A DNA stretch of 64,000 bases from Roseinatronobacter ekhonensis (lineage in GTDB: Bacteria; Pseudomonadota; Alphaproteobacteria; Rhodobacterales; Rhodobacteraceae). The DNA is taken from positions 1 through 64,000 of the forward strand of contig NZ_UIHC01000002.1 of assembly GCF_900499075.1 (NCBI RefSeq). Reading direction: 5' to 3'. The notes beneath the pieces were generated by a model, which was not told where the DNA came from, made no database searches, and worked only from the letters and a program-made list of their open reading frames with translations. Positions 1 through 64,000 of the stretch are shown here, piece by piece; within the stretch, counting starts at the first letter, position 1; each line of letters begins with the position of its first letter. The position numbers and the translations under genes are program-made.

Positions 1-103
1 CGACAAGCCCAAACCCTTCAAATGGACCAAAACCGCCGAGGACATCCTCACCCGGGAACGCCGCGCTCTGAACGCGCTCGATGAAATTCGCGGAAACAGG
101 TAG
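1..103 (+). CDS. IS630-family transposase, C-terminal end (cut by window edge)
   Basis: Reading from base 2, the frame encodes about 33 residues beginning DKPKPFKWTKTAEDIL and ending at TAG 101-103. The KPFKWTK-A-IL pattern is characteristic of the extreme C-terminus of IS630-type DDE transposases. The rest of the gene lies left of the window, so completeness cannot be judged. It runs towards the 3' end of gyrA, whose stop lies about 30 bases further on. The identification rests on a short motif that is recognisable but not unique. Confidence 0.6.
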   Translation, partial: DKPKPFKWTKTAEDILTRERRALNALDEIRGNR

Positions 104-127
104 GAAGTGTCAGACTCAGAACACTAG
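104..127 (+). repeat. Probable right terminal repeat of the IS630-type element
   Basis: Directly after the transposase stop, the sequence aagtgtcagactcagaacac is followed by TA, the dinucleotide that IS630-family elements target. It carries agtgt and acact at its two ends. A similar sequence in opposite orientation lies at 3380-3403. Calling this the element end is inference from position and the TA, since the left end is outside the window. Confidence 0.4.
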
Positions 128-135
128 CTCGTTGA

Positions 136-2883
136 TCACACGTCCGTGCCGTCCTCTGGCGGCTCTGCAACCGCATCTTCGTCGCCGGTTTCGGCAATCC
201 GCGCGACAGAGACGACATGTTCACCCGCGCCGGTGTTGAACACCTTTACGCCGCCGCCCATGCGCCGCAAGAAGCGGATGCCATCCACAGGCACGCGGAT
301 AGACTGGCCCTTGGACGTGGCCAGCATGACCTGATCGGTTGCATCGACCGGGAAGAGCGCAACCAGAGCACCACCGCGCATGGCCTTGTCGGTTGCGCCC
401 ACACCTTGCCCACCGCGGGTGGTGATGCGGTAATCGTGGCTCGAGGTCAGCTTGCCCAAGCCGTTTTCCGTGATCGTCAGCAGCAAGTCCTCGGCTGCTG
501 ACATTTCGGCATAGCGTTCGGGCGAAAGCTGACCGGCCTCGACGGACTCGTCAGTGTCCTCCGCGTCATCCTCGGTTACGCCGGCAATCAGGCGGCGCTG
601 GCGGATGAAGGCTTCGCGCTCTTCCGGCGTCGTCTCGAAATGGCGGATCACAGCCATAGAGACGACACTGTCATCGGTCCCCAGCCGCACGCCGCGCACA
701 CCCGTCGAATCGCGGCCCTTGAAGACCCGCACATCCGTGCTGCGGAAGCGGATCGCACGCCCAGACGATGTGACCAGCATCACATCGTCATTCTCGTCAC
801 AAATGCGCGCGTTCACCATGGTCACGCCCTCGGGCAGTTTCATGGCGATCTTGCCGTTGCGCATGACATTGGTGAAATCGGACAGCGCATTGCGCCGCAC
901 ATCGCCCGCTGAGGTCGCAAAGACGATTTGCAGGTTTTCCCACTCTTCCTCTGGCCGTTCCACGGGCAGAATGGCGGCAATGCTGACGCCGCTCGCAATG
1001 GGCAGGATATTGACCATCGCCTTGCCGCGCGCGTTGCGACCGGCCAAGGGCAGGCGCCATGTTTTCAGCTTGTAGACCATGCCGTCGGTGGTGAAGAACA
1101 AAAGCTGCGTATGGGTGTTGGCCACGAACAGCGTTGTGACAACGTCATCATCCTTGGTGGACATGCCCGACAGCCCCTTGCCGCCCCGACGCTGGGCGCG
1201 GAAATCGGCCAGAGGCGTGCGCTTGATATAGCCGCCAGAGGTGATGGTCACGACCATATCTTCGCGCTCGATCAGGTCTTCGTCGTCCATATCGCCGGCC
1301 CAGTCGACGATTTCGGTGCGGCGCGGCACGGCGAATTGCTCGCGCACTTCGCTGAGTTCGGTCGAGATGATCTCCATCACGCGGGCGCGCGACCGCAGGA
1401 TATCAAGGTAGTCCTTGATCTTGGCGGCCAGCGATTCCAGCTCGTCCGTCACTTCCTTCACGCCCATCGCAGTCAGGCGTTGCAGACGCAGTTCAAGAAT
1501 GGCGCGGGCCTGCGCTTCCGACAGGTTATAGGTGCCGTCGTCATTCATCGTATGGCTTGGGTCGTCGATCAGCCGTATATATTGCGCGATGTCACCGGCG
1601 GGCCAGCGCCGCGTCATCAGCTTTTCGCGGGCCTCCGCCGGGTCGGCAGAGCCGCGGATGGTGGCGACCACCTCATCCACGTTCGACACCGCAACAGCCA
1701 GACCACACAGCAAATGGGACCGCTCGCGCGCCTTGTTCAGCTCGTAAGCGGTGCGGCGGGTGACAACTTCCTCGCGGAAGCTGACAAAGGCCGTCAGAAA
1801 ATCGCGCAGGGTGAGCTGCTCGGGGCGGCCCCCGTTCAGCGCCAGCATGTTGCAGCCAAAGCTGGTCTGCATGGGCGTGAAGCGGAACAACTGGTTGAGC
1901 ACGACATCGGGCGTCGCGTCGCGTTTCAACTCCACCACAACGCGCACGCCCACCCGGTCGGATTCGTCGGCAACCCCGGAAATCCCTTCGATCCGCTTGT
2001 CGCGCACGGCTTCGGCAATGCGTTCGACCATCGTGGATTTGTTCACCTGATAGGGGATCTCATCAATGATGATCGCGAAACGGTCCTTGCGGATTTCCTC
2101 TATGTGGGTCTTGGCGCGGATGATGACCGACCCGCGCCCTTCCAAGTAAGCCTTGCGCGCGCCGGAGCGACCGAGAATCAGCCCGCCCGTCGGGAAATCA
2201 GGGGCGGGGATATATTCGATCAGATCGGTGCTTGTCAGGTCGGGATTCTCGATCAGCGCCAGCGTTGCATCGACGACCTCGCCCAGATTATGCGGCGGAA
2301 TGTTCGTGGCCATGCCGACCGCGATCCCGCCCGCGCCATTGACCAGCATGTTGGGAAAGCGCGCGGGCAGCACGGTGGGTTCCTGATCGCGCCCGTCGTA
2401 ATTGTCCTGAAAATCGACTGTGTTCTTGTCAATATCGGCCAGAAGCGCGCCTGCGGATTTGTCCATCCGCACTTCTGTGTAGCGCATGGCGGCGGGGTTA
2501 TCGCCGTCCATGGACCCGAAATTGCCCTGCCCGTCCAGCAGCTTCAGCGACATCGAAAAGGGCTGCGCCATGCGCACCAGCGCGTCATAGATCGCGCTGT
2601 CGCCGTGCGGGTGGAACGTGCCCATCACATCACCCACCCCGCGCGCGGATTTGCGGTAGGGCTTGTCATGCGTGTTGCCCGCCTTGTGCAGCGCGTACAA
2701 AATACGCCGGTGCACAGGTTTTAAGCCGTCGCGCAAATCGGGGATCGCGCGGCTGACGATCACGCTCATCGCGTAGTCAAGATAACTGGCGCGCATTTCC
2801 TGCGCGATGGAAATGCTCGGACCGCTCGGACCCGATGGCGGCATTTCGTCAGTGTTTTCAGGGGTTTCGGGCGTGTCGCTCAC
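136..2883 (-). CDS. gyrA: DNA gyrase subunit A
   Basis: Catalytic subunit of gyrase (GyrA2GyrB2), which cuts and rejoins duplex DNA to introduce negative supercoils. The 915-residue protein begins at GTG (2883), preceded by an AAGAGGG ribosome site. The breakage domain contains the [20 protein letters not shown] signature and the active-site tyrosine Y135 in [10 protein letters not shown]. The C-terminal wrapping domain carries a GyrA-box, QRRGGKG, which separates it from ParC. The quinolone-determining region reads [12 protein letters not shown], with S96 and D100 (E. coli S83 and D87), so it looks wild type. An acidic insert ([11 protein letters not shown]) sits in the C-terminal domain. 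The gene stands alone, divergent from usg. Confidence 0.98.
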
Positions 2884-3076
2884 TGGACCCTCTTGGGCTG
2901 TTGGGATGATCTACATCTGGTTGATGGCACAGTATCAGAAGCAGGATATGGGGTGCAATGGGCAGTGACCCGGCATTTTGGCAGCCACCGGGCATGGTGG
3001 CTAACAACATGTTTTCATTGAAAATTATATTTTTCGGGGCATGATTTTCGGATCAGGACTTGTGAAAGGGTTACAG

Positions 3077-3382
3077 ATGACCGCATCCCCCACCGAACTT
3101 ATGCTGAAAGGCTACGGGCTGACCACGGCGGAAATGATCTACCGCATGCCCGACCACACGCATGTGCTGAACACGTTTCTGTGGCAGGATTACGATCTGG
3201 CGCCGGACTATCCGCGCCTGTTCGAGTTTATCGAGTTCTGGCACGACCAGATCGACGGGCCGCTGCATTCGGTGCGGTTTTCGCACCGCAAGCGGATGTC
3301 GGCGGGGGAATGGCGGCATGTCGTGGGGGAGTTCGAGGTCGGCGGCCGCCATGCACGGGATATGCGATTGCGGTTGCAGTAG
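3077..3382 (+). CDS. usg: Usg family protein
   Basis: A small alphaproteobacterial protein of the Usg family, named for its position upstream of trpF in Caulobacter; its biochemical role is not established. The core KGYGLTTAEMIYRMPDH-TH-LNTFLWQDYDLAPDYPRL-FIEFWH-I-G-LHSVR matches the family throughout. I chose the ATG at 3077 (MTASPTEL, 101 residues) because AAAGGG lies 6 bases upstream and the family homology starts just after; an in-frame ATG at 3041 would add 12 residues. The gap to gyrA (2884-3076) holds a 7-bp hairpin, agccacc/ggtggct at 2983-3002, and an AT-rich stretch suited to a promoter. There is no trp gene nearby, so the Caulobacter linkage is not kept here. Confidence 0.85.
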   Translation: MTASPTELMLKGYGLTTAEMIYRMPDHTHVLNTFLWQDYDLAPDYPRLFEFIEFWHDQIDGPLHSVRFSHRKRMSAGEWRHVVGEFEVGGRHARDMRLRLQ

Positions 3383-3403
3383 TGTCTGACTGCACAACAC
3401 TTC
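3380..3403 (+). repeat. IS-end-like sequence overlapping the usg stop codon
   Basis: Starting with the TAG stop of usg, tagtgtctgactgcacaaca followed by cttc resembles the reverse complement of the IS end at 104-127 (both start TAGTGT, have CTGA-T inside and end ACACTTC). No transposase remnant follows, so this may be a solo end left by excision, or chance. Confidence 0.3.
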
Positions 3404-3542
3404 AGATACCAGGTTAGCCAAGCGCCAGTCGCGCGCCCCGCGCGACAACCCGCGACCGCCCGCCCCCCAGGCGGGCGCGGGTTCCCCTCACCCCCCTCGG
3501 TCGGTCGCGGATTGCCGCTTTCCACGGTCCAAACGCAAAGAA

Positions 3543-3569
3543 AAAACCCGGCCATCATGGCCGGGTTTT
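3543..3569 (-). terminator. Rho-independent terminator of nrdJ
   Basis: aacccggcca-tca-tggccgggtt forms a perfect 10-bp GC-rich stem flanked by A-runs on one side and T-runs on the other, so it can work in both directions. It lies 22 bases after the nrdJ stop on the minus strand and could also stop readthrough from usg on the plus strand. Confidence 0.85.
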
Positions 3570-3590
3570 CAAGTTTCCCTCAGAGGTCGC

Positions 3591-6500
3591 TTAGCTACAC
3601 CCGCTCGTCCCGCCGCAGGTATTGCACTTCATGCACGTCCCATTCCGAACAAGCGTGTAGTTGCCGCACTCGCCGCAAGGGTCGCCCTCGTAGCCCTGCA
3701 TCTTGGCCTTGGTCCGGGCGTTCATCGGCGCGACGGATACGCTTTCCACCGAACGCGTCTGGTAGGCCACGGCGGCAGAGCCGTCCGAAGCAAACCCCGT
3801 CGCCTGACCGCCTTGCAGCACTGTCAGTTCCTGCGGCAGGCGCTTGCGCAGGTAGCCTGTGGATGAGATCTGCCGCAGCACTTCCAACGAGCGAGAGGCC
3901 GCGTCATCGGCCGGTTCGGCCACGTTGCGCTGGCCTTCGGCCTCGCCCGCGCCCAGATCGTCGAACGCGGTTCCAGCGGGTTTGACATGCGCCAGATCGG
4001 TGCGGTCCAGATAGCTGACGGCCAGTTCGCGGAAGATGTAGTCCAGAATGGACGTCGCGTTCTTGATGCTGTCATTGCCCTGCACCATGCCCGCCGGTTC
4101 AAACCGGGTGAAGGTGAAGGCATCGACGAACTCTTCCAGCGGCACGCCGTATTGCAGGCCGACTGACACGGCGATGGCGAAATTGTTCATCATCGCGCGG
4201 AAGCCAGCGCCTTCCTTGTGCATGTCGATGAAGATCTCGCCCAGCTTGCCGTCGCCGTATTCGCCGGTGCGCAGGTAAACCTTGTGCCCGCCGACAACCG
4301 CTTTCTGGGTATAACCCTTGCGGCGCTCCGGCAGCTTTTCGCGGTTGGAGCGCACGACTTCCTTGATGATGACCTTCTCGACGATCTTCTCGGCCAGCAC
4401 GCGGGCTTTCTCGTGCTGGGTGCCCGACTCCATGATCTCTTCGGCGTCTTCATCATCCTCGATCAGCGCGGCAGCCAGAGGCTGCGACAGCTTGGACCCG
4501 TCGCGGTAAAGCGCATTGGCCTTGATGCCCAGCGACCATGACAACTCGTATGCCGCCAGCGTTTCCTCGATCGTGGCCGAGTTCGGCATGTTGATCGTCT
4601 TGGAAATCGCGCCAGAGATGAAGCTTTGCGCCGCCGCCATCATGTGAATGTGGCTGTCCACCGACAGATAGCGTTTGCCGGTCTTGCCGCAGGGGTTGGC
4701 GCAATCGAACACGCCGTAATGCTCGGTCTTCAGATGCGGGGCATTTTCCAGCGTCATCGTGCCGCAGACATGATCGTTGGCGGCCTCGACCTGCGCCTTG
4801 GTGAAGCCCAGATGGCGCAGCAGGTCAAAGCCGGGGTTGTTCAGTTCCGCCGCCGGAATGCCAAGGGTTTCGCGGCAGAATTCCTCGCCCAGCGTCCACT
4901 GGTTGAACACGAAGCGGATGTCAAAGGCAGAGGGCAGCGCCGCTTCCACTTTCTTGATCTCTTCGGGGCCGAACCCGTGCCCGATCAGGCTGGTGTGGTT
5001 GATGCCGGGCGCCTGACCCAGGCTGCCGTGGCCGACCGCATGCGCTATGATCTCGCCAATCTGCGCTTCACCGTAACCGAGCTTGCGCAATGCTGCTGGC
5101 ACGGACTGGTTGATGATCTTGAAATAGCCGCCACCGGCCAGTTTCTTGAACTTCACCAGTGCGAAGTCAGGCTCGATCCCGGTGGTGTCGCAATCCATGA
5201 CCAGACCGATCGTGCCTGTGGGGGCAATCACGGTGGCTTGGGCGTTGCGGTAGCCGTGCGCTTCGCCAAGGCTCAGCGCCTCGTCCCAAGCCGCGCGGGC
5301 CAGATCGACCAAGCGCGTGTCGGGGCAACCGGCGGCATCCAGCGCGACGGGGGCGACGTTCACGCCTTCGTAGTCGCTATCGCCATAGGCCGCGCGGCGG
5401 TGATTGCGCATCACCCGCAGCATGTGGTCGGCGTTTTTCTTGTAGCCGGGGAAGGCGCCCAGTTCGGACGCCATTTCGGCGCTTGTCGCGTAGCTGACGC
5501 CGGTCATGATCGCAGTCAGGGCACCGGCCAGCGCACGGCCCTCAACGCTGTCATAGCCATAGCCCATATTCATCAGCAGACCGCCGATATTGGCATAGCC
5601 CAAGCCCAAGGTGCGGAACTCATAGGACCGCTGCGCGATTTCCTTCGACGGGAACTGCGCCATCATCACGCTGATTTCGAGCGTGATTGTCCATAGCCGC
5701 GAGGCGTGCATATAGGCTTCGGCATCGAACCGGGTGCCGTCGTAGAACTTCAGCAGGTTCATCGACGCAAGGTTGCAGGCCGTGTCATCGAGGAACATAT
5801 ATTCGCTGCATGGGTTCGACCCCCGGATCGCACCATCGGCGGGGCAGGTGTGCCACGCGTTGACGGTATCATGAAACTGGATGCCGGGGTCCGCACAGGC
5901 CCAAGCCGCATGGCCAACCTGATCCCACAATTCGCGGGCGCGCACGGTTTTGGCAACCTTGCCATCGGTGCGGCGCAGAAGCTCCCAATCCGCATCGTCC
6001 TTGACCGCTTGCAAGAAGGCATCGGTCACGCGGACAGAGTTGTTCGAATTCTGGCCCGATACGCTGGTGTAGGCTTCCGAATCCCAGTCGGTGTCATAGG
6101 TCGGGAATTCGATGCTGTCATAGCCTTGCCGCGCGTATTGCAACACGCGTGCGGTATAGGTTTCCGGGATCATGGCCTTCTTCGCGGCTTTGATCGCGGC
6201 TTTCAGGCTGGGGTTTTTTGCCGGGTCGACGGCATCCTCCGTGCTGCCATCCCAAGCCCGGATCGCGCCGAAAATATCGTTCAGGCGCGCTTCGTGCAGT
6301 TTGGAGCCGGCAACAAGCGAGGCGACCTTTTGTTCTTCAATCACCTTCCAGTTGATGAATTCCTCTACATCGGGATGGTCCATGTCACAAATGACCATCT
6401 TGGCCGCGCGGCGCGTGGTCCCGCCCGACTTGATCGCGCCAGCGGCCCGATCACCAATCTTCAAGAAACCCATCAACCCAGAGGATTTACCGCCGCCCGA

Positions 6501-7235
6501 CAGTTTCTCACCTTCACCACGCAGTGAGCTGAAATTGGTCCCGGTGCCGGAACCATATTTGAACAGGCGCGCTTCGCGCACCCAAAGATCCATGATGCCG
6601 CCGTCATTGACCAGATCATCCGACACGGACTGGATGAAGCACGCATGCGGCTGCGGGTGCTCGTAGCTGGATTTCGATTTCACCAGCTTGTGGGTGAACG
6701 GGTCGACATAGAAGTGACCTTGGCTTGGGCCGTCGATGCCATAGGCCCAATGCAGGCCGGTGTTAAACCACTGGGGGCTGTTCGGGGCGGCCATCTGTGC
6801 GGCCAGCATGAAGCGCATCTCGTCGAAATAGGCGCGGGCATCTTCCTCGGTGGCGAAATACTGGCCCTTCCAGCCCCAATAGCACCATGCGCCGGCCAGA
6901 CGGTCGAACACCTGCTTGGCACTCGATTCGCCAATGTAGCGCTCATCTTCCGGCAGCTCTTTCAGTGCGTCCAGATCGGCGGTCGAGCGCCACAGGAATT
7001 CTGGCACACCATCTTCGGCCACGGGTTTCAGACGGGCGGGCACCCCGGCCTTGCGGAAATATTTCTGGGCGATCACGTCGCTTGCGACCTGGCTCCAGCT
7101 TTTGGGCACTTCGACCGCGTCATTGCGGAACACAACTGTGCCATCCGGGTTGCGGATTTCGGAAACCGTGGTCGTGAACTCCAGCGCCGCGTATGCGTCT
7201 GCCGTTGCCGTGGTGAAATGCCGTTCGATTTTCAT
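3591..7235 (-). CDS. nrdJ: Adenosylcobalamin-dependent (class II) ribonucleotide reductase
   Basis: Reduces ribonucleotides to deoxyribonucleotides with a B12-generated thiyl radical, so it works with or without oxygen and needs no second radical subunit. From the ATG at 7235 (MKIERHFTT; 1214 residues) the active-site motif NPCSE gives N474, C476 (thiyl) and E478. C199 (PHACFIQS) and C487 (DTACNLAS) are the likely redox pair. The [12 protein letters not shown] motif is also typical of the long alphaproteobacterial form. The C-terminus is a cysteine-rich ribbon ([15 protein letters not shown]), thought to relay electrons. An upstream in-frame start at 7307 would add 24 unconserved residues and was not used. 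I see no cobalamin riboswitch in the leader; a possible NrdR box is listed separately. Confidence 0.97.
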
Positions 7236-7689
7236 GTGCCTGTCGCCCCTGACTGCATTAAAACTTGCGCCACTTCGGCGCGGTCGTGTGTCGGCCGGAC
7301 AAGACACGCATCATCGGCTGCTGAACGCAGGCGACCGATGTTTTCACACCGGACGTTTTCCAAGATGATGCTTCTCCTGTCCCACTGCCCACATGCGCTT
7401 CGTGTCGCTTACTAGATGTAGTGGGCATTGTGCTGACTGGCACAAACTGACGTATTTTTACCCTATGCGTCAACGGAAAAATTACGTTTCTGTGAGTGTA
7501 TTTTCGCTTGACTGCCACAAGCCTATACAGGGCTTTGGAAAGACTCGGAAAATCGTTGCGGCGGGCTGTGGCAGCTTGGCCACCATCACCAGCCGGCGCG
7601 GTTAGGTCAACGTGGCTGCGCAATATCTGGGCATGGCATGCCGCCGTGCTACACTCTGTAGCAGAGATAGACCAAAAATGCACCGGCCC
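7236..7689. other. Divergent intergenic region between nrdJ and the ligase-associated exonuclease
   Basis: About 450 bases with no convincing gene. It is noticeably AT-richer around 7430-7530. Visible elements are an NrdR-like box (7409-7424), an imperfect 8-bp inverted repeat tgacgtat/atgcgtca at 7448-7472, and a perfect dyad TGCTAC-ACTCT-GTAGCA at 7647-7663 just before the exonuclease gene. Promoters for both flanking transcripts must lie here, but no hexamer pair is clear enough to name. Confidence 0.5.
7409..7424. promoter_or_regulatory. NrdR-like box upstream of nrdJ
   Basis: TTACTAGATGTAGTGG agrees with about 11 of the 16 positions of the NrdR consensus aCaCwAtATwTwGtgt, including ACTA and TAGTG on the two sides. 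NrdR represses ribonucleotide reductase genes when (d)ATP is high. A weaker match, cacatgcgcttcgtgt, lies at 7390-7405, but its spacing is not the usual paired arrangement. Distance to the nrdJ start is about 175 bases. Confidence 0.3.
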
Positions 7690-8691
7690 ATGACCGCGAC
7701 ACCGCTGATCACCCGCCCAGAAGGGCTGTATTGCCCCGCAGGAGATTTCTACATCGACCCGATGCGCCCTGTCGCGCGGGCGCTGATCACTCATGGCCAC
7801 GCTGATCACGCCCGCGCAGGTCACGGCGCGGTGCTGGCCACGGCGCAAACGCTCGACATCATGGCGCTGCGCTATGGCGAGGGTTTTGCGGGGGCGCGGC
7901 AGGTGGCCGAAGGTCCGCTGCGAATCGGTGACGTGACGGTAGGCTTCCATCCGGCCGGGCATGTTCTGGGGTCCGCCCAGATCAAGGTCGCGGGTGCTGG
8001 ACCAAGTGTGGTTGTCACGGGCGATTACGCCCGCACCACGAACCCGGCCTGTGCCCCGTGGGAGCCGGTCGCCTGCGACATCTTCGTGACCGAGGCCACA
8101 TTTGCCCTGCCGGTCTTTCGCCACCCCGACCCGGCGCAGGAAATCGGCAAGCTGCTGGCGTCGGTCGCGGCCTTCCCCGAGCGTGCGCATCTGGTCGGGG
8201 CCTATGCGCTGGGCAAGGCGCAGCGGGTCATCATGCTGCTGCGGCAGGCAGGCTACGATGCGCCGATCTACATTCACGGCGCGTTGCAAAAACTGTGCGA
8301 CTACCACCTGTCCCAAGGGGTGGCCTTGGGCGATCTGCGCCCCGCCACCGTCGCGCGTGGCAAGAAGGGCGATTTCGCGGGCGCGATCGTTATCGCGCCG
8401 CCCTCGGCCTTTGCCGCAACATGGGCGCAGCGGTTCCCCGATCCGGTCATCTGTTTCGCATCTGGCTGGATGATGGTGCGTGCCCGCGCCCGGCAGCGCG
8501 GCGTGGAATTGCCGCTGGTCATCTCTGACCATGTGGACTGGCCGGAACTGACCACCACCATCACCGAGTTGAACCCGGATGAGACATGGGTCACCCATGG
8601 CCGCGAGGATGCGATCCTGCGCTGGTGCGCGCTGCAAGGTCTGGCGGCAAAGCCCTTGCGGCTGATCGGCTTTGAGGATGAACCGGAATGA
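7690..8691 (+). CDS. Ligase-associated DNA exonuclease (MBL fold, beta-CASP type)
   Basis: A metallo-beta-lactamase-fold nuclease of the ligase-associated exonuclease family (TIGR04122), related to the SNM1/Artemis and CPSF73 nucleases and presumed to trim DNA ends before ligation. The metal-binding HxHxDH motif is H35-G-H37-A-D39-H40 (ALITHGHADHARAGH). A second conserved stretch, VTGDYARTTNPACAPWEP, supplies the later metal Asp. About 333 residues from ATG 7690 (MTATPLITRPEGLYCPAGDF); an ATG four codons upstream (7678) is equally possible, as neither has a strong ribosome site. The stop overlaps the ligase start (ATGA at 8688-8691), so the two are translationally coupled. Confidence 0.9.
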   Translation: MTATPLITRPEGLYCPAGDFYIDPMRPVARALITHGHADHARAGHGAVLATAQTLDIMALRYGEGFAGARQVAEGPLRIGDVTVGFHPAGHVLGSAQIKVAGAGPSVVVTGDYARTTNPACAPWEPVACDIFVTEATFALPVFRHPDPAQEIGKLLASVAAFPERAHLVGAYALGKAQRVIMLLRQAGYDAPIYIHGALQKLCDYHLSQGVALGDLRPATVARGKKGDFAGAIVIAPPSAFAATWAQRFPDPVICFASGWMMVRARARQRGVELPLVISDHVDWPELTTTITELNPDETWVTHGREDAILRWCALQGLAAKPLRLIGFEDEPE

Positions 8692-10253
8692 TCGGCGCGT
8701 TTGCGGACCTTCTGGAGCGGCTGGCCTTCACCCCGCAACGCTTGCGCAAGCTGGACCATTTGAAGCGCCATTTCGCCACTCAGCCCGACCCCGAACGCGG
8801 GCTGGCGCTGGCCGCGCTGACCGGCGATCTGGGGCTGCGGGCGGTCACGCCGTCCTTGCTGCGCGGGCTGGCGAGCGACCGGTTGGACCCAGAGCTCTTC
8901 GCCATCAGCTATGATTTCGTCGGCGATCTGGCCGAAACCATCGCGCTGGCCTGGCCCGATGCGGTGCCGGCGCAGGAGGTTGCCTTGTCCGACCTGGTCG
9001 CCGAATTGCGCGACACGCCCAAGGTGCGGCTGCCCGAGTTGATCGCTTCGCGACTGGACGCGCTTGGCCCGTCGCAGCGGTATGCCTATCTGAAACTGGC
9101 CACAGGCGGCTTGCGCGTCGGCGTCTCGGCCCGACTGGCGCGGCAGGCGGTGGCGGATTTCGGCGGTCTGGACCTGGCTGAGGTCGAGGAACTCTGGCAC
9201 GGGTTGGAGCAGCCCTATACCGCGCTGTTCGCATGGGCCGAGGGCGGCGCGAAACCCGTCTCGGCGGCGCGCGCGCCGTTCCGTCCTGTGATGCTGTCGA
9301 CGGCGATTGATCTGGAGGGGGTGCAGACGCTCGACCCTGCCGATTTCGCCGCCGAATGGAAATGGGACGGCATTCGCGTGCAAGCGGTGTCGGACCAAGG
9401 CACAAGACGGCTGTATTCGCGCACGGGCGATGACATCTCTGGCGCGTTCCCGGACCTGCTGGCCGCGCTGGAGTTTGACGGTGTCATCGACGGCGAATTG
9501 CTGGTGCGGCGGGGGGATGCGGTGGCACCCTTCAACGAATTGCAAACGCGCCTTGGCCGCAAATCCCCCAGCGCCAAGATGCAGGCCAGCCATCCGGCGA
9601 CGCTGCGGGCCTATGATCTGCTGCTGTGGGGTGGGCATGATCTGCGTGGGGAAGGCTTTGCCGCCCGCCGCGCGGCGCTGGAGCGGGCGGTGGCCGGGCT
9701 GGACCCAATGCGCGTTGACCTGTCGCCGTTATTGCGTTTCGCCACATGGGACGACTTGGCCGCCCTGCGCGCCGACCCACCCGAGGCCGTGATCGAAGGG
9801 GTGATGCTCAAGCACCGCGCCAGCCCTTATCTGGGCGGGCGGATCAAAGGCCATTGGTTCAAGTGGAAGCGCGACCCGATGCGGGTGGATGCGGTCCTGC
9901 TTTATGCTCAGCGTGGGCATGGCAAACGCTCGGGCTACTATTCCGATTTCACCTTCGGTGTCTGGGACCGGGACGCGCTGGTGCCGGTGGGCAAAGCCTA
10001 TTTCGGCTTTACCGATGCCGAGTTGAAAGAACTGGACCGTTTTGTACGAAGCAACACGGTCGAGCGGTTCGGCCCGGTGCGCGCGGTCGCCCCCAAGATG
10101 GTGGTGGAAGTCGCATTCGAGGGTTTGAACCGCTCGCCCCGGCACAAATCGGGGGTCGCCATGCGGTTCCCGCGGATTGCCCGTATCCGGAATGACAAAA
10201 CCGCAGCCGAGGCCGATACGCTGGAGACGTTGCGCAAGCTGTTACCAGATTGA
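8688..10253 (+). CDS. ATP-dependent DNA ligase (repair-associated)
   Basis: Seals nicks in duplex DNA using ATP; distinct from the essential NAD-dependent LigA. The protein has 521 residues. An N-terminal DNA-binding domain (about 1-200) is followed by the adenylation domain with motif I EWKWDGIR, in which K225 would be AMP-modified, then by DGELLVR (motif III) and by HWFKWKRDP in the motif V region. A C-terminal OB domain ends near FPRIARIRNDKTAAEAD. It lacks the polymerase and phosphoesterase domains of LigD, and no ku gene is in the window, so this is the stand-alone form paired with the exonuclease, helicase and PdeM, not classical non-homologous end joining. Confidence 0.93.
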   Translation: MIGAFADLLERLAFTPQRLRKLDHLKRHFATQPDPERGLALAALTGDLGLRAVTPSLLRGLASDRLDPELFAISYDFVGDLAETIALAWPDAVPAQEVALSDLVAELRDTPKVRLPELIASRLDALGPSQRYAYLKLATGGLRVGVSARLARQAVADFGGLDLAEVEELWHGLEQPYTALFAWAEGGAKPVSAARAPFRPVMLSTAIDLEGVQTLDPADFAAEWKWDGIRVQAVSDQGTRRLYSRTGDDISGAFPDLLAALEFDGVIDGELLVRRGDAVAPFNELQTRLGRKSPSAKMQASHPATLRAYDLLLWGGHDLRGEGFAARRAALERAVAGLDPMRVDLSPLLRFATWDDLAALRADPPEAVIEGVMLKHRASPYLGGRIKGHWFKWKRDPMRVDAVLLYAQRGHGKRSGYYSDFTFGVWDRDALVPVGKAYFGFTDAELKELDRFVRSNTVERFGPVRAVAPKMVVEVAFEGLNRSPRHKSGVAMRFPRIARIRNDKTAAEADTLETLRKLLPD

Positions 10254-10270
10254 GGGGCTGCGCCCCAAGG

Positions 10271-10957
10271 CTATGGTTTAGGGGGGCGCTGCCCCCCACG
10301 CGCGTGGCGCGCGTGCCCCCCGGAGTATTTGGGGCAAGATGAAATCAGGGGCACCATGCGGGTGCGGGTTCCGGTCGTGATGGCATGGCCATTTTGGATG
10401 AGGGCTGTCAGCGCGGGGTCGGTCGCGTCGAGGCCGCCGGTATATGCGCCATAAGCCGGCAGGATGACGTGGTCTGCTCCGATCAGGAACGCGGGCAGGC
10501 GGCGGCCTGCCAGCGTGATCTTGGGGTGGTAATGGCCCGAGATGTCGGGGCCTTGGGCGGCGATATGGCGCAGTGTCAGGCCAGCGCGCGTGATCTCGGC
10601 GAGCCCCGGTGCGCGCGGGTCGTGATTGCCGGTGATCCAGAGGCAGTTGTGCCGCGCCGTGATCTGGTCGAGCGTGGCGCGCGCGTCTGGGGAAAGCGCG
10701 CTTGCGGCCGCGTCATCGTCGAAGCTGTCGCCAAGGGCGACAAGGCGGCAGGCGGCGGTGCTGTGCAGATCGGCTATCAGGCGGTCCAGCGTCGCCTGCG
10801 TCTCATAAGGCGGCAGGAGCGCACCGCCGCGCCGCGCCATGCGCTCGGATTTGCCCAAGTGCAGATCGGCCACCAGAAGCGCGTCTTGGGCGGGCCAGTG
10901 CAGTGCACCCGTGGGAAGTGCGGTGAAGCTCTGACCGTGAAAGGTGAAACGCGTCAT
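10271..10957 (-). CDS. pdeM: Ligase-associated DNA damage response phosphoesterase PdeM
   Basis: A calcineurin-like metallophosphoesterase of the PdeM family (TIGR04123), an endonuclease or phosphodiesterase encoded beside the ligase-associated helicase. Metal motifs are D31-L-H33 (VADLHLGKSERM), GDSFDD, TGNHDPRA and SGHYHPK, in the usual order. It starts within the ATGA that ends the helicase gene (10954-10957), so translation is coupled. The conserved part ends near TRTRMVPL. The remaining roughly 20 residues (SSCPKYSGGHARHARGGQ) are encoded by an intergenic repeat and a GC-rich spacer, which suggests loss of the original stop. It converges on the ligase gene with only 17 bases between the stops. 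Confidence 0.9.
   Translation of the reverse strand: MTRFTFHGQSFTALPTGALHWPAQDALLVADLHLGKSERMARRGGALLPPYETQATLDRLIADLHSTAACRLVALGDSFDDDAAASALSPDARATLDQITARHNCLWITGNHDPRAPGLAEITRAGLTLRHIAAQGPDISGHYHPKITLAGRRLPAFLIGADHVILPAYGAYTGGLDATDPALTALIQNGHAITTGTRTRMVPLISSCPKYSGGHARHARGGQRPPKP
10322..10341 (-). repeat. Copy A of a recurrent intergenic sequence (catcttgccccaaatactcc)
   Basis: ggagtatttggggcaagatg here is the exact 20-base reverse complement of 53087-53106. A looser copy lies at 44595-44615. This copy sits inside the 3' end of pdeM. Short conserved sequences of this kind recur in intergenic regions of Rhodobacteraceae (general familiarity, not searched). Their function is unknown. Confidence 0.6.
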
Positions 10958-13389
10958 GCACTGGTTTTGGAGGGGGTTTCGTCAAGCTGCAAGCCCGCTT
11001 CTGCCATCATGCGCGCCGCCTCTTCGTCGAGCAGGCGTTCCGTGCCCGCGCCGCGAATGGGGATGCGGCCTGCTTCCAACATCAGCGGTGCGGCGAAGGG
11101 CGTGACATGCGGCGGTAGGGAATGCACGATATGCGGCCGGGCGCGCAGCATCTGTTCTATCCGGCCGAAATCTGCCAGCCCGCGCATGGATTCGCTGCGC
11201 GTAATGCGCAAGAGCAGATGATCAGGGTCGAATTTGCGCAGCGTGTCATAGAGGATATCGCTGGAAAATGTGGCCTGTTTGCCGGATTTGCGCTGCCCCG
11301 GCAGGTTGCGCTGCAACAGGCCCGAAATGGTGGCGACCGCGCGGAAGGTGCGTTTCATCACGGCGTTTTCGGCAAGCCACGTTTCCATCCCGTCGCGTAG
11401 GCCGTCGGGGTCCAACAGCGGTGCCGGGTCGCGCACCGGGTCGAGCGACCAGACGAGCAACGCGTAATCGGTGGCGACAAGGCCCAAGGGGGCGAGCTTT
11501 GCTTGTTCCATGCGGTGAGTCATCAGCAGGCCCAAGGTCTGGTTCGCGTTGCGCCCCGCGAAGGAATACAGCGCGAAATACCACCGCCCGCCGCGCGAGA
11601 AGCTTTCGCAGGTCATGGTGCCGGGGGTCGGCAGGGTTGCGACCTCTGTCTGAAGGGCTAGCCAGTCAGCGGTATGACCGGGCAGGGCGGCCCATGCGCT
11701 GCGGTCCCCAATGAGGGCCAGAACGCGGGCGGAGAGTTCGGTCGAGGTGGCCATTTTCAACCCGTTGAACACGGCGATTTTCGGCTCGCGCGTGGGTTGG
11801 GGCGTGACCTCAACCACCATGTCGCGCAGGCGGTCATAGCGTACGGTTTGCCCGCCGATCAGGAAGGTATCACCGGGCGAGAGGGCGGCGGCGAAGCTTT
11901 CCTCGATTTCGCCTAGGGGCGCGCCGCCGCGTGGGCCTCGGCGCACCGACAGCAGTTCGGGGGCGACGATGGTGCCAATATTCATGCGGATGTCGCGCGC
12001 GGCGCGTGGGTCGCGAAGCTGCCATTGGCCGCTCTTTTGCATCAGCCGTTGCCAGCGGTCATAAGCGCGCAGGGCGTAGCCGCCGGTTGCGACGAAATCC
12101 AGACAATCGTCGAATTGGGCGCGGGAAAGTGATGCGTAGGGGCCAGCGCGGCGGATTTCATGGAACAGGGAATCGCCATCGAATGGCCCCGCGCAGGACA
12201 GCGTCAGGATATGCTGGCAGAGCACATCCAGCCCGCCAACGGGCGGCTGCCCGTCGCCATCCAGTTCGCCCGCTTGCACGGCTTGCAGGGCGGCGAGGCA
12301 TTCCAGCACCTCGAATCGGTTTGCGGGCACGATGCGAGCGCGCGAGGGGGTATCAAAACGGTGGTTGGCGCGGCCAATGCGCTGGACCAGCCGCTTGATA
12401 TTCTTGGGCGCGCCGATTTGCACTACAAGATCCACATCACCCCAATCGAGGCCCAGATCCAGACTGCCGGTCGCCACCACGGCACGCAATGCGCCCTGTG
12501 CCATCGCCGTTTCGACCTTGTGGCGGGCGTCGCGCGACAGGCTGCCATGGTGCAAGCCGATGGGCAGGTTTTCGTCGTTCACGGCCCAGAGCGCCTGAAA
12601 GAACAGCTCTGCCTGCGCGCGGGTGTTGATGAAGACAAGCGTCAGGCGGGCATCGCGGATCGCGGCCAGCACATCGCGCGCGGCATAGGCACCGCCTGCG
12701 CCTGACCATGGCGGAATGCCGGTTGTGGGCAGCATGGCAATGTCGGGGGGCGGGCCGGGGTCTGCCTGCACGATTTCGGCGCCGCCGATGAACTGTGCCA
12801 AGGCCGCAGGGCTTTCGACCGTGGCCGAGAGCCCCGCTATGCTCAGGCCGGGCGCAAGGGTTATCAGCCGCGACAGGCCAAGCGCCAATTGGTCGCCGCG
12901 TTTGGAGTCGGCCAGCGCGTGGATTTCATCGATCACGACACGCTTCAAGCCTTGGAAGATGCGCGGTGCTTCGGGGTAGGACAGCATCAGCGCAAGGCTT
13001 TCGGGTGTGGTCAGCAGTATATGGGGCGGGTCCACGCGCTGGCGGGCGCGGCGCGTGGCAGAGGTGTCGCCGGTGCGATCCTCTATCCGCAAATCCAGCC
13101 CCAGATCGGCCACAGGCCGTGACAGGTTGCGCGCAATGTCATGCGTCAGGGCCTTCAGCGGTGAGACATAGAGCGTGTGCATTCCCGCCCCCATGTCGCC
13201 CGTGCAGGCATCGGCCAGCGTGGGCAGAAACCCCGCCAGCGTTTTCCCGCCGCCGGTGGGGGCAATCAGCAGAGCATGGCCGGCCGCATGCAGCATCTCT
13301 AGCTGGTGCCGGTGGGGCTGCCAGCCTTGGTCGGCGAACCACTGTTCAAGTGCTGCGGGAATCGTTGGGGGCGGGGCGATCTGTGTCAT
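10954..13389 (-). CDS. Ligase-associated DNA damage response DEXH-box helicase (Lhr-type)
   Basis: A superfamily 2 helicase of the Lhr group (TIGR04121), presumably unwinding DNA for the linked exonuclease, ligase and PdeM. Walker A is APTGGGKT (about residues 43-50), the DEIH box lies in VVIDEIHALADSKRG, motif III is SAT in IAGLSATV, and motif VI is QRIGRANHR in the second RecA domain. A DUF4942-like/Lhr core region with the winged-helix section follows, and the protein ends ETPSKTSA. I chose ATG 13389 (MTQIAPPPTIP; 811 residues) over one 11 codons upstream because homology begins at once. It overlaps pdeM by 4 bases, so the two form one operon facing the exonuclease-ligase operon. Confidence 0.93.
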   Translation of the reverse strand: MTQIAPPPTIPAALEQWFADQGWQPHRHQLEMLHAAGHALLIAPTGGGKTLAGFLPTLADACTGDMGAGMHTLYVSPLKALTHDIARNLSRPVADLGLDLRIEDRTGDTSATRRARQRVDPPHILLTTPESLALMLSYPEAPRIFQGLKRVVIDEIHALADSKRGDQLALGLSRLITLAPGLSIAGLSATVESPAALAQFIGGAEIVQADPGPPPDIAMLPTTGIPPWSGAGGAYAARDVLAAIRDARLTLVFINTRAQAELFFQALWAVNDENLPIGLHHGSLSRDARHKVETAMAQGALRAVVATGSLDLGLDWGDVDLVVQIGAPKNIKRLVQRIGRANHRFDTPSRARIVPANRFEVLECLAALQAVQAGELDGDGQPPVGGLDVLCQHILTLSCAGPFDGDSLFHEIRRAGPYASLSRAQFDDCLDFVATGGYALRAYDRWQRLMQKSGQWQLRDPRAARDIRMNIGTIVAPELLSVRRGPRGGAPLGEIEESFAAALSPGDTFLIGGQTVRYDRLRDMVVEVTPQPTREPKIAVFNGLKMATSTELSARVLALIGDRSAWAALPGHTADWLALQTEVATLPTPGTMTCESFSRGGRWYFALYSFAGRNANQTLGLLMTHRMEQAKLAPLGLVATDYALLVWSLDPVRDPAPLLDPDGLRDGMETWLAENAVMKRTFRAVATISGLLQRNLPGQRKSGKQATFSSDILYDTLRKFDPDHLLLRITRSESMRGLADFGRIEQMLRARPHIVHSLPPHVTPFAAPLMLEAGRIPIRGAGTERLLDEEAARMMAEAGLQLDETPSKTSA

Positions 13390-13453
13390 GTTGCGGTGCA
13401 AGTTAGCGCGCTGTGACGGCACGGGAAGTGGCCGGAATTACATATAAACTTTA

Positions 13454-13463
13454 TAGTATACAT
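13454..13463. promoter_or_regulatory. Candidate GntR-type operator before the tct operon
   Basis: TAGTATACAT, centred on the palindrome GTATAC, lies 51 bases before the tctC start in an AT-rich stretch. FCD-type GntR regulators of organic-acid transporters commonly bind TNGTATACNA-like sites. No regulator gene is adjacent, so this is a weak pattern match. Confidence 0.3.
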
Positions 13464-13513
13464 GTGTAATTTGCCCTGTTAGGCTCTGCCCACATCACTA
13501 GGGAGGATGGACT

Positions 13514-14464
13514 ATGAAAAAGACGATGAACACAAGTTTTGCCTGTATGCTTGGGGCTGCGGCCGGGGTGGCCCTCGCCGCGCCTGCCTATGCGCAGGAT
13601 TTCCCCGAACGTGCGATCGAATATATCATTCCGTTCAATCCGGGCGGCGAATCCGACATCACCGCGCGGATGCAGGAACCGATGATGGAAGAGGCGCTGG
13701 GCGTCGGCGTCAATGTGCGCCACCAGCCCGGCGGTGGCGGCGCGGTCGCCTGGGCCGAGTTCCAAGGCAATGCCGAGCCCGATGGACACGAGATTATCGG
13801 CATCAACCTGCCGCACATCGTGGGTCAGCCGATCCAGCGTGACAACGCCGGGTATGAAACCGAAGGCTTCGACATCATCACATGGTTCCACTTCACGCCG
13901 CATGTGCTGGTTGTGCGCGCAGACAGCCCGTTCCAGTCGCTGGAAGACCTTGTGGCCTTCGCCAAGGAGAACCCGCAATCGCTGACCGTTGGCGGGTCCG
14001 GCACCTTCTCTGGCAACCATCTGGAAACCCTGCGGATGGAACAACTGACCGAAGCCGACGTGACCTACATTCCGTTCACCGGCACAGGCCCGTTGCCCGC
14101 TGCCATTTTGGGTGGGCACGTAGGCGCGGTGATCTCGAACTCCACGCTGGGTGTGCAGATGGGCGATGATGTGCGCGTGCTGGCCGTGGCCGCAGAAGAG
14201 CGGCTAGACGTTCTGCCCGATGCGCCGACCTTTACAGAACTTGGCTACGACATTGTCGGTGGCACATTCCGTGGGGTGGCCGCGCCAAAGGGAACTCCGC
14301 AAGAGCGTATCGACATGCTGGCTGACCTGTTCACCGACATGAACGAGACAATGGCCGAGCGTCAGGTGCCAATGGGCTTCCAGATGACCGATATTCGCGG
14401 TCAGGCTGCGGTCGATCTGCTGGCGCGCCTGCGCGACCAGTATGGCGATTTCCTGACGCAGTAA
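13514..14464 (+). CDS. tctC: Tripartite tricarboxylate transporter substrate-binding protein (TctC/Bug type)
   Basis: A periplasmic receptor that captures a carboxylate and delivers it to TctAB. The 316-residue protein has a signal peptide (MKKTMNTSFACMLGAAAGVA, probable cleavage after AYA at residue 27) followed by the Bug-family start DFPERAIEYIIPFNPGGESD and the second-lobe region VAAPKGTPQERIDML. A strong gggagg ribosome site precedes the ATG. It heads the operon tctC-tctA-tctB-dehydrogenase, with a hairpin (14474-14504) behind it that would let TctC be made in excess of the membrane parts. The ligand cannot be read from sequence. The downstream dehydrogenase hints at a 2-hydroxyacid. Confidence 0.92.
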   Translation: MKKTMNTSFACMLGAAAGVALAAPAYAQDFPERAIEYIIPFNPGGESDITARMQEPMMEEALGVGVNVRHQPGGGGAVAWAEFQGNAEPDGHEIIGINLPHIVGQPIQRDNAGYETEGFDIITWFHFTPHVLVVRADSPFQSLEDLVAFAKENPQSLTVGGSGTFSGNHLETLRMEQLTEADVTYIPFTGTGPLPAAILGGHVGAVISNSTLGVQMGDDVRVLAVAAEERLDVLPDAPTFTELGYDIVGGTFRGVAAPKGTPQERIDMLADLFTDMNETMAERQVPMGFQMTDIRGQAAVDLLARLRDQYGDFLTQ

Positions 14465-14473
14465 TCGTCAATT

Positions 14474-14504
14474 CCCCCGGCGGGATCTTTCGCCGGGGGT
14501 CTTT
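14474..14504 (+). terminator. Intercistronic hairpin after tctC
   Basis: CCCCCGGCG-ggatcttt-CGCCGGGGG is a perfect 9-bp stem followed by TCTTT. It lies 10 bases after the tctC stop and 27 before tctA, so it is likely a partial terminator or an RNA-stabilising 3' structure within the operon. Confidence 0.75.
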
Positions 14505-14530
14505 ATGTCTTCAACCCATAAGGACCGATC

Positions 14531-16030
14531 ATGGATGTCCTGATCGCGGCGGCCTTGGCCGTCATGCAACCGCATATGCTGCTGATCGTGCTGCTGGGTG
14601 TTACGGCGGGCTTGTTCGTCGGGGCGCTGCCGGGGCTGACGGCCACCATGGCGCTGGCACTGATGCTGCCCTTCACCTTCGCGATGGACGCGCTGGAAGG
14701 GCTGGTTGCGCTGGGTGCGGTCTATATGGGCACGATCTATGGCGGCGCTTTCACGGCGATCCTGATCAACACCCCCGGCACGCCGTCGTCTATTGCAACC
14801 ACGTTTGACGGGCACCCAATGGCCAAACAGGGCCGCGCGCTGGAAGCGATCAGCATTGCCACGATTGCCTCTGTGGTAGGGGGCGTGGTTGGTGTGACAT
14901 TCCTTCTTCTCGCCGCGCCGCCGTTGGCGCAGCTGGCGCTGAAATTCGGCCCATCAGAAATGTTCTGGGTTGCCATTCTGGGCCTGACGCTGATCGGATC
15001 GCTGGCCACCGGATCGGTGCTGAAAGGGCTGCTGGGCGGCGCGATCGGGCTGATCATCGGCACCATCGGGATTTCGCCTATCGGTGGCGAAACGCGCTTT
15101 ACCTTCGGTTGGGTCCCTTTGCAGGCTGGTATTTCGCTGATTGTGGCACTGATCGGCCTGTTCGTGATCCCCGAACTACTAAGCATGATGCGGCAGGGCC
15201 GCGCCGCCATCGACACGACCACCGGCCTTGGCGATGGTGGATTCCGGTTCGGCACCGCGCTGCGAACGGTGTTTGCAAAACCCGTGAACCTGATCCGCTC
15301 TTGCGTGGTCGGGCAGATCATTGCGATCATTCCGGGGGCGGGCGGGTCGATCACATCGCTTGTCGCCTATAATGAGGCCAAGCGCGGATCGGACGACCCC
15401 GACAGCTTCGGCAAAGGCAACCCCGAGGGGCTGGTCGCGTCAGAATCCAGCAACAATGTGATGGTTGCCGGCTCTATGGTGCCGCTGTTGACGCTGGGCA
15501 TTCCCGGCGCGCCGCCCGATGCCGTTATCCTTGGCGTCATGCTGCTGCACGGGCTGCGCCCCGGTCTGGACCTGTTTGCCGAAACCGGCGTTCTGGCCAA
15601 CGGGTTTATCATGTCGATGGGCCTTGCCGCGCTTATGTTGATCCCCGTGGGGCTTCTGGGCGGACGGTTGATCTATCAGGTCATCATGCGCACGCCGCAC
15701 TATTTCCTTGTGCCGACCATTCTTGTCATCACCATGCTGGGCACCTACGCGCTGCGCAACAACCTTGTCGATGTCGCGCTGATGCTCGGGCTTGGCGTCG
15801 TGGGCTTCGGCATTCGTGGGCTGGGGCTGGATGCCGCGCCCATCGTGCTGGGCCTGATCCTCGGCACAATCGCCGAACAGGGCTATGTGCAGACCATATT
15901 GGGCGGCATGGCAATGGACATCCCACAACTGCGGTTGCTGGAAAACACCCTCAGCCAGATCCTGATCGTGCTGACTGTTGCGGTCATCGGCTGGACGGCG
16001 TGGCCCAAAAGCCGCAGGCGAAAGGACTGA
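14531..16030 (+). CDS. tctA: Tripartite tricarboxylate transporter, large permease (TctA)
   Basis: The large membrane subunit, which moves the substrate across the inner membrane using an ion gradient. 499 residues with about twelve hydrophobic segments. Family motifs are near the N-terminus (GVTAGLFVGALPGLTATMAL), GGAFTAILINTPGTPSS, IPGAGGSITSLVAYNEAKR and LGIPGAPPDAVILGVML. An AAGGA ribosome site lies upstream. It is followed after 3 bases by tctB. In most tct operons the order is C-B-A; here the small subunit comes last, a known variant. Confidence 0.95.
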   Translation: MDVLIAAALAVMQPHMLLIVLLGVTAGLFVGALPGLTATMALALMLPFTFAMDALEGLVALGAVYMGTIYGGAFTAILINTPGTPSSIATTFDGHPMAKQGRALEAISIATIASVVGGVVGVTFLLLAAPPLAQLALKFGPSEMFWVAILGLTLIGSLATGSVLKGLLGGAIGLIIGTIGISPIGGETRFTFGWVPLQAGISLIVALIGLFVIPELLSMMRQGRAAIDTTTGLGDGGFRFGTALRTVFAKPVNLIRSCVVGQIIAIIPGAGGSITSLVAYNEAKRGSDDPDSFGKGNPEGLVASESSNNVMVAGSMVPLLTLGIPGAPPDAVILGVMLLHGLRPGLDLFAETGVLANGFIMSMGLAALMLIPVGLLGGRLIYQVIMRTPHYFLVPTILVITMLGTYALRNNLVDVALMLGLGVVGFGIRGLGLDAAPIVLGLILGTIAEQGYVQTILGGMAMDIPQLRLLENTLSQILIVLTVAVIGWTAWPKSRRRKD

Positions 16031-16033
16031 CCC

Positions 16034-16486
16034 ATGCGCGTACGACTGAATACCGAATTGCTGGGCGGATTGTTCGGCATGGCCTTGGCCGCGATCTTCT
16101 ACTTCAACCGGGGCAATGTCGGGTTCCTCAGCGCGGTTTTCCCCAACACGGTGCTGGCAATTCTTGGCGTGCTATCGGCCGTTCTGATTCTGCGCGGGCT
16201 GATCGCGGGCGAGCCCACCACGCTGTCGCTTGAGGGCACAGGATCGGTGCTGTTCGGGATCGCCGTCATGGCGCTCTGGTGGATCGGGATCAAATATGTC
16301 GGCTTTGTCACGACCTCTGTGCCGCTCTTCGCGGCGCTGGCGCTGGTCATGAAACGGCGCGCCGGTCCGCTTGCGCCGCGCGACTACCTGATCGCGCTGG
16401 CCGTTGCGCTTGTTGTCGTTGGCGGCTTTTTCTGGGTGTTTACCGAAGTTCTGGGCATTCGCCCCTTCCGCGCACCATTGCTGTGA
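16034..16486 (+). CDS. tctB: Tripartite tricarboxylate transporter, small permease (TctB)
   Basis: The small membrane subunit of the TctABC carrier. 150 residues with four predicted membrane spans (about 10-28, 40-57, 74-108 as a pair, and 118-140), the TctB layout. Sequence conservation in this family is weak, so the call rests on size, topology and its place 3 bases after tctA. It ends in GIRPFRAPLL, typical of TctB proteins. Confidence 0.88.
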   Translation: MRVRLNTELLGGLFGMALAAIFYFNRGNVGFLSAVFPNTVLAILGVLSAVLILRGLIAGEPTTLSLEGTGSVLFGIAVMALWWIGIKYVGFVTTSVPLFAALALVMKRRAGPLAPRDYLIALAVALVVVGGFFWVFTEVLGIRPFRAPLL

Positions 16487-16506
16487 TAACCAAGGAAAGA
16501 CCCTGA

Positions 16507-17430
16507 ATGGCTCGTGTCGTCATCTCCGAATTCATGGACGAACCCGCAATCGACTGGCTGCGTGCGCGTCATGACGTGACCTATGACCCGACGCTGATCG
16601 ACGATCCCGCCGCCTTGCGCGCGGCCTGTGCCGAGGCCAGCGCGCTGATCGTGCGCAACCGGACGCAGGTCGATGCGGCGCTGATGGATGCCGCCCCCGG
16701 CCTGCGCGCCATCGGGCGCTTGGGCGTGGGGCTGGACAATATCGACACTGAAACCGCCAAGGCACGCGGGGTTGCCGTGTTTCCGGCCACCGGCGGCAAT
16801 GTCACCTCTGTCGCGGAATATGTCATCACGGCCGTCATGGTGTTGCGCCGGGGCGCGTGGCTGGGCAGCGCCGACGTGCTGTCGGGCGCATGGCCGCGCC
16901 AGCGCATGATGGGGCTGGAGGTGGCGGGCGCGACCTTGGGCCTTGTGGGCTTTGGCGCGATTGCGCAGGCCACGGCAGAGCGCGCGCGCGCCCTTGGCAT
17001 GTCGGTCGCGGCCTATGACCCGTTTTTGCCCGCCGATGCCTCGGCTTGGGACGGTGCCGCCCGGTTCGACGATCTGGATGCACTGGTTGGCCATGCCGAT
17101 GCGCTCAGCCTGCATGTGCCGCTGACCGACACCACGCGCGGGCTGTTCGGGGCGGACCGGCTGGCAGCAATGAAACCGGGGGCTGTCCTGATCAACACCG
17201 CGCGCGGGCAGATCGTGGATGAAAGCGCTTTGGCGGACGCCCTTCGCGCGGGCCATCTGGGCGGGGCGGCAATGGATGTGTTCGCGTCTGAGCCCTTGGG
17301 CGCGGGCAGCCCGCTTGCAGGCGCGCCCAACCTGATCGCCACCCCCCATATCGCGGGTGTCACTGTCGAATCGAACACACGGATAAGCTTGATCACGGTG
17401 CGCAATGTCGATGGGGCCTTGGGCGGGTAG
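16507..17430 (+). CDS. D-2-hydroxyacid dehydrogenase (NAD(P)-dependent)
   Basis: Oxidises a 2-hydroxyacid to the 2-oxoacid, or the reverse. 307 residues of the SerA/LdhA superfamily. The Rossmann motif is LGLVGFGAIAQATAERAR. The catalytic triad is visible as R in NTARGQIVDE, E in DVFASEPLG and H in TPHIAGVTVESN. The short length and absence of an ACT domain exclude classical 3-phosphoglycerate dehydrogenase. As last gene of the tct operon (20 bases after tctB, with aaggaaag before the ATG), it probably acts on the imported compound. Sulfolactate, tartronate or another hydroxyacid are all possible. SlcC, a sulfolactate dehydrogenase, is encoded beside a TTT-type importer in some bacteria, but no other sulfolactate genes are seen here. 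Confidence 0.88.
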   Translation: MARVVISEFMDEPAIDWLRARHDVTYDPTLIDDPAALRAACAEASALIVRNRTQVDAALMDAAPGLRAIGRLGVGLDNIDTETAKARGVAVFPATGGNVTSVAEYVITAVMVLRRGAWLGSADVLSGAWPRQRMMGLEVAGATLGLVGFGAIAQATAERARALGMSVAAYDPFLPADASAWDGAARFDDLDALVGHADALSLHVPLTDTTRGLFGADRLAAMKPGAVLINTARGQIVDESALADALRAGHLGGAAMDVFASEPLGAGSPLAGAPNLIATPHIAGVTVESNTRISLITVRNVDGALGG

Positions 17431-17548
17431 CACACTTATGCACGCAGATTTATAGTTCGGAAAAAATGCTAAAAAAAGGAGTTTTTGGAATCTTGCTTAT
17501 ATCATTGAAAAAGCTGACGAAAAAGGGGCTCCCTATTTGACAAACTCG

Positions 17549-17854
17549 TTACTCAGATAGGCGCTCCCACGTTCCACTGTCTTTGCACTCCATCTTAATG
17601 CTATCCGAGCGTGGCCCATTTTCGATCGCCCCGACACTGTAAAATTCATCAGCAGCGATGCACCCAGACGCTCTGCCTTCTGTGGGTTCCCATGTGAAAT
17701 CCGTGGAGCAGACCGCAGTCCGCCCTCCCGTATGAGCTATGGCACCCGGAGAGAAGCTAAGACTGCCTATCCAGCACTTGCTCTGTTCTGCAACTTGCGC
17801 CGATACAGGAGCATAAACAACAGCACACAATACGCAGACCATCAGTCGTCGCAT
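17549..17854 (-). CDS. Small exported protein of unknown function
   Basis: 101 residues. I do not recognise the family. The N-terminus MRRLMVCVLCAVVYAPVSAQ is a typical Sec signal peptide with probable cleavage after VSA (residue 19), so the mature protein of about 82 residues should be periplasmic. It has four cysteines in the mature part (SKCWIG, AVCSTD, SGCIAA, MECKDS), enough for two disulfides, and no lipobox. Codon use is AT-rich, unlike the neighbours, consistent with transfer. A 39-codon gene lies 21 bases upstream in the same direction and may be co-transcribed. Spurious translation is possible, but the signal peptide and cysteine spacing argue for a real gene. Confidence 0.6.
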   Translation of the reverse strand: MRRLMVCVLCAVVYAPVSAQVAEQSKCWIGSLSFSPGAIAHTGGRTAVCSTDFTWEPTEGRASGCIAADEFYSVGAIENGPRSDSIKMECKDSGTWERLSE

Positions 17855-17875
17855 GTCTTGCTCTTGTCGTTCAAT

Positions 17876-17995
17876 TTAGTCTCCACTAGATTGCGAAGTT
17901 TTTTCGAGCTTAGCTTCGCCGTCGTTTGTTTCCCAATAGCGGGTGGCTTCTCTGAAGCGTCCAATTTGACCCTTTCTAGCGTCAGCAATTTTCAT
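17876..17995 (-). CDS. Hypothetical 39-residue protein
   Basis: A short frame beginning MKIADARKGQIGRFREAT and ending KTSQSSGD at TAA (17876-17878). AAAGGGG sits 6 bases before its ATG, the best ribosome site in this low-GC patch. It is charged, soluble and without cysteines. It ends 21 bases before the exported 101-residue protein on the same strand, suggesting a two-gene unit. I do not recognise it. Its start overlaps by 2 bases the start of a possible gene on the opposite strand at 17994. Confidence 0.4.
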   Translation of the reverse strand: MKIADARKGQIGRFREATRYWETNDGEAKLEKTSQSSGD

Positions 17996-18341
17996 GATGG
18001 ACCCCTTTATATCAGAACCCTACGAATCCACAATCTATACACACGAAGCTGGCGACAACGGTTTGGCTATGGTTAAAAAAGTCGGTCCAGATCGTGCTAG
18101 TAAATGGCTGCTCATCGGGGTAGGCGATCTCAACACGTTCCAACTAAAAAGCGAAGGCAGACGGCTTGGTGAAAGGCTCTCTAGAAACTGTAGGCCTTAC
18201 TGGACCATCGAATATTCTGCTGTTGAGCTGAACTTGGGATTTTTCAGCTCTGACAACGCAAACGCCCTCCTTGATACGGCAACAAACCAAGTTCTAAACC
18301 AAGCAGCTTTGAACGGTTTTGGCTCATGTCTGAAAGCTTAA
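17994..18341 (+). CDS. Hypothetical protein, uncertain
   Basis: 115 residues, beginning MMDPFISEPYESTIYTHE and ending NGFGSCLKA. The composition looks like a real soluble globular protein and there is no signal peptide or membrane span. I see no ribosome site before either ATG (17994 or 17997), and the start collides with the minus-strand gene at 17995, so at most one of the two is likely to be translated efficiently. An internal start at the ATG of MVKKVGPD (about 18069) is another option. No family recognised. Confidence 0.35.
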   Translation: MMDPFISEPYESTIYTHEAGDNGLAMVKKVGPDRASKWLLIGVGDLNTFQLKSEGRRLGERLSRNCRPYWTIEYSAVELNLGFFSSDNANALLDTATNQVLNQAALNGFGSCLKA

Positions 18342-18377
18342 TCCTAAAACGATGCATCATCTGTGGGGCTAAGTCCA

Positions 18378-18794
18378 TCACCCCTCCGGCGGAATGGAAT
18401 AGGTCATCGACGCGCGTGCCACCGGGCGCGCATCCCCCTCGGCAAAGATCAGCGCATCGCCCACAGCCAGAACCCGCCCCAGTTTCAACAGCCGCGTTTC
18501 GCATAGCAGGTCCACGCCCGCCGCCGGTTTGCGCATGAAATCCATGCCCGCATTGGTGGTCACGGTCAGCGCCTTGGGGCCGATCATGCTCAGGATCGTC
18601 AGGTAGATCGCCACATCCGCCAGCGCGAACAGGGTCGGCCCCGACACCGTGCCACCGGGGCGCAAATGGGCGGGGCTGGGCAGCAGGCGCAGGGTCAGCG
18701 CATTGTCCTGCGCCGTCTCGACCCGGAACATATGCGCGACTTCGGCAAAATCGCGGTCCAGAAACGCGTTCAGCGCGTCGCGGTCCATTTCCAT
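18378..18794 (-). CDS. PaaI-type acyl-CoA thioesterase (hotdog fold)
   Basis: Probably hydrolyses acyl- or aryl-CoA thioesters. 138 residues starting at ATG 18794 (MEMDRDALNAFLDRDF), chosen because AAAGGAG lies 6 bases upstream; longer frames have no support. The hotdog core RPGGTVSGPTLFALADVAIYL carries the aspartate expected in the active site of PaaI-like enzymes, followed by TTNAGMDFMRKPAAG. It is divergent from a decayed enoyl-CoA hydratase gene with only 63 bases between them, so the two likely shared a promoter region and a fatty- or aromatic-acid pathway. The substrate is not known. Confidence 0.82.
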   Translation of the reverse strand: MEMDRDALNAFLDRDFAEVAHMFRVETAQDNALTLRLLPSPAHLRPGGTVSGPTLFALADVAIYLTILSMIGPKALTVTTNAGMDFMRKPAAGVDLLCETRLLKLGRVLAVGDALIFAEGDARPVARASMTYSIPPEG

Positions 18795-18857
18795 CGCATC
18801 TCCTTTGCGGGTGAACCGCGCTGTGCAAACCGAAGTTACAAACCAAAGGGGGGCGGA

Positions 18858-19581
18858 ATGGAAGATGAAATCCTGATATGTGACGTGACGGACGGGATCG
18901 CCCGGCTGGTGATGAACCGCCCCGCCAAGCTGAACGCGCTGTCGGATGCGATGCTGACCGCTCCGCTGACGGCCTTGCGCGATGACCAAGATGTGCGCGT
19001 CACTATCCTTACCGGTGCAGGCAAGGCGTTCCGCGCGGGTCACGATTTGAAAGAAATGCAGACCGGACACGCCGCGCCAGACGGGGGCGCGGCCTATTTC
19101 AACGACCTGTTCGCCCGCTGCGGCGCGCTGATGCAGCTTATCCCGTCCTCGCCGCAGCCGGTGATTGCCGAGGTCCACGCCATCGCCACCGCCGCAGGGT
19201 GCCAGTTGCGACATAGCTGTTGCCGCCGATGGCACGCGCTTTGGCGTAAACGGCGCCAATATCACGCGCAAAGCGGCGTTTGAGTTATTGAGCACGGGGC
19301 AGTTCATTGACGCAGCGCGCGCGGTCGAGCTAAGCTTAGCCAACCGCGCGGTGCCCGCCGAAAGTTTGCAGGCCAACACCCGCTTCCTTGCCCAGAGTGC
19401 CGCCGCAAAACTGAGTGCTGCCGAGCGTAGTGGCAAACGGGCGTTTTATGAGCAAGCACAGATAAATCTGGCGACCGCATATGCCCATATAGGGCAGGTC
19501 ATGGACGCCAATAAGCTGCTGCGCGACACGGATGACGGCATAACCGCGTTCCTTGAAAAACGCTATCCCGATTGGGCGTGA
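18858..19581 (+). pseudogene. Enoyl-CoA hydratase/isomerase, broken
   Basis: The first half, from ATG 18858 (MEDEILICDVTDGIARLVMN), reads normally through the crotonase substrate site AGKAFRAGHDLKEM to IATAAGCQL at about 19206. It then shifts frame. The protein continues in another frame as CDIAVAADGTRFGVNGANIT through RKAAFELLSTGQFIDAARAVEL to FLEKRYPDWA. Two losses are visible. About 11 bases are missing at CQL/CDIA, as expected for deletion between short GCCAG repeats. In addition, about 13 residues of the conserved GLFCSTPMVALSR segment are absent after GVN. An intact homologue would be near 260 residues. The lesions make it very unlikely to be active. A sequencing error could explain the frameshift but not the in-frame loss. 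Confidence 0.85.
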
Positions 19582-19688
19582 ATGCGCGACGTGGCGTCGG
19601 CGGCTGGGGATGCGTCGATTTTACACTATGTCTTGCCGCATCATGCCGCTAAACCTGTCGCAGTATTACATGAGGGAGAGATACGCTT

Positions 19689-20450
19689 ATGAAGGTTCTT
19701 GTGCCTGTCAAGCGCGTGATCGACTATAACGTGAAGGTCCGTGTGAAAGCGGATGGCAGCGGTGTCGATCTGGCCAATGTGAAGATGTCGATGAACCCGT
19801 TCGACGAAATTGCCGTCGAAGAGGCGATTCGTCTGAAGGAGAAAGGCGTTGTCACCGAAGTCGTAGCCGTGTCCATCGGCGTAAAACAGGCGCAGGAAAC
19901 CCTGCGCACGGCTCTGGCCATGGGGGCAGACCGCGCCATCCTGATCGTGGCCGCTGATGATGTGCACACCGATATCGAACCGCTGGCCGTGGCCAAACTG
20001 CTCAAGGGCGTGATCGACGCCGAAGAGCCGGGCATGGTTCTGTGCGGCAAGCAGGCGATCGACAATGACATGAACGCCACCGGCCAGATGCTGGGTGCGC
20101 TCACCGGCTGGGCGCAGGCGACATTCGCATCCGATGTGGCCGTGGATGGCGATCATGCCACCGTCACACGCGAAGTGGATGGCGGCTTGCAGACCATCAA
20201 GGTCAAGCTGCCCGCGATCATCAGCGTCGATCTGCGCCTGAATGAGCCGCGCTACGCGTCGCTGCCCAACATCATGAAGGCCAAGAAAAAGCCTTTGGAT
20301 GAAAAGACGCCCGCCGATTACGGCGTCGATGTCAGCCCGCGCCTGAGCGTGGTCAAGACATCGGAACCCGCAGCGCGGGCTGCTGGTGTGAAGGTCGGCT
20401 CTGTCGATGAGCTGATGGCGAAACTCAAGGATGAAGCGGGGGTAATCTGA
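19689..20450 (+). CDS. etfB: Electron transfer flavoprotein, beta subunit
   Basis: With EtfA it carries electrons from acyl-CoA and other flavin dehydrogenases to ETF-ubiquinone oxidoreductase. 253 residues. Starts [20 protein letters not shown] and includes the ETF-beta signature region [20 protein letters not shown]. The AMP-binding region follows [20 protein letters not shown] gagggagag ribosome site precedes the ATG. The stop TGA shares a base with the ATG of etfA (TGATG at 20448-20452), so translation is coupled and the subunits are made in equal amount. No ETF dehydrogenase is nearby. Confidence 0.98.
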
Positions 20451-21376
20451 TGGCGGTTCTTCTTCTGGCCGAAATCACCGATGGCGCGCTGAATATGGAT
20501 GCGACGTCCAAGGCAGCAACCGCGGCAAAGCAACTGGGCGATGTGACGGTGCTATGCGCCGGTGCGCAGGCAGCCGATGGCGCTGCACAGGCGGCAACGA
20601 TTGACGGTGTGTCAAAAGTGCTGGTTGCAGAGGATGCCAGCCTTGGCCACCGTCTGGCCGAACCGACCGCGGCGCTGATCGTGTCGCTGGCTGGCGAATA
20701 CAGCCATATCGTGGCCCCCTCGACCACAGACGCCAAGAACATCCTGCCCCGCGTCGCGGCACTGCTGGATGTAATGGTGCTGTCGGATGTGACCGCAGTG
20801 GTCGATGCCGACACGTTTGAGCGCCCGATCTACGCGGGTAACGCCATCCAGACCGTGAAATCGGCGGATGCGACCAAGGTCATGACCATCCGCACCTCGA
20901 CATTCGAGGCGGCAGGGCAGGGCGGTTCCGCCCCGGTGGAAACCATTTCCGCTGCCGAGAACCCTGGCCTGTCGGAATGGGTCGAGGACAAGGTCGCCGA
21001 ATCCGACCGCCCCGAACTGACCAGCGCAAAGGTCGTTGTGTCGGGCGGGCGCGGTGTCGGGTCCGAGGATGATTTCAAGATCATCGAAGGGCTGGCCGAC
21101 AAACTGGGTGCTGCCGTCGGTGCGTCGCGCGCAGCAGTCGATTCGGGCTATGCGCCGAACGACTGGCAGGTGGGCCAGACCGGCAAGGTCGTGGCACCCG
21201 ACCTGTATATCGCGGTGGGTATTTCCGGCGCAATCCAGCACTTGGCCGGGATGAAGGACAGCAAAGTCATCGTCGCCATCAACAAGGACGAGGAAGCGCC
21301 GATCTTCCAAGTTGCCGATTACGGGCTGGTGGGCGACCTGTTCACGCTGGTGCCGGAACTGACCGAGAAGCTCTGA
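20450..21376 (+). CDS. etfA: Electron transfer flavoprotein, alpha subunit
   Basis: The FAD-binding subunit of ETF. 308 residues, starting [15 protein letters not shown]. The FAD domain in the C-terminal half shows [43 protein letters not shown] and the ETF-alpha signature stretch [20 protein letters not shown] ahead of [16 protein letters not shown]. It follows etfB with a one-base overlap, and a strong terminator lies 23 bases after the stop, closing a two-gene operon. Confidence 0.98.
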
Positions 21377-21399
21377 GAACTTCGGATACTACATGCGAA

Positions 21400-21426
21400 A
21401 GGGCGCCCATCTGGGTGCCCTTTTTC
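21400..21426 (+). terminator. Rho-independent terminator of etfBA
   Basis: agggcgccca-tc-tgggtgccct forms a 10-bp stem with one G-U pair followed by a T-run (ctttttc). It lies between the converging etfA and sensor/exonuclease genes. On the minus strand only three T follow, so it mainly serves etfBA. Confidence 0.9.
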
Positions 21427-21442
21427 ATAACCTCTTGTGCCC

Positions 21443-23539
21443 TTACATCTGCGTGTTCAGATCCTTCAAAAGTCGCCCATGCCTGCGCACCTCTGCCAAC
21501 ACCGCGCCGAAGGTTTCCAGCCCTTGTGCCTGCAACATCGGCAACAGCTTCAGGAACGCGTCTGCCGTTGCCACCGTATCGCCAATGGCGGTGTGGCGCG
21601 CCTCTTCGGGGATGGTAATGCCCAGCCGTGCGGTCAGTGCATCCAGCGAATGTTGTTCCAACTGGCCATAGACCACGGCCGACAACAGCACCGTGTCCAG
21701 CACCGGGTTGTCGAACTGCACGCCGATCGCCTTTTCGTAGCGGCGCAGAAATTCCATGTCGAACGGCGCATTATGCGCGATCAGCACCGCGCCACGGGCG
21801 AATTCGTGAAAGCTTTTTCCGGCCTCGACCATCGACGGCGCGCCCTTGACCATGTCTTCGGTAATGCCGTGCACATCGGTAGAGCTTTTCGGAATCGGCC
21901 TGCCCGGATCGACCAGCGTGTCGAACACCTCGCGCCGCACACGGCGGCCATTGACCACCCGCACGGCGGCGATTTGAACGATTTCATCGGCTGACGGGGT
22001 CAGCCCCGTGGTTTCCGTGTCGAAGACCACATAGGTCAGGTCTTGCAACCGGCTTTCCAGCACGCCTGCGTTGCGCTCTTTCGACAGCAATTCGAAATCA
22101 TAGACCACTTCGCGCTCTATCGGCGGGGGGCGACGCGTCGCGCGGCGGGCTTGCGGGATCGGCAGGCGCACCGTGGCGCGCCCGTCGGGGCGGGTTTCGG
22201 TCCAGGCTTCGGTCAGATGCGCCATCAGCACAGAGCGCGCGGTCACATCGGGCAATTCTGGGTCTATGCTCTCGGTCAGCCAGCCGTCGAATTCGCCCAC
22301 CGGCAGCGGTGCGCCCAGCCAGTCCAGATCAAGGATCGCACCGGGGCCATCCTCTTCGCTCAGAACCAGTCGGAAGCTGTTGGCGCGACCGGTTTCGGCC
22401 AGTTTGGTGCCCAGCCAGCGGAAGAACAGTGCCAACTCGAACCCGTCGCAGGTCAAAATCAGTTCCGGCCCTTCGGTGGTCAGAGCCAGATCCTGAGCCG
22501 CGAATTGCGCCTGTATCCCGTCGAGCAGGTCGCGCGAGCGGGTCCGCGTTTGCGGCATCCACTCGCCCCGCGTGGCGTCATGGCGGGCGCTGAGTTGGGT
22601 GATGGCACTGGTCAGCACGCGCACTTCTGTCTGCATGGCCTGTGTCAGGTCGCCTTGCTGTGCAAGCTCGGGGCTGTCCGACAGCACGCCGATGACGGTT
22701 TGCAGATTGGCCGCAGGGCGGCGCACACGGTCGAAGACCTCTGTCAAAAGCGCCTCGCGCGCAGCATGGGCAGACAGATCGGCGGTCACATCGCGCAGGG
22801 TCAGCACAAAGCCGGGGCGGCGGGTGTTGTCGGTCCGGCGCAGCACCCGCATGCGCCCTGATAAAAGCCGCCCGCTGGCGGTGGTGGCGCACATCAGGTC
22901 CGACACCGCATCGGGGTCGTTCATGTTTGCCAGCCGATCATAGGCATGGCGCACCGGCCCTTCGCGCAGATAGTCCAGCAGGTTGCGGTCCAGACCGGGG
23001 GCGGCGCCCGCTTCCAGAATGGTCACGGCCTGCCCGTTGTAGAACGCCAGTTGGAAATCGGCATTGCACAGCAGCACCGCGACCGGAACATCCGAAAGCA
23101 GCTTTTCCAGACGGGACTTTTCAGCCGAAAGGCGGGCGGTCTCGCGCGCGACGGATTCGGCCAAGGCCGAGCGCGTCTGCGCCAAGGATGCCGAAATCGC
23201 TTCTGCCGCCGGCGCGAGATCGCCCAGATACCGCGCCTGCGCCGCTTCGCGGGTCAGCCCCCCTGTCACATCGGCATGGGCGCGGCTGCGTATGGCGGTC
23301 GACAGACCGTCGATCGCACGGGCAACATTCGCATCGAACAGATACCAGATGCCCGTTGTTATGAACACGATCAGAAAGCCTGCGATCAGACCGGCCTGCA
23401 ATAGCGGCCCGTCCAGTCCGGGCTGCGGGCTGCGCGATAGCGTCAGCCAACCGCCAGCGACGATAGCCGCAATGCCGCCCAATGCGATCAGCAGGAAAAA
23501 CAGCAGAACACGGATACGAAGCGACAGACGGTCAAGCAT
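21443..23539 (-). CDS. Membrane-anchored PAS/degenerate histidine-kinase-like protein fused to a DnaQ-type 3'-5' exonuclease
   Basis: 698 residues with an unusual layout. Two membrane spans (about 11-32 and 46-68) are followed by a linker helix, a PAS-like domain (about 145-255), a region resembling histidine-kinase dimerisation and ATPase domains (about 255-480), and a DEDDh exonuclease (501-680). The exonuclease is intact: FDTETTGL (D507, E509), HNAPFDMEF (D594) and HTAIGD (H649, D654). In the kinase-like part the H-box position reads VFDRVRRPAANLQ, with D270 where the phospho-accepting His should be, and I see no clear N or G boxes, so kinase activity is doubtful. It overlaps the response-regulator gene by 8 bases and ends the acetate operon. 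Its nucleic-acid substrate is unknown. Confidence 0.88.
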   Translation of the reverse strand: MLDRLSLRIRVLLFFLLIALGGIAAIVAGGWLTLSRSPQPGLDGPLLQAGLIAGFLIVFITTGIWYLFDANVARAIDGLSTAIRSRAHADVTGGLTREAAQARYLGDLAPAAEAISASLAQTRSALAESVARETARLSAEKSRLEKLLSDVPVAVLLCNADFQLAFYNGQAVTILEAGAAPGLDRNLLDYLREGPVRHAYDRLANMNDPDAVSDLMCATTASGRLLSGRMRVLRRTDNTRRPGFVLTLRDVTADLSAHAAREALLTEVFDRVRRPAANLQTVIGVLSDSPELAQQGDLTQAMQTEVRVLTSAITQLSARHDATRGEWMPQTRTRSRDLLDGIQAQFAAQDLALTTEGPELILTCDGFELALFFRWLGTKLAETGRANSFRLVLSEEDGPGAILDLDWLGAPLPVGEFDGWLTESIDPELPDVTARSVLMAHLTEAWTETRPDGRATVRLPIPQARRATRRPPPIEREVVYDFELLSKERNAGVLESRLQDLTYVVFDTETTGLTPSADEIVQIAAVRVVNGRRVRREVFDTLVDPGRPIPKSSTDVHGITEDMVKGAPSMVEAGKSFHEFARGAVLIAHNAPFDMEFLRRYEKAIGVQFDNPVLDTVLLSAVVYGQLEQHSLDALTARLGITIPEEARHTAIGDTVATADAFLKLLPMLQAQGLETFGAVLAEVRRHGRLLKDLNTQM

Positions 23540-23963
23540 TGTGTGCGCCCTCGGGCGCGCGCTCTGCCAAGGATGCGCGGTCGACAGACAGCATGCGCCG
23601 CACCTCCTCGCGCAGTGTTTTCAGCTCGAACGGCTTCGATATGAACCCGTCCGCGCCCATCGCCAGCCCCTTGCGGCGTTCCATCGCAGAACCGCGCGCC
23701 GTCATCATCAGAATGCGCACCCCGTCGCATTCCGCCCGCGCGCGCACGCTTTGGCATATCTCATAGCCCGACACTTCGGGCAGCATGACATCCAGCAACA
23801 CCAGATCGGGCTTGCGGGTGCAGATCATGTCCACCGCGCCCGCGCCGGTGGCAAGGCGGGTCTGGGCATACCCTTCGCGGGTCAGCAGGTAATCGAGGGC
23901 AATAGCGATATTGTCCTCATCCTCGATCACCAATATCTCAGCCCTGCGCGCTTGATCCTCCAT
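23532..23963 (-). CDS. Single-domain response regulator (REC only)
   Basis: 143 residues forming one receiver domain with no output domain. The acidic pocket is ILVIEDEDNI, the phosphorylation site is the Asp in DLVLLDVMLPEVSG, and the conserved Lys is in FISKPFELKTL. I chose ATG 23963 (MEDQARRAEIL) because GAGGAGAGGAAA directly precedes it; a start seven codons upstream would consist of that ribosome site being translated. It overlaps the gene before it by 26 bases and the sensor/exonuclease after it by 8, so it is tightly coupled to both. CheY-like regulators act by binding a partner protein. The fused sensor is an obvious candidate, but its kinase part looks inactive, so phosphate may come from elsewhere. 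Confidence 0.9.
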   Translation of the reverse strand: MEDQARRAEILVIEDEDNIAIALDYLLTREGYAQTRLATGAGAVDMICTRKPDLVLLDVMLPEVSGYEICQSVRARAECDGVRILMMTARGSAMERRKGLAMGADGFISKPFELKTLREEVRRMLSVDRASLAERAPEGAHNA

Positions 23964-24492
23964 TTTCCTCTCCTCCTCCTCCACAAGCAGTCGTTAGAAA
24001 CGGGTCGTCCGGCGCCATCTTGAACCAATCCACATCCTGCGGAATGCCCTCCGCGTCCAGCGTTGTGCCATCCGACAGGTCGGCGCGGCGCGCGCCCGCA
24101 CAGTCAAACACAGACTGGAAGCCGAAGGTCAGCGCCCAGCGTTCTTTCAGGATTACCCCTGTAATGACATAGTCGGGGATGTTCGCATTGGTCTGGCGGA
24201 TGCGGTTGTCGATCGCGATGATGCGCGTGGTCAACGGCACCGCAAAAGTCCATGGCCGGTACCAGACCCGGTGTTCGTTGCGGCTGACGACGGTCACATC
24301 CTCTGGCAGACCGGCTTCAAATCGGCCTGCCCAGCTATATTCCAGATAGATCACCATCAGCACCATCGCTGCGGCGGCCCCAAATGGGGCGGTCCAGTCG
24401 GGCAGGCGGCGCAGCGTCAGGCGGTGCGCGATCAGGGCAAGGCCAAAGCCTGCCACCCCTGCCACGACCACCGCGAAGAATTCGAGAAACAT
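23938..24492 (-). CDS. Membrane protein of unknown function in the acetate cluster
   Basis: 184 residues from ATG 24492 (MFLEFFAVVVAGVAGFGLAL), with AAAGGG 9 bases upstream. Two hydrophobic helices lie at about residues 3-20 and 35-52. They are followed by a soluble region of about 130 residues containing SRNEHRVWYRPWTFAVPLTT and IIAIDNRIRQTNANIPDYVI, then a glycine-rich tail with a lone cysteine (TTACGGGGEENG). No known domain recognised. It starts 13 bases after the DUF294 gene and overlaps the response regulator, so it belongs to the operon and perhaps to the same membrane signalling complex. Confidence 0.75.
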   Translation of the reverse strand: MFLEFFAVVVAGVAGFGLALIAHRLTLRRLPDWTAPFGAAAAMVLMVIYLEYSWAGRFEAGLPEDVTVVSRNEHRVWYRPWTFAVPLTTRIIAIDNRIRQTNANIPDYVITGVILKERWALTFGFQSVFDCAGARRADLSDGTTLDAEGIPQDVDWFKMAPDDPFLTTACGGGGEENGGSSAQG

Positions 24493-24505
24493 GGATTGCG
24501 CCCTT

Positions 24506-26335
24506 TCAGCCCAATGTGCCTGCAAGCTGCCCCACGGCAGATTGCATGGTGCGCACGACGACAAAGGCGTCGCGCAGGTGGCTGCGCTCGAAATCGGACA
24601 GGTCCGAGGGCGCAAGAAAATTGTCGGGTTTGCGGTTCATGCGCACCAGCGTGGCCTGATTTTCCAGCCGCAGATCGGCGATCAGGTCATAGGCTTCGAT
24701 CAGGTCGCGCGCGCCAGAGACAGAGATGATCCCAAGCTCTTCCGCCGCCAGCAAGCGCGCGCGCGTGTTTGCCGCTGGGATGCGTCCGCGCAAGGCATAG
24801 ACACGGGCCAGATCGGTGATCGGGACCACGCCGCCATGTTTCATGTCGACATGGTTCTTATGCTCGCCCGAACGGATGGTGGCAAAGCCGCGCAACAACC
24901 CCAAGGGCGGCGCGTGCTTGATGGAATTCGACACCATATGCGCGACAAAGATCGAGTTTTTCGATGCCGCCTCGAGTGTTTCGGCCTGCAACTCGCGGAA
25001 CAGGCTGACCTGTCCGCCAATAGGGCGCAAGTCGAACATGACCGACGCCAGCATCTGCGCTTCGGTCGAGGGGGTGTTGATCCAGCCTTGGAAATAGCGC
25101 CGCCAGACTGACACAGGCTGACACCAGCGCGGGTTCGTGGCCATCATGTCGCCGGGGCAATAGAAATAGCCCGCCGCATCCAGCCCGTCGCTGACGTAGC
25201 GCGCCAGCTTGGTGAAATAGGCCATGTCATCGGGCGTGGCGCTGTCGTCGATAATCAGGCAGTTGTCCTGATCGCTGACGCCGGTCTGTTCCTGCCGTCC
25301 CTGGCTGCCGCAGGCGGCCCACAGATAGGGCACGGGGGCGGGGCCGAATTCGTCCTCGGCCAAGCGCAGCAGTCGTCGGGTGACGGTGTCTGCAATATCG
25401 GTAATCAGCCGTGTCACCACGTCATGCGCGTTATGCGCGCCGACCAGCTGCATCAACAGTTGCGGGATGCGGGCGGTTACATCGGCAAGCCCTGCGTAAT
25501 CCTTGGCATTGGCCGCGTCGCGCACCAGTTGGGCCGAACTGATCGCCTGAAAACGGGTCAGGTCGGTCTGGGTGATCATGCCCACCAGCTTGCCGCCGCG
25601 CGTGACGGGAACATGCCCGATGCGGTGCTCCAGCATCATATGTAAAATGTCGGACCCCAAGGCGCTCGGGTCGAGCGACATGGGCTCGCGGGTCATGAAG
25701 TCTGACAGTAGCGTGTCGGGGCTGCGTCCTTCGGCGAGCACCTTGCCCGACAGGTCGCGCGTGGTGACAATACCGACAAGCGCATCGCCCTCGACCACAG
25801 GCACACACGAAATGCGGTATTCGCGCAGCAGGCGCGCTGCTTCTTGCGCTGTGGTCTCGGGGGTTGCGCTGCGCGGGTTGCGCACCATCAGATCGGCCAC
25901 TTTCAGCGTGGCCAGATCATTCTGGCGACCCAGCTTGTTCTGGCCCTGACCACGGCTGAAGAACCGCTCGAACGCCGGGAAATTGGCGATCAGGTGGCGC
26001 AATTCACCGCCGGGCAGTTGCAGCAGAACCGTGTCGGATGTGGTGGTGGCGGTCGTCGCCGCGCGCCCGTCGCGCAGCAAGCCACGCTCGCCAAAGGAAT
26101 TGCGAGGGTTCAGGATGGACACCAGCGCGCCATGCGTATCCGTCACTTCGACCGTGCCGGATTTGACCAGCCAGACACCGCCGATGGGTTCACCTTCGGT
26201 ATATATCGTGGTGCCTGCGGGGTATTCGATGCGGCTGAAGGAATTGGCGACACGCGTCAATTCGTCAAGCGGCAAGCTGTCATACGGGTGCACCGACTGC
26301 AGGAAATCCAGAACCTTGGGGCTGACATCGGGCAT
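24506..26335 (-). CDS. cNMP-binding/CBS/DUF294 nucleotidyltransferase-like protein
   Basis: 609 residues from ATG 26335 (MPDVSPKVLDFLQSVHPYDS). Domain order: a cyclic-nucleotide-binding-like barrel (about 15-130, PAGTTIYTEGEPIGGVWLVK), two CBS repeats (about 165-285, each ending in a VPV-GIVTTRDL or VPVTRGGKLVGMITQTDL pattern), a DUF294 putative nucleotidyltransferase with GSQGRQEQTGVSDQDN (the GSxxR and acidic positions of the polymerase-beta fold), and DUF294_C. This family is regularly encoded beside acetate-type sodium/solute symporters. It may sense nucleotide state (cNMP or adenylate via CBS) and modify a partner, but no reaction is proven. Confidence 0.9.
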   Translation of the reverse strand: MPDVSPKVLDFLQSVHPYDSLPLDELTRVANSFSRIEYPAGTTIYTEGEPIGGVWLVKSGTVEVTDTHGALVSILNPRNSFGERGLLRDGRAATTATTTSDTVLLQLPGGELRHLIANFPAFERFFSRGQGQNKLGRQNDLATLKVADLMVRNPRSATPETTAQEAARLLREYRISCVPVVEGDALVGIVTTRDLSGKVLAEGRSPDTLLSDFMTREPMSLDPSALGSDILHMMLEHRIGHVPVTRGGKLVGMITQTDLTRFQAISSAQLVRDAANAKDYAGLADVTARIPQLLMQLVGAHNAHDVVTRLITDIADTVTRRLLRLAEDEFGPAPVPYLWAACGSQGRQEQTGVSDQDNCLIIDDSATPDDMAYFTKLARYVSDGLDAAGYFYCPGDMMATNPRWCQPVSVWRRYFQGWINTPSTEAQMLASVMFDLRPIGGQVSLFRELQAETLEAASKNSIFVAHMVSNSIKHAPPLGLLRGFATIRSGEHKNHVDMKHGGVVPITDLARVYALRGRIPAANTRARLLAAEELGIISVSGARDLIEAYDLIADLRLENQATLVRMNRKPDNFLAPSDLSDFERSHLRDAFVVVRTMQSAVGQLAGTLG

Positions 26336-26405
26336 GACATGTTTCCGGGGTTTGGGGTGGCCTGCCCCCGTAGCACGGGGACAGGCCGTTTGTCTTTGCG
26401 CCAGA

Positions 26406-28172
26406 TCAGTGGGCGACAGCGCCGCCGGCACCTTTCGGAACGCGGATACCTTCGACCATCTCCTGGATCTCTGCCGGTGCATCGCCCGTCATCTTGTTGA
26501 CGACGAATGCAGCGGTAAAGTTCAGGGCCGCGCCAACTGCACCGAAGCTCAGCGGCGAGATGCCGAAGATCCAGTTGTCCGGCGTGTTGGCCAGCATGTT
26601 GGTGCCGGGGATGAAGAACCAACCCAGGTAGGTGAAGATATAGAGCACGGTCGAGCCGAGACCCACGATCATACCTGCCACAGCGCCAGTCGAGTTCATC
26701 TTCTTCGAGAAGATGCCCATCATGATCGCCGGGAACAGCGAGCTTGCTGCCAGACCGAAAGCAAGTGCCACGGTTTGCGCTGCAAAACCCGGAGGGTTCA
26801 GGCCCAGATAGGTCGCCAGCGCAATGGCAAAGCCCATGGAGATACGGGCGGCCATCAGCTCACCCTTTTCCGAGATGGACGGGTTGAGCATGGACTTGAT
26901 CAGGTCGTGGCTGATGGCAGACGAGATTGCCAGCAACAGACCTGCCGCCGTGGACAGTGCCGCTGCCAGACCGCCAGCCGCGATCAGGCCGATCACCCAG
27001 CCCGGAAGCTGTGCGATTTCAGGGTTTGCAAGCACAAGAATGTCACGGTTGAAAGTGACCATCTCGTTGCCGGCCCAGCCCAGTTCGTCGGCGAATGCAG
27101 GCGCGTTGCTGTCGTTATAGTACTGGATGAACCCGTCGCCGTTCTTGTCTTCGAACGCCAGCAGACCGGTCTGTTCCCAGTTTGCCATCCAGTCAGGCTT
27201 GTCAGCAAAGGCCAACGGCGTTTCCTGCACACCATTCGGGAAAATGGTTGTGATGATGTTCAGGCGTGCCATGGCACCAACTGCCGGAGCAACGGTGTAA
27301 AGCAGCGCGATGAAGACCAGCGCCCAACCTGCCGATTTACGCGCATCCGACACTTTCGGAACGGTAAAGAAGCGGATGATGACGTGGGGCAGACCCGCGG
27401 TACCGATCATCAGCGACAGGGTGAACAGCACCATGTTGAAGGTTGATCCGTGGTTGCCGGTGTAGTCGTTGAAGCCCAGCTCGACCAGAACTTCGTTCAG
27501 GGTTTGCAGCAGCGGCTGCCCCGACCCGGTATGCGTGGCAAACAGGCCAAGCTGCGGCAGCGGGTTGCCGGTCAGTTGCAGCGAGATGAAGATCGCCGGA
27601 ATGGTGTAGGCCACGATCAGCACGCAATATTGTGCAAGCTGCGTGTAGGTGATGCCCTTCATTCCGCCCAGAACCGAATAGGCGAACACAACTGCGGCTG
27701 CGATCAGCAGGCCGGTCGTGTTGTCCACTTCCAGAAAGCGCGAGAAGGCCACGCCCGCACCGGTCATCTGACCGATCACATAGGTGATAGAGGCGACCAG
27801 AAGCGAGATGATGGCAAGCGTACGCGCGGTCTGGCTGTAGTAGCGGTCACCGATGAAGTCGGGCACGGTGAAACGGCCAAACTTGCGCAGGTAAGGCGCC
27901 AGCAGCATGGCCAGCAGCACATAGCCGCCCGTCCAGCCCATCAGGAAGGTCGAGTTGCCATAGCCCACGAAGGCGATCAGGCCCGCCATCGAGATGAACG
28001 ATGCCGCCGACATCCAGTCGGCTGCCGTCGCCGCGCCGTTGACGATGGGGTTAACGCCACGGCCCGCGGCGTAGAAGTCAGACGTTGATCCGGCACGTGC
28101 CCAGATCGCGATACCGACGTAAAGCGCGAAAGACGCGCCCACGAAGATAAGGTTGATTACAAATTGATCCAT
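26406..28172 (-). CDS. Sodium:solute symporter (SSS family, VC_2705 type; probable acetate carrier)
   Basis: 588 residues with about 13 membrane segments of the SSS/ActP superfamily. It begins MDQFVINLIFVGASFALYVG and shows the conserved GRGVNPIVNGAATAADWMSAAS loop and GAGVAFSRFLEV. The gene lies 14 bases after a DUF4212 small-subunit gene and downstream of acs and adk, the standard arrangement of the VC_2705-type carrier linked to acetate uptake. An extra soluble loop (about 290-350, with FEDKNGDGFIQYYNDSN) resembles an EF-hand-like acidic loop and is worth noting. The substrate is assigned by context, not by motif. Confidence 0.9.
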   Translation of the reverse strand: MDQFVINLIFVGASFALYVGIAIWARAGSTSDFYAAGRGVNPIVNGAATAADWMSAASFISMAGLIAFVGYGNSTFLMGWTGGYVLLAMLLAPYLRKFGRFTVPDFIGDRYYSQTARTLAIISLLVASITYVIGQMTGAGVAFSRFLEVDNTTGLLIAAAVVFAYSVLGGMKGITYTQLAQYCVLIVAYTIPAIFISLQLTGNPLPQLGLFATHTGSGQPLLQTLNEVLVELGFNDYTGNHGSTFNMVLFTLSLMIGTAGLPHVIIRFFTVPKVSDARKSAGWALVFIALLYTVAPAVGAMARLNIITTIFPNGVQETPLAFADKPDWMANWEQTGLLAFEDKNGDGFIQYYNDSNAPAFADELGWAGNEMVTFNRDILVLANPEIAQLPGWVIGLIAAGGLAAALSTAAGLLLAISSAISHDLIKSMLNPSISEKGELMAARISMGFAIALATYLGLNPPGFAAQTVALAFGLAASSLFPAIMMGIFSKKMNSTGAVAGMIVGLGSTVLYIFTYLGWFFIPGTNMLANTPDNWIFGISPLSFGAVGAALNFTAAFVVNKMTGDAPAEIQEMVEGIRVPKGAGGAVAH

Positions 28173-28186
28173 TGCTCGGATATCCC

Positions 28187-28441
28187 TTATTCTTCCACGC
28201 CAAACTCGTGGTCGAGCTTGTTCATGTAGCGGGTGTAATTGAAAATGAGCACGATGAAGGTGAGGATCGAGCCTTGCTGCGCGAACCAGAACCCAAGATC
28301 AGTACCCCCGACCGGAATACCCGACAGAAGCGGGCGTAGTATGATGGCGAACCCAAAGGACACCAACGCCCAGATTACCAGACTGATGCTGATAATTCTG
28401 AGGTTGGCCGACCAATAGGCGCCCCGTGATTTGTCTGACAT
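28187..28441 (-). CDS. DUF4212 small subunit of the sodium/solute symporter
   Basis: 84 residues from ATG 28441 (MSDKSRGAYWSANLRIISIS), with GGGAGA 7 bases upstream; longer frames run into non-conserved sequence. Two membrane helices, about 15-37 (ISLVIWALVSFGFAIILRPL) and 50-70 (FWFAQQGSILTFIVLIFNY), and the family ending YTRYMNKLDHEFGVEE. DUF4212 proteins occur as partners of VC_2705-type symporters and are thought to be needed for their function. The gene lies directly before the symporter. Confidence 0.92.
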   Translation of the reverse strand: MSDKSRGAYWSANLRIISISLVIWALVSFGFAIILRPLLSGIPVGGTDLGFWFAQQGSILTFIVLIFNYTRYMNKLDHEFGVEE

Positions 28442-28608
28442 TGTGACGTCTCCCAGTTTCCTCCTGCGCCTGCCCCGGTATGAGGCAGGCATCCTCTCGT
28501 CTCCCGGACCCCGCACGCTATGGTGGCGGGGCGGGTGCGGGCCAGACACTTGGGCCGGTCCCGCAGGTGTTGGCGCATCGCTGCACCAAGCCCGGTTGCC
28601 CGGAACTT

Positions 28609-29277
28609 TTAGGCCGTGACCTTGGTCACGATGGCACCCAGATCGCTTGCGATGCGGTCGATCTCTCCCATCGCATCCACGCGTTTCAGCGCGCCCTTGC
28701 CGTCATAATAGGCAATCAGCGGGGCTGTCTGGTCATGATAGGCGCTCAGCCGCGCGCCGACGGTTTCGGCGTTGTCATCGGCACGGCGCTTGAAGTCGGT
28801 TGCGCCGCAGGCGTCGCACACCCCTTCAATTGCCGGGGTTTTGAAGCTGTCATGATACCCTTCGCCGCAGGCTGCGCAGGTGTAGCGACCCGAGACGCGT
28901 TCAACCATGGCGGCGTCATCTACCTCTAGCGAGATGGCGGCCCCAAGTGTCATGCCCTGCTCTGCCAGAAGCGCATCCAGCGCTTCGGCTTGCCCCGCAG
29001 TGCGTGGAAAGCCGTCCAGAATGACGCCCTTCGCGCAGTCCGGGTCGCCCATACGGTCGCGCAGGATGGCCAGAACGATCTCGTCGCTGACCAACCCGCC
29101 CGCATCCATCACCGCCTTTGCCTGTTTGCCCGCATCCGTGCCAGCCGCGACCGCTGCGCGCAGCAGGTCGCCGGTGGACAGTTGCACAAGCCCGAATGTT
29201 TGCTCCAGCATACGCGCTTGCGTGCCTTTGCCCGCGCCCGGCGGGCCAAGCAGGATCAGAACGGTGGTCTTTGTCAT
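28609..29277 (-). CDS. adk: Adenylate kinase (zinc-type LID)
   Basis: Interconverts 2 ADP with ATP and AMP. 222 residues with P-loop GPPGAGKGTQ, DGFPRTAGQAEAL, and a long LID holding a four-cysteine zinc site (YTCAACGEGY ... VCDACG). I prefer ATG 29277 (MTKTTVLILLG), 9 bases after GAGGGG; an ATG three codons earlier is only 0-1 bases from that ribosome site. It lies 13 bases after acs. Acs makes AMP and pyrophosphate, so co-expression of Adk restores ADP. This may be a second, acetate-specific copy, since housekeeping adk in Rhodobacterales normally sits in the ribosomal-protein operon; that copy is outside the window. Confidence 0.95.
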   Translation of the reverse strand: MTKTTVLILLGPPGAGKGTQARMLEQTFGLVQLSTGDLLRAAVAAGTDAGKQAKAVMDAGGLVSDEIVLAILRDRMGDPDCAKGVILDGFPRTAGQAEALDALLAEQGMTLGAAISLEVDDAAMVERVSGRYTCAACGEGYHDSFKTPAIEGVCDACGATDFKRRADDNAETVGARLSAYHDQTAPLIAYYDGKGALKRVDAMGEIDRIASDLGAIVTKVTA

Positions 29278-29290
29278 GGTGTCCATCCCC

Positions 29291-31237
29291 TCAGGCCCGG
29301 TTCATGCGGTTGTCGATCAGGTCATCAACCACCGACGGATCGGCCAGCGTGGACGTGTCACCCAGCGCGCCATAGTCGTTTTCAGCGATCTTGCGCAGGA
29401 TACGGCGCATGATCTTGCCCGAACGCGTCTTGGGCAGGCCCGGCGCCCATTGGATCAGGTCGGGGCTGGCGATGGGGCCGATTTCGGTGCGGACCCATTT
29501 GACCAGCTCCTTGCGCAGCTCATCCGTGGGCTCAATCCCGTTCATCAGGGTGACATAGGCGTAGATGCCTTGCCCCTTGATGTCATGCGGGTAGCCGACC
29601 ACGGCAGCCTCTGCGACAGTTTCATGCGCGACAAGGGCGGATTCCACTTCGGCGGTGCCCATGCGGTGGCCGGACACGTTGATCACGTCATCGACGCGGC
29701 CCGTGATCCAGTAGTCGCCATCGGCGTCGCGGCGGCACCCGTCGCCGGTGAAATAGTAGCCTTTATATTGGCTGAAATAGGTTTCCATGAAACGCTCATG
29801 GTCGCCCCAGACGGTGCGCATCTGCCCAGGCCAGCTATCTTTTACGCACAGCACACCTTCGGCGGCGGTCTCTGTCTGCACCTCGGCGGTCGCCGGGTCC
29901 AGCACTTCCAGTTGTACGCCAAAGAATGGCTTGGTCGCCGCGCCGGGCTTTGCAGGGGTCGCGCCCGGAAGCGCCGTGACCATGTGGCCGCCGGTTTCGG
30001 TCTGCCAGAACGTATCGACAATGGGGCATTTGCCCTTGCCCACATGGGTGTTGTACCAGTTCCAGGCTTCGGGGTTGATCGGCTCACCGACCGAGCCCAG
30101 CAGCTTGAGCGATGACAGGTCATGCTTTTCAACCCATTCCGGCCCTTGGCCCATCAGGGCGCGGATGGCAGTGGGGGCGGTGTAGAACTGGTTGACCTTG
30201 TGCTTGGCGCAGACTTCCCAGAACCGGCCCGCATCGGGGTAGGTTGGCACGCCTTCGAACATGATGGTGGTCGCACCATTGGCCAGCGGGCCGTAGACGA
30301 TGTAGCTGTGTCCCGTGACCCAGCCCACATCGGCAGTGCACCAGAAGATGTCGCCGTCGTGATAGTCGAAGGTCAGTTCCTGCGTCATCGCGGCATAGAC
30401 CAGATAACCGCCAGAGGTATGCACAACGCCCTTCGGGCGCCCTGTGGACCCGGAGGTGTAGAGGATGAACAGCGGATCTTCCGCGCCAACCTCTTCGGGT
30501 GGGCAATCGGTGCTGGCGTCGGCCATCATGGCCTTCACGTCCAGATCGCGGCCTTCGACCCATGTGGTCTGGTCGCCGGTGTGTTTGACGACAAAGCACT
30601 TCACCTTGTCCGAACAGTCGAACAGCGCCTTGTCGGCGTTCGATTTCAGCGCGGTGCGGCGGCCACCACGCGGGGCGGTGTCGGCGGTGATGACGGCCAC
30701 GGCGCCGCAATCGTTGATGCGGTTGGCCAGAGCATCGGGCGAGAAGCCTGCGAAAACGATGGAATGGACCGCGCCGATGCGCGCGCAGGCGAGCATGGCA
30801 TAGGCGGCTTCGGGGATCATCGGCAGGTAGATGATGACCCGGTCGCCTTTGCCAATGCCCTGCGCCTTGAAGACGTTGGCCATGCGGCTGACTTCGTCTT
30901 TCAGCTCTGCATAGGTGATGTGGCGGGCGGGCGTCTTGGGGTCATCGGGCTCCCAGATGATCGCGGTCTGGTCGCCGCGCGTGGCGACATGACGGTCGAC
31001 ACAGTTGGCGGCCACGTTCAGCGTGCCGTCCTCGAACCATTTAATGTCGACCTTGCCGAACTCGAAATTGGTGTTCTTCACCTTGGTGAACGGCTTGATC
31101 CAGTCGATACGCTTGCCATGCTCGGCCCAGAATGCGTCCGGGTCTGCGACAGATGCGGCGTACATCTCTTCGTATTGCGCCGCGTTCACATGGGCGTTTG
31201 CGATGAATTCATCGGATGCCGGGTAGGTCTTTGACAT
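29291..31237 (-). CDS. acs: Acetyl-CoA synthetase (AMP-forming)
   Basis: Converts acetate, ATP and CoA to acetyl-CoA, AMP and pyrophosphate. 648 residues, the usual Acs length, starting at ATG 31237 ([19 protein letters not shown]) behind a strong ggaggag ribosome site. The phosphate loop is [15 protein letters not shown], the acetate pocket region [18 protein letters not shown], and [16 protein letters not shown] carries the catalytic lysine that is acetylated in other bacteria. It heads the eight-gene minus-strand operon ending in the sensor/exonuclease. A dyad 31-46 bases before the start may be an operator. Confidence 0.97.
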
Positions 31238-31267
31238 GAATGCTCCTCCAGTCGTGGGGAGCGTGAT

Positions 31268-31283
31268 TGCGCAAAATTGCGCA
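31268..31283. promoter_or_regulatory. Perfect dyad in the acs leader
   Basis: TGCGCAA-AA-TTGCGCA has 7-bp arms and a 2-base spacer. Its half site resembles the TTTGCAAA-like motifs bound by RamB/PccR-type short-chain acyl-CoA regulators, with CG in place of the centre. It also contains attgcgca twice, 10 bases apart. Its position just upstream of acs suits a repressor site. No regulator gene is adjacent. Confidence 0.4.
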
Positions 31284-31624
31284 GGTGCCCCCCTTTGTCT
31301 CGGTGTGTTGGCGGTTGGACGCCTCAACACCTATCCCCGTCGAGACCATAACGCATTCGTCAAGAAATGTGTAACTTTTTTTGAAATAACGATTTTTTTG
31401 TAAAAGGTTTCACAGATAAGTGGTCAAAAATGAAAACTAATTTGCGCTGCGGTGCAGAGAGTGCCGAAAAACAAGGCTTTTTCAGGGCGGCCGAAAACAG
31501 GTCGTTGGAGTGTTGGCGCTATCAGTTTCGACCATCCTCTGTGGCGCATTTCCCAACAGGGGCGCGACATTTTCGCAAAGCTGCGCGCAGGCTTCGCGCA
31601 TTAAAGCGATTCGGGTATTCCGAA
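31284..31624. other. Intergenic region between acs and the AhpD-like gene
   Basis: No gene supported. Near acs there is an imperfect inverted repeat (gtgttg ... caacac, 31305-31330). Reading towards acs, TTACAC, 17 bases, TTATGG (31346-31374) is a possible sigma-70 promoter, weak in its -10. The stretch 31375-31440 is T-rich (cttttttt, gatttttttg). A plus-strand frame from 31430 overlaps the AhpD-like gene and looks like a shadow. Confidence 0.4.
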
Positions 31625-32218
31625 TCAGATGTGTTTTCCCACGGTCCAGCCAGTCGTGCCCAACCGTTCCTCGCCTTTCGAGCGTGGCAAATCCTCTAGC
31701 GCGGACCCCATCGAATCATTCCAGCGGTTCAGGAAACCGAACAGGGCAACGACGCCCATGATCTCGACAATCTCGTCCGCTGGCCAATGCGCTCGCAGGG
31801 CGGCATGGTGGTCTTCGGTGACGGCGTTCGGCACTTGGGTGGCGGCATGGGCGAAGGCCAGTGCGGCTTTCTCTGCATCAGAGAAATGCGGGCTGTCCGT
31901 GAAATTCCAGACATCGTTCAGCCGCGCCTCTGACGCGCCGAAACGCTCTGACGCCAAGATCATATGTGCCTGACAGTACATGCAGCCCGACGCGAACGAA
32001 CTGACATAGCCCAGCAACCGCTTGAATTCTGGCGTGACGCCAGCCTCTGACGTCATGACCGCGATGTTCAACGCGGTAAAGGCGCGGGCAATCTCGGGCC
32101 GGTGCGCCATGGTGCGCACGGAATTCGGGATCACGCCCAAAGGCCCTTTGAAGAACTGCACCTCATCGCGCAGGGCAGGGTCCATCTGGTCCTCGGTCAA
32201 GGGGGCGACAAGCGGCAT
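31625..32218 (-). CDS. AhpD-like / carboxymuconolactone decarboxylase family protein
   Basis: 197 residues from ATG 32218 (MPLVAPLTEDQMDPALRDEV), with AGGAG 8 bases upstream. An all-helical AhpD-type core with CxxC-x2-H in SGCMYCQAHMILASERFG, the redox-active pair of peroxidase-type members, followed by DVWNFTDSPHFSDAEKAALAFA. Such proteins reduce peroxides or act in small-molecule metabolism; the physiological substrate cannot be told. The gene is monocistronic in appearance and separate from acs. Confidence 0.85.
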   Translation of the reverse strand: MPLVAPLTEDQMDPALRDEVQFFKGPLGVIPNSVRTMAHRPEIARAFTALNIAVMTSEAGVTPEFKRLLGYVSSFASGCMYCQAHMILASERFGASEARLNDVWNFTDSPHFSDAEKAALAFAHAATQVPNAVTEDHHAALRAHWPADEIVEIMGVVALFGFLNRWNDSMGSALEDLPRSKGEERLGTTGWTVGKHI

Positions 32219-32282
32219 GGGCGGGCTCCTGTTCAAGATGCCCGCCCAATAGGCGCGAATTAACGTCGCCGTTCAAGACCCT

Positions 32283-34571
32283 TTAGAGCGGTCGGTCCAC
32301 CCGCACCGTGACCACCGCCCGCCCGCGCGTGGCGGCTGGCCAACGCAGGTTGACCCGGTCATTGTTCGGCCCTTGGGTGATCTCGACAAAGGGCATCTCG
32401 TAGCGTGTGGCGTTGCTGGCGTCTTGCGCCGCCCCTTCCATGACCACCGACGACACGGTGCGCGCCCAGCCCCCGAAGGGCAGTTTGTCGCCGGTATCAA
32501 CCACCCATGTTGTGGCATCCGTGTTCTGGTCATGCAGAACCACGCAGGGGCTTTCGGTTGGGTAATCGACCCCGTTATAGGCGTTGTTGTCGAATATCAC
32601 ATTGCGAAAGCGGGCGTAATCCAGTGCGCCGAAGGTGGTGTCGACAGCATCCACCCGGTCAATACGGTTGCCCACGGTGCGAAATACGTTGCCAGAGACA
32701 TGCAGCCCTTGCACGAACTGGCCCGACCCGAACGGGCGCAGCACGATCCAGTTGAACCAGGGCGGAACCCCGCTGGCGATAAAGATATTGCCGGTCACGG
32801 TCAGCCCGCCAAAGGAAAACCCGCCGCTGAAATTCGGCTCTGGCGCGTATTCATTCGACATCTCGATATAGCAGTTGTCGATGTAGTTGCCGGTGATCGT
32901 CGTTTTCAGGTTCACATCTGTCAGCACAATCCCGGCCTGACGCACGCCCTGCGCTTCGTCATCGCCCGCGAAAAAATGGTTGCCGGTGATGATATGGCCG
33001 GTGCCGCCCATCACCCCGAAATGCGCCCAAAGCACCGCGCGGTTGTTGCGGATCTTGGCGTCATTGTTGTTGGTGTTGAACGCGATCACCGTGCGATCCT
33101 GCGCGCGCAATGTCATTTGCGAAGAGGCGAACTGGCAGCGATCCACCGTCAGCCCCTGACAGCCGCGCCCGATGGACGTGATGCCGCGATCCTTGGGCCG
33201 GTCAAAATCGCAATCGGTGAAGCGGGCTATGCTGCCGCCTTCGGACAGCATGACAGCAGAAGCCCGGCCCCGGCACAGAAACTCGATATGGCGGCATTCG
33301 AAATTCGACAGCTTCGAGAAGCCTGAGCAATCCAGCAGGTATTGATACCGCTCGAATGTGAAATTCTGGGTGCCTGCGCCGCCATGTAGCGGTTGCGACA
33401 GGGTCAGGGTGCCCGCTGCGGTGTTGCGCGCGCGCACATAGACCTCGCGCCCGACACCGACGCCTGACACGCGCGCGCCCACGGGCACGCCTGCAACGTT
33501 GCTGACACCGCTCAGCAAATAGGGATTGGCGGGGGTGTAGGTCGCCGTCCGTGTCAGCGATACCGTATCCCAGTCACCGATATCGGCAGCCCGCAACTGT
33601 CCGTTTTCCAGCACCAGGTGCACATTTGCATTGTCAAAGCCGACCAGCGCGCGCAGGTCAATCGGCGCTGTCAGGTTCACGCGCCCCCCTTTGAGGTCGA
33701 ATGCAATATGCTGGTTGGTGTGGAACAGCGCTTGCAGCCCCTTGCGAAAGCCCGCTTCATCGTTGCCGAGCGCGGATTCATAGGCGGGCAGAGTGAAATC
33801 ATTGTGCAGGATCAGCAGCGCGCTGTCGGGCATGTCCAGCGTGCCGCGAAACGTGACGGGGCCGGGGATGGTCAGGTCGGATGTGATCCGAAACACGCCT
33901 TCCGGGATGAGCAGGCGGCGCGCGCCTGCCGCTGAAATCGCCGCCAGAAAGGCCGCGTGGTCGTCGGTCGTACCATCGCCCTTGGCGCCGTAATCCACCA
34001 CATCGACCACGCCCAGCAGGTCGGATGCGTAGGCGTTCGTCACATCCTCTATGATGATGTCGTCAATGCGGATCACGCCGCCTGTCGGCCCTGTCAGGTC
34101 CAGCCCGAAATGCGCACGGCGCGCATCGGTGCTCCAGACCAGATCGACACCCGCCCGCGCGCCGGTTCCTATGATGGCCGAAATCTCGACAATCTCGCCA
34201 TAGCTTGTCAGGCTGGTGGCGGGGCCGGAGTTTGGCAGCGCCGTCAGTTCTGCCGCCGCCTGATTGCCGACCCAAGCACCCACAGCGACATCGGGCAGTA
34301 CGCCCGCCATGCCTTTGACACGCGCACGAACCCGCAGATAGCAGCCCGGTGTGACCGGCAGTTCCACCATCCAGCGCAGGCGCGTGGTGGCTGAGATTTT
34401 CTGCACTTCCAGACAGCCGTCAAAATCCGGGTCGGAGGGCACAAACGCGGCGAAGGCCGCAGTGTCATACGTCGGTGTGCCCGGTCTGCCGGTGGTTTGC
34501 GACCAAGCGCCCAGCCCGGCAGAGAATGGAGGGGGCATCAGGTCCAGCCCTTGGGTAACGGCCATGTTCAT
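32283..34571 (-). CDS. Large right-handed beta-helix protein (glycoside hydrolase 28-related / pectate-lyase-like)
   Basis: 762 residues from ATG 34571 (MNMAVTQGLDLMPPPFSAGL), with AAGGAT upstream. The N-terminal 170 residues look like a carbohydrate-binding-type beta-sandwich (LGAWSQTTGRPGTPTY ... VIRIDDIIIEDV). Next comes the typical opening of pectate_lyase_3 domains, VVDYGAKGDGTTDDHAAFLA, and many short beta-helix turns (ITGNHFF, VTGNIFI, VSGNVFR). There is no signal peptide or membrane anchor, so export, if any, must use another route. Such folds occur in polysaccharide lyases, epimerases and phage tailspikes. Without clear catalytic residues I cannot choose. Confidence 0.75.
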   Translation of the reverse strand: MNMAVTQGLDLMPPPFSAGLGAWSQTTGRPGTPTYDTAAFAAFVPSDPDFDGCLEVQKISATTRLRWMVELPVTPGCYLRVRARVKGMAGVLPDVAVGAWVGNQAAAELTALPNSGPATSLTSYGEIVEISAIIGTGARAGVDLVWSTDARRAHFGLDLTGPTGGVIRIDDIIIEDVTNAYASDLLGVVDVVDYGAKGDGTTDDHAAFLAAISAAGARRLLIPEGVFRITSDLTIPGPVTFRGTLDMPDSALLILHNDFTLPAYESALGNDEAGFRKGLQALFHTNQHIAFDLKGGRVNLTAPIDLRALVGFDNANVHLVLENGQLRAADIGDWDTVSLTRTATYTPANPYLLSGVSNVAGVPVGARVSGVGVGREVYVRARNTAAGTLTLSQPLHGGAGTQNFTFERYQYLLDCSGFSKLSNFECRHIEFLCRGRASAVMLSEGGSIARFTDCDFDRPKDRGITSIGRGCQGLTVDRCQFASSQMTLRAQDRTVIAFNTNNNDAKIRNNRAVLWAHFGVMGGTGHIITGNHFFAGDDEAQGVRQAGIVLTDVNLKTTITGNYIDNCYIEMSNEYAPEPNFSGGFSFGGLTVTGNIFIASGVPPWFNWIVLRPFGSGQFVQGLHVSGNVFRTVGNRIDRVDAVDTTFGALDYARFRNVIFDNNAYNGVDYPTESPCVVLHDQNTDATTWVVDTGDKLPFGGWARTVSSVVMEGAAQDASNATRYEMPFVEITQGPNNDRVNLRWPAATRGRAVVTVRVDRPL

Positions 34572-34919
34572 GCGGACGATCCTTTTTGGTATGTTCCACG
34601 CATAGGGCACGAGGGGCCTGCCAGTGGCAGGTCGCTCGGCCGGATGGACCAAGGGATACTCCAAAGCCGTTAAACGCCGGTCAGACCAGCGTGCGGTGGG
34701 GGCTGCGGCAGTGTCGCACCAACGTCCTTGCGTGGGGCGCGCTGCAACTAGTTATGGGACAGTGTGCAACCATGTTGCCCGAAACACATCGGGTCGCGCG
34801 GTGCATCGTGTCGCGGCGGTCTTCGTTGTCAGACCGAGGCACGGATTTTGCAGCGTGGCCCAGTTTGCATCTACAGGTAGCAGGGCCAAGATGACGCGAA
34901 CAAACGCGCTATTGCCGCA
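34572..34919. other. Intergenic region, no gene seen
   Basis: About 350 bases between the beta-helix gene and choV. Frames on the plus strand here lack ribosome sites and recognisable sequence. I see no hairpin with a T-run that would clearly terminate choXWV. Apart from the ribosome site of the beta-helix gene, nothing specific is visible. Confidence 0.4.
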
Positions 34920-35972
34920 TCAACCGTGGTCAGCGACCACCCCACGTTTGGCGGTGAGCGCATTCAGGACCGAGCCGCGGGTGACGCGGCCCAGCACGCG
35001 GTCGCCCTGCGCCACGGTCAATGTGTCATGCTGGCTGTCGAACAGGTCCATCACGTCACGGATGGGCATGTCCGGCGCAACACTGCGCGTGGGCGCGCCG
35101 GTCACGCTGGCGGGCACCAGCGCATCGCAAGCGCGTAACACGCCCAGTGGGTTCATGTTGGCGACGAAATCGGCCACATATTGGTTCGCGGGGGTCTGGA
35201 AAATCTCTGCGGGTGTGCCGCATTGGATCATCCGGCCGCCTTCCAGAATGGCAATGCGGTTGCCCAGTTTGAATGCCTCGTCCAGATCGTGGCTGACGAA
35301 AACGATCGTGCGTTTCAACCGCTCTTGCAGTTCCAGCAATTCGTCTTGCAGCCGCGCGCGGATCAGCGGGTCGAGGGCCGAGAACGGCTCGTCCATCAGC
35401 AGGATCGGCGCATCGGTGGCGAAGGCCCGTGCCAGCCCGACGCGCTGCTGCATCCCGCCTGACAAAGCGCTGACCGGCTGGTCGGCCCATTGCGTCAGGC
35501 CGACAAGCTCCAACTGCGCGTCGATCTTGTCGCGCCGCGCGCGTTTTCCCATGCCCGACAGTTCCAGCCCAAGGCCGACGTTTTCGCGCACCGACCGCCA
35601 CGGCAGCAGGCCGAATTGCTGAAACACCATCGCAACCGTCTGCGTGCGCAAGCGTCGCAACGTGGCGCGGCTGGCATTGGGCACGCTGACCAGTTCGCTG
35701 CCGTCATTGACAAGCACATCGCCCTGCAAAATGGGGTTCAGCCCGTTCACCGCGCGCAGCAGCGTGGATTTGCCGGACCCTGACAGGCCCATGAGCACCA
35801 CAATCTCGCCCGCCCCCACATCCAGCGAGCAGTCATGCACGCCCAGAACCTGGCCCGTCTTTTCCTTGATGGCGTCACGGCTCTGGCCGGTTTCCATAAG
35901 CGGAATGGCTTTGTAGGGGTTGTTGCCGAACACGATAGAGACGTTCTGAAAGCGGACTGCCGGATCGCTCAT
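34920..35972 (-). CDS. choV: Choline/betaine ABC transporter, ATP-binding subunit
   Basis: Energises import through ChoW. 350 residues from ATG 35972 (MSDPAVRFQNVSIVFGNNPY). Walker A GLSGSGKST, Q-loop FQQFGLLPWRSV, signature LSGGMQQRVGLARA, Walker B ILLMDEPFSALD and the H-loop VSHDLDEAF. The long N-terminal insert (KAIPLMETGQSRDAIKEKTG) is characteristic of the quaternary-amine uptake (ProV/OpuAA/ChoV) family. The C-terminus (VAPDMPIRDVMDLFDSQHD) is a shortened CBS-like regulatory region. It overlaps choW by 4 bases (ATGA). Confidence 0.93.
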   Translation of the reverse strand: MSDPAVRFQNVSIVFGNNPYKAIPLMETGQSRDAIKEKTGQVLGVHDCSLDVGAGEIVVLMGLSGSGKSTLLRAVNGLNPILQGDVLVNDGSELVSVPNASRATLRRLRTQTVAMVFQQFGLLPWRSVRENVGLGLELSGMGKRARRDKIDAQLELVGLTQWADQPVSALSGGMQQRVGLARAFATDAPILLMDEPFSALDPLIRARLQDELLELQERLKRTIVFVSHDLDEAFKLGNRIAILEGGRMIQCGTPAEIFQTPANQYVADFVANMNPLGVLRACDALVPASVTGAPTRSVAPDMPIRDVMDLFDSQHDTLTVAQGDRVLGRVTRGSVLNALTAKRGVVADHG

Positions 35973-36820
35973 TGTTTCGCCTCCACCCGCAACATGCGGT
36001 CGAGCATGATGGCCACGGCGACGATGACCGCGCCCGCCTCGAACCCAAGTGCTGCGTTCACCGTGTTCAGCGCCCGCACGATGGACACGCCCAGACCCGG
36101 CGCGCCGACAAGCCCTGCGATCACCACCATCGACAGCGACAGCATGATCGTCTGGTTCAGCCCAGCCATGATCTGCGGAAAGGCAAAGGGCAGTTCCACC
36201 TTCCTGATGCGCTGCGATGTGGTCGCGCCGAACGCGGTCGCGGCCTCTGACAAGGCTTGCGGGGTGGACCGGATGCCAAGCTCCGTCAGCCGGATCGCGG
36301 CGGGCATAGCGAAAATCACCGTCGCCACCAGCCCCGGCACCATGCCCAGTCCGAACAGCACCAGCACCGGTATAAGATAGACAAAGACCGGCAGTGTCTG
36401 CATCAGGTCCAGCACCGGCGTCAGCGCGCGGTAAAAGCGCGGGTGATGCGCGGCGTAAATGCCAAGCGGCACGCCCACGCCCATACACACCACGCAGGAT
36501 GCAAGCACCAGCGTCAGCGTCTGCATGGTCAGTTCCCAATAGCCTTGGTTCAGGGCGAACAAGGCACAGGCGACCACGACCAGCACCGACACCCATTTGC
36601 GCTGCAACAGCCATGTCAGCGCCCCGAAGACCGCGACAATGATGAACGGGTGCGGTGCGATCAGCGCGGTCTCCAAGCCCCCGATCATACTGCGCAGGGT
36701 CAATTCCAGCGCGTCGAAGGCGGTGATGAACGTGTCTTGTAACCACTCGAACCCGGTGGCGACCACACGGCCCACGGGAATCTTCGCATCAATAATCGGT
36801 TGGGTAAATGCGTCGGCCAT
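35969..36820 (-). CDS. choW: Choline ABC transporter, permease subunit
   Basis: Inner-membrane channel of the choline importer. 283 residues from ATG 36820 (MADAFTQPIIDAKIPVGRVV), with AAGGGG upstream. About seven membrane helices, with a long amphipathic N-terminal part typical of ProW/ChoW, and the EAA-type coupling loop EAATAFGATTSQRIRKVELP. The pore region LMQTLPVFVYLIPVLVLFGL is strongly conserved in this family. It is preceded by choX and an intercistronic terminator, and followed by choV with a 4-base overlap. Confidence 0.95.
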   Translation of the reverse strand: MADAFTQPIIDAKIPVGRVVATGFEWLQDTFITAFDALELTLRSMIGGLETALIAPHPFIIVAVFGALTWLLQRKWVSVLVVVACALFALNQGYWELTMQTLTLVLASCVVCMGVGVPLGIYAAHHPRFYRALTPVLDLMQTLPVFVYLIPVLVLFGLGMVPGLVATVIFAMPAAIRLTELGIRSTPQALSEAATAFGATTSQRIRKVELPFAFPQIMAGLNQTIMLSLSMVVIAGLVGAPGLGVSIVRALNTVNAALGFEAGAVIVAVAIMLDRMLRVEAKQ

Positions 36821-36837
36821 GCGGTGCCCCTTGTTTG

Positions 36838-36868
36838 AAAAAACGCCCCGGACCATTGGACCGGGGCG
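36838..36868 (-). terminator. Intercistronic hairpin and T-run between choX and choW
   Basis: On the minus strand, CGCCCCGGTCC-aat-GGTCCGGGGCG (one mismatch) is followed by TTTTTTC. It lies 8 bases after the choX stop and 18 before the choW ATG. It has the full form of an intrinsic terminator, so choW and choV expression should depend on readthrough, which would leave ChoX in excess. Confidence 0.8.
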
Positions 36869-36876
36869 CGAAAGGG

Positions 36877-37800
36877 TCAGTTCAGGGCGGCCATGACGGC
36901 GGCCATGGCATCGCCGCCATCGGCGGTGGTCACGCCGTCCAGCCACGGGCCAATAGCGTCCGAGTTGGCCGACAGCCACGCGGTCGCGGCTTCTTCGGGC
37001 ATGGTGCCGTCATTCAGGATCGCGCCCATGATCTCGTTTTCCATGGCCAGCGTGAATTCCAGATTGTTCAGGAACGCACCGACATTCGGGCACTCGGTCA
37101 CAAAGTCCGCGCGGGTGTTGGTATACACTTCCGCGCCGCCGAAGTTCGGGCCGAACCAGTCATCGCCGCCCGCCAGATAGGTCATGTCATAGGCGGCGTT
37201 CATCGGGTGGGGTTCCCAGCCCAGAAAAACAACCGGCTCATCGCGGCGGTCGGCGCGGGCAACCTGGGACAGCATCCCCTGTTCGGAACTCTCGACCACC
37301 TCGAACCCCGACAGGCCGAAAGCATCGGCGTCGATCATGTCCAGGATCAGTCGGTTGCCGTCATTGCCCGGTTCGATCCCGTAGATCTTGCCGTCCAGCG
37401 CGTCGGATTGCGCGGCGATGCTGCCGAAATCGGTAATGCCAAGCGCCGCACCGGCAGCATTGGTCGCCAGCGTGTATTTCGCGCCCGCCAGATTGCGGCG
37501 CACGGTGTCGACGGTGCCAGCTTCGCGGTAGGGGGCGATGTCGGCCTCCATCGTGGGCATCCAGTTGCCCAGGAACACATCGACATCGCCATTGGCCATG
37601 GATGTGTAGGTCACGGGCACCGACAGAACCAGCGTGTCGGTGTCGTAGCCCAACGCGTCCAGCAGCGTGGTCGCGACTGCGGTGGTGGCGGTGATGTCGG
37701 TCCAGCCCACATCCGAGAATGTCACGGAATCGCACGCGGAAAATGCCGGTCCGGCGGCAAGGGTCGCGGCGGCGGCAAGGGTTGTCAGACGAAGGGTCAT
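36877..37800 (-). CDS. choX: Choline ABC transporter, periplasmic binding protein
   Basis: Binds choline in the periplasm and feeds ChoWV. 307 residues from ATG 37800 with gggaga 7 bases upstream. Signal peptide MTLRLTTLAAAATLAAGPAF, with likely cleavage after AFS or AFSA. The mature start CDSVTFSDVGWTDITATTAV and FLGNWMPTMEADIAPY are close to known ChoX proteins. Their aromatic cage residues (W, Y) for the trimethylammonium group are likely supplied by VGWTD, GNWMPTM and LGWEPHPMNAAYD. It is the first gene of choXWV, divergent from betI. Confidence 0.95.
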   Translation of the reverse strand: MTLRLTTLAAAATLAAGPAFSACDSVTFSDVGWTDITATTAVATTLLDALGYDTDTLVLSVPVTYTSMANGDVDVFLGNWMPTMEADIAPYREAGTVDTVRRNLAGAKYTLATNAAGAALGITDFGSIAAQSDALDGKIYGIEPGNDGNRLILDMIDADAFGLSGFEVVESSEQGMLSQVARADRRDEPVVFLGWEPHPMNAAYDMTYLAGGDDWFGPNFGGAEVYTNTRADFVTECPNVGAFLNNLEFTLAMENEIMGAILNDGTMPEEAATAWLSANSDAIGPWLDGVTTADGGDAMAAVMAALN

Positions 37801-37826
37801 TGTATTTCTCCCATGTTGCGTTTTTC

Positions 37827-37842
37827 TTGATTGACCAATCAA
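37827..37842. promoter_or_regulatory. Probable BetI operator
   Basis: TTGATTG-AC-CAATCAA is a perfect dyad with 7-bp arms, in the 101-base gap between the divergent choX and betI genes. Known BetI operators contain an ATTGATTGGAC...CAATCAAT-like dyad, which this matches closely. It lies 26 bases before choX and about 60 before betI, so one repressor dimer pair could control both transcripts, released by choline. Confidence 0.75.
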
Positions 37843-37863
37843 TAAACAATCGGATAGCAATCC

Positions 37864-37881
37864 TGCAACCAATTTGTTGCA
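37864..37881. promoter_or_regulatory. Second dyad before betI
   Basis: TGCAAC-caattt-GTTGCA is a perfect inverted repeat with 6-bp arms, ending 20 bases before the betI ATG. It may be a second regulator site or a promoter-overlapping operator. It is unlike the first dyad in sequence, so a different protein may bind. Confidence 0.4.
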
Positions 37882-37901
37882 AAAAGCGTGCGAGGACCGC
37901 C

Positions 37902-38486
37902 ATGCCGAAGGTTGGAATGGAACCTATCAGGCGCGACGCGCTAATCAAAGCCGCTATTGTCGAGATCGGGCAGGCGGGGTCGCTGGACGTGACCGTCAGC
38001 CGGATCGCCAAGCGCGCGGGCATGTCTGCGGCGCTGGCGCATCACTATTTCGGGTCGAAAGAGGCGATGTTTCTGGCGGCCATGCGGCATGTGCTGTCGG
38101 TTTACGGTGCGGAAGTCCGCGGCGCGCTGGTCGCTTGCGACGCGCCCTGCGACAGGCTGCGCGCGCTGGTGCGTGTGTCCTTCACAGGCAGCAATTTCCG
38201 GCGCGAGGTCGTGGCGGCATGGCTGAATTTCTACGTTCTGGCGCAACGTCAGGACGATGCCGCGCGGCTGCTGCGCATCTACCAGTCGCGCTTGCGGTCG
38301 AACCTGCGCCACGCGCTGCGCCCCGTCGTGGGCGCGCGGGCGGGCGATTTGGCCGAAGCGGCTGCCGCCATGATCGACGGCGCGTACCTGCACGAAGCGC
38401 TCGGCACCGGAGAGCCCGACAGCGCCCGCGTTTGCGCGCGAGTGCAAGACTGGCTGGACGCCGCCATCAAAGGGAGCACGATATGA
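37902..38486 (+). CDS. betI: TetR-family repressor of choline/betaine genes
   Basis: Represses bet and cho genes until choline is present. 194 residues from ATG 37902 ([20 protein letters not shown]), with gcgagg upstream. The [22 protein letters not shown] start and the helix-turn-helix [21 protein letters not shown] are diagnostic of BetI. The C-terminal ligand domain contains [20 protein letters not shown]. The stop overlaps the betB start (ATGA, 38483-38486). Gene order betI-betB-betA is the common alphaproteobacterial arrangement. Confidence 0.96.
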
Positions 38487-39928
38487 GAGCACAGCCCAAA
38501 GCCAGCCATTTCATAAACGGTGCCTATGTCGAGGACGCTGCAGGCGCCGCGCTTCACAGCCATTACCCCGCCACGGGCGAGGTGATTGCCAAGCTGCATT
38601 CGGCAACACCCGCAATCATTGACAGCGCCCTGCAAGCGGCGGCGGCGGCGCAAGCCGATTGGGCTGCCCGCCCGCCGGTGGAACGCGGCCGCATCCTGCA
38701 CCGCGCGGCGCAGATCATGCGCGACCGCAACCGCGCCTTGTCAGAGTTGGAAACCCTCGACACCGGCAAACCCTTGCAGGAAACGCTTGTGGCAGACCCT
38801 GCATCGGGCGCGGATGCGCTTGAGTATTTCGCAGGCTTCGCGCCGACTGTGACCGGCCAGACCATCCCGCTCGGGCGCGACATGGCCTATACCTTGCGCG
38901 AGCCTTTGGGCGTTTGCGCAGGGATTGGGGCGTGGAACTACCCGATCCAGATCGCGGCATGGAAAGCCGCGCCCGCATTGGCCTTCGGCAATGCGCTGGT
39001 GTTCAAGCCGTCCGAAGTGACGCCGCTTTCCGCGCTGGCCTTGGCCGATATCCTGACCGAAGCCGGATTGCCCGCGGGGTTGTTCAACGTGGTGCAAGGC
39101 GCGGGCGATGTCGGCGCGTCGCTGGTGGGCGATCCGCGCGTGGCGAAAGTGTCCTTGACCGGATCAGTGCCGACAGGCCGCAAGGTCTATGCGCAAGCGG
39201 CGGAGGGCATTCGCGCCGTTACCATGGAACTGGGCGGCAAATCGCCCCTGATCGTGTTTGACGATGCCGATCTGGACAACGCTGTCGGCGCGGCGATGCT
39301 GGGGAATTTCTATTCCGCGGGGCAAATCTGCACCAATGGCACGCGGGTCTTCGTGGCGCGCTCAGTGCTGGAGCCGTTTCTGGAAAGGCTGATCGCGCGC
39401 ACGGGGCGCATTGTCATGGGCGATCCGCTGGATGAAGCCACGCAGATGGGGCCGTTGGTCAGCGCGGCGCAGGCCGAGAAAGTCATGGGCTATATCGCGC
39501 GCGGGGTGGCCGAAGGCGCGCGGCTGGTCTGCGGCGGCAAAGCGGCGGGCGGATGGTTCGTGGAACCGACCGTTTTCGCCGATGTGACCGACGACATGAC
39601 CATCGCCCGCGAGGAGATTTTCGGCCCGGTGATGTCTGTGCTGGCCTTCGACAGTGAGGACGAGGTCATCGCCCGCGCGAATGCTACGGACTATGGCTTG
39701 GCCGCAGGTCTGTTCACCCGCGACCTGACTCGCGCGCACCGGGTCGTGGCGCGCTTGCAGGCGGGCACATGCTGGATCAACGCGTATAATCTGACGCCGG
39801 TGGAAATGCCCTTTGGCGGGGTCAAGGCCAGCGGCGTTGGGCGTGAGAACGGGCACGCAGCGCTGGAGCATTATACACGGGTGAAATCCGTTTATCTGGG
39901 GATGGGGGATGTCGATGCCCCCTATTAA
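38483..39928 (+). CDS. betB: Betaine aldehyde dehydrogenase
   Basis: Oxidises betaine aldehyde to glycine betaine with NAD(P)+, the second step from choline. 481 residues from ATG 38483 ([20 protein letters not shown]). NAD-binding [20 protein letters not shown] and [12 protein letters not shown], general-base Glu in [10 protein letters not shown], and nucleophilic Cys in [12 protein letters not shown] longer upstream frame exists but runs through betI in another phase and is not coding. Translationally coupled to betI; betA follows after 256 bases of structured spacer. Confidence 0.97.
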
Positions 39929-40048
39929 GCGGCGTCAACCAAATTGCCGCGCCTTGCGGCGCGAAGAGATGTGACGCTGGCCCGCCTGTCGGCGGGCGGT
40001 TGTCCCGCCGTCGTGTCGGGCGGCTTGGGATGACTTTGCTGAGAGGCG

Positions 40049-40073
40049 GTTCAGGGCCAGGTCTGCCCTGAAC
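40049..40073. repeat. Hairpin in the betB-betA spacer
   Basis: GTTCAGGGC-caggtct-GCCCTGAAC is a perfect 9-bp inverted repeat with a 7-base loop. No T-run follows, so it is more likely an RNA-processing or stabilising element, or a REP-like unit, than a terminator. Confidence 0.55.
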
Positions 40074-40098
40074 GCGCCATGTCGAGTGTATCGCGGGA

Positions 40099-40163
40099 CA
40101 GGCCGCATCAAGGACACGCCGCGCGGGGCGCGCGGTCGCTGGCGCGATCCTTGACCCGGCCTG
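40099..40163. repeat. Long imperfect inverted repeat before betA
   Basis: caggccgcatcaagga (40099-40114) pairs with tccttgacccggcctg (40148-40163) at 14 of 16 positions. The GC-rich loop between them can itself fold (ccgcgcggggcgcgcgg). It ends 21 bases before the betA start, so the fold could hide or expose the ribosome site. Together with the hairpin at 40049 and GC-rich stems at 39945-40000, it fills the spacer. It looks like a REP-type mobile repeat. Confidence 0.5.
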
Positions 40164-40184
40164 ACCCGCTTTGGAGCTATCGTG

Positions 40185-41822
40185 ATGCAGGCAGATTATG
40201 TGATTGTGGGCGCAGGCTCTGGAGGGTGCGCGGTGGCGTATCGGCTGGCAGAGGCGGGACATTCCGTGATCGTGGTGGAAGCGGGCGGGTCGGATGCCGG
40301 CCCGTTCATCCAGATGCCCGGTGCGCTGTCCTACCCGATGAACATGGCACGCTATGACTGGGGCTACCAGACCGAGCCAGAGCCGCATTTGGGCGGGCGG
40401 CGTTTGGCCTGCCCGCGCGGGCGTGTGCTGGGCGGGTCAAGCAGCATCAACGGGATGGTCTATGTGCGCGGGCATGCGCGGGACTATGACCACTGGGCCG
40501 ACCAGGGCGCGGATGGATGGCGCTTTGCCGATGTGCTGCCCTATTTTCGCCGAATGGAGAATTGGCAGTCGGACGCAAGCGCATGGCGCGGGCAGGGCGG
40601 TCCGCTGCATGTCAGCCGCGGCAAGCGCGAGAACCCGTTATTCGACGCGTTCATCGCGGCGGGGCAGCAGGCGGGCTACCCCGTAACAGAGGATTACAAC
40701 GGCGCGCAGCAAGAGGGCTTTGGCGCGATGGAGGCGACGATCCACGCGGGGCAACGCTGGTCCGCCGCCCGTGCCTACCTGCGCCCTGCTATCGCAACGG
40801 GCCATGTGCGCGTCGTGCGCGGTCACGCCGCGCGGGTGGTCTTTGATGCAGATAATCGGGCGACCGGCGTGGTCTTGGCCGACGGACAAACCTGTCATGC
40901 CCGCGCAGAGGTGGTGCTGGCGGCCAGCAGCATCAACACGCCCAAGCTGTTGATGCTGTCGGGCATTGGCCCCGCCGCGCATCTGGCCGAGCACGGCATC
41001 GTGCCGCGTGCCGACCGCGCGGGTGTGGGGCAGAATCTGCAAGATCACCTGGAGCTTTATCTGCAATACGCGGCCAGCCAGCCGATCACCCTGTTCAAAT
41101 ACTGGAACTTGCCGGGCAAGGCTTGGGTCGGGGCGCAATGGCTGCTGGCGCGTAAAGGCCCCGGCGCCTCGAACCAGTTCGAAGCCTGTGCTTTCATCCG
41201 GTCGCGGGCGGGTGTGGAGTATCCCGACATCCAGTATCATTTCCTGCCCATCGCCGTGCGCTATGACGGGCAGGCCGTGGCCGAAGGGCACGGGTTCCAG
41301 ACGCATGTCGGCCCGATGCGCTCTGCCAGTCGTGGTTGGGTCAAACTGGCCAGCCCCCGCCCCGAGGACGCCCCGCGCATCTGCTTCAATTATATGAGCG
41401 ACCCGCAGGATTGGCAGGATTTCCGCGATTGCATTCGCCTGACGCGCGAGATCATGGGGCAGGCGGCGTTTGCGCCCTATCTGGACCGTGAAATACAGCC
41501 CGGAGCGCATGTGCAAGAAGATGCGGCACTGGATGCGTTCATCCGCGCCCATGTCGAGAGCGCCTATCATCCCTGTGGCACCGCCCGGATGGGGCGTCGG
41601 GACGATCCGCGCGCGGTGGTGGACCCGCAAGGCCGCGTGATCGGAGTGGACGGGCTGCGCGTGGCAGATAGCTCGATCTTTCCGCGTATCACCAATGGCA
41701 ACCTGAACGCGCCGTCGATCATGGTGGGAGAAAAGATCGCCGATCATATTCTGGGCCGCAGCCTGCCCGCGCTGAACCTTGAACCGTGGGTACACCCGGA
41801 TTGGCAGCAGGCGCAGCGCTGA
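40185..41822 (+). CDS. betA: Choline dehydrogenase (GMC oxidoreductase)
   Basis: A membrane-associated FAD enzyme that oxidises choline to betaine aldehyde and passes electrons to the respiratory chain. 545 residues from ATG 40185 ([20 protein letters not shown]), 8 bases after GGAG; a GTG one codon earlier is less likely. FAD motif [13 protein letters not shown] signature 1 [20 protein letters not shown], signature 2 [18 protein letters not shown], and the active-site region [13 protein letters not shown] with the catalytic His. A final [20 protein letters not shown] is as in BetA. Third step of the regulon in gene order, separated from betB by structured repeats. Confidence 0.96.
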
Positions 41823-41882
41823 ATTTTCTTGCAAAGCGCAGGTAACTGCCCAAGGATTGGGCGCAAGCTGGGCTGGACGCGG

Positions 41883-41897
41883 GCGCAAGACTTGCGC
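41883..41897. promoter_or_regulatory. Perfect dyad before the NitT/TauT-type operon
   Basis: GCGCAAG-a-CTTGCGC has 7-bp arms around one base. It lies 56 bases before the start of the binding-protein gene at 41953, a suitable place for a repressor or activator. No matching regulator is next to it. Confidence 0.4.
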
Positions 41898-41952
41898 AGC
41901 CCCGCCGGTCATGCGCTGTTGCGCTATCAGATAATCCGACAGGAGAGTTGTC

Positions 41953-42957
41953 ATGTTCTACAAATCCTTGCCTGCCGCCGTTGGCTTGAGCCTGCTTGCC
42001 GCGGCCGCGCAGGCGCAGACCTCTATGCCATTCGCGCTGGACTGGAAGTTCGAGGGGCCCGCCGCACCCTATTTCGTGGCGATTGACAAGGGTTACTTTG
42101 CCGATGCCGGGCTGGAGGTTGAGGTGGCCGCTGGTCAGGGCAGCCTTGATGCCATTCCCAAAGTGGCCACCGGCGCATTCCCCGTCGGCTTTGCCGATAT
42201 GAACAGCCTGATCAAGTTTCTGGACCAGAACCCCGGTGCGCCGGTCATCGGGGCCATGATGGTCTATGACAAGCCGCCTTTCGCCATCGTGGGCCGCAAG
42301 TCGCTGGGCGTTGAAACCCCGTCCGATCTGGAAGGCAAGGTTCTGGGCGCACCGCCGCCCGATGGCGCTTGGGCGCAATGGCCGATTTTCGTGGCCGAAA
42401 CCGGCATTGATGCCGATAGCGTGACCGTGGAACCCGTGGGCTTTCCCACGCGCGAACCATCACTGGCCGAAGGCACCGTGGCGGCCGTGACCGGCTTCAG
42501 CTTTACCTCGTTCCTGAACACCGTGCGTTTGGGCGTGCCAGAGGACGACGTGTCCGTCATCCTGATGGCGGACCACGGCGTGGACCTGTATGGCAACGCG
42601 ATTATCGTGAACACCGATTTTGCCGCCGCCAACCCCGATGCCGTCAGCAGCTTTCTGGAGGCCGTCGCAAAAGGCATGGTCGACACGATTGCAGACCCTT
42701 CCGCCGCGATTGAAAGCCTGGCCAGCCGTAACCCGGCCATGGATTCCGATCTGGAGTTGCGGCGCCTTGAACTTGCCTTGGACGCCAATATCGTGACCGA
42801 TGCGGTTCAGGCGAATGGTATGGGCTTGATTGATGCGGATCGTTTCGCAAGTGCGCTGGAACAGATCGCGCTGACCTATGACTACCAGACCACGCCGGAT
42901 GCAAGCCTGTATTTCACCGATGCGTATCTGCCCGAGGGCGGATTCAAGCTGGATTGA
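41953..42957 (+). CDS. NMT1/THI5-like ABC transporter substrate-binding protein
   Basis: Periplasmic receptor of a NitT/TauT-type importer. 334 residues. Signal peptide MFYKSLPAAVGLSLLAAAAQ, with cleavage near AQAQ (residue 22). The mature start MPFALDWKFEGPAAPYFVAI and DKGYFADAGLEVEVAAGQG are typical of the NMT1/THI5 domain shared by binding proteins for sulfonates, nitrate and pyrimidine precursors. An aggagag ribosome site lies upstream. It heads a three-gene operon and has a hairpin behind it. The DWKFEGP-A-PYFVA opening is seen in pyrimidine-type and organic-amine receptors as well, so the ligand stays open. The bet genes next to it may be coincidental. Confidence 0.88.
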   Translation: MFYKSLPAAVGLSLLAAAAQAQTSMPFALDWKFEGPAAPYFVAIDKGYFADAGLEVEVAAGQGSLDAIPKVATGAFPVGFADMNSLIKFLDQNPGAPVIGAMMVYDKPPFAIVGRKSLGVETPSDLEGKVLGAPPPDGAWAQWPIFVAETGIDADSVTVEPVGFPTREPSLAEGTVAAVTGFSFTSFLNTVRLGVPEDDVSVILMADHGVDLYGNAIIVNTDFAAANPDAVSSFLEAVAKGMVDTIADPSAAIESLASRNPAMDSDLELRRLELALDANIVTDAVQANGMGLIDADRFASALEQIALTYDYQTTPDASLYFTDAYLPEGGFKLD

Positions 42958-42967
42958 GTGGGCTTTG

Positions 42968-42995
42968 GGGCCGGCGCGGGTTGCGCCGGTCCTTT
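42968..42995 (+). terminator. Intercistronic hairpin after the binding-protein gene
   Basis: GGCCGGCGC-gggtt-GCGCCGGTC (one G-U pair) is followed by CTTTCC. It lies about 10 bases after the stop and 16 before the ATPase gene. The T-run is short, so it is probably a partial terminator or a 3'-end stabiliser, as after tctC and choX. Confidence 0.6.
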
Positions 42996-43010
42996 CCATG
43001 CGAGGGCTGA

Positions 43011-43802
43011 ATGGAAAACCTGATAGAAATCAAAGGCGTGCGCCACGCCTACCGGACCGACTCTGGGCCACTACCCGTGCTCGACGGGCTGGAAATTGCG
43101 GTTCCCGAAGGCGGCTTTGTAGCCGTTGTCGGCCCCTCGGGCTGTGGTAAATCAACCCTGACACGGTTGGTTGCAGGGCTGATGAAGCCCGACCATGGCG
43201 AGGTCTGGCTGCACGGCGAGCGCGTCAAGGGACCACGGTCCACCGTCGGCATGGCGTTCCAGAATCCGGTTCTGCTGGAATGGCGCAGCATCCTGAAAAA
43301 CGTGCTTTTGCCCTTGGAAATCGTGCCTAGCAAGCTGTCTAAAAAAGAAGCCGAGGACCGCGCGCGCATGTTGCTTTCGCTGGTCGGGCTGGAAGGGTTT
43401 GAAGATAAACGCCCGTCGGAACTGTCGGGCGGCATGCGCCAGCGCGCCAGCCTGTGCCGTGCGCTGATCCATCAGCCCGAAGTGCTGATCCTAGACGAGC
43501 CGTTCGGCGCTCTGGACGCTTTCACCCGCGAAGACCTGTGGCAGACCATGCACAAGGTAAAGGAGCGCGAGCCGTTCACCGGCGTGCTGATCACCCATGA
43601 CCTGCGCGAGTCGATCTTTCTGGCCGATCAGGTCGTTGTGCTATCCGGTCGGCCTGCGAAAACGCAATATGTGCTGGATATTCCGCGCAATGCTGCGCCC
43701 ACACTGGATGATCTGTATACCACAGAGGCCGCGGAACAGCTCAACATCCTGCGCCACCAGATTCAGGTCGCCCAAGGCCGCACGACGGAGGGGGCGACAT
43801 GA
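43011..43802 (+). CDS. ABC transporter ATP-binding protein (NitT/TauT family)
   Basis: Powers the importer. 263 residues, starting MENLIEIKGVRHAYRTDSGP behind gagggctga. Walker A GPSGCGKST, Q-loop AFQNPVLLEWRSI, signature LSGGMRQRASLCRA, Walker B VLILDEPFGALD and LITHDLRESIFLAD. The Q-loop and GMRQRASLCRAL pattern are those of SsuB/TauB-type proteins. The stop overlaps the permease start (ATGA at 43799-43802). Confidence 0.93.
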   Translation: MENLIEIKGVRHAYRTDSGPLPVLDGLEIAVPEGGFVAVVGPSGCGKSTLTRLVAGLMKPDHGEVWLHGERVKGPRSTVGMAFQNPVLLEWRSILKNVLLPLEIVPSKLSKKEAEDRARMLLSLVGLEGFEDKRPSELSGGMRQRASLCRALIHQPEVLILDEPFGALDAFTREDLWQTMHKVKEREPFTGVLITHDLRESIFLADQVVVLSGRPAKTQYVLDIPRNAAPTLDDLYTTEAAEQLNILRHQIQVAQGRTTEGAT

Positions 43803-44566
43803 ACAAACATGTGCAGGCCTTTGCCGTTCCAATGGCGGCGATTGTCGTGTTTCTGCTGTTCTGGGAAGCCTTGGTCTGGGTCAATGGCTGGCCAACCTAT
43901 AAAATGGCCGCACCTTCTGACTTGCCCGCCGCGTTCGAACGTCATTGGTCGCTGTTTCTGACCATGGGCTGGCAAACCCTGTGGCGCACGATCCTGGGAC
44001 TGTTGCTGGCGGTCATCTTTGGCACCATTCTGGGGATGATCATGGGGTTCTCGCGGATCATGCGCGATGCGCTTTATCCGCTTCTGGTCGGGTTCAACGC
44101 CATTCCCAAAGCGACCGTTGTGCCCATTGTGGCGCTGATGTTTGTTGGCCAGCATGATTTCAACACGGTGCTGTTGGCTTTCATGATCTCGTTCTTTCCC
44201 ATTGCCGTGTCGGTCAGCATCGGACTGTCCACGCTGGAACCTGAATACCGCGATATCCTGCGCTCGCTTGGCGCCTCGCAGGCAACGATTTTCTGGAAAA
44301 TCGCGCTGCCCAAGACGCTGCCGGAATTCTTCGGCGCGTTGAAAGTGGCGGTGACGTTGGCTTTCATCGGTACCAACCTCATGGAAATCGTGAGCCCGCA
44401 TGGGCGCGGCTTGGGCGCGCTGTTCGATAGCGGGCGCACCAATTCCGATTTCCCGTTGATGTTCGCGGTGCTGATCGCCTTGGCGTTCCTCGGGATCGTG
44501 CTCTACTATATCGTCGTCGCGCTTGAGAAGATATTCGCCGGCTGGGCAGAGCGCGCGCCGGGATAA
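43799..44566 (+). CDS. ABC transporter permease (NitT/TauT family)
   Basis: Channel subunit of the importer, working as a homodimer. 255 residues, with six predicted membrane helices. The coupling loop lies in EYRDILRSLGASQATIFWKI-ALPKTLPEFF, and the protein ends LYYIVVALEKIFAGWAERAP. The highly conserved GFNAIPKATVVPIVALMF stretch is typical of the family. Overlaps the ATPase gene by 4 bases and is the last gene of the operon; an intergenic repeat and then a terminator follow. Confidence 0.93.
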   Translation: MNKHVQAFAVPMAAIVVFLLFWEALVWVNGWPTYKMAAPSDLPAAFERHWSLFLTMGWQTLWRTILGLLLAVIFGTILGMIMGFSRIMRDALYPLLVGFNAIPKATVVPIVALMFVGQHDFNTVLLAFMISFFPIAVSVSIGLSTLEPEYRDILRSLGASQATIFWKIALPKTLPEFFGALKVAVTLAFIGTNLMEIVSPHGRGLGALFDSGRTNSDFPLMFAVLIALAFLGIVLYYIVVALEKIFAGWAERAPG

Positions 44567-44594
44567 CTCAAGCCATCCTCGAAGGCTGGTCTTT

Positions 44595-44615
44595 CATCCT
44601 TGCCCAAAATATCCC
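44595..44615 (+). repeat. Copy B (degenerate) of the recurrent intergenic sequence
   Basis: catccttgcccaaaatatcc resembles the exact 20-base repeat at 10322-10341 and 53087-53106, with one insertion and a shifted A-run. As at the other sites, GC-rich sequence follows (cccggggtgaatggcccgcc). It lies in the spacer behind the permease gene. Confidence 0.45.
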
Positions 44616-44678
44616 GGGGTGAATGGCCCGCCTTGGCGGGACAGAGGGGCAGCGCCCCTCAAACCCCCAGTATCTCGC

Positions 44679-44707
44679 AAAAAGGCGGCCCTTGGGCCGC
44701 CTTTTTT
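44679..44707. terminator. Bidirectional terminator between the ABC operon and icd
   Basis: aaaaaggcggccc-tt-gggccgcctttttt is a perfect 8-bp GC stem flanked by five A and six T, so it acts in both directions. It ends the ABC operon on + and, 22 bases after its stop, icd on -. Confidence 0.93.
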
Positions 44708-44728
44708 CCGTTTGGTATCAACTGGCAA

Positions 44729-46936
44729 TCAGCCGATGATCGCGTTCAGCGTGGCAGAAGGGCGCATGACCGCTTCTGTCTTGGACGGATCATTGTGGAA
44801 ATACCCACCGGTATCCACGGCCTGCCCGCGTCCGGCATGCAATTCGGCCAAGATCTCGGCTTCCTGCGCAGCAAGCTTTGCTGCGATGGGCGTGAAATGC
44901 GCGGCCAGATGGGCATCTTCGTCTTGCGCAGCCAAGGCGTCGGCCCAGTAGCGGGCGAACCAGTAGTGGCTGTCGCGGTTGTCGGGTTGGCCTGCTTTGC
45001 GACCGGGCGAGCGGCCATGGTCCAGCACCCCTTGCGTGGCCGCTTCGACCGCGTTGCCCAAGGCCCGCGCCTTCGCGTTATCCTTGGCATCGGCCAGAAA
45101 CTTTAACGATTCGCCCAAGGCGCAGAATTCCCCAAGGCTGTCCCAGCGCAGGTGGTTTTCGGCCTGCAACTGCTGGACGTGCTTGGGAGCCGACCCGCCC
45201 GCGCCGGTCTCGAACAACCCGCCGCCCTGCATCAGCTTGACGATGGACAGCATCTTGGCGCTGGTCGCCAGCTCCAGGATCGGGAACAAGTCGGTCAGGT
45301 AGTCGCGCAGCACGTTGCCCGTAATCGCGATGGTGTTTTCGCCCTTGGTGATTGTCTCCAGCGAGGCGCGGGTCGCTTCTCGCGGGGCCATGATCTCGAA
45401 CTTGTCGGCCACGCCCTTGGCGTCAAGGATCGGCTGTATCAGCTTGATCAGCTCCGCGTCATGCGCGCGGGTTGCGTCAAGCCAGAAGATCGCGCGATAG
45501 CCCGTCTCTGCCTGACGGGCGATGGCCAGATTTACCCAATCCTCAATGGGCGCTTTGCGCGCGCTGGCCGACCGCCAGATATCGCCCTTTTCCACCTCGT
45601 GCTCGTGCAGCACCGTGCCGTCATCCAGCACCATGCGCACCACGCCCGTGGCGGGAATCTCGAATGTGGTCGGGTGGCTGCCGTATTCTTCTGCCTTTTG
45701 GGCCATCAGACCAATGTTCTGCACCGTGCCAGCGGTCGCGGGGTTCAGCGCGCCGTTTTCCTTGAAGAAGCGGATGGCCTCGTCATAGACGGTCGCGTAG
45801 GAGCTGTCGGGGATGACGCAATTGGCGTCATGCTCTGCCCCGTCGGGCCCCCAGCCCTTGCCGCCTGCGCGGATCAGCGCGGGCATCGATGCGTCGATAA
45901 TCACATCCGACGGCACATGCAGGTTGGTGATCCCACGGTCGCTATCGACCATATACATGGGCGGGCGCGCCGCGCGGCAGGCGTCGATCGCGGCCATGAT
46001 GTCGGCGCGGTCCTTCACCCGCTCCAGCAGGTCGCCCATCCCCGAATTGGGGTTCACACCAAGCGCCGCCATGTCATCGCCGAACTGCTCGAACACCGGC
46101 GCAAGCCACGCCTTGACCGCATGGCCAAAGATGATGGGGTCACTGACCTTCATCATCGTGGCTTTCATATGCAGCGAAAACAGCGTGCCGTCGGCTTTGG
46201 TGCTTTCAATCTCATCGGCCAGAAACGCACCCAGCGCCTTGGCCGACATGAAGGTCGCATCGACCACCGTGCCTGCGGGGTAGCTGACGGCGTCTTTCAG
46301 AACGGTTTGCGTGCCGTCCAGCGCCACATGGTCGATGGTGGCTATACCGGGCTGTGCCAGCGTGACAGAGCGCTCATTACTGAAGAAATCGCCAGCGCTC
46401 ATCGTAGCGACGCGGGTCTTGCTGCCCGCGTCCCATTTGCCCATGCGGTGTGGGTTGGCTTGGGCGAATTTCTTCACGGGCGCTGCGGCGCGGCGGTCGG
46501 AATTTCCCTCGCGCAACACGGGGTTCACGGCAGAGCCCTTGATGGTGTCATAGCGCGCGCGGATTTCCTTTTCCGCATCGGTCGCGGGCACTTCCGGATA
46601 ATCGGGCAACGCGAACCCCTGCGCCTGCAACTCGCGCACTGCTGCGACCAATTGCGGGACAGAGGCCGAAATATTCGGCAGCTTGATGACATTGGCCTCT
46701 GGCTTTTTCACCAACTCGCCCAGTTCGGCCAGATCGTCGGGAATACGTTGATCTTCTCTCAGGAAATCGGGGAAGGTCGCCAGTATGCGCCCGGCGAGCG
46801 AAATATCCTTGGTGCCCACGCTGACGCCGGCAGCGGCGGCAAACCGCGCGATAATCGGCAAAAGCGAGGCAGAGGCCAGCTCCGGCGCCTCGTCCACTTT
46901 GGTATAGATAATGTCGGGAATGGTCTGGTCGGTCAT
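44729..46936 (-). CDS. icd: NADP-dependent isocitrate dehydrogenase, monomeric type
   Basis: Oxidatively decarboxylates isocitrate to 2-oxoglutarate in the TCA cycle. 735 residues, the length of the monomeric (type II) enzyme and nearly twice that of the common homodimeric form. Sequence features are [20 protein letters not shown], the substrate-binding loop [36 protein letters not shown], and the NADP region near MEGTQ-equivalent [15 protein letters not shown]. The start [20 protein letters not shown] is typical. Monocistronic, with its own terminator. Unusual among bacteria overall but frequent in marine and soil proteobacteria. Confidence 0.97.
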
Positions 46937-47061
46937 GTGCGGCCCCTATTGCAAATCTGGCCGTACCATAGGGCGTTTCGCACCAGAGGTAAACAGTGCA
47001 CAATGGTATACCGAGCGAAATTCTCACCTGACCGGGCTTTTTTGTGCCCCCCCAGCAAAGC

Positions 47062-47131
47062 GGCCCCGGATCATGTCCGGGGCCCAGCCGTCTGCCAAGG
47101 CGTGACCGCGCCCCGGACATGATCCGGGGCC
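47062..47131. repeat. Pair of inverted REP-like palindromes
   Basis: ggccccggatcatgtccggg (47062 on, through 47084) and gccccggacatgatccgggg (47110 on, through 47131) are 21-base inverted copies of each other, and each is itself nearly palindromic. The spacer is 25 bases. This cloverleaf-like arrangement is typical of alphaproteobacterial REP/BIME elements. It lies just after the leuB stop and may help end or protect the leuB transcript. Confidence 0.8.
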
Positions 47132-47147
47132 TCACGGTCGGTGAGCC

Positions 47148-48254
47148 TTAAAGGCTTGCGTCAAGTGCTGCGACAATCGCGTCGCCCATGCCAGAGGTGG
47201 ACACAGACGCGCCGCCATCCGGTCCCATCAGGTCCGCGGTGCGCAGGCCATCTGCCAGCACTTTCTCGACCGCATTCTCGACGCGAGTCGCTTCGTCCCC
47301 CAAATCGAAACTGTAGCGCAGCGCCATTGCAAAGCTGAGGATACACGCAATCGGGTTCGCTTTGCCCTGTCCTGCAATATCAGGGGCTGACCCGTGGACG
47401 GGTTCATACAGCGCCTTGGGTCGGCCGTTCGCCATTGGCGCGCCAAGGCTGGCCGAAGGCAACATGCCAAGGCTGCCGGTCAGCATGGCCGCAAGGTCCG
47501 ACAGCAGGTCGCCGAACAGGTTGTCGGTCACGATTACATCGAATTGCTTGGGCCAGCGCGTCAACTGCATTGCACCCGCATCGGCATACATATGGCTCAA
47601 CTCGACATCAGGGTATTCCGCATCGTGGATTTCCTGCACCACGTCACGCCACAGGATGCCCGATTCCATGACATTGGCCTTTTCCATGGAACAGACCTTG
47701 TTGCCGCGCTTGCGCGCCATCTCGAACGCTGACCGCGCGACGCGTGCAATTTCCGATTCCGTATAGCGCTGCGTGTTTATTCCGACACGCTCGTTGCCCT
47801 CCTTATGAATGCCGCGCGGCTCACCGAAATATACCCCGCTGGTCAATTCGCGGATGATCATGATGTCCAGACCCGCCACGACCTCTTGCTTCAGGCTGCT
47901 GAAATCAGAGAGCGCGTCGAAGCACTGCGCCGGGCGCAAGTTGGCAAAAAGGTCCATCTCCTTGCGCAGGCGCAGCAAGCCGCGCTCCGGCTTTACGCTG
48001 AAATCGAGCACATCGTATTTCGGGCCGCCCACCGCACCCAGCAGCACCGCGTCCACCGCTTGCGCCTTGGCCATCGTGTCATCGTGCAAGGGGGTGCCAT
48101 GCGCATCATATGCCGCCCCGCCGACCAGATCCTCTGACACGTCAAACGCCAGATCGCGCTTTGCGCCCATCCAGTCGATGATCTTGCGGACTTCCGCCAT
48201 GACCTCTGGGCCAATGCCATCGCCGGGCAGGATAAGCAGGGAAGGGGTGGTCAT
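47148..48254 (-). CDS. leuB: 3-Isopropylmalate dehydrogenase
   Basis: Third step of leucine synthesis: oxidises and decarboxylates 3-isopropylmalate with NAD+. 368 residues from ATG 48254 with gaggaga upstream. N-terminal [20 protein letters not shown], substrate helix [34 protein letters not shown], the conserved Lys/Asp region [15 protein letters not shown], and the NAD-binding signature [20 protein letters not shown] are all present. leuC and leuD are not in the window. A REP pair lies behind it. Confidence 0.97.
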
Positions 48255-48378
48255 GGGCGTCTCCTCTCATGTTATGCGCAATGTCGCTAGCCCCAAGGCG
48301 CGGGGGCGTCAAGCGCACATGGTTTCGGGATATCGCAGAGTCGTGCTACGATACGTCACCGAACGAAAGGGGACCGAG

Positions 48379-48558
48379 ATGACAAAACACATCATAGACC
48401 AGCCCCGCCAAGAGGCCGGGCAGCGTTTGGCGCGGTTCTTGCGTATGTCGCGGGCTGCAAGCCACGGGCAGGCCGTCCGCGTGATCAATGCGCGCCCCCG
48501 AACGCAAAGTGTGGCGCGGGTGTCTGCGTATCTGCGCATAGCGCGCGGCGCGGCCTAA
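48379..48558 (+). CDS. Small basic hypothetical protein
   Basis: 59 residues, starting MTKHIIDQPRQEAGQRLARF and ending SAYLRIARGAA. AAAGGGG lies 6 bases before the ATG. It is rich in Arg, Ala and Gln, with no cysteines and no membrane span; the middle (RMSRAASHGQAVRVINARPR) is strongly basic and could bind nucleic acid. It sits divergent from leuB and upstream of the glycosyltransferase gene. I recognise no family; the ribosome site is the main support. Confidence 0.5.
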   Translation: MTKHIIDQPRQEAGQRLARFLRMSRAASHGQAVRVINARPRTQSVARVSAYLRIARGAA

Positions 48559-48627
48559 GCACGGCTGGCAGGGCTTGGTTTTTCTGCTAGGGCTGTGTGA
48601 TCGGCTCACAACTCGGCAGGCCCTGCA

Positions 48628-49587
48628 ATGGAACGGGAATTCGACGCGGTCGTGATTGGCCGCAATGAAGGGGCGCGGCTGCTGCGCGCGCTCTCTGCCG
48701 CGCAGGCGGTGGCACGCCGCGTGATCTATGTCGATAGCGGGTCGAAAGATGGCTCGCCCGATGCCGCGCGCGGCTTGGGTGTGACGGTGTTGGAACTGGA
48801 CCCTTCGCGTCCTTTCACCGCTGCGCGGGGGCGCAACGCGGGGCTGGCCGCGCTGCCGGACGCCGAATTTGTGCAGTTCATTGACGGTGATTGCGTGCTG
48901 GACCCGGATTGGGCCGCCCGCGCATTGGCGCATCTGCACGAAACGCCGCGCGCAGGGCTGGTTTTTGGCCGTCAGTTTGAAGCAGCGCCCGACGCCTCGA
49001 TCTATAACTGGATGACCGATTGGGAATGGAACAAGCCCTTGGGACCGGACACGTTTTGTGCGGGCTGTCTGATGGTGCGCACCGATGTGTTGCGCGGGAT
49101 CGGCGGCTATAACGAAGGGCTGATCGCGGGCGAAGACGATGATATGTGCCTGCGGATGCAGGCGGCGGGCTGGCAAACATGGTGCATCGAAGCGCGCATG
49201 ACCGAGCATGACGCGCGGCTTTTGTCGCTCGCGCCGTGGTGGCGACGCAGCCTGCGCGCGGGCCACAGCTATGCCGAACTTGGAGTGCTGCACGGCGCGG
49301 CTGCGGGCCAGCGCCGTCGGGCACTGATTTGGGGCATTGGGCTGCCGGTTCTGGCGCTGGCGGGGCTGGTGCTATGGTGGCCAGTCGCGCTTGGGGTTGT
49401 GGCGCTCTATAGCGCCTCGATCGCGCGGCAATGGCGGCGGTTCCGGTCGCAGGATTTAGGCGCAAAACGCGCATTGCAGGCGGCGTCGCTTCTGATGCTC
49501 AGCAAATTTGCCGAAGCAGCAGGCATGGCCAGCTACTGGCTGGCGCGGACGCGCGGACAACGTCGGCGGCTTATCGAATACAAGTGA
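48628..49587 (+). CDS. Family 2 glycosyltransferase
   Basis: Transfers a sugar from a nucleotide-sugar donor. 319 residues. GT-A fold start FDAVVIGRNEGARLLRAL, VDSGSKDGS, metal site FIDGDC (D-x-D), acceptor region FCAGCLMVRTDVLRGIGGYN and base GEDDDMCLRMQAAG. A C-terminal hydrophobic segment of about 40 residues (about 228-265, GIGLPVLALAGLVLWWPVAL) anchors it to the membrane, and a basic tail follows. No polysaccharide cluster is nearby, so its product (exopolysaccharide, lipid-linked sugar) is unknown. The ribosome site is weak. Confidence 0.88.
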   Translation: MEREFDAVVIGRNEGARLLRALSAAQAVARRVIYVDSGSKDGSPDAARGLGVTVLELDPSRPFTAARGRNAGLAALPDAEFVQFIDGDCVLDPDWAARALAHLHETPRAGLVFGRQFEAAPDASIYNWMTDWEWNKPLGPDTFCAGCLMVRTDVLRGIGGYNEGLIAGEDDDMCLRMQAAGWQTWCIEARMTEHDARLLSLAPWWRRSLRAGHSYAELGVLHGAAAGQRRRALIWGIGLPVLALAGLVLWWPVALGVVALYSASIARQWRRFRSQDLGAKRALQAASLLMLSKFAEAAGMASYWLARTRGQRRRLIEYK

Positions 49588-49637
49588 CGCGCCGTGCCGC
49601 ATGGCTGCAGCCCGCGCGGGTAGGGTTGCGATTGGCG

Positions 49638-50063
49638 TCAATCCCGCACGACATAGACCGATTGCTTGGCATGGCGCACCACGCGGGCCACGTTGGGGCC
49701 CAGAAGGTAGTCGCGCGCTTCGGGCCGGTGGGCGGCCATGATAATCACGTCCACAGACAACTCATCCGCCGCGCGCAGGATTTCGTCGTAGATATTGCCA
49801 TGCAGAACGTGCGGTTTCACGTCGATACTACCGGGCACGTTCTGCGACACCCATTGGCGCAGGGTTTCCCCGAATTGGTGTAGCGCAGTCTGCTCGAACC
49901 CGGCTTTGAAAAAAGTGCCGACCATGGACATCCCGAAATCGGGCAACACGCTCACGACATGCAATGCGCCACCGCCCTGAAGCATCTTTTGCGCCTCTGC
50001 CATGGGTTTGACCCAAGACGCGGGGGATGACAGGTCAATGGGCAGCAGGATTGTGATGGCCAT
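49638..50063 (-). CDS. Universal stress protein (UspA family)
   Basis: Single UspA domain of 141 residues from ATG 50063 (MAITILLPIDLSSPASWVKP), with AGAGGA upstream. The ATP-binding pattern G-x2-G-x9-G(S/T) is altered: LLGPNVARVVRHAKQSVYVV lacks the usual GS after the loop, so nucleotide binding is uncertain. IIMAAHRP replaces the common VMGSHG. UspA-like proteins help cells endure starvation and oxidative stress, by mechanisms that vary. Single gene. Confidence 0.82.
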   Translation of the reverse strand: MAITILLPIDLSSPASWVKPMAEAQKMLQGGGALHVVSVLPDFGMSMVGTFFKAGFEQTALHQFGETLRQWVSQNVPGSIDVKPHVLHGNIYDEILRAADELSVDVIIMAAHRPEARDYLLGPNVARVVRHAKQSVYVVRD

Positions 50064-50227
50064 GCGATATCCTCTGCATTTGGTTTGCGTTCCGCGAGTG
50101 GACACGTTCGCCCCGCGAATTTCAATACCCTTGTCACGGTTGCTTCACTCAGCGCGCGCAATGCGCGTGTCTACCGGGGCTGGTATTCCTTTGGGGCAGG
50201 GCATTGTTCGCCATGGCACATGGCGCC

Positions 50228-51055
50228 TTAGCCTGATGCGCCCCGGGTCTTGAGTTGCGAGGTCTTCCAAGGCTCTGACACCGAGGGCGCGCCAAAGTAA
50301 TAGCCTTGCAGGCAATCTACCCCCATTTCGACCAAAAGGCGTGCATCTTCTGATGTTTCGACAGACTCCGCCACGGTGAACATGTCGAACTGCCGCGCGA
50401 TGGACACAAGCGCTTGGGTCAGCACCCGGTTGTCCGGGCTGGCGCTGATGCCGCGAATGAAACTGCCGTCGATTTTGATGATGTCGAAATAGAAATCCTT
50501 GAGGTAACGAAAGGCGGTATAACCGGCGCCGAAATCGTCCAGCGCAAAACAGATTCCGCGTTCCTGCATCTCTGCCATGAAATCGACCACCAGTTCCGGC
50601 AAGTCCATCGCAGAGGATTCGGTAATTTCCAGAATCAACCGTTCCCCGATTGTCGGGTCATGGCGCAGCCCCCGTTCCAGAACTGCCAACCATTCCGGAT
50701 AACCGATCGACCGCGCCGACATATTGATGGACAGGCGTATGCCCGGTTCCGCGGCCAATGCATCCAGACCCATCTCCAGCGCGAGGCAGTCGATTCGGCG
50801 GCCAAGTTCGCGCGCTTCCACGGCGTCTATGAAATCCGCCGCCGGTATGATCCGCCCGGTCGGGTCCATGATCCGGATCAACCCTTCGTAAAACGCGGCG
50901 CGTTTGGGCATTCGGGCTTGAACCACGGGTTGAAAGGCAAGCATCGCACGCTTGTCGCGCAGGGCATCGCGCACCAGCCGGATGGCATCGCGTGTTGTGT
51001 CATCGGCCGCTACGCTTAACGGCGAACCTTTGCGGGGGGTGTCATCGAACTGCAT
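50228..51055 (-). CDS. EAL-domain cyclic-di-GMP phosphodiesterase
   Basis: Degrades the second messenger c-di-GMP. 275 residues, an almost pure EAL domain without sensor or membrane part. The signature motif is EGL in FYEGLIRI. Catalytic residues all appear present: N in LSINMSARS, E in LEITESSAMD, DD in ALDDFGAGYT, K in IIKIDGSFI and E in TVAESVE, so it is predicted active. The start MQFDDTPRKGSPLSV is followed by a short basic-acidic linker. A CtrA-type site 41 bases upstream suggests cell-cycle or motility control. It is divergent from argH. Confidence 0.92.
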   Translation of the reverse strand: MQFDDTPRKGSPLSVAADDTTRDAIRLVRDALRDKRAMLAFQPVVQARMPKRAAFYEGLIRIMDPTGRIIPAADFIDAVEARELGRRIDCLALEMGLDALAAEPGIRLSINMSARSIGYPEWLAVLERGLRHDPTIGERLILEITESSAMDLPELVVDFMAEMQERGICFALDDFGAGYTAFRYLKDFYFDIIKIDGSFIRGISASPDNRVLTQALVSIARQFDMFTVAESVETSEDARLLVEMGVDCLQGYYFGAPSVSEPWKTSQLKTRGASG

Positions 51056-51095
51056 CAGCGTCTCCGGCGGTTTCCCCTGTTATTTCCGACAGGGC

Positions 51096-51110
51096 TTAAC
51101 CGGCGGTTAA
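51096..51110. promoter_or_regulatory. CtrA-type site (TTAA-N7-TTAA) upstream of the EAL gene
   Basis: TTAACCGGCGGTTAA fits the CtrA consensus TTAA-N7-TTAA and includes the fuller TTAACC half site on both strands. It lies 41 bases before the EAL start and 129 before argH. In Rhodobacterales, CtrA controls motility and c-di-GMP genes, so the phosphodiesterase is the likely target. Confidence 0.5.
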
Positions 51111-51172
51111 ACCTACGATGTTCCCTAAAAGTTTTCCTATTTTTGCGCCCCATGACAGCCTGACCCCATTCA

Positions 51173-51201
51173 TTGCCAACCGCGCCCTGCTTGGCTATAG
51201 C
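51173..51201 (+). promoter_or_regulatory. Probable sigma-70 promoter of argH
   Basis: TTGCCA, a 17-base spacer, then TATAGC, ending 37 bases before the argH ATG. Both hexamers match four to five of six consensus positions, with ideal spacing. Confidence 0.5.
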
Positions 51202-51238
51202 CGTGGCGTTGGAGTGCAATTGGGAAAGGGCTGCGCGC

Positions 51239-52630
51239 ATGTCTGAAAAATCTGCCAATGCCATGTGGGGCGGTCGGTTTTCGGCGGGCCCCGACGCGAT
51301 CATGGAGGCGATCAACGCCTCTATCGGCTATGACAAACGTCTGGCACCGCAGGATATTACCGGCTCGCGCGCCCATGCCGCCATGCTGGCTGCTGTTGGT
51401 ATTCTGACCAAGGACGACGCTGCGGCCATTGACAGCGGGCTTGCGCAGGTTCTGGCAGAGATAGAGGCGGGGGAGTTCGCCTTTTCTACCGCACTCGAAG
51501 ACATTCACATGAATGTCGAAGCGCGGCTGCGCGACCTGATTGGTCCGGCGGCGGGCCGGTTGCACACCGCGCGTTCGCGCAATGACCAGGTCGCGGTGGA
51601 TTTCCGCATGTGGGTGCGCGACCAATGCGACACCGCCATCGCGGGGTTGGAAGCGTTGATGCGCGCCTTTCTGACACAGGCCGAAGCCGGTGCCGATTGG
51701 GTCATGCCCGGCTTTACCCATCTGCAAACTGCGCAGCCCGTGACATGGGGCCACCACATGCTCGCCTATGTCGAAATGTTCGCCCGCGACAGGTCGCGCT
51801 TCATCGACGCCCGCGCGCGGATGAACGAATGCCCTCTGGGCGCTGCGGCGCTTGCGGGCACGTCCTTCCCGATCGACCGGCACATGACCGCGCAAGCGTT
51901 GGGCTTTGACCGGCCCACGGCCAACTCGCTGGATAGCGTGTCAGATCGCGATTTCGCGCTGGAATACCTGTCGGCGGCCAGCATCTGCGCCATGCACCTG
52001 TCGCGCTTTGCCGAGGAGCTGGTGATCTGGTCGTCGGCGCAGTTCCGTTTCGTGCGCATGTCGGACCGGTTTTCGACCGGATCCAGTATCATGCCGCAAA
52101 AGCGCAACCCCGACGCCGCCGAATTGCTGCGCGCCAAGCTGGGGCGTATTCTGGGGGCAACCGTGGCGTTGTTCACCATCATGAAGGGGCTTCCGCTGAC
52201 CTATTCAAAGGACATGCAGGAAGACAAAGAACAGGTCTTTGATGCCGCTGACAATCTGGCGCTTGGTCTGGCCGCGATGGAAGGCATGGTCAGTGACCTG
52301 ACCGCCAACCGCGCAGCACTCGAAGCCGCCGCCGCGTCGGGCTTTTCCACGGCGACTGATCTGGCCGACTGGCTGGTGCGCGAATTGAACCTGCCCTTTC
52401 GCGAAGCCCACCATGTGACCGGCAGCTTGGTCAAGCTGGCCGAGGACAAGGGCTGCGACCTGCCGGATCTGTCCTTGACCGAAATGCAGAAAGTGCATGG
52501 CGAAATTACCGATGCGGTCTATTCTGTCTTGGGCGTGTACAATTCAGTCGCGAGCCGGACAAGCTATGGCGGCACCGCGCCAGACAATGTGCGTGCACAG
52601 ATAGCCCGCTGGAAAGAGGTTTTGGTATGA
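51239..52630 (+). CDS. argH: Argininosuccinate lyase
   Basis: Last step of arginine synthesis: splits argininosuccinate into arginine and fumarate. 463 residues from ATG 51239 ([20 protein letters not shown]). An upstream frame adds 22 residues with no homology. Active-site regions are [47 protein letters not shown] and the superfamily signature [15 protein letters not shown] with the catalytic Ser. The stop overlaps the start of a small lipoprotein gene (ATGA), and the genes to lysA appear to form one transcript. Confidence 0.97.
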
Positions 52631-52764
52631 AATTCGCCGCTATAGCTGTTGTGCTGGTCCTCGCCGCTTGCGGCGCTGACGGCCCGCCCGTCGCCGCCGA
52701 GCGTGCCAAGCCGGGGCTGAATGTCTCGGGCGAGGTTCGTATGGGGGTGCGGACAGAGCTATGA
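52627..52764 (+). CDS. Small lipoprotein between argH and the DUF2834 gene
   Basis: 45 residues, too short for most gene finders. The start [20 protein letters not shown] has a clear lipobox (L-A-A-C, cysteine at 15), so the mature lipoprotein would be about 31 residues (ending [10 protein letters not shown]). Overlaps argH by 4 bases and the DUF2834 gene by 4 bases (ATGA at both ends), strong support for a real gene. A tiny lipoprotein at this place is found in related Rhodobacterales (general familiarity). Function unknown. Confidence 0.82.
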
Positions 52765-53075
52765 CCCCGTTGCGCCTGATCTTCCTTGCCCTTGCGATCT
52801 GGGGTGCGATCCATCCCATGTATTGGTTCGTGACCTGGTTTCAGGAAAACGGCTGGTCCATCATGGCCATGGTCGATGCGTGGCATGTCAATGCCGCGAC
52901 TTCCGGGCTTGTGTGGGATCTGACCATCGCGGCCATCGCGCTGACGGTGTTCGTCATTGCCGAATGTATCAGCCGCAAACGGTATATCGGGCTGGTCGCG
53001 ATCCCGGCGACCTTCTGCATCGGCGTGTCCTGCGGCTTGCCGCTCTACCTGTTCTTGCGGTCCAAACCGGACTAG
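52761..53075 (+). CDS. DUF2834 membrane protein
   Basis: 104 residues, starting [20 protein letters not shown]. Three membrane helices (about 4-25, 50-68 and 75-97) and the WGAIHPMYWFVTWFQENGWS pattern of the DUF2834 family. The function of the family is not known. The start overlaps the lipoprotein stop, so it belongs to the argH transcript. The last residues are SKPD. An intergenic repeat copy lies in the 86-base gap before lysA. Confidence 0.85.
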   Translation: MTPLRLIFLALAIWGAIHPMYWFVTWFQENGWSIMAMVDAWHVNAATSGLVWDLTIAAIALTVFVIAECISRKRYIGLVAIPATFCIGVSCGLPLYLFLRSKPD

Positions 53076-53086
53076 GCACGCCTGTT

Positions 53087-53106
53087 CATCTTGCCCCAAA
53101 TACTCC
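53087..53106 (+). repeat. Copy C of the recurrent intergenic sequence
   Basis: catcttgccccaaatactcc, an exact reverse-complement match to 10322-10341. Here it lies between the DUF2834 gene and lysA, followed by cgccggagg. It is not inside a gene. Confidence 0.6.
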
Positions 53107-53161
53107 CGCCGGAGGCGTCCGTCCCAAGCCATTTGCCCCGCGGCCCGATTGAAAGCCCCTG

Positions 53162-54433
53162 ATGGATCATTTCCTATACAAGACTGGCGTTCTGCATGCC
53201 GAGGATGTGCCGCTTGCTGAGATCGCAGCGCAGGTCGGCACGCCCTTCTACGTCTATTCCACGGCGACGCTGACCCGTCATTTCCGCCTGTTCCAAGAGG
53301 CGTTGGCGGGCACTAATCACCTTGTTTGTTTCGCGGTCAAGGCGCTGTCCAATGTGGCCGTCTTGCGCGTGCTGGCAGGCTTGGGCGCGGGTATGGACGT
53401 TGTGTCGGGCGGCGAATACCGCCGCGCGCGGGCGGCGGGTGTTCCGGGCGACCGCATCGTGTTTTCCGGCGTCGGCAAAACCCGCGATGAAATGGCGCTG
53501 GTCCTGTCCGAGGGCATTCGCCAGATCAATGTCGAGTCGCTGGAAGAGTTGCACGTGCTGTCAGAGGTCGCGCATGGGCTGGGGGCGACTGCGCCCATCG
53601 CCCTGCGCGTGAATCCCGATGTTGACGCCAAGACGCATGAAAAGATCGCCACGGGCCGCAAAGAAGACAAGTTCGGCGTGCCGATTGCGCGCGCCCGAGA
53701 GATTTACGCACAGGCAGCGCACTTGCCGGGCATTCGGGTTGTCGGCGTCGATGTGCATATCGGCAGCCAGTTGACCGACCTTGCCCCGTTCGAGATGGCG
53801 TTTACCAAGATCGCCGACCTGACACGCGAATTGCGCGCGGATGGCCACACGATCACCCGGCTGGATCTGGGCGGCGGGCTTGGTATTCCCTATACCCGTT
53901 CGAACGAAACTCCGCCCCTGCCGCTGGATTACGGTGCAATGATCCGCCGTGTGCTGGGCGATCTGGATGTTGAAATCGAAATCGAACCGGGGCGCTTGAT
54001 TGCCGGGAATGCGGGTCTGCTGGTGGCGTCGGTGATCTATACCAAGCCGGGCGAGGGGCGGGATTTCCTGATCCTTGACGCCGCCATGAACGACCTGATC
54101 CGCCCCGCCATGTATGGCGCGCATCACGATATTGTCCCCGTTTTGGAAGCGCAGGCCGCGACCGAACAGCGCCCTGTCGATATTGTCGGGCCGGTTTGCG
54201 AATCGGGTGATACCTTCGCCAAGGCCCGCCCCATGCCGCCGCTGGATGCCGGTGCGCTTGTAGCCTTTCGGTCTGCAGGCGCTTATGGGGCCGTGATGTC
54301 TTCGGAATACAACACCCGCCCCCTGATCCCCGAGGTTCTGGTCGATGGCGATCAATTTGCGGTCATCCGCGCGCGCCCGACCTTTGACGAAATCCTTGCA
54401 CGCGATACATTGCCGACATGGCTGGCGAGTTGA
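53162..54433 (+). CDS. lysA: Diaminopimelate decarboxylase
   Basis: Final step of lysine synthesis: PLP-dependent decarboxylation of meso-diaminopimelate. 423 residues, starting MDHFLYKTGVLHAEDVPLAE. PLP lysine in CFAVKALSNVAVLRVL, GLGAGMDVVSGGEYRRA, HIGSQLTDLAPFEMAF, the glycine loop LDLGGGLGIPY, EPGRLIAGNAG, and active-site Cys in GPVCESGDTFAK. Follows the DUF2834 gene after a repeat-bearing gap and is followed after 21 bases by the TIGR02302 gene. Confidence 0.97.
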   Translation: MDHFLYKTGVLHAEDVPLAEIAAQVGTPFYVYSTATLTRHFRLFQEALAGTNHLVCFAVKALSNVAVLRVLAGLGAGMDVVSGGEYRRARAAGVPGDRIVFSGVGKTRDEMALVLSEGIRQINVESLEELHVLSEVAHGLGATAPIALRVNPDVDAKTHEKIATGRKEDKFGVPIARAREIYAQAAHLPGIRVVGVDVHIGSQLTDLAPFEMAFTKIADLTRELRADGHTITRLDLGGGLGIPYTRSNETPPLPLDYGAMIRRVLGDLDVEIEIEPGRLIAGNAGLLVASVIYTKPGEGRDFLILDAAMNDLIRPAMYGAHHDIVPVLEAQAATEQRPVDIVGPVCESGDTFAKARPMPPLDAGALVAFRSAGAYGAVMSSEYNTRPLIPEVLVDGDQFAVIRARPTFDEILARDTLPTWLAS

Positions 54434-54454
54434 CCAGCCCAGCAGCGAGGGTGC

Positions 54455-57007
54455 ATGGCCGACACGCAAGGCAATCCCACGGAATTTGACCGCGCCTTGC
54501 GCGGCACCCTGATCGGGCTCTGGGCCGAGCGGATGGCGCGCGCGTTTTGGCCCTGCGTGACCCTTGGCTTGCTGTTTGGGGCCGCACTTGCCTTTGGTGT
54601 GCAGGATGTCATGCCTGCCGCATGGTCCTCTGCTCTCGGGCTTGGCGGTCTGGCTGCTATTCTGGTCAGCATGATCTGGGGCGCATGGCGTCTGGACGTT
54701 CCGCACCGCGCCGATGCCGCCCGGCGTCTGGACCAGACGCTTCCGGGGCGTCCGCTAACTGCTATGGCGGATCAGGTGGCTGTCGGTGTCGACGATCCGG
54801 GCACGCAGGCTCTGTGGTCCGCGCATCTGGCGCGTGTGTCGCGCATTCTGGCGCAGGCGCGCGCGGTGCCGGGCGACCTGCGGCTGTCGCGTTTCGACCG
54901 ATTCGGGCTGCGCTACATGGCTGCGACGGCGGCGGCTGTTGCGGTGCTGTTCGCAGCGCCGTCGCGGGTGACAGAACTGGGCGGGATGGCGCAGCTTCCG
55001 GGCCGGGCAGAGGCTATTGCTCTGGGCCCGTCCTGGGAAGCATGGGTGCAACCGCCCGACTATACCGGCCGGCCCAGCCTGTATCTGAACGAGGTGGACC
55101 GCCCCACGCTGCAACTGCCGCAGGGCAGCCTTGTCACCATCCGGTTTTACGGCCAGCCCGGCATCATGTCCGTCGATGAAAGCCTGTCGGACCGCACCGA
55201 GGCTGACCCTGCCGCAATGGCGCAGGATTTCACCGTAGAATCGTCGGGCCGCTTGTCGGTGCGCGGCCCTGCCGGGCGCGATTGGGAGATTACCGCGCTG
55301 ACCGACGCCGCACCCCGCGTCACGCTTGCCGGCGCGCCTGTGCGCGAGCGCGGCGGGCTGATGCGGCAGGATTATACGGCTGAAGACGATTACGCCGTGA
55401 CCGGTGGCCAGATCACCGTCGCGCTGGACTTGGATGCAGTGGATCGCCGCTTCGGGTTGGCCACTAACCCTGACCCGCGCGACCCGCTCCAGATTGTGCT
55501 GCCCTTGCCCGCTTCCGGTGCGCGGGACTCGATCGAGGATGCGTTCATCGAGGATTTCTCGCAGCACCCTTGGGCCAATCTTCCCGTCGTGCTGCGCATG
55601 GGCGTGGAAGATGCGCGCGGCCAGACGGGCCAAAGCGCGGACGCGCATGTTGTTTTGCCGGGACGACGGTTCTTTGACCCGATGGCGGCGGCGGTCATCG
55701 AATTGCGCCGCGACCTTTTATGGGCGCGCGCGAATGGCGCGCGCAGCTTGCAACTGATGCGCGCGATATCGCACCGCCCGGATTCGGCTTTCCGGTCGCA
55801 GCAGGCGCGCAGCCGCTTCATGGACACTCGCGACCTGTTGCAAGCCAGCTTGAGCGATGGGGGGCTGGATGCGGCCACGCGCGACGATCTGGCCCAGACA
55901 TTGTGGGATCTGGCGATCCTGCTGGAAGAGGGCGAACTGGCCGATGCGCGCGCCCGGTTGGAACGCGCGCAAGAACGGCTGGACGAGGCGATCCGCAACG
56001 GCGCCGACCCGTCTGAGATTCAGGAATTGATGGACGAGATGCGCGAGGCCATGCGCGATTACATGCAGCAACTGGCCGAACAACCCCGTGAGCGTGGTGA
56101 ACCGCAGCAAGGCGAAGGCGAGCGGAGAGAGGTCACACAAGACCAGATCCAGCAGCTGATGGACCGCATTCAGGAACTGATGGAAGAAGGCCGCATGGAG
56201 GAAGCGGCGGAACTGATGGCCCAACTCAACGCGCTTCTGGAAAACCTGCAAGTGGCCGAAGGGCAGGGCGGGGATGGTCCGCCCACACCGGGTGGCGAGG
56301 CGATGGAAGGGTTGGGCGAGACTCTGCGCGGCCAGCAGGAACTGGCAGATGACACCTTTGGCGAATTGCAGGAAGAATTCCGCGAGGGCGGGCAGGGGCA
56401 AGGCAACCAACCGCCCGGACCGCCGCAGCAAGGCGACGGGCAGGACGGGCAAGAGCAGCAGGGCCAAGGTCAGCAAGGTGAAGGCGACCCGCAGGAACGC
56501 GGCGGCGCATCGGCCAATGATCTGGCCGAGCGCCAGCGCGACTTGGCTGAGGCGCTGCGCCAACAGCAGTTGCAACCGCTGCCCGGCGAAGGGATGCCCG
56601 AAGGGGATGCCGCCCTTGACGCTCTGGAGCGCGCGCAACGCGCCATGGAAGGTGCCGCCGAAGCGCTGGAAGAGGGCGATAGCGGCGAGGCCCTGAGCCG
56701 TCAGGCCGATGCGATGGAAGCGATGCGCGAAGGCTTGCGCGCGATGAACGAGGCGCAAAGCCAGGACCAACGCGAACAGGCCGAGGGCGATGCCGCGTCG
56801 GAAACCGGTAATGGCGATGGCCGTGACCCGTTGGGCCGCGCCCGCAACCAAGGCGGAGAGGTCGGGACAGAGCAGGACATGCTCACCGAAAACGATGCCT
56901 ATGAACGCGCCCGCGACCTGCTGGAAGAGCTGCGCCGTCGCTCTGCCGAACTGGACCGGCCAGAGGCGGAACTGGACTACCTGCGCCGGTTGCTCGACCG
57001 GTTCTGA
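54455..57007 (+). CDS. TIGR02302 family membrane protein (DUF4175)
   Basis: 850 residues. Two or three membrane helices near the N-terminus (about 30-48 MARAFWPCVTLGLLFGAAL, 55-75 and 150-170). Then a periplasmic-type beta-rich domain (about 180-420), and a long charged helical half, rich in Gln, Glu and Gly (for example GQGQGNQPPGPPQQGDGQDG near 650), with many short coiled-coil stretches such as QLMDRIQELMEEGRMEEAAE. It ends ELDYLRRLLDRF. The family is alphaproteobacterial and of unknown function; the architecture suggests an envelope or structural role. A gaggg ribosome site and 21-base spacing from lysA place it in the same transcript. Confidence 0.9.
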   Translation: MADTQGNPTEFDRALRGTLIGLWAERMARAFWPCVTLGLLFGAALAFGVQDVMPAAWSSALGLGGLAAILVSMIWGAWRLDVPHRADAARRLDQTLPGRPLTAMADQVAVGVDDPGTQALWSAHLARVSRILAQARAVPGDLRLSRFDRFGLRYMAATAAAVAVLFAAPSRVTELGGMAQLPGRAEAIALGPSWEAWVQPPDYTGRPSLYLNEVDRPTLQLPQGSLVTIRFYGQPGIMSVDESLSDRTEADPAAMAQDFTVESSGRLSVRGPAGRDWEITALTDAAPRVTLAGAPVRERGGLMRQDYTAEDDYAVTGGQITVALDLDAVDRRFGLATNPDPRDPLQIVLPLPASGARDSIEDAFIEDFSQHPWANLPVVLRMGVEDARGQTGQSADAHVVLPGRRFFDPMAAAVIELRRDLLWARANGARSLQLMRAISHRPDSAFRSQQARSRFMDTRDLLQASLSDGGLDAATRDDLAQTLWDLAILLEEGELADARARLERAQERLDEAIRNGADPSEIQELMDEMREAMRDYMQQLAEQPRERGEPQQGEGERREVTQDQIQQLMDRIQELMEEGRMEEAAELMAQLNALLENLQVAEGQGGDGPPTPGGEAMEGLGETLRGQQELADDTFGELQEEFREGGQGQGNQPPGPPQQGDGQDGQEQQGQGQQGEGDPQERGGASANDLAERQRDLAEALRQQQLQPLPGEGMPEGDAALDALERAQRAMEGAAEALEEGDSGEALSRQADAMEAMREGLRAMNEAQSQDQREQAEGDAASETGNGDGRDPLGRARNQGGEVGTEQDMLTENDAYERARDLLEELRRRSAELDRPEAELDYLRRLLDRF

Positions 57008-57124
57008 CAACAAGGCGGCCCCGTCACGCAACTGTTGCCCGTTGCCAATATGTTTTGAGCACTACATCCCTGCGCTGAACAGCCTTCACACCGCGCGAAA
57101 CGCGGACAAGACGGGATTGCCGCG

Positions 57125-57925
57125 ATGATTGTGTTAATGCTTGGCAGCGGGCCGAATGTGATGGCAAGTCGCGACTGGCCACGCGCCGCGTTTGACCGGA
57201 TCGTGACGATCAACAATGCTTGGGCCGTGCGCCCTGATTGGGATTACCTTGTGTTTCCTGATGACTTTCCGCCAGAGCGGCGCCCGCTGGACCTGCGGCC
57301 AGAGCAAACACTTATTCCGTCGGACGTGTATGTGCCTGAAAACAACCGGTATGGTGGCGTGGTTTATGCCGGTGCGACCATGGCGTTCAGCGCCAGCTAC
57401 TGGGCCTTGGGCGCGCTGCGCCCGCGCGTCATCGGGTATCTGGGCTGCGATATGGTCTATGGCACAGGGGCCACGCATTTCTACGGTATGGGCACGGCGG
57501 ACCCGTTGCGCCCGGACCCGACCTTGCAAAACCTTCGCGCGAAAGCTGCACGGCTGGAACTTTTGGCGGCGCGCGATGGCTGCGCGCTGGTCAACTTGTC
57601 CAAAGATGCAAGCGTGCTGTCCTTCCCGCGTGCCGGGTTGGACCTGTTGCCATCGGTCGCACCACGCACCGGTATTGCCGACCATATCGCCCCCGCGCTT
57701 GCCGCCGAACGCAAGCTGGGCGCGATCTGCCCCTCCGGCCGCTACTGGGACGGCCCACCGCTGGATGCGGCGGCTTTGGCCGAGATTGATGCGTTATGGC
57801 TTGCCGCCCATGATGCTGTGCATGGCACAGCTGTCACGCCGCCAGCAGCGCGGCCTCTCCCGCCGATAGGCAGCGACGGGCTGTCGGGCCATAACGGTGC
57901 GGCGCGTCCACCACATCCGGCATAA
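57125..57925 (+). CDS. Protein of unknown function
   Basis: 266 residues, starting MIVLMLGSGPNVMASRDWPR. The opening beta strand plus GSGPN loop, and the later FDRIVTINNAWAVRPDWDYL and VIGYLGCDMVYGTGATHFYG, recall the Rossmann-like fold of DUF115/MAF and sialyltransferase-like proteins, in which such loops bind a nucleotide sugar. I do not recognise a defined family. There is no signal peptide. The last 30 residues (from about 57834) are proline-rich low-complexity sequence, antisense to the 3' end of the Hint gene, and are probably a tail added by stop loss. No obvious ribosome site. Confidence 0.6.
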   Translation: MIVLMLGSGPNVMASRDWPRAAFDRIVTINNAWAVRPDWDYLVFPDDFPPERRPLDLRPEQTLIPSDVYVPENNRYGGVVYAGATMAFSASYWALGALRPRVIGYLGCDMVYGTGATHFYGMGTADPLRPDPTLQNLRAKAARLELLAARDGCALVNLSKDASVLSFPRAGLDLLPSVAPRTGIADHIAPALAAERKLGAICPSGRYWDGPPLDAAALAEIDALWLAAHDAVHGTAVTPPAARPLPPIGSDGLSGHNGAARPPHPA

Positions 57926-58853
57926 CCGCGCGCAGGGCACCGCGATGCTGGCGCAGCATGTCGGGCGCGGCCAATCCGGGGTGAAAGCTCTCGCATGGCA
58001 AGCCATTGGCGAACAGCACTTGATGGTCTTCCAGCAACAGATGCACATAGACCACGCCATGCAAGGCCAGATCTGGCGCGATGCTTTGGTAGTTCACCAG
58101 ATCGGCGGCCCGGACCAATACTTCGTCGCAGCCATATAGCGTTTGCGCGCGGTGTCCTGCGACCAGAACACGGTGCTCTGGCGAGATTCGCAGGTCGTCC
58201 TCTGGAACAGAACCCAAGGCACCGCGCCGCAGCCGGATTGGGCGCAGGTGCGGGTGCCGCCGCAAAGCCAATCCCGACAAATTGCTGCGACCGGCCCAGA
58301 CCACGGGACGCGGGCCGTTGTCGCGGGTCAGAACCATGTCGCCTTCGGTGATCCGGTCGATCGGGCGGGGGCCATCCGGCGTTGCGATGACGGTATCGGC
58401 GGCAAAACAGATGACAGATTGCGCGGGGGCGTGTGCTGGTGTGTCGATGCGGGCTTCGACCACCCAAAGCGCCTGCTCTGGCGGGGGCAACCCGTCGGAA
58501 AACACCGCAAGCCAATCCGTTCCATGCGCGGCCAGCCGCAGCGTGAAACACCGGTGCCCATCGGTCAGCATTATCCCGCCAAGCGGCGCGCGCGCGGCGT
58601 CATTCTCTGGCGGGTCGGGATAGGCAATGCCGGTCAGGCGTTCGGCCATGGCGCGTGGTCGGGGCGTTTGCCCGCCCGTCGGGCTTTGCAACGTCATCAG
58701 GCTGGTTTGGGCGTCGAGCCGCGTTGCGCGCCCATGCCAACGCACTTCCGCCCCAGTCCGCACCCAATGCGGGGCCAGTCCAAACGTGCCGTCAATTTCT
58801 ACATCCTGCCATGCCACGGCAAATACGCCGTGCAAGCTTGCTTGTCCTGCCAT
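57834..58853 (-). CDS. Stand-alone Hint (hedgehog/intein) domain protein
   Basis: 339 residues. The N-terminal half (1-140) is a beta-rich region with no family I recognise. The Hint domain runs from C149 (VICFAADTVIATPDG) through PIDRITEGDMVLTRDNGPRP to the block-B-type ISPEHRVLV with H227 and AADLVNYQSIAPDLALHGVV. C149 and H227 match the catalytic Cys and His of Hint autoprocessing, but there is no C-terminal His-Asn as in inteins and the domain is near the end, more like bacterial intein-like or hedgehog-type proteins. Rhodobacterales encode several Hint proteins of unknown role. It lies 78 bases after the NarL regulator gene in the same direction and overlaps the preceding plus-strand gene by 92 bases. 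Confidence 0.8.
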   Translation of the reverse strand: MAGQASLHGVFAVAWQDVEIDGTFGLAPHWVRTGAEVRWHGRATRLDAQTSLMTLQSPTGGQTPRPRAMAERLTGIAYPDPPENDAARAPLGGIMLTDGHRCFTLRLAAHGTDWLAVFSDGLPPPEQALWVVEARIDTPAHAPAQSVICFAADTVIATPDGPRPIDRITEGDMVLTRDNGPRPVVWAGRSNLSGLALRRHPHLRPIRLRRGALGSVPEDDLRISPEHRVLVAGHRAQTLYGCDEVLVRAADLVNYQSIAPDLALHGVVYVHLLLEDHQVLFANGLPCESFHPGLAAPDMLRQHRGALRAVMPDVVDAPHRYGPTARRCLSAGEAALLAA

Positions 58854-58931
58854 GTCTGCCTCTGCTCTGCCGCTGTTGCCGCGACTTTTGAAAATCGTAG
58901 CAGCATGCCACGCGAAAAACCAGTGTTTCGC

Positions 58932-59567
58932 TTAGCTTAGCCCCATATTGCGGGCAATCATGGCGGCCTGTGTCCGATTGGTCGCGCCCAGTCTGCGATA
59001 GAGCGTTTTGACATGCAGCTTGATCGTCGGTTCGCTCAGGCTGAGCGCGCGCGCGATTTCCTTGTTGGTCTGGCCCCGGCAGAGCGCGGCCAAGACCTCT
59101 GTCTCGCGCGGTGTCAGCGTGACATCGGGACGGTCGGTCACGGGCTTTTGCGGTTGGACGGGGTCGGATATGTGGCTCAGGATCAGTTCCACCGGCACAA
59201 ACCGCTCGCCAAGGGTCATGAAGCGGATCGCGTTCAACAACGATTGTGCGGGCATGGTTTTTTGCAAAAATCCCTGTGCCCCCATCTGCACCGCTTGCAA
59301 AGCGACCTCTGTTTCGGCAATCCCGGAGATCAAGGCAACCGGCCCGGTGTCGGGACGGTCCAGCAGGTGGCGCAGCCCGTCCAGCCCGTTCATTCCGGGC
59401 ATGGTATAGTCCAGCAGGATCAGGTCATAGCTTTCGCCCGCGTCCAGCAGTTCCAGGGCGCCGTCCAGATCGCCGACGGTGCATATTTCTAGGCCATCCT
59501 GCTGCTGCAAGAAGCTGCGCAACGTATCCCGAAGCAATTCGTGGTCATCGGCAATCAAGAGGCGCAT
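58932..59567 (-). CDS. NarL/FixJ-type response regulator
   Basis: 211 residues: receiver domain with acidic pair in LLIADDHELLRD and phosphorylation site D53 in LILLDYTMPG, conserved Lys in GFLQKTM, then a LuxR-type helix-turn-helix (about 145-205, TLTPRETEVLAALCRGQTNK and EIARALSLSEPTIKLHVKTL). Begins 18 bases after the hybrid kinase gene, its obvious partner. Predicted to bind DNA as a dimer when phosphorylated. Target genes are unknown; the downstream Hint gene may be one of them. Confidence 0.93.
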   Translation of the reverse strand: MRLLIADDHELLRDTLRSFLQQQDGLEICTVGDLDGALELLDAGESYDLILLDYTMPGMNGLDGLRHLLDRPDTGPVALISGIAETEVALQAVQMGAQGFLQKTMPAQSLLNAIRFMTLGERFVPVELILSHISDPVQPQKPVTDRPDVTLTPRETEVLAALCRGQTNKEIARALSLSEPTIKLHVKTLYRRLGATNRTQAAMIARNMGLS

Positions 59568-59585
59568 TCAGTGCTTTCACGTCAG

Positions 59586-62465
59586 TCAGATGTGACGCTG
59601 AGACCTCAATTTCGCGGCGAGTAGAACAGAAATTAGAACAGTGGAACAAATAGGCTTGCGCAAGGTCGCAGCGAAATCAGTGTGCACAGATTTTGTTGCA
59701 AAATGCAACTCGCTGTTCCCTGTCATCAGGATAATCGGCAGATCTTCGCGCTGGGCATGCATGGCTTTGGCAAGCTCGCTGCCGGTCAGCGTGCCCATGT
59801 CGAAATCGGTCAACACAAGATCCCAGTCATGCGGCGCCTGCGTGATGGCTTCCAGCGCGTCAGCGGGGTCGATGCAGCTTGCCACCTCTGCGCCGGCCCG
59901 CACAAGCGTGTCGGCCAGTTGCTGCAACACCAGATCGTCATTGTCGACGAGCAGAATATTGGTGTCGGCCAGCGGTGTGGATGTCGTGGCCATGTCCAAC
60001 CCGCCCAGCGGTCTGCAAGGCCAGAACACCTGAACGCGGGTGCCCTTGGGGGTGTTTGGCAAAAGCCGCAGCGCGGCCCCGCGTGTGGTCACGATATTGG
60101 CCACAACGGCCAGACCAAGCCCCGCCCCCGCATCCCCTTTGGAGGTGACATAAGGCGCGAAAATAGAGCCGCCAAGCGCCTGCGGGATGCCATCGCCGCT
60201 GTCGCACAGCTCTATCAGGGCGTAGTCCATATCTGGCAGGCGCAGGCCAAGCTCAAAACTGTCGGGCAGCATGTCTGGCGGACAGGGTCGCGCGCGAAGA
60301 TGCAGCACATTTGGCCCGTCAGGGTCTTGGTCCAGACTCTCGCGGCAGGCATCGCGCGCGTTCAGCGCCAGGTTCAGCACCAGTTGCATCAGCTCCATAC
60401 GGTCGCCATGCACATGCAGGCTGTCATCGGGCAGGTCCAGTTCCAGCCGGATCGGGGCTTCCAGACCCGGTGTCAGCAAATCGGCAGCCTGTTGCAAAAC
60501 GGGGGCAAGTGCGAGCGTCGTCGCCTTGGGGCGCGCAGTGTCTAGACGGGTCAGCCCCCGCGCCAGTTCGCGCGCCTCGCCTGTTGCGGTCCGAATGCGG
60601 TCGATGGTTTGTGTGGCCTCTGGGCCAAGCTGCGTTGACAGCACATCGACAGAGCCAGAGATGGTGGCCAGCACATTCGCGAAATCATGGGCAAGCCCCG
60701 CGGCAAGCTGCGCGCCCAATTCGCGGGCTTGCGCCTTTTGCAACTGTTCGCGCAGATGCGCCCGGTCCTGTTCGGCCTGTTTGCGCCGCGTGATGTCGCG
60801 TATCTGCGCAAGGGTGGATGTGTCCGCCTCGACAGACAGCGAAATGCTGAAATGCCGCAGGGCGCCGTCATCCGACTTGCGGGTGAATTCGCCGTGCCAC
60901 ACCCCTTCAGACATCAACACCGGCAATATTCCGGTCATGCGCTCGGTCAGGTCTGCGGGCGTGATATCTGTCCACATCAAGGCGTCCAGCCGGACACCTT
61001 TGGGCAGATCCAGAATCTGGCGCAGCGCCGGATTGGCATAAGATAGCCGCCCGTTGGGCCGGATGATCGCGATCCCCTCGTGGCTGGCGCTCATGGCACG
61101 GCTGCGGTCATTCAATAGCCGGGCCTCTGCCATTTTGTGGCTGGTCGTGTCCATGCCCAAGACCATGTAGCCCTCTATCGCACCAGTGGAATCGTGCAGC
61201 GGCTGCACGTTCAGATCCAGCCAGTAATCGGACCCATCTTGGCTTTTCGCGGGCAATTCGCGATGAATGGCGTGGCCTTCATTCAGGGTTCGGCACAGCT
61301 CTTCGACGATATCCGGCGCGGATTGGCTCAGGTTCAGGATCTCGCTGGGGCGCAATCCCTCGGCCTGCTGAAAGGTGTAGCCGGTGCGTGCAATCGCGGC
61401 GGGATTCATCCAGCGTATGCGACGCTCTTCGTCGGTCAACATGATGAGATTGTTGGACAGCTCTGCCACACGGACCAACTGGCGCACCCGTCGGTCCTGT
61501 CGCTGCGCGTGGGTCACGTCGCGGACGACAAAAAGATAGCCTTTCGCTGCGTCTGCGGCCCCGGTCAGGCTGCGCGACGTTGCATAAAGCGTATACCACT
61601 TTTGCCCCACCGGTGTTTTGACGGCATAGCTATGCGCCTGGGACCAACCCAGCAGGTCGACCTCTCGCATGGCTTTGCGGCAGATCGCGGCCAGATGGGC
61701 GGGCAGTACCGTTTCGGGCGGCTGTCCGATGACCTCTTGCGGGCGCGCGGCGAATGTCAGTGGGCTGCTTTGGTGAAAGCCGATGATGACACCGTCATGG
61801 TTGGTTTCGACCAGCAGTTCGGGCAATGCGGCGACAGTCGCACTCAGACGGGCGCGGGCACGGTCCAGTTCAGTTTCTACCCGCAACGCATCTCGGGAGG
61901 AGAGTTTGAGCGCGCGCAACATGCCGACCTGCGCGGCCAGCGCGCGTATCAGGTTGTCTTCTTCGGGCAGAAAACTTTGCGGGCCCGAAGTATAGTCCAG
62001 CCCGACAAAACCGATCATCTCGCCATTGCGCCAGAAAGGCGCGGCCATCAGCGCGGATATATCCTGCTCGTCCAGAATCTGGCGCAGTTCGGAATTGGGC
62101 AGGATCGTGGTCACATCGTTGATCTGGATTGACCCATATTCGCGGAACCTGTCCCAGAACACGGCCCCGATGTGATAGGGCACATGCTGAAGTTCTGGCT
62201 TCATTGCGACAATGCCGGGGGCACACCACTCATGCGTATTGCGAATAAAGACGGTATCGACAATCTCGAACACATAGGCGCGGCACGTGCCCATGGCGCT
62301 TCCGACCGCGCCCAGAACCGCATCGAGCGTGCTGTCGCTTTCCAAAGGCGCGCAGCGTTGCAGATCGCGCGCCGCCTGAGCAAACACCCGCGTCAGCGCC
62401 GCCGTCCCCTTGTCCGTGCGGACCGGGGCGGCGTGTGTTCCATACGGCAGCTCTGTAGAGGTCAT
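59586..62465 (-). CDS. Soluble hybrid sensor histidine kinase (GAF-PAS-PAS-PAS-HisKA-HATPase-REC)
   Basis: 959 residues from ATG 62465 (MTSTELPYGTHAAPVRTDKG), with no membrane helix, so it senses a cytoplasmic signal. GAF domain (about 25-185), three PAS domains (about 210-320, 345-450 and 460-560), H-box with H593 in GLAHDFANVLATISG, N-box N702 in LNLALNARDA, G-boxes CDSGDGIP and GAGLGLAVVAN, and a C-terminal receiver with D887 in LVLTDFDMG. The H-box and intact ATPase predict an active kinase with internal phosphorelay. It lies in an operon with a NarL regulator and Hint protein. The start is the first ATG where homology begins; the ribosome site is weak and a start 24 codons upstream is possible. 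Confidence 0.9.
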   Translation of the reverse strand: MTSTELPYGTHAAPVRTDKGTAALTRVFAQAARDLQRCAPLESDSTLDAVLGAVGSAMGTCRAYVFEIVDTVFIRNTHEWCAPGIVAMKPELQHVPYHIGAVFWDRFREYGSIQINDVTTILPNSELRQILDEQDISALMAAPFWRNGEMIGFVGLDYTSGPQSFLPEEDNLIRALAAQVGMLRALKLSSRDALRVETELDRARARLSATVAALPELLVETNHDGVIIGFHQSSPLTFAARPQEVIGQPPETVLPAHLAAICRKAMREVDLLGWSQAHSYAVKTPVGQKWYTLYATSRSLTGAADAAKGYLFVVRDVTHAQRQDRRVRQLVRVAELSNNLIMLTDEERRIRWMNPAAIARTGYTFQQAEGLRPSEILNLSQSAPDIVEELCRTLNEGHAIHRELPAKSQDGSDYWLDLNVQPLHDSTGAIEGYMVLGMDTTSHKMAEARLLNDRSRAMSASHEGIAIIRPNGRLSYANPALRQILDLPKGVRLDALMWTDITPADLTERMTGILPVLMSEGVWHGEFTRKSDDGALRHFSISLSVEADTSTLAQIRDITRRKQAEQDRAHLREQLQKAQARELGAQLAAGLAHDFANVLATISGSVDVLSTQLGPEATQTIDRIRTATGEARELARGLTRLDTARPKATTLALAPVLQQAADLLTPGLEAPIRLELDLPDDSLHVHGDRMELMQLVLNLALNARDACRESLDQDPDGPNVLHLRARPCPPDMLPDSFELGLRLPDMDYALIELCDSGDGIPQALGGSIFAPYVTSKGDAGAGLGLAVVANIVTTRGAALRLLPNTPKGTRVQVFWPCRPLGGLDMATTSTPLADTNILLVDNDDLVLQQLADTLVRAGAEVASCIDPADALEAITQAPHDWDLVLTDFDMGTLTGSELAKAMHAQREDLPIILMTGNSELHFATKSVHTDFAATLRKPICSTVLISVLLAAKLRSQRHI

Positions 62466-62637
62466 GACGCGCGGGTGCCCTGCAAGAAAACAAGCTAAGG
62501 TTCTGGCCAGATTAGTGACTCTGCGGCCATCTGTCACGCAATCTGCTTACAATTGGGCCAATTTCAAAGACCCATGACTGGCGTTTATGGCAAACACGCA
62601 CTAGGTTCGCCGCGATATCGCAACAGCGGAGGCAGCC

Positions 62638-63510
62638 TTGGGCGACATTTTTCACGGCGCAACCACCCGAGAGGGAATCCGTCTGCACACGCGCGAGGGA
62701 TTCGCGGGAATGCACAAGGCCGGAAAACTCGCGGCGGAAATACTTGACGAGGTTGCCGAGCATGTATTCCCGGGTCAGACCACTGCTGCGCTGGACCGGC
62801 TGATAACCGAATGGGTGGCGGCTGCGGGCGCGACCTCTGCGACCATCGGCTATCGCGGGTACGAGCATGCAAGCTGCATTTCCGTCAACCATGTCGTGTG
62901 CCATGGCATTCCCGGCGCGGGTATCCCGCTGGGCAAGGACGAAACCATCTCGCGCGATCTGGAAAAGCGTCGCGCCGATGATGTGCTGCGCGATGGCGAT
63001 ATCCTGAATATTGATATGACGGTCGTGGTCGATGGCTGGTTTGGCGACACCTCGCGCATGTATGTCGCGGGCAAGCCCAAGCCCCGCGCTGAAAAGCTTA
63101 TTCAGGTCACATATGACGCGCTGATGATGGGCATAGAAGCGGTCCGCCCCGGCAACACGTTTGGCGATATCGGCTATGCCATTCAAAGCTATGTCGAAAG
63201 CCAGCGCATGTCGGTTGTGCGCGACTTTTGCGGCCACGGGCTGGGGCAGGTATTTCACGCGCCGCCCAATGTGCTGCATTACGGGCGCGCGGGGCGCGGC
63301 CCTACGCTGGAACCGGGCATGTTCTTTACCATCGAACCGATGGTCAACCTTGGCAAGCCCGACACGCGCGTTCTGTCGGATGACTGGACGGCGGTCACGC
63401 GCGACAAGTCACTGTCGGCACAGTTCGAGCATTCCATCGGGGTGACGGAAACGGGGTATGAGTTGTTCACGCAATCCCCTGCGGGCCGGTTTCATCCAAC
63501 ATTCGGCTGA
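62638..63510 (+). CDS. map: Methionine aminopeptidase, type I
   Basis: Removes the initiator methionine from nascent proteins. 290 residues starting at TTG 62638 (GDIFHGATTREGIRLHTREG), 5 bases after GGAGG; no ATG or GTG fits. Metal ligands: NIDMTVVVDGWFGDTSRM (two Asp), CGHGLG (His), TIEPMV (Glu) and FEHSIGV (Glu); substrate His in EHASCISVNHVVCHG. An unusual insert of about 17 residues (PLGKDETISRDLEKRRADD) lies between GIPG and the first metal Asp, where other enzymes have a short loop. Converges on the BrkB gene with a 44-base overlap. Confidence 0.93.
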   Translation: MGDIFHGATTREGIRLHTREGFAGMHKAGKLAAEILDEVAEHVFPGQTTAALDRLITEWVAAAGATSATIGYRGYEHASCISVNHVVCHGIPGAGIPLGKDETISRDLEKRRADDVLRDGDILNIDMTVVVDGWFGDTSRMYVAGKPKPRAEKLIQVTYDALMMGIEAVRPGNTFGDIGYAIQSYVESQRMSVVRDFCGHGLGQVFHAPPNVLHYGRAGRGPTLEPGMFFTIEPMVNLGKPDTRVLSDDWTAVTRDKSLSAQFEHSIGVTETGYELFTQSPAGRFHPTFG

Positions 63511-64000
63511 CGCGGTCCGCGTCCAGCAGCGCGTTCACCACGCCCCCAAGCAAAACGACATAGGCTGACAGGTAAAACCATGTCAGCAATGCAACGACTG
63601 CCCCGATAGAGCCATACACCTCATTATAGTTGCCGAAATTCCCGATATAGAAGGAAAACCCCGCAGAGGCCGCGATCCACAACACAAGTGCTGTCAGCAA
63701 ACCCGGCCAAAGTGCCTTGGCCGGTCGGTTAGGGCCGATGCGGTAGAATACCCACAGCCACAGCGCGATAATGCCCAAGGCAATCGCCCATCGCGCCAGC
63801 AGTGCCAGCCAGCCGGTCACCCCGCCCAGCGGAAAGAAGGTCAGAACCACCGGCACCACCAACACTGCCAGAAGCGCGATTACGCCGACTACGATCATGC
63901 CCAGTGTGATGACCAAAACGGCTATGGCTTGGGCCAGCCCTGCGCGTTTTTGCCCGCCATACACGGTGTTCAGCCCCTTGAGCAGGGCATCCACCCCGCG
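63467..64000 (-). CDS. YihY/virulence factor BrkB family membrane protein (5' part beyond window)
   Basis: The visible 175 residues (from VDALLKGLNTVYGGQKRAGL on) show four strong membrane helices and the conserved BrkB stretch FYIGNFGNYNEVYGSIGAVV followed by LLTWFYLSAYVVLLGGVVNA. The C-terminus is LDADRVSRMLDETGPQGIA. The ATG at 63994 is probably internal, because BrkB proteins have further helices before this point. Despite the name, these proteins are not ribonuclease BN; a transport or envelope role is suspected. Overlaps the end of map by 44 bases. Confidence 0.85.
   Translation of the reverse strand, partial: RGVDALLKGLNTVYGGQKRAGLAQAIAVLVITLGMIVVGVIALLAVLVVPVVLTFFPLGGVTGWLALLARWAIALGIIALWLWVFYRIGPNRPAKALWPGLLTALVLWIAASAGFSFYIGNFGNYNEVYGSIGAVVALLTWFYLSAYVVLLGGVVNALLDADRVSRMLDETGPQGIA

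Follow-up and report, generated by a model that had tools for sequence, protein, structure and literature searches.

A membrane receptor joining a degenerate histidine kinase module to an intact DEDDh exonuclease, encoded with a lone response regulator in an acetate gene row of Roseinatronobacter ekhonensis

The last gene of a minus-strand acetate gene row in the 64,000-nucleotide stretch of Roseinatronobacter ekhonensis DNA analysed here (the window) encodes a membrane receptor in which a PAS-like domain leads into a histidine kinase (HK) fold that has lost its catalytic residues, followed by a DEDDh exonuclease that has kept them (Table 1). The explanation we favour, with moderate confidence, is a DivL-like pseudokinase receptor whose DHp-like helices would dock the receiver encoded immediately upstream, such that the phosphorylation state of the receiver, together with membrane/PAS input, would switch the fused exonuclease in acetate/pyruvate metabolism.

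Table 1. Features of the window, with their positions, strand and the basis of each assignment (aa, residues of the receptor; RR, response regulator).
Feature	Position	Strand	Basis
Pseudokinase-exonuclease receptor, 698 aa (TM-TM-PAS-pseudo HK-DEDDh exonuclease)	21443..23539	-	single ORF, end-to-end relatives, AlphaFold2 model
Two membrane helices, aa 7-36 and 43 to ~70	23330..23521	-	model secondary structure, hydrophobic sequence
PAS-like domain, aa 149-253	22781..23095	-	PAS_4 E 0.0027 (below cut-off), model
DHp-like helical hairpin, aa 252-327	22559..22786	-	model; H column and H+3 Arg counts
CA-like (HATPase-fold) domain, aa 331-466	22142..22549	-	alignment of 119 pseudokinases with 26 intact kinases, model
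DEDDh 3'-5' exonuclease domain, aa 502-664	21548..22036	-	RNase_T E 5.8e-38; invariant residues
Single-domain RR, receiver alone	23532..23963 (start codon by eye; ORF as listed 23532-23984)	-	Response_reg E 1.5e-25; phospho-acceptor Asp, Lys, Thr present
Small membrane protein between DUF294 and RR	23938..24492 (start codon by eye)	-	
cNMP-CBS-CBS-DUF294 nucleotidyltransferase-like protein	24506..26335 (start codon by eye; ORF to 26482)	-	Pfam
VC_2705-type sodium/solute symporter	26406..28172	-	TIGR03648, 817 bits, above cut-off
DUF4212 symporter small subunit	28187..28549 (ORF as listed)	-	PF13937, TIGR03647
Adenylate kinase, in acs gene row	28609..29286	-	ADK E 3.7e-54
Acetyl-CoA synthetase-like (acs)	29291..31330	-	translation; Paracoccus denitrificans homologue annotated acetate--CoA ligase in like gene row

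The receptor reading frame is uninterrupted from its ATG to its TAA. A Pfam scan places RNase_T at residues 504-662 and PAS_4, under the cut-off, at 149-253, with HisKA and HATPase_c absent from the matches up to E 1. An AlphaFold2 model built on a 50-row alignment (mean pLDDT 87.5, pTM 0.64) has long helices at 7-36 and 43-88, of which the second was assigned a membrane boundary at about residue 70 by eye, a helix at 108-149 that we read as a probable coiled coil, a PAS fold at about 150-250, DHp-like helices at 252-288 and 296-327, a CA-like fold at 331-466 and the exonuclease from 502. The two membrane helices and PAS-like domain described in a first-pass annotation of the sequence are thus present in the model. 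Foldseek searches with the model returned both HK structures (WalK, 4i5s, ThkA) and DEDDh nucleases (PolC, epsilon, RNase T). No curated family spanning the whole architecture was seen among the 25 of 42 NCBIfam matches listed, nor among 25 of 29 in a second search, all of which lie within the exonuclease. Among the findings that the same annotation named as fatal to its reading was a frameshift joining two separate genes. Of 35 genomes of the genus, 32 encode the receptor at full length (75-89% identity) and three have it in fragments; together with the open frame and the recurrence of the full architecture beyond the genus, this rules out a frameshift or a chance fusion.

The receptor belongs to a widespread family. 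A match to it was found in 57 of 60 genomes searched (its own included), many of those outside the genus being to a DnaQ-like exonuclease only, and at E 1e-30 it was found in 73/149 genomes of the family and 26/289 of the class, its own again included in both. A named collection held at least 544 confirmed relatives; the best 80 of these, taken as loci, carry titles from the Alpha-, Beta-, Gamma- and Deltaproteobacteria and the Magnetococcales, along with one metagenome record each titled Nitrospirota (L123) and Caldilineaceae (L147), for which misbinning is possible. Two main forms occur, one of about 700 residues with the kinase-like middle and one of about 480 in which PAS is joined to the exonuclease.

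The middle module keeps the HK fold (DHp and CA) and is, as judged from its sequence, a kinase module without its catalytic residues, both the H-box His and the ATP site having been lost. D270 (22730-22732) occupies the position of the phospho-acceptor His, since it stands three residues before R273 (22721-22723), the H+3 residue, and five before P275, as in H-E-L-R-T-P. This Asp, remarked on in the first-pass annotation as the mark of an inactivated kinase, turns out on a survey of homologues to follow a family-wide pattern: among 124 aligned full-length relatives the position holds Asp in 68, Glu in 45, Ala in 4 and seven other residues once each, and His in none. (The 124 comprise 63 proteins from genome searches and 61 from the set of 80 named loci, from which 17 without the pseudokinase and the truncated L101 and L163 are excluded; L088, L089, L090 and L097, each a copy of a genome already represented, are included.) Setting aside those four copies and L098 leaves 119 pseudokinases, which we compared with 26 kinases selected for intact motifs. 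The G1 Asp is Trp in 117/119, the F-box column is empty in all 119, and the N-box Asn was not seen among the eight commonest residues at each column. The H+1 acidic residue, which is catalytic in HisKA kinases and phosphatases, is replaced by Arg or Gly in 87/119. The H+3 Arg is retained in 111/119 and is the least variable position between residues 262 and 299 (0.2 bits, 77 rows); mean variability of the H-box helix is just slightly under that of the CA-like part (2.08 and 2.36 bits). A profile of the pseudokinase region (A2, 35 rows) finds HK structures, with DivL first (E 6.9e-7) and ZraS and others also recovered, and single scans of its 35 members detect HisKA in four (best E 0.00022) and HATPase_c in one (E 0.012). 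A canonical or otherwise active kinase with its phosphorylatable His displaced is ruled out by the 0/124 His count and the lost ATP site, and by the placement of H258 and H320, the only His residues of the DHp-like region, outside the H-box.

Module and response regulator go together. The window RR, whose reading frame overlaps that of the receptor by 8 bases, belongs to a set of 113 rows, chosen by similarity to it and including some not adjacent to a receptor, in which the phospho-acceptor Asp, the Lys, and Thr or Ser are kept in 113/113 each. Counting an RR as directly upstream when it lay fewer than 400 bases away on the same strand, in loci whose upstream flank was 500 bases or longer, we found one in 109/121 loci with the module and 0/31 that lack the module but keep part of the N-terminus (duplicates included), as well as in none of nine further exonucleases belonging to neither class. 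After removal of recognised duplicates and truncated loci, and with L055 and L140 placed in the module-bearing class, the counts are 106/118 with the module and 0/36 without; in the form that retains TM-PAS without the module (L055 included) the RR is found in 0/24. The co-encoded single-domain regulator, proposed at the outset as a partner of the sensing complex, is in this sense tied to the kinase-like module. With the TM-PAS part encoded between the RR gene and the pseudokinase part, losing those two and nothing else would take more than one simple deletion.

The tie extends to the H+3 Arg, which is present in 105/107 RR-linked copies vs 6/12 unlinked ones. In two of the 12 unlinked loci (L103, and L062 in its genome G262, read as L192) an RR is present at another place in the locus, the H-box helix is gone from L055 and L140, and six (L125, L145, L146, L151, L165, L099) have altered H-boxes, with the Arg still in place in L151 and L099. 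L144 has a good H-box and no RR found in its locus, as does L120, which is on a 6.8-kb contig. Of the 33 plasmid records that matched, we went through seven, and six fit the RR-Arg pattern, with RR and Arg both present in L198, L200 and L204 and both missing in L199, L201 and L202 (L199 being without the module); the seventh, L203, keeps an annotated RR while missing most of the H-box helix, which counts against docking of the RR on the module. The locus counts are not independent, the loci being related by descent. A tree of the exonuclease (155 rows, quick method) shows nine changes of the module and 13 of the RR. When L055 and L140 are classed as module-less, this tree offers four well-supported contrasts, in which the RR changes in the same direction in 3.5 on average and in the opposite direction in none (median p 0.125); four contrasts are too few for significance.

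It may be that the dead kinase is only a stalk that dimerises and relays the signal from PAS to exonuclease, and that the RR, while belonging to the same regulon, is just a neighbour and acts on something else. HK modules do dimerise in general, forms with PAS directly joined to the exonuclease and no RR exist, and L144 and L203 break the pattern expected of docking. We nevertheless consider a stalk unlikely, although by no means negligible, as it leaves unexplained the association of RR with module, the constancy of the H+3 Arg, and the absence of that Arg in half of the RR-less copies.

The proposed docking of the receiver by the pseudokinase has a precedent in DivL, which binds DivK~P via an HK docking face, with R553A (Y550+3) weakening the binding (PMC4211667). 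The same source, in the portion drawn on here, describes DivL as without kinase and phosphatase activity and reports that Y550H does not restore autonomous kinase activity (PMC4211667); DivL regulates CckA (PMC9430884). The receptor and DivL, the top solved-structure match of profile A2, share the HK fold, a substituted phospho-acceptor, an Arg at H+3 and a partner receiver with intact phosphorylation residues. They differ in that DivL has Tyr at the H position, whereas the receptor family has Asp or Glu there and has lost the N-box, G1 Asp and F-box; in that the nearest kinase of the receptor's pseudokinase within genomes is of an SLC5-fused type; and in that the proposed output is a fused nuclease.

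That nearest kinase is the most likely candidate, from sequence comparison, for phosphorylating the RR. We call it CrbS-like and SLC5-fused, names that are in part provisional: all four kinases scanned contain HisKA and HATPase_c, the SSF symporter (SLC5) model reached its cut-off in one of them (L111, E 3.4e-6) and was missing in the other three, the own-genome copy included, even at E 10, and NCBIfam gave no symporter match for three N-terminal parts. That of the own copy otherwise matches a solved structure named histidine kinase (10ed, E 1.1e-73), and one of 12 listed plasmid homologues of it (of 60) is annotated 'sodium:solute symporter'. A profile of the pseudokinase (A4, 31 rows) finds this type of kinase, defined by its similarity to that of L153, as the best hit after the receptor in 6/6 genomes (E 9.7e-11 in its own genome vs 4.2e-5 for the next). 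In 21 loci its gene immediately precedes that of the RR, and in nine it immediately follows that of the receptor, in a search where many loci have a flank of 1.5 kb only and several kinase copies are cut by locus ends. The own-genome copy (G000:C135) is on a different contig from the receptor and has an intact H-box. Its neighbours (L178:4642-9529) are a single-domain RR of its own, additional to that of the receptor, and an HTH regulator carrying the PF09856 domain of short-chain fatty acyl-CoA regulators. A kinase homologue is present in 133/149 genomes of the family whatever the receptor type, so its presence does not discriminate and is uninformative as a predictor of receptor type. By eye, DHp positions past H+3 differ between partner kinase and pseudokinase, and we therefore make no claim of a common docking specificity.

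The exonuclease retains its DEDDh fold and its catalytic residues. D507, E509, D594, H649 and D654, the complete DnaQ-type set recognised in the first-pass annotation, are invariant in 63/63 proteins and 155/155 exonuclease domains; fold and catalytic residues are those of PolC, DnaQ-epsilon and RNase T, with the difference that the window enzyme is fused to a membrane receptor. In other loci, DEDDh exonuclease, CBS and DUF294 nucleotidyltransferase are fused in one protein (L082:1351-3576; L085:1-2133), a direct enzyme-enzyme link, and the same exonuclease domain is fused to an EamA-type transporter in L074 (1486-2994); these fusions tie the nuclease to such partners.

In the window the row runs, in order, acs, adenylate kinase, DUF4212 subunit, VC_2705-type symporter, cNMP-CBS-DUF294 protein, small membrane protein, RR and receptor. 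The adenylate kinase, placed between acs and the symporter genes, may recycle AMP from acetyl-CoA synthetase. Neither Pfam nor NCBIfam gives a match for the small membrane protein up to E 1; among loci whose flank is 5 kb or longer, a homologue lies upstream of the receptor in 16/46 that bear the pseudokinase and 17/17 that do not. Symporter and DUF294 genes accompany the exonuclease in the window and in 17/17 long-flank pseudokinase-less loci, with acs as well in Paracoccus and Marivivens. Paracoccus denitrificans PD1222 has the row acs, DUF4212, symporter, DUF294, hypothetical protein, RR (PDEN_RS22690) and '3'-5' exonuclease' (PDEN_RS22695), the last a public name that conceals both receptor and pseudokinase. 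On a Paracoccus aminovorans plasmid (L204) a nucleotidyltransferase-like gene, a sensor kinase, an RR and an exonuclease-receptor stand together in a compact row. No structured RNA reached the gathering threshold in the window, and a promoter and terminator scan of 21300-31800 gave nothing usable, its counts being near those of shuffled sequence (one promoter-like site vs 2.6; 10 terminator-like sites vs 8.7). An anti-phage system was set aside, given the metabolic gene context; the PADLOC hits were to exonuclease models of a general kind (E 2.1e-40 to 2.5e-26), with weak ones for the RR (9.1e-6) and the DUF294 protein (3.6e-5).

The acetate context, with acs, symporter, CBS/nucleotidyltransferase protein and exonuclease, is shared with the CrbS/R (MxtR/ErdR) SLC5/STAC systems, and the pseudokinase module resembles SLC5-fused-type kinases in the profile searches within genomes. 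CrbR activates transcription (PMC5715377), whereas the window RR is a receiver alone and its proposed output a nuclease. In Pseudomonas putida the MxtR/ErdR target PP_0353 is an RNase_T protein that shares its operon with the gene for a CBS protein (PMC9927547), and is likened here by description to the window exonuclease; it stands alone, in that the text of PMC9927547 drawn on here mentions no receptor or pseudokinase for it, whereas the window enzyme carries both. Deletion of PP_0353 is reported in that text to impair growth on pyruvate, an effect shared with deletion of actP-I, and not to impair growth on 20 mM acetate, and its authors speculate on mRNA decay; cells without the CBS gene pp_0354 grew normally on both pyruvate and acetate (PMC9927547). 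A P. fluorescens mutant in Pflu5625, a cAMP-binding, CBS, nucleotidyltransferase protein, is reported to show no phenotype (PMC5715377). DUF294_C has been placed among nucleotidyltransferase C-terminal domains (PMC3710099). No paper whose title or start of abstract describes the receptor was found in the open-licence literature, the scope of the search.

These observations bear on a second alternative, in which the exonuclease either has no activity or serves in housekeeping tasks on DNA, with the receptor attached for localisation only. Its closest nuclease profiles and structures are indeed PolC/DnaQ-type DNA exonucleases, yet the conservation of all five catalytic residues in every domain aligned, the recurrent symporter/DUF294 context, and the pyruvate growth defect on loss of PP_0353 (PMC9927547) make this improbable to our minds. 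Most improbable of all is a working phospho-relay, in which the Asp/Glu or another residue is phosphorylated or the module is a phosphatase on the RR, for while the H position is acidic in 113/124 relatives, the ATP-site residues are lost and H+1 is Arg or Gly in most.

We return, then, to a receiver docked on a dead kinase. The RR would be phosphorylated elsewhere, most likely by the SLC5-fused, CrbS-like kinase that is found beside it in many other bacteria and here on another contig, and would dock on the DHp-like helices of the pseudokinase. The state of this complex, with PAS input, would set exonuclease activity near the symporter, and the output may tune acetate/pyruvate uptake or use, probably via trimming of RNA 3' ends; the putative target would be RNA 3' ends or else nucleotides that DUF294 has added. 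With an acidic residue opposite the RR phosphorylation site, the pseudokinase might prefer the unphosphorylated RR, a prediction opposite to the case of DivL.

It is possible to speculate further, and more doubtfully, on a reversed two-component pathway whose output is enzymatic and non-transcriptional. A transporter-kinase would phosphorylate the lone receiver, the pseudokinase with its acidic substitution would read the receiver, and the fused DEDDh enzyme would take off nucleotides that DUF294 adds to RNA 3' ends or to a protein such as the symporter, the two enzymes making up a membrane writer-eraser pair that controls carboxylate uptake. The exonuclease-CBS-DUF294 fusions of L082 and L085 and the common gene rows fit such a pair, which we hold to be quite unlikely; the null pp_0354 deletion counts against a strict version of it in P. 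putida.

The outputs of two-component systems are mostly DNA binding or second-messenger turnover. If the reading we favour is true, this would be a broad bacterial family whose dead kinase senses a lone receiver and relays what it reads to a nuclease. The DivL principle would have been carried from the cell cycle to central carbon uptake, and there would be a frame for the unexplained pyruvate phenotype of the CrbS-regulated exonuclease (PMC9927547).
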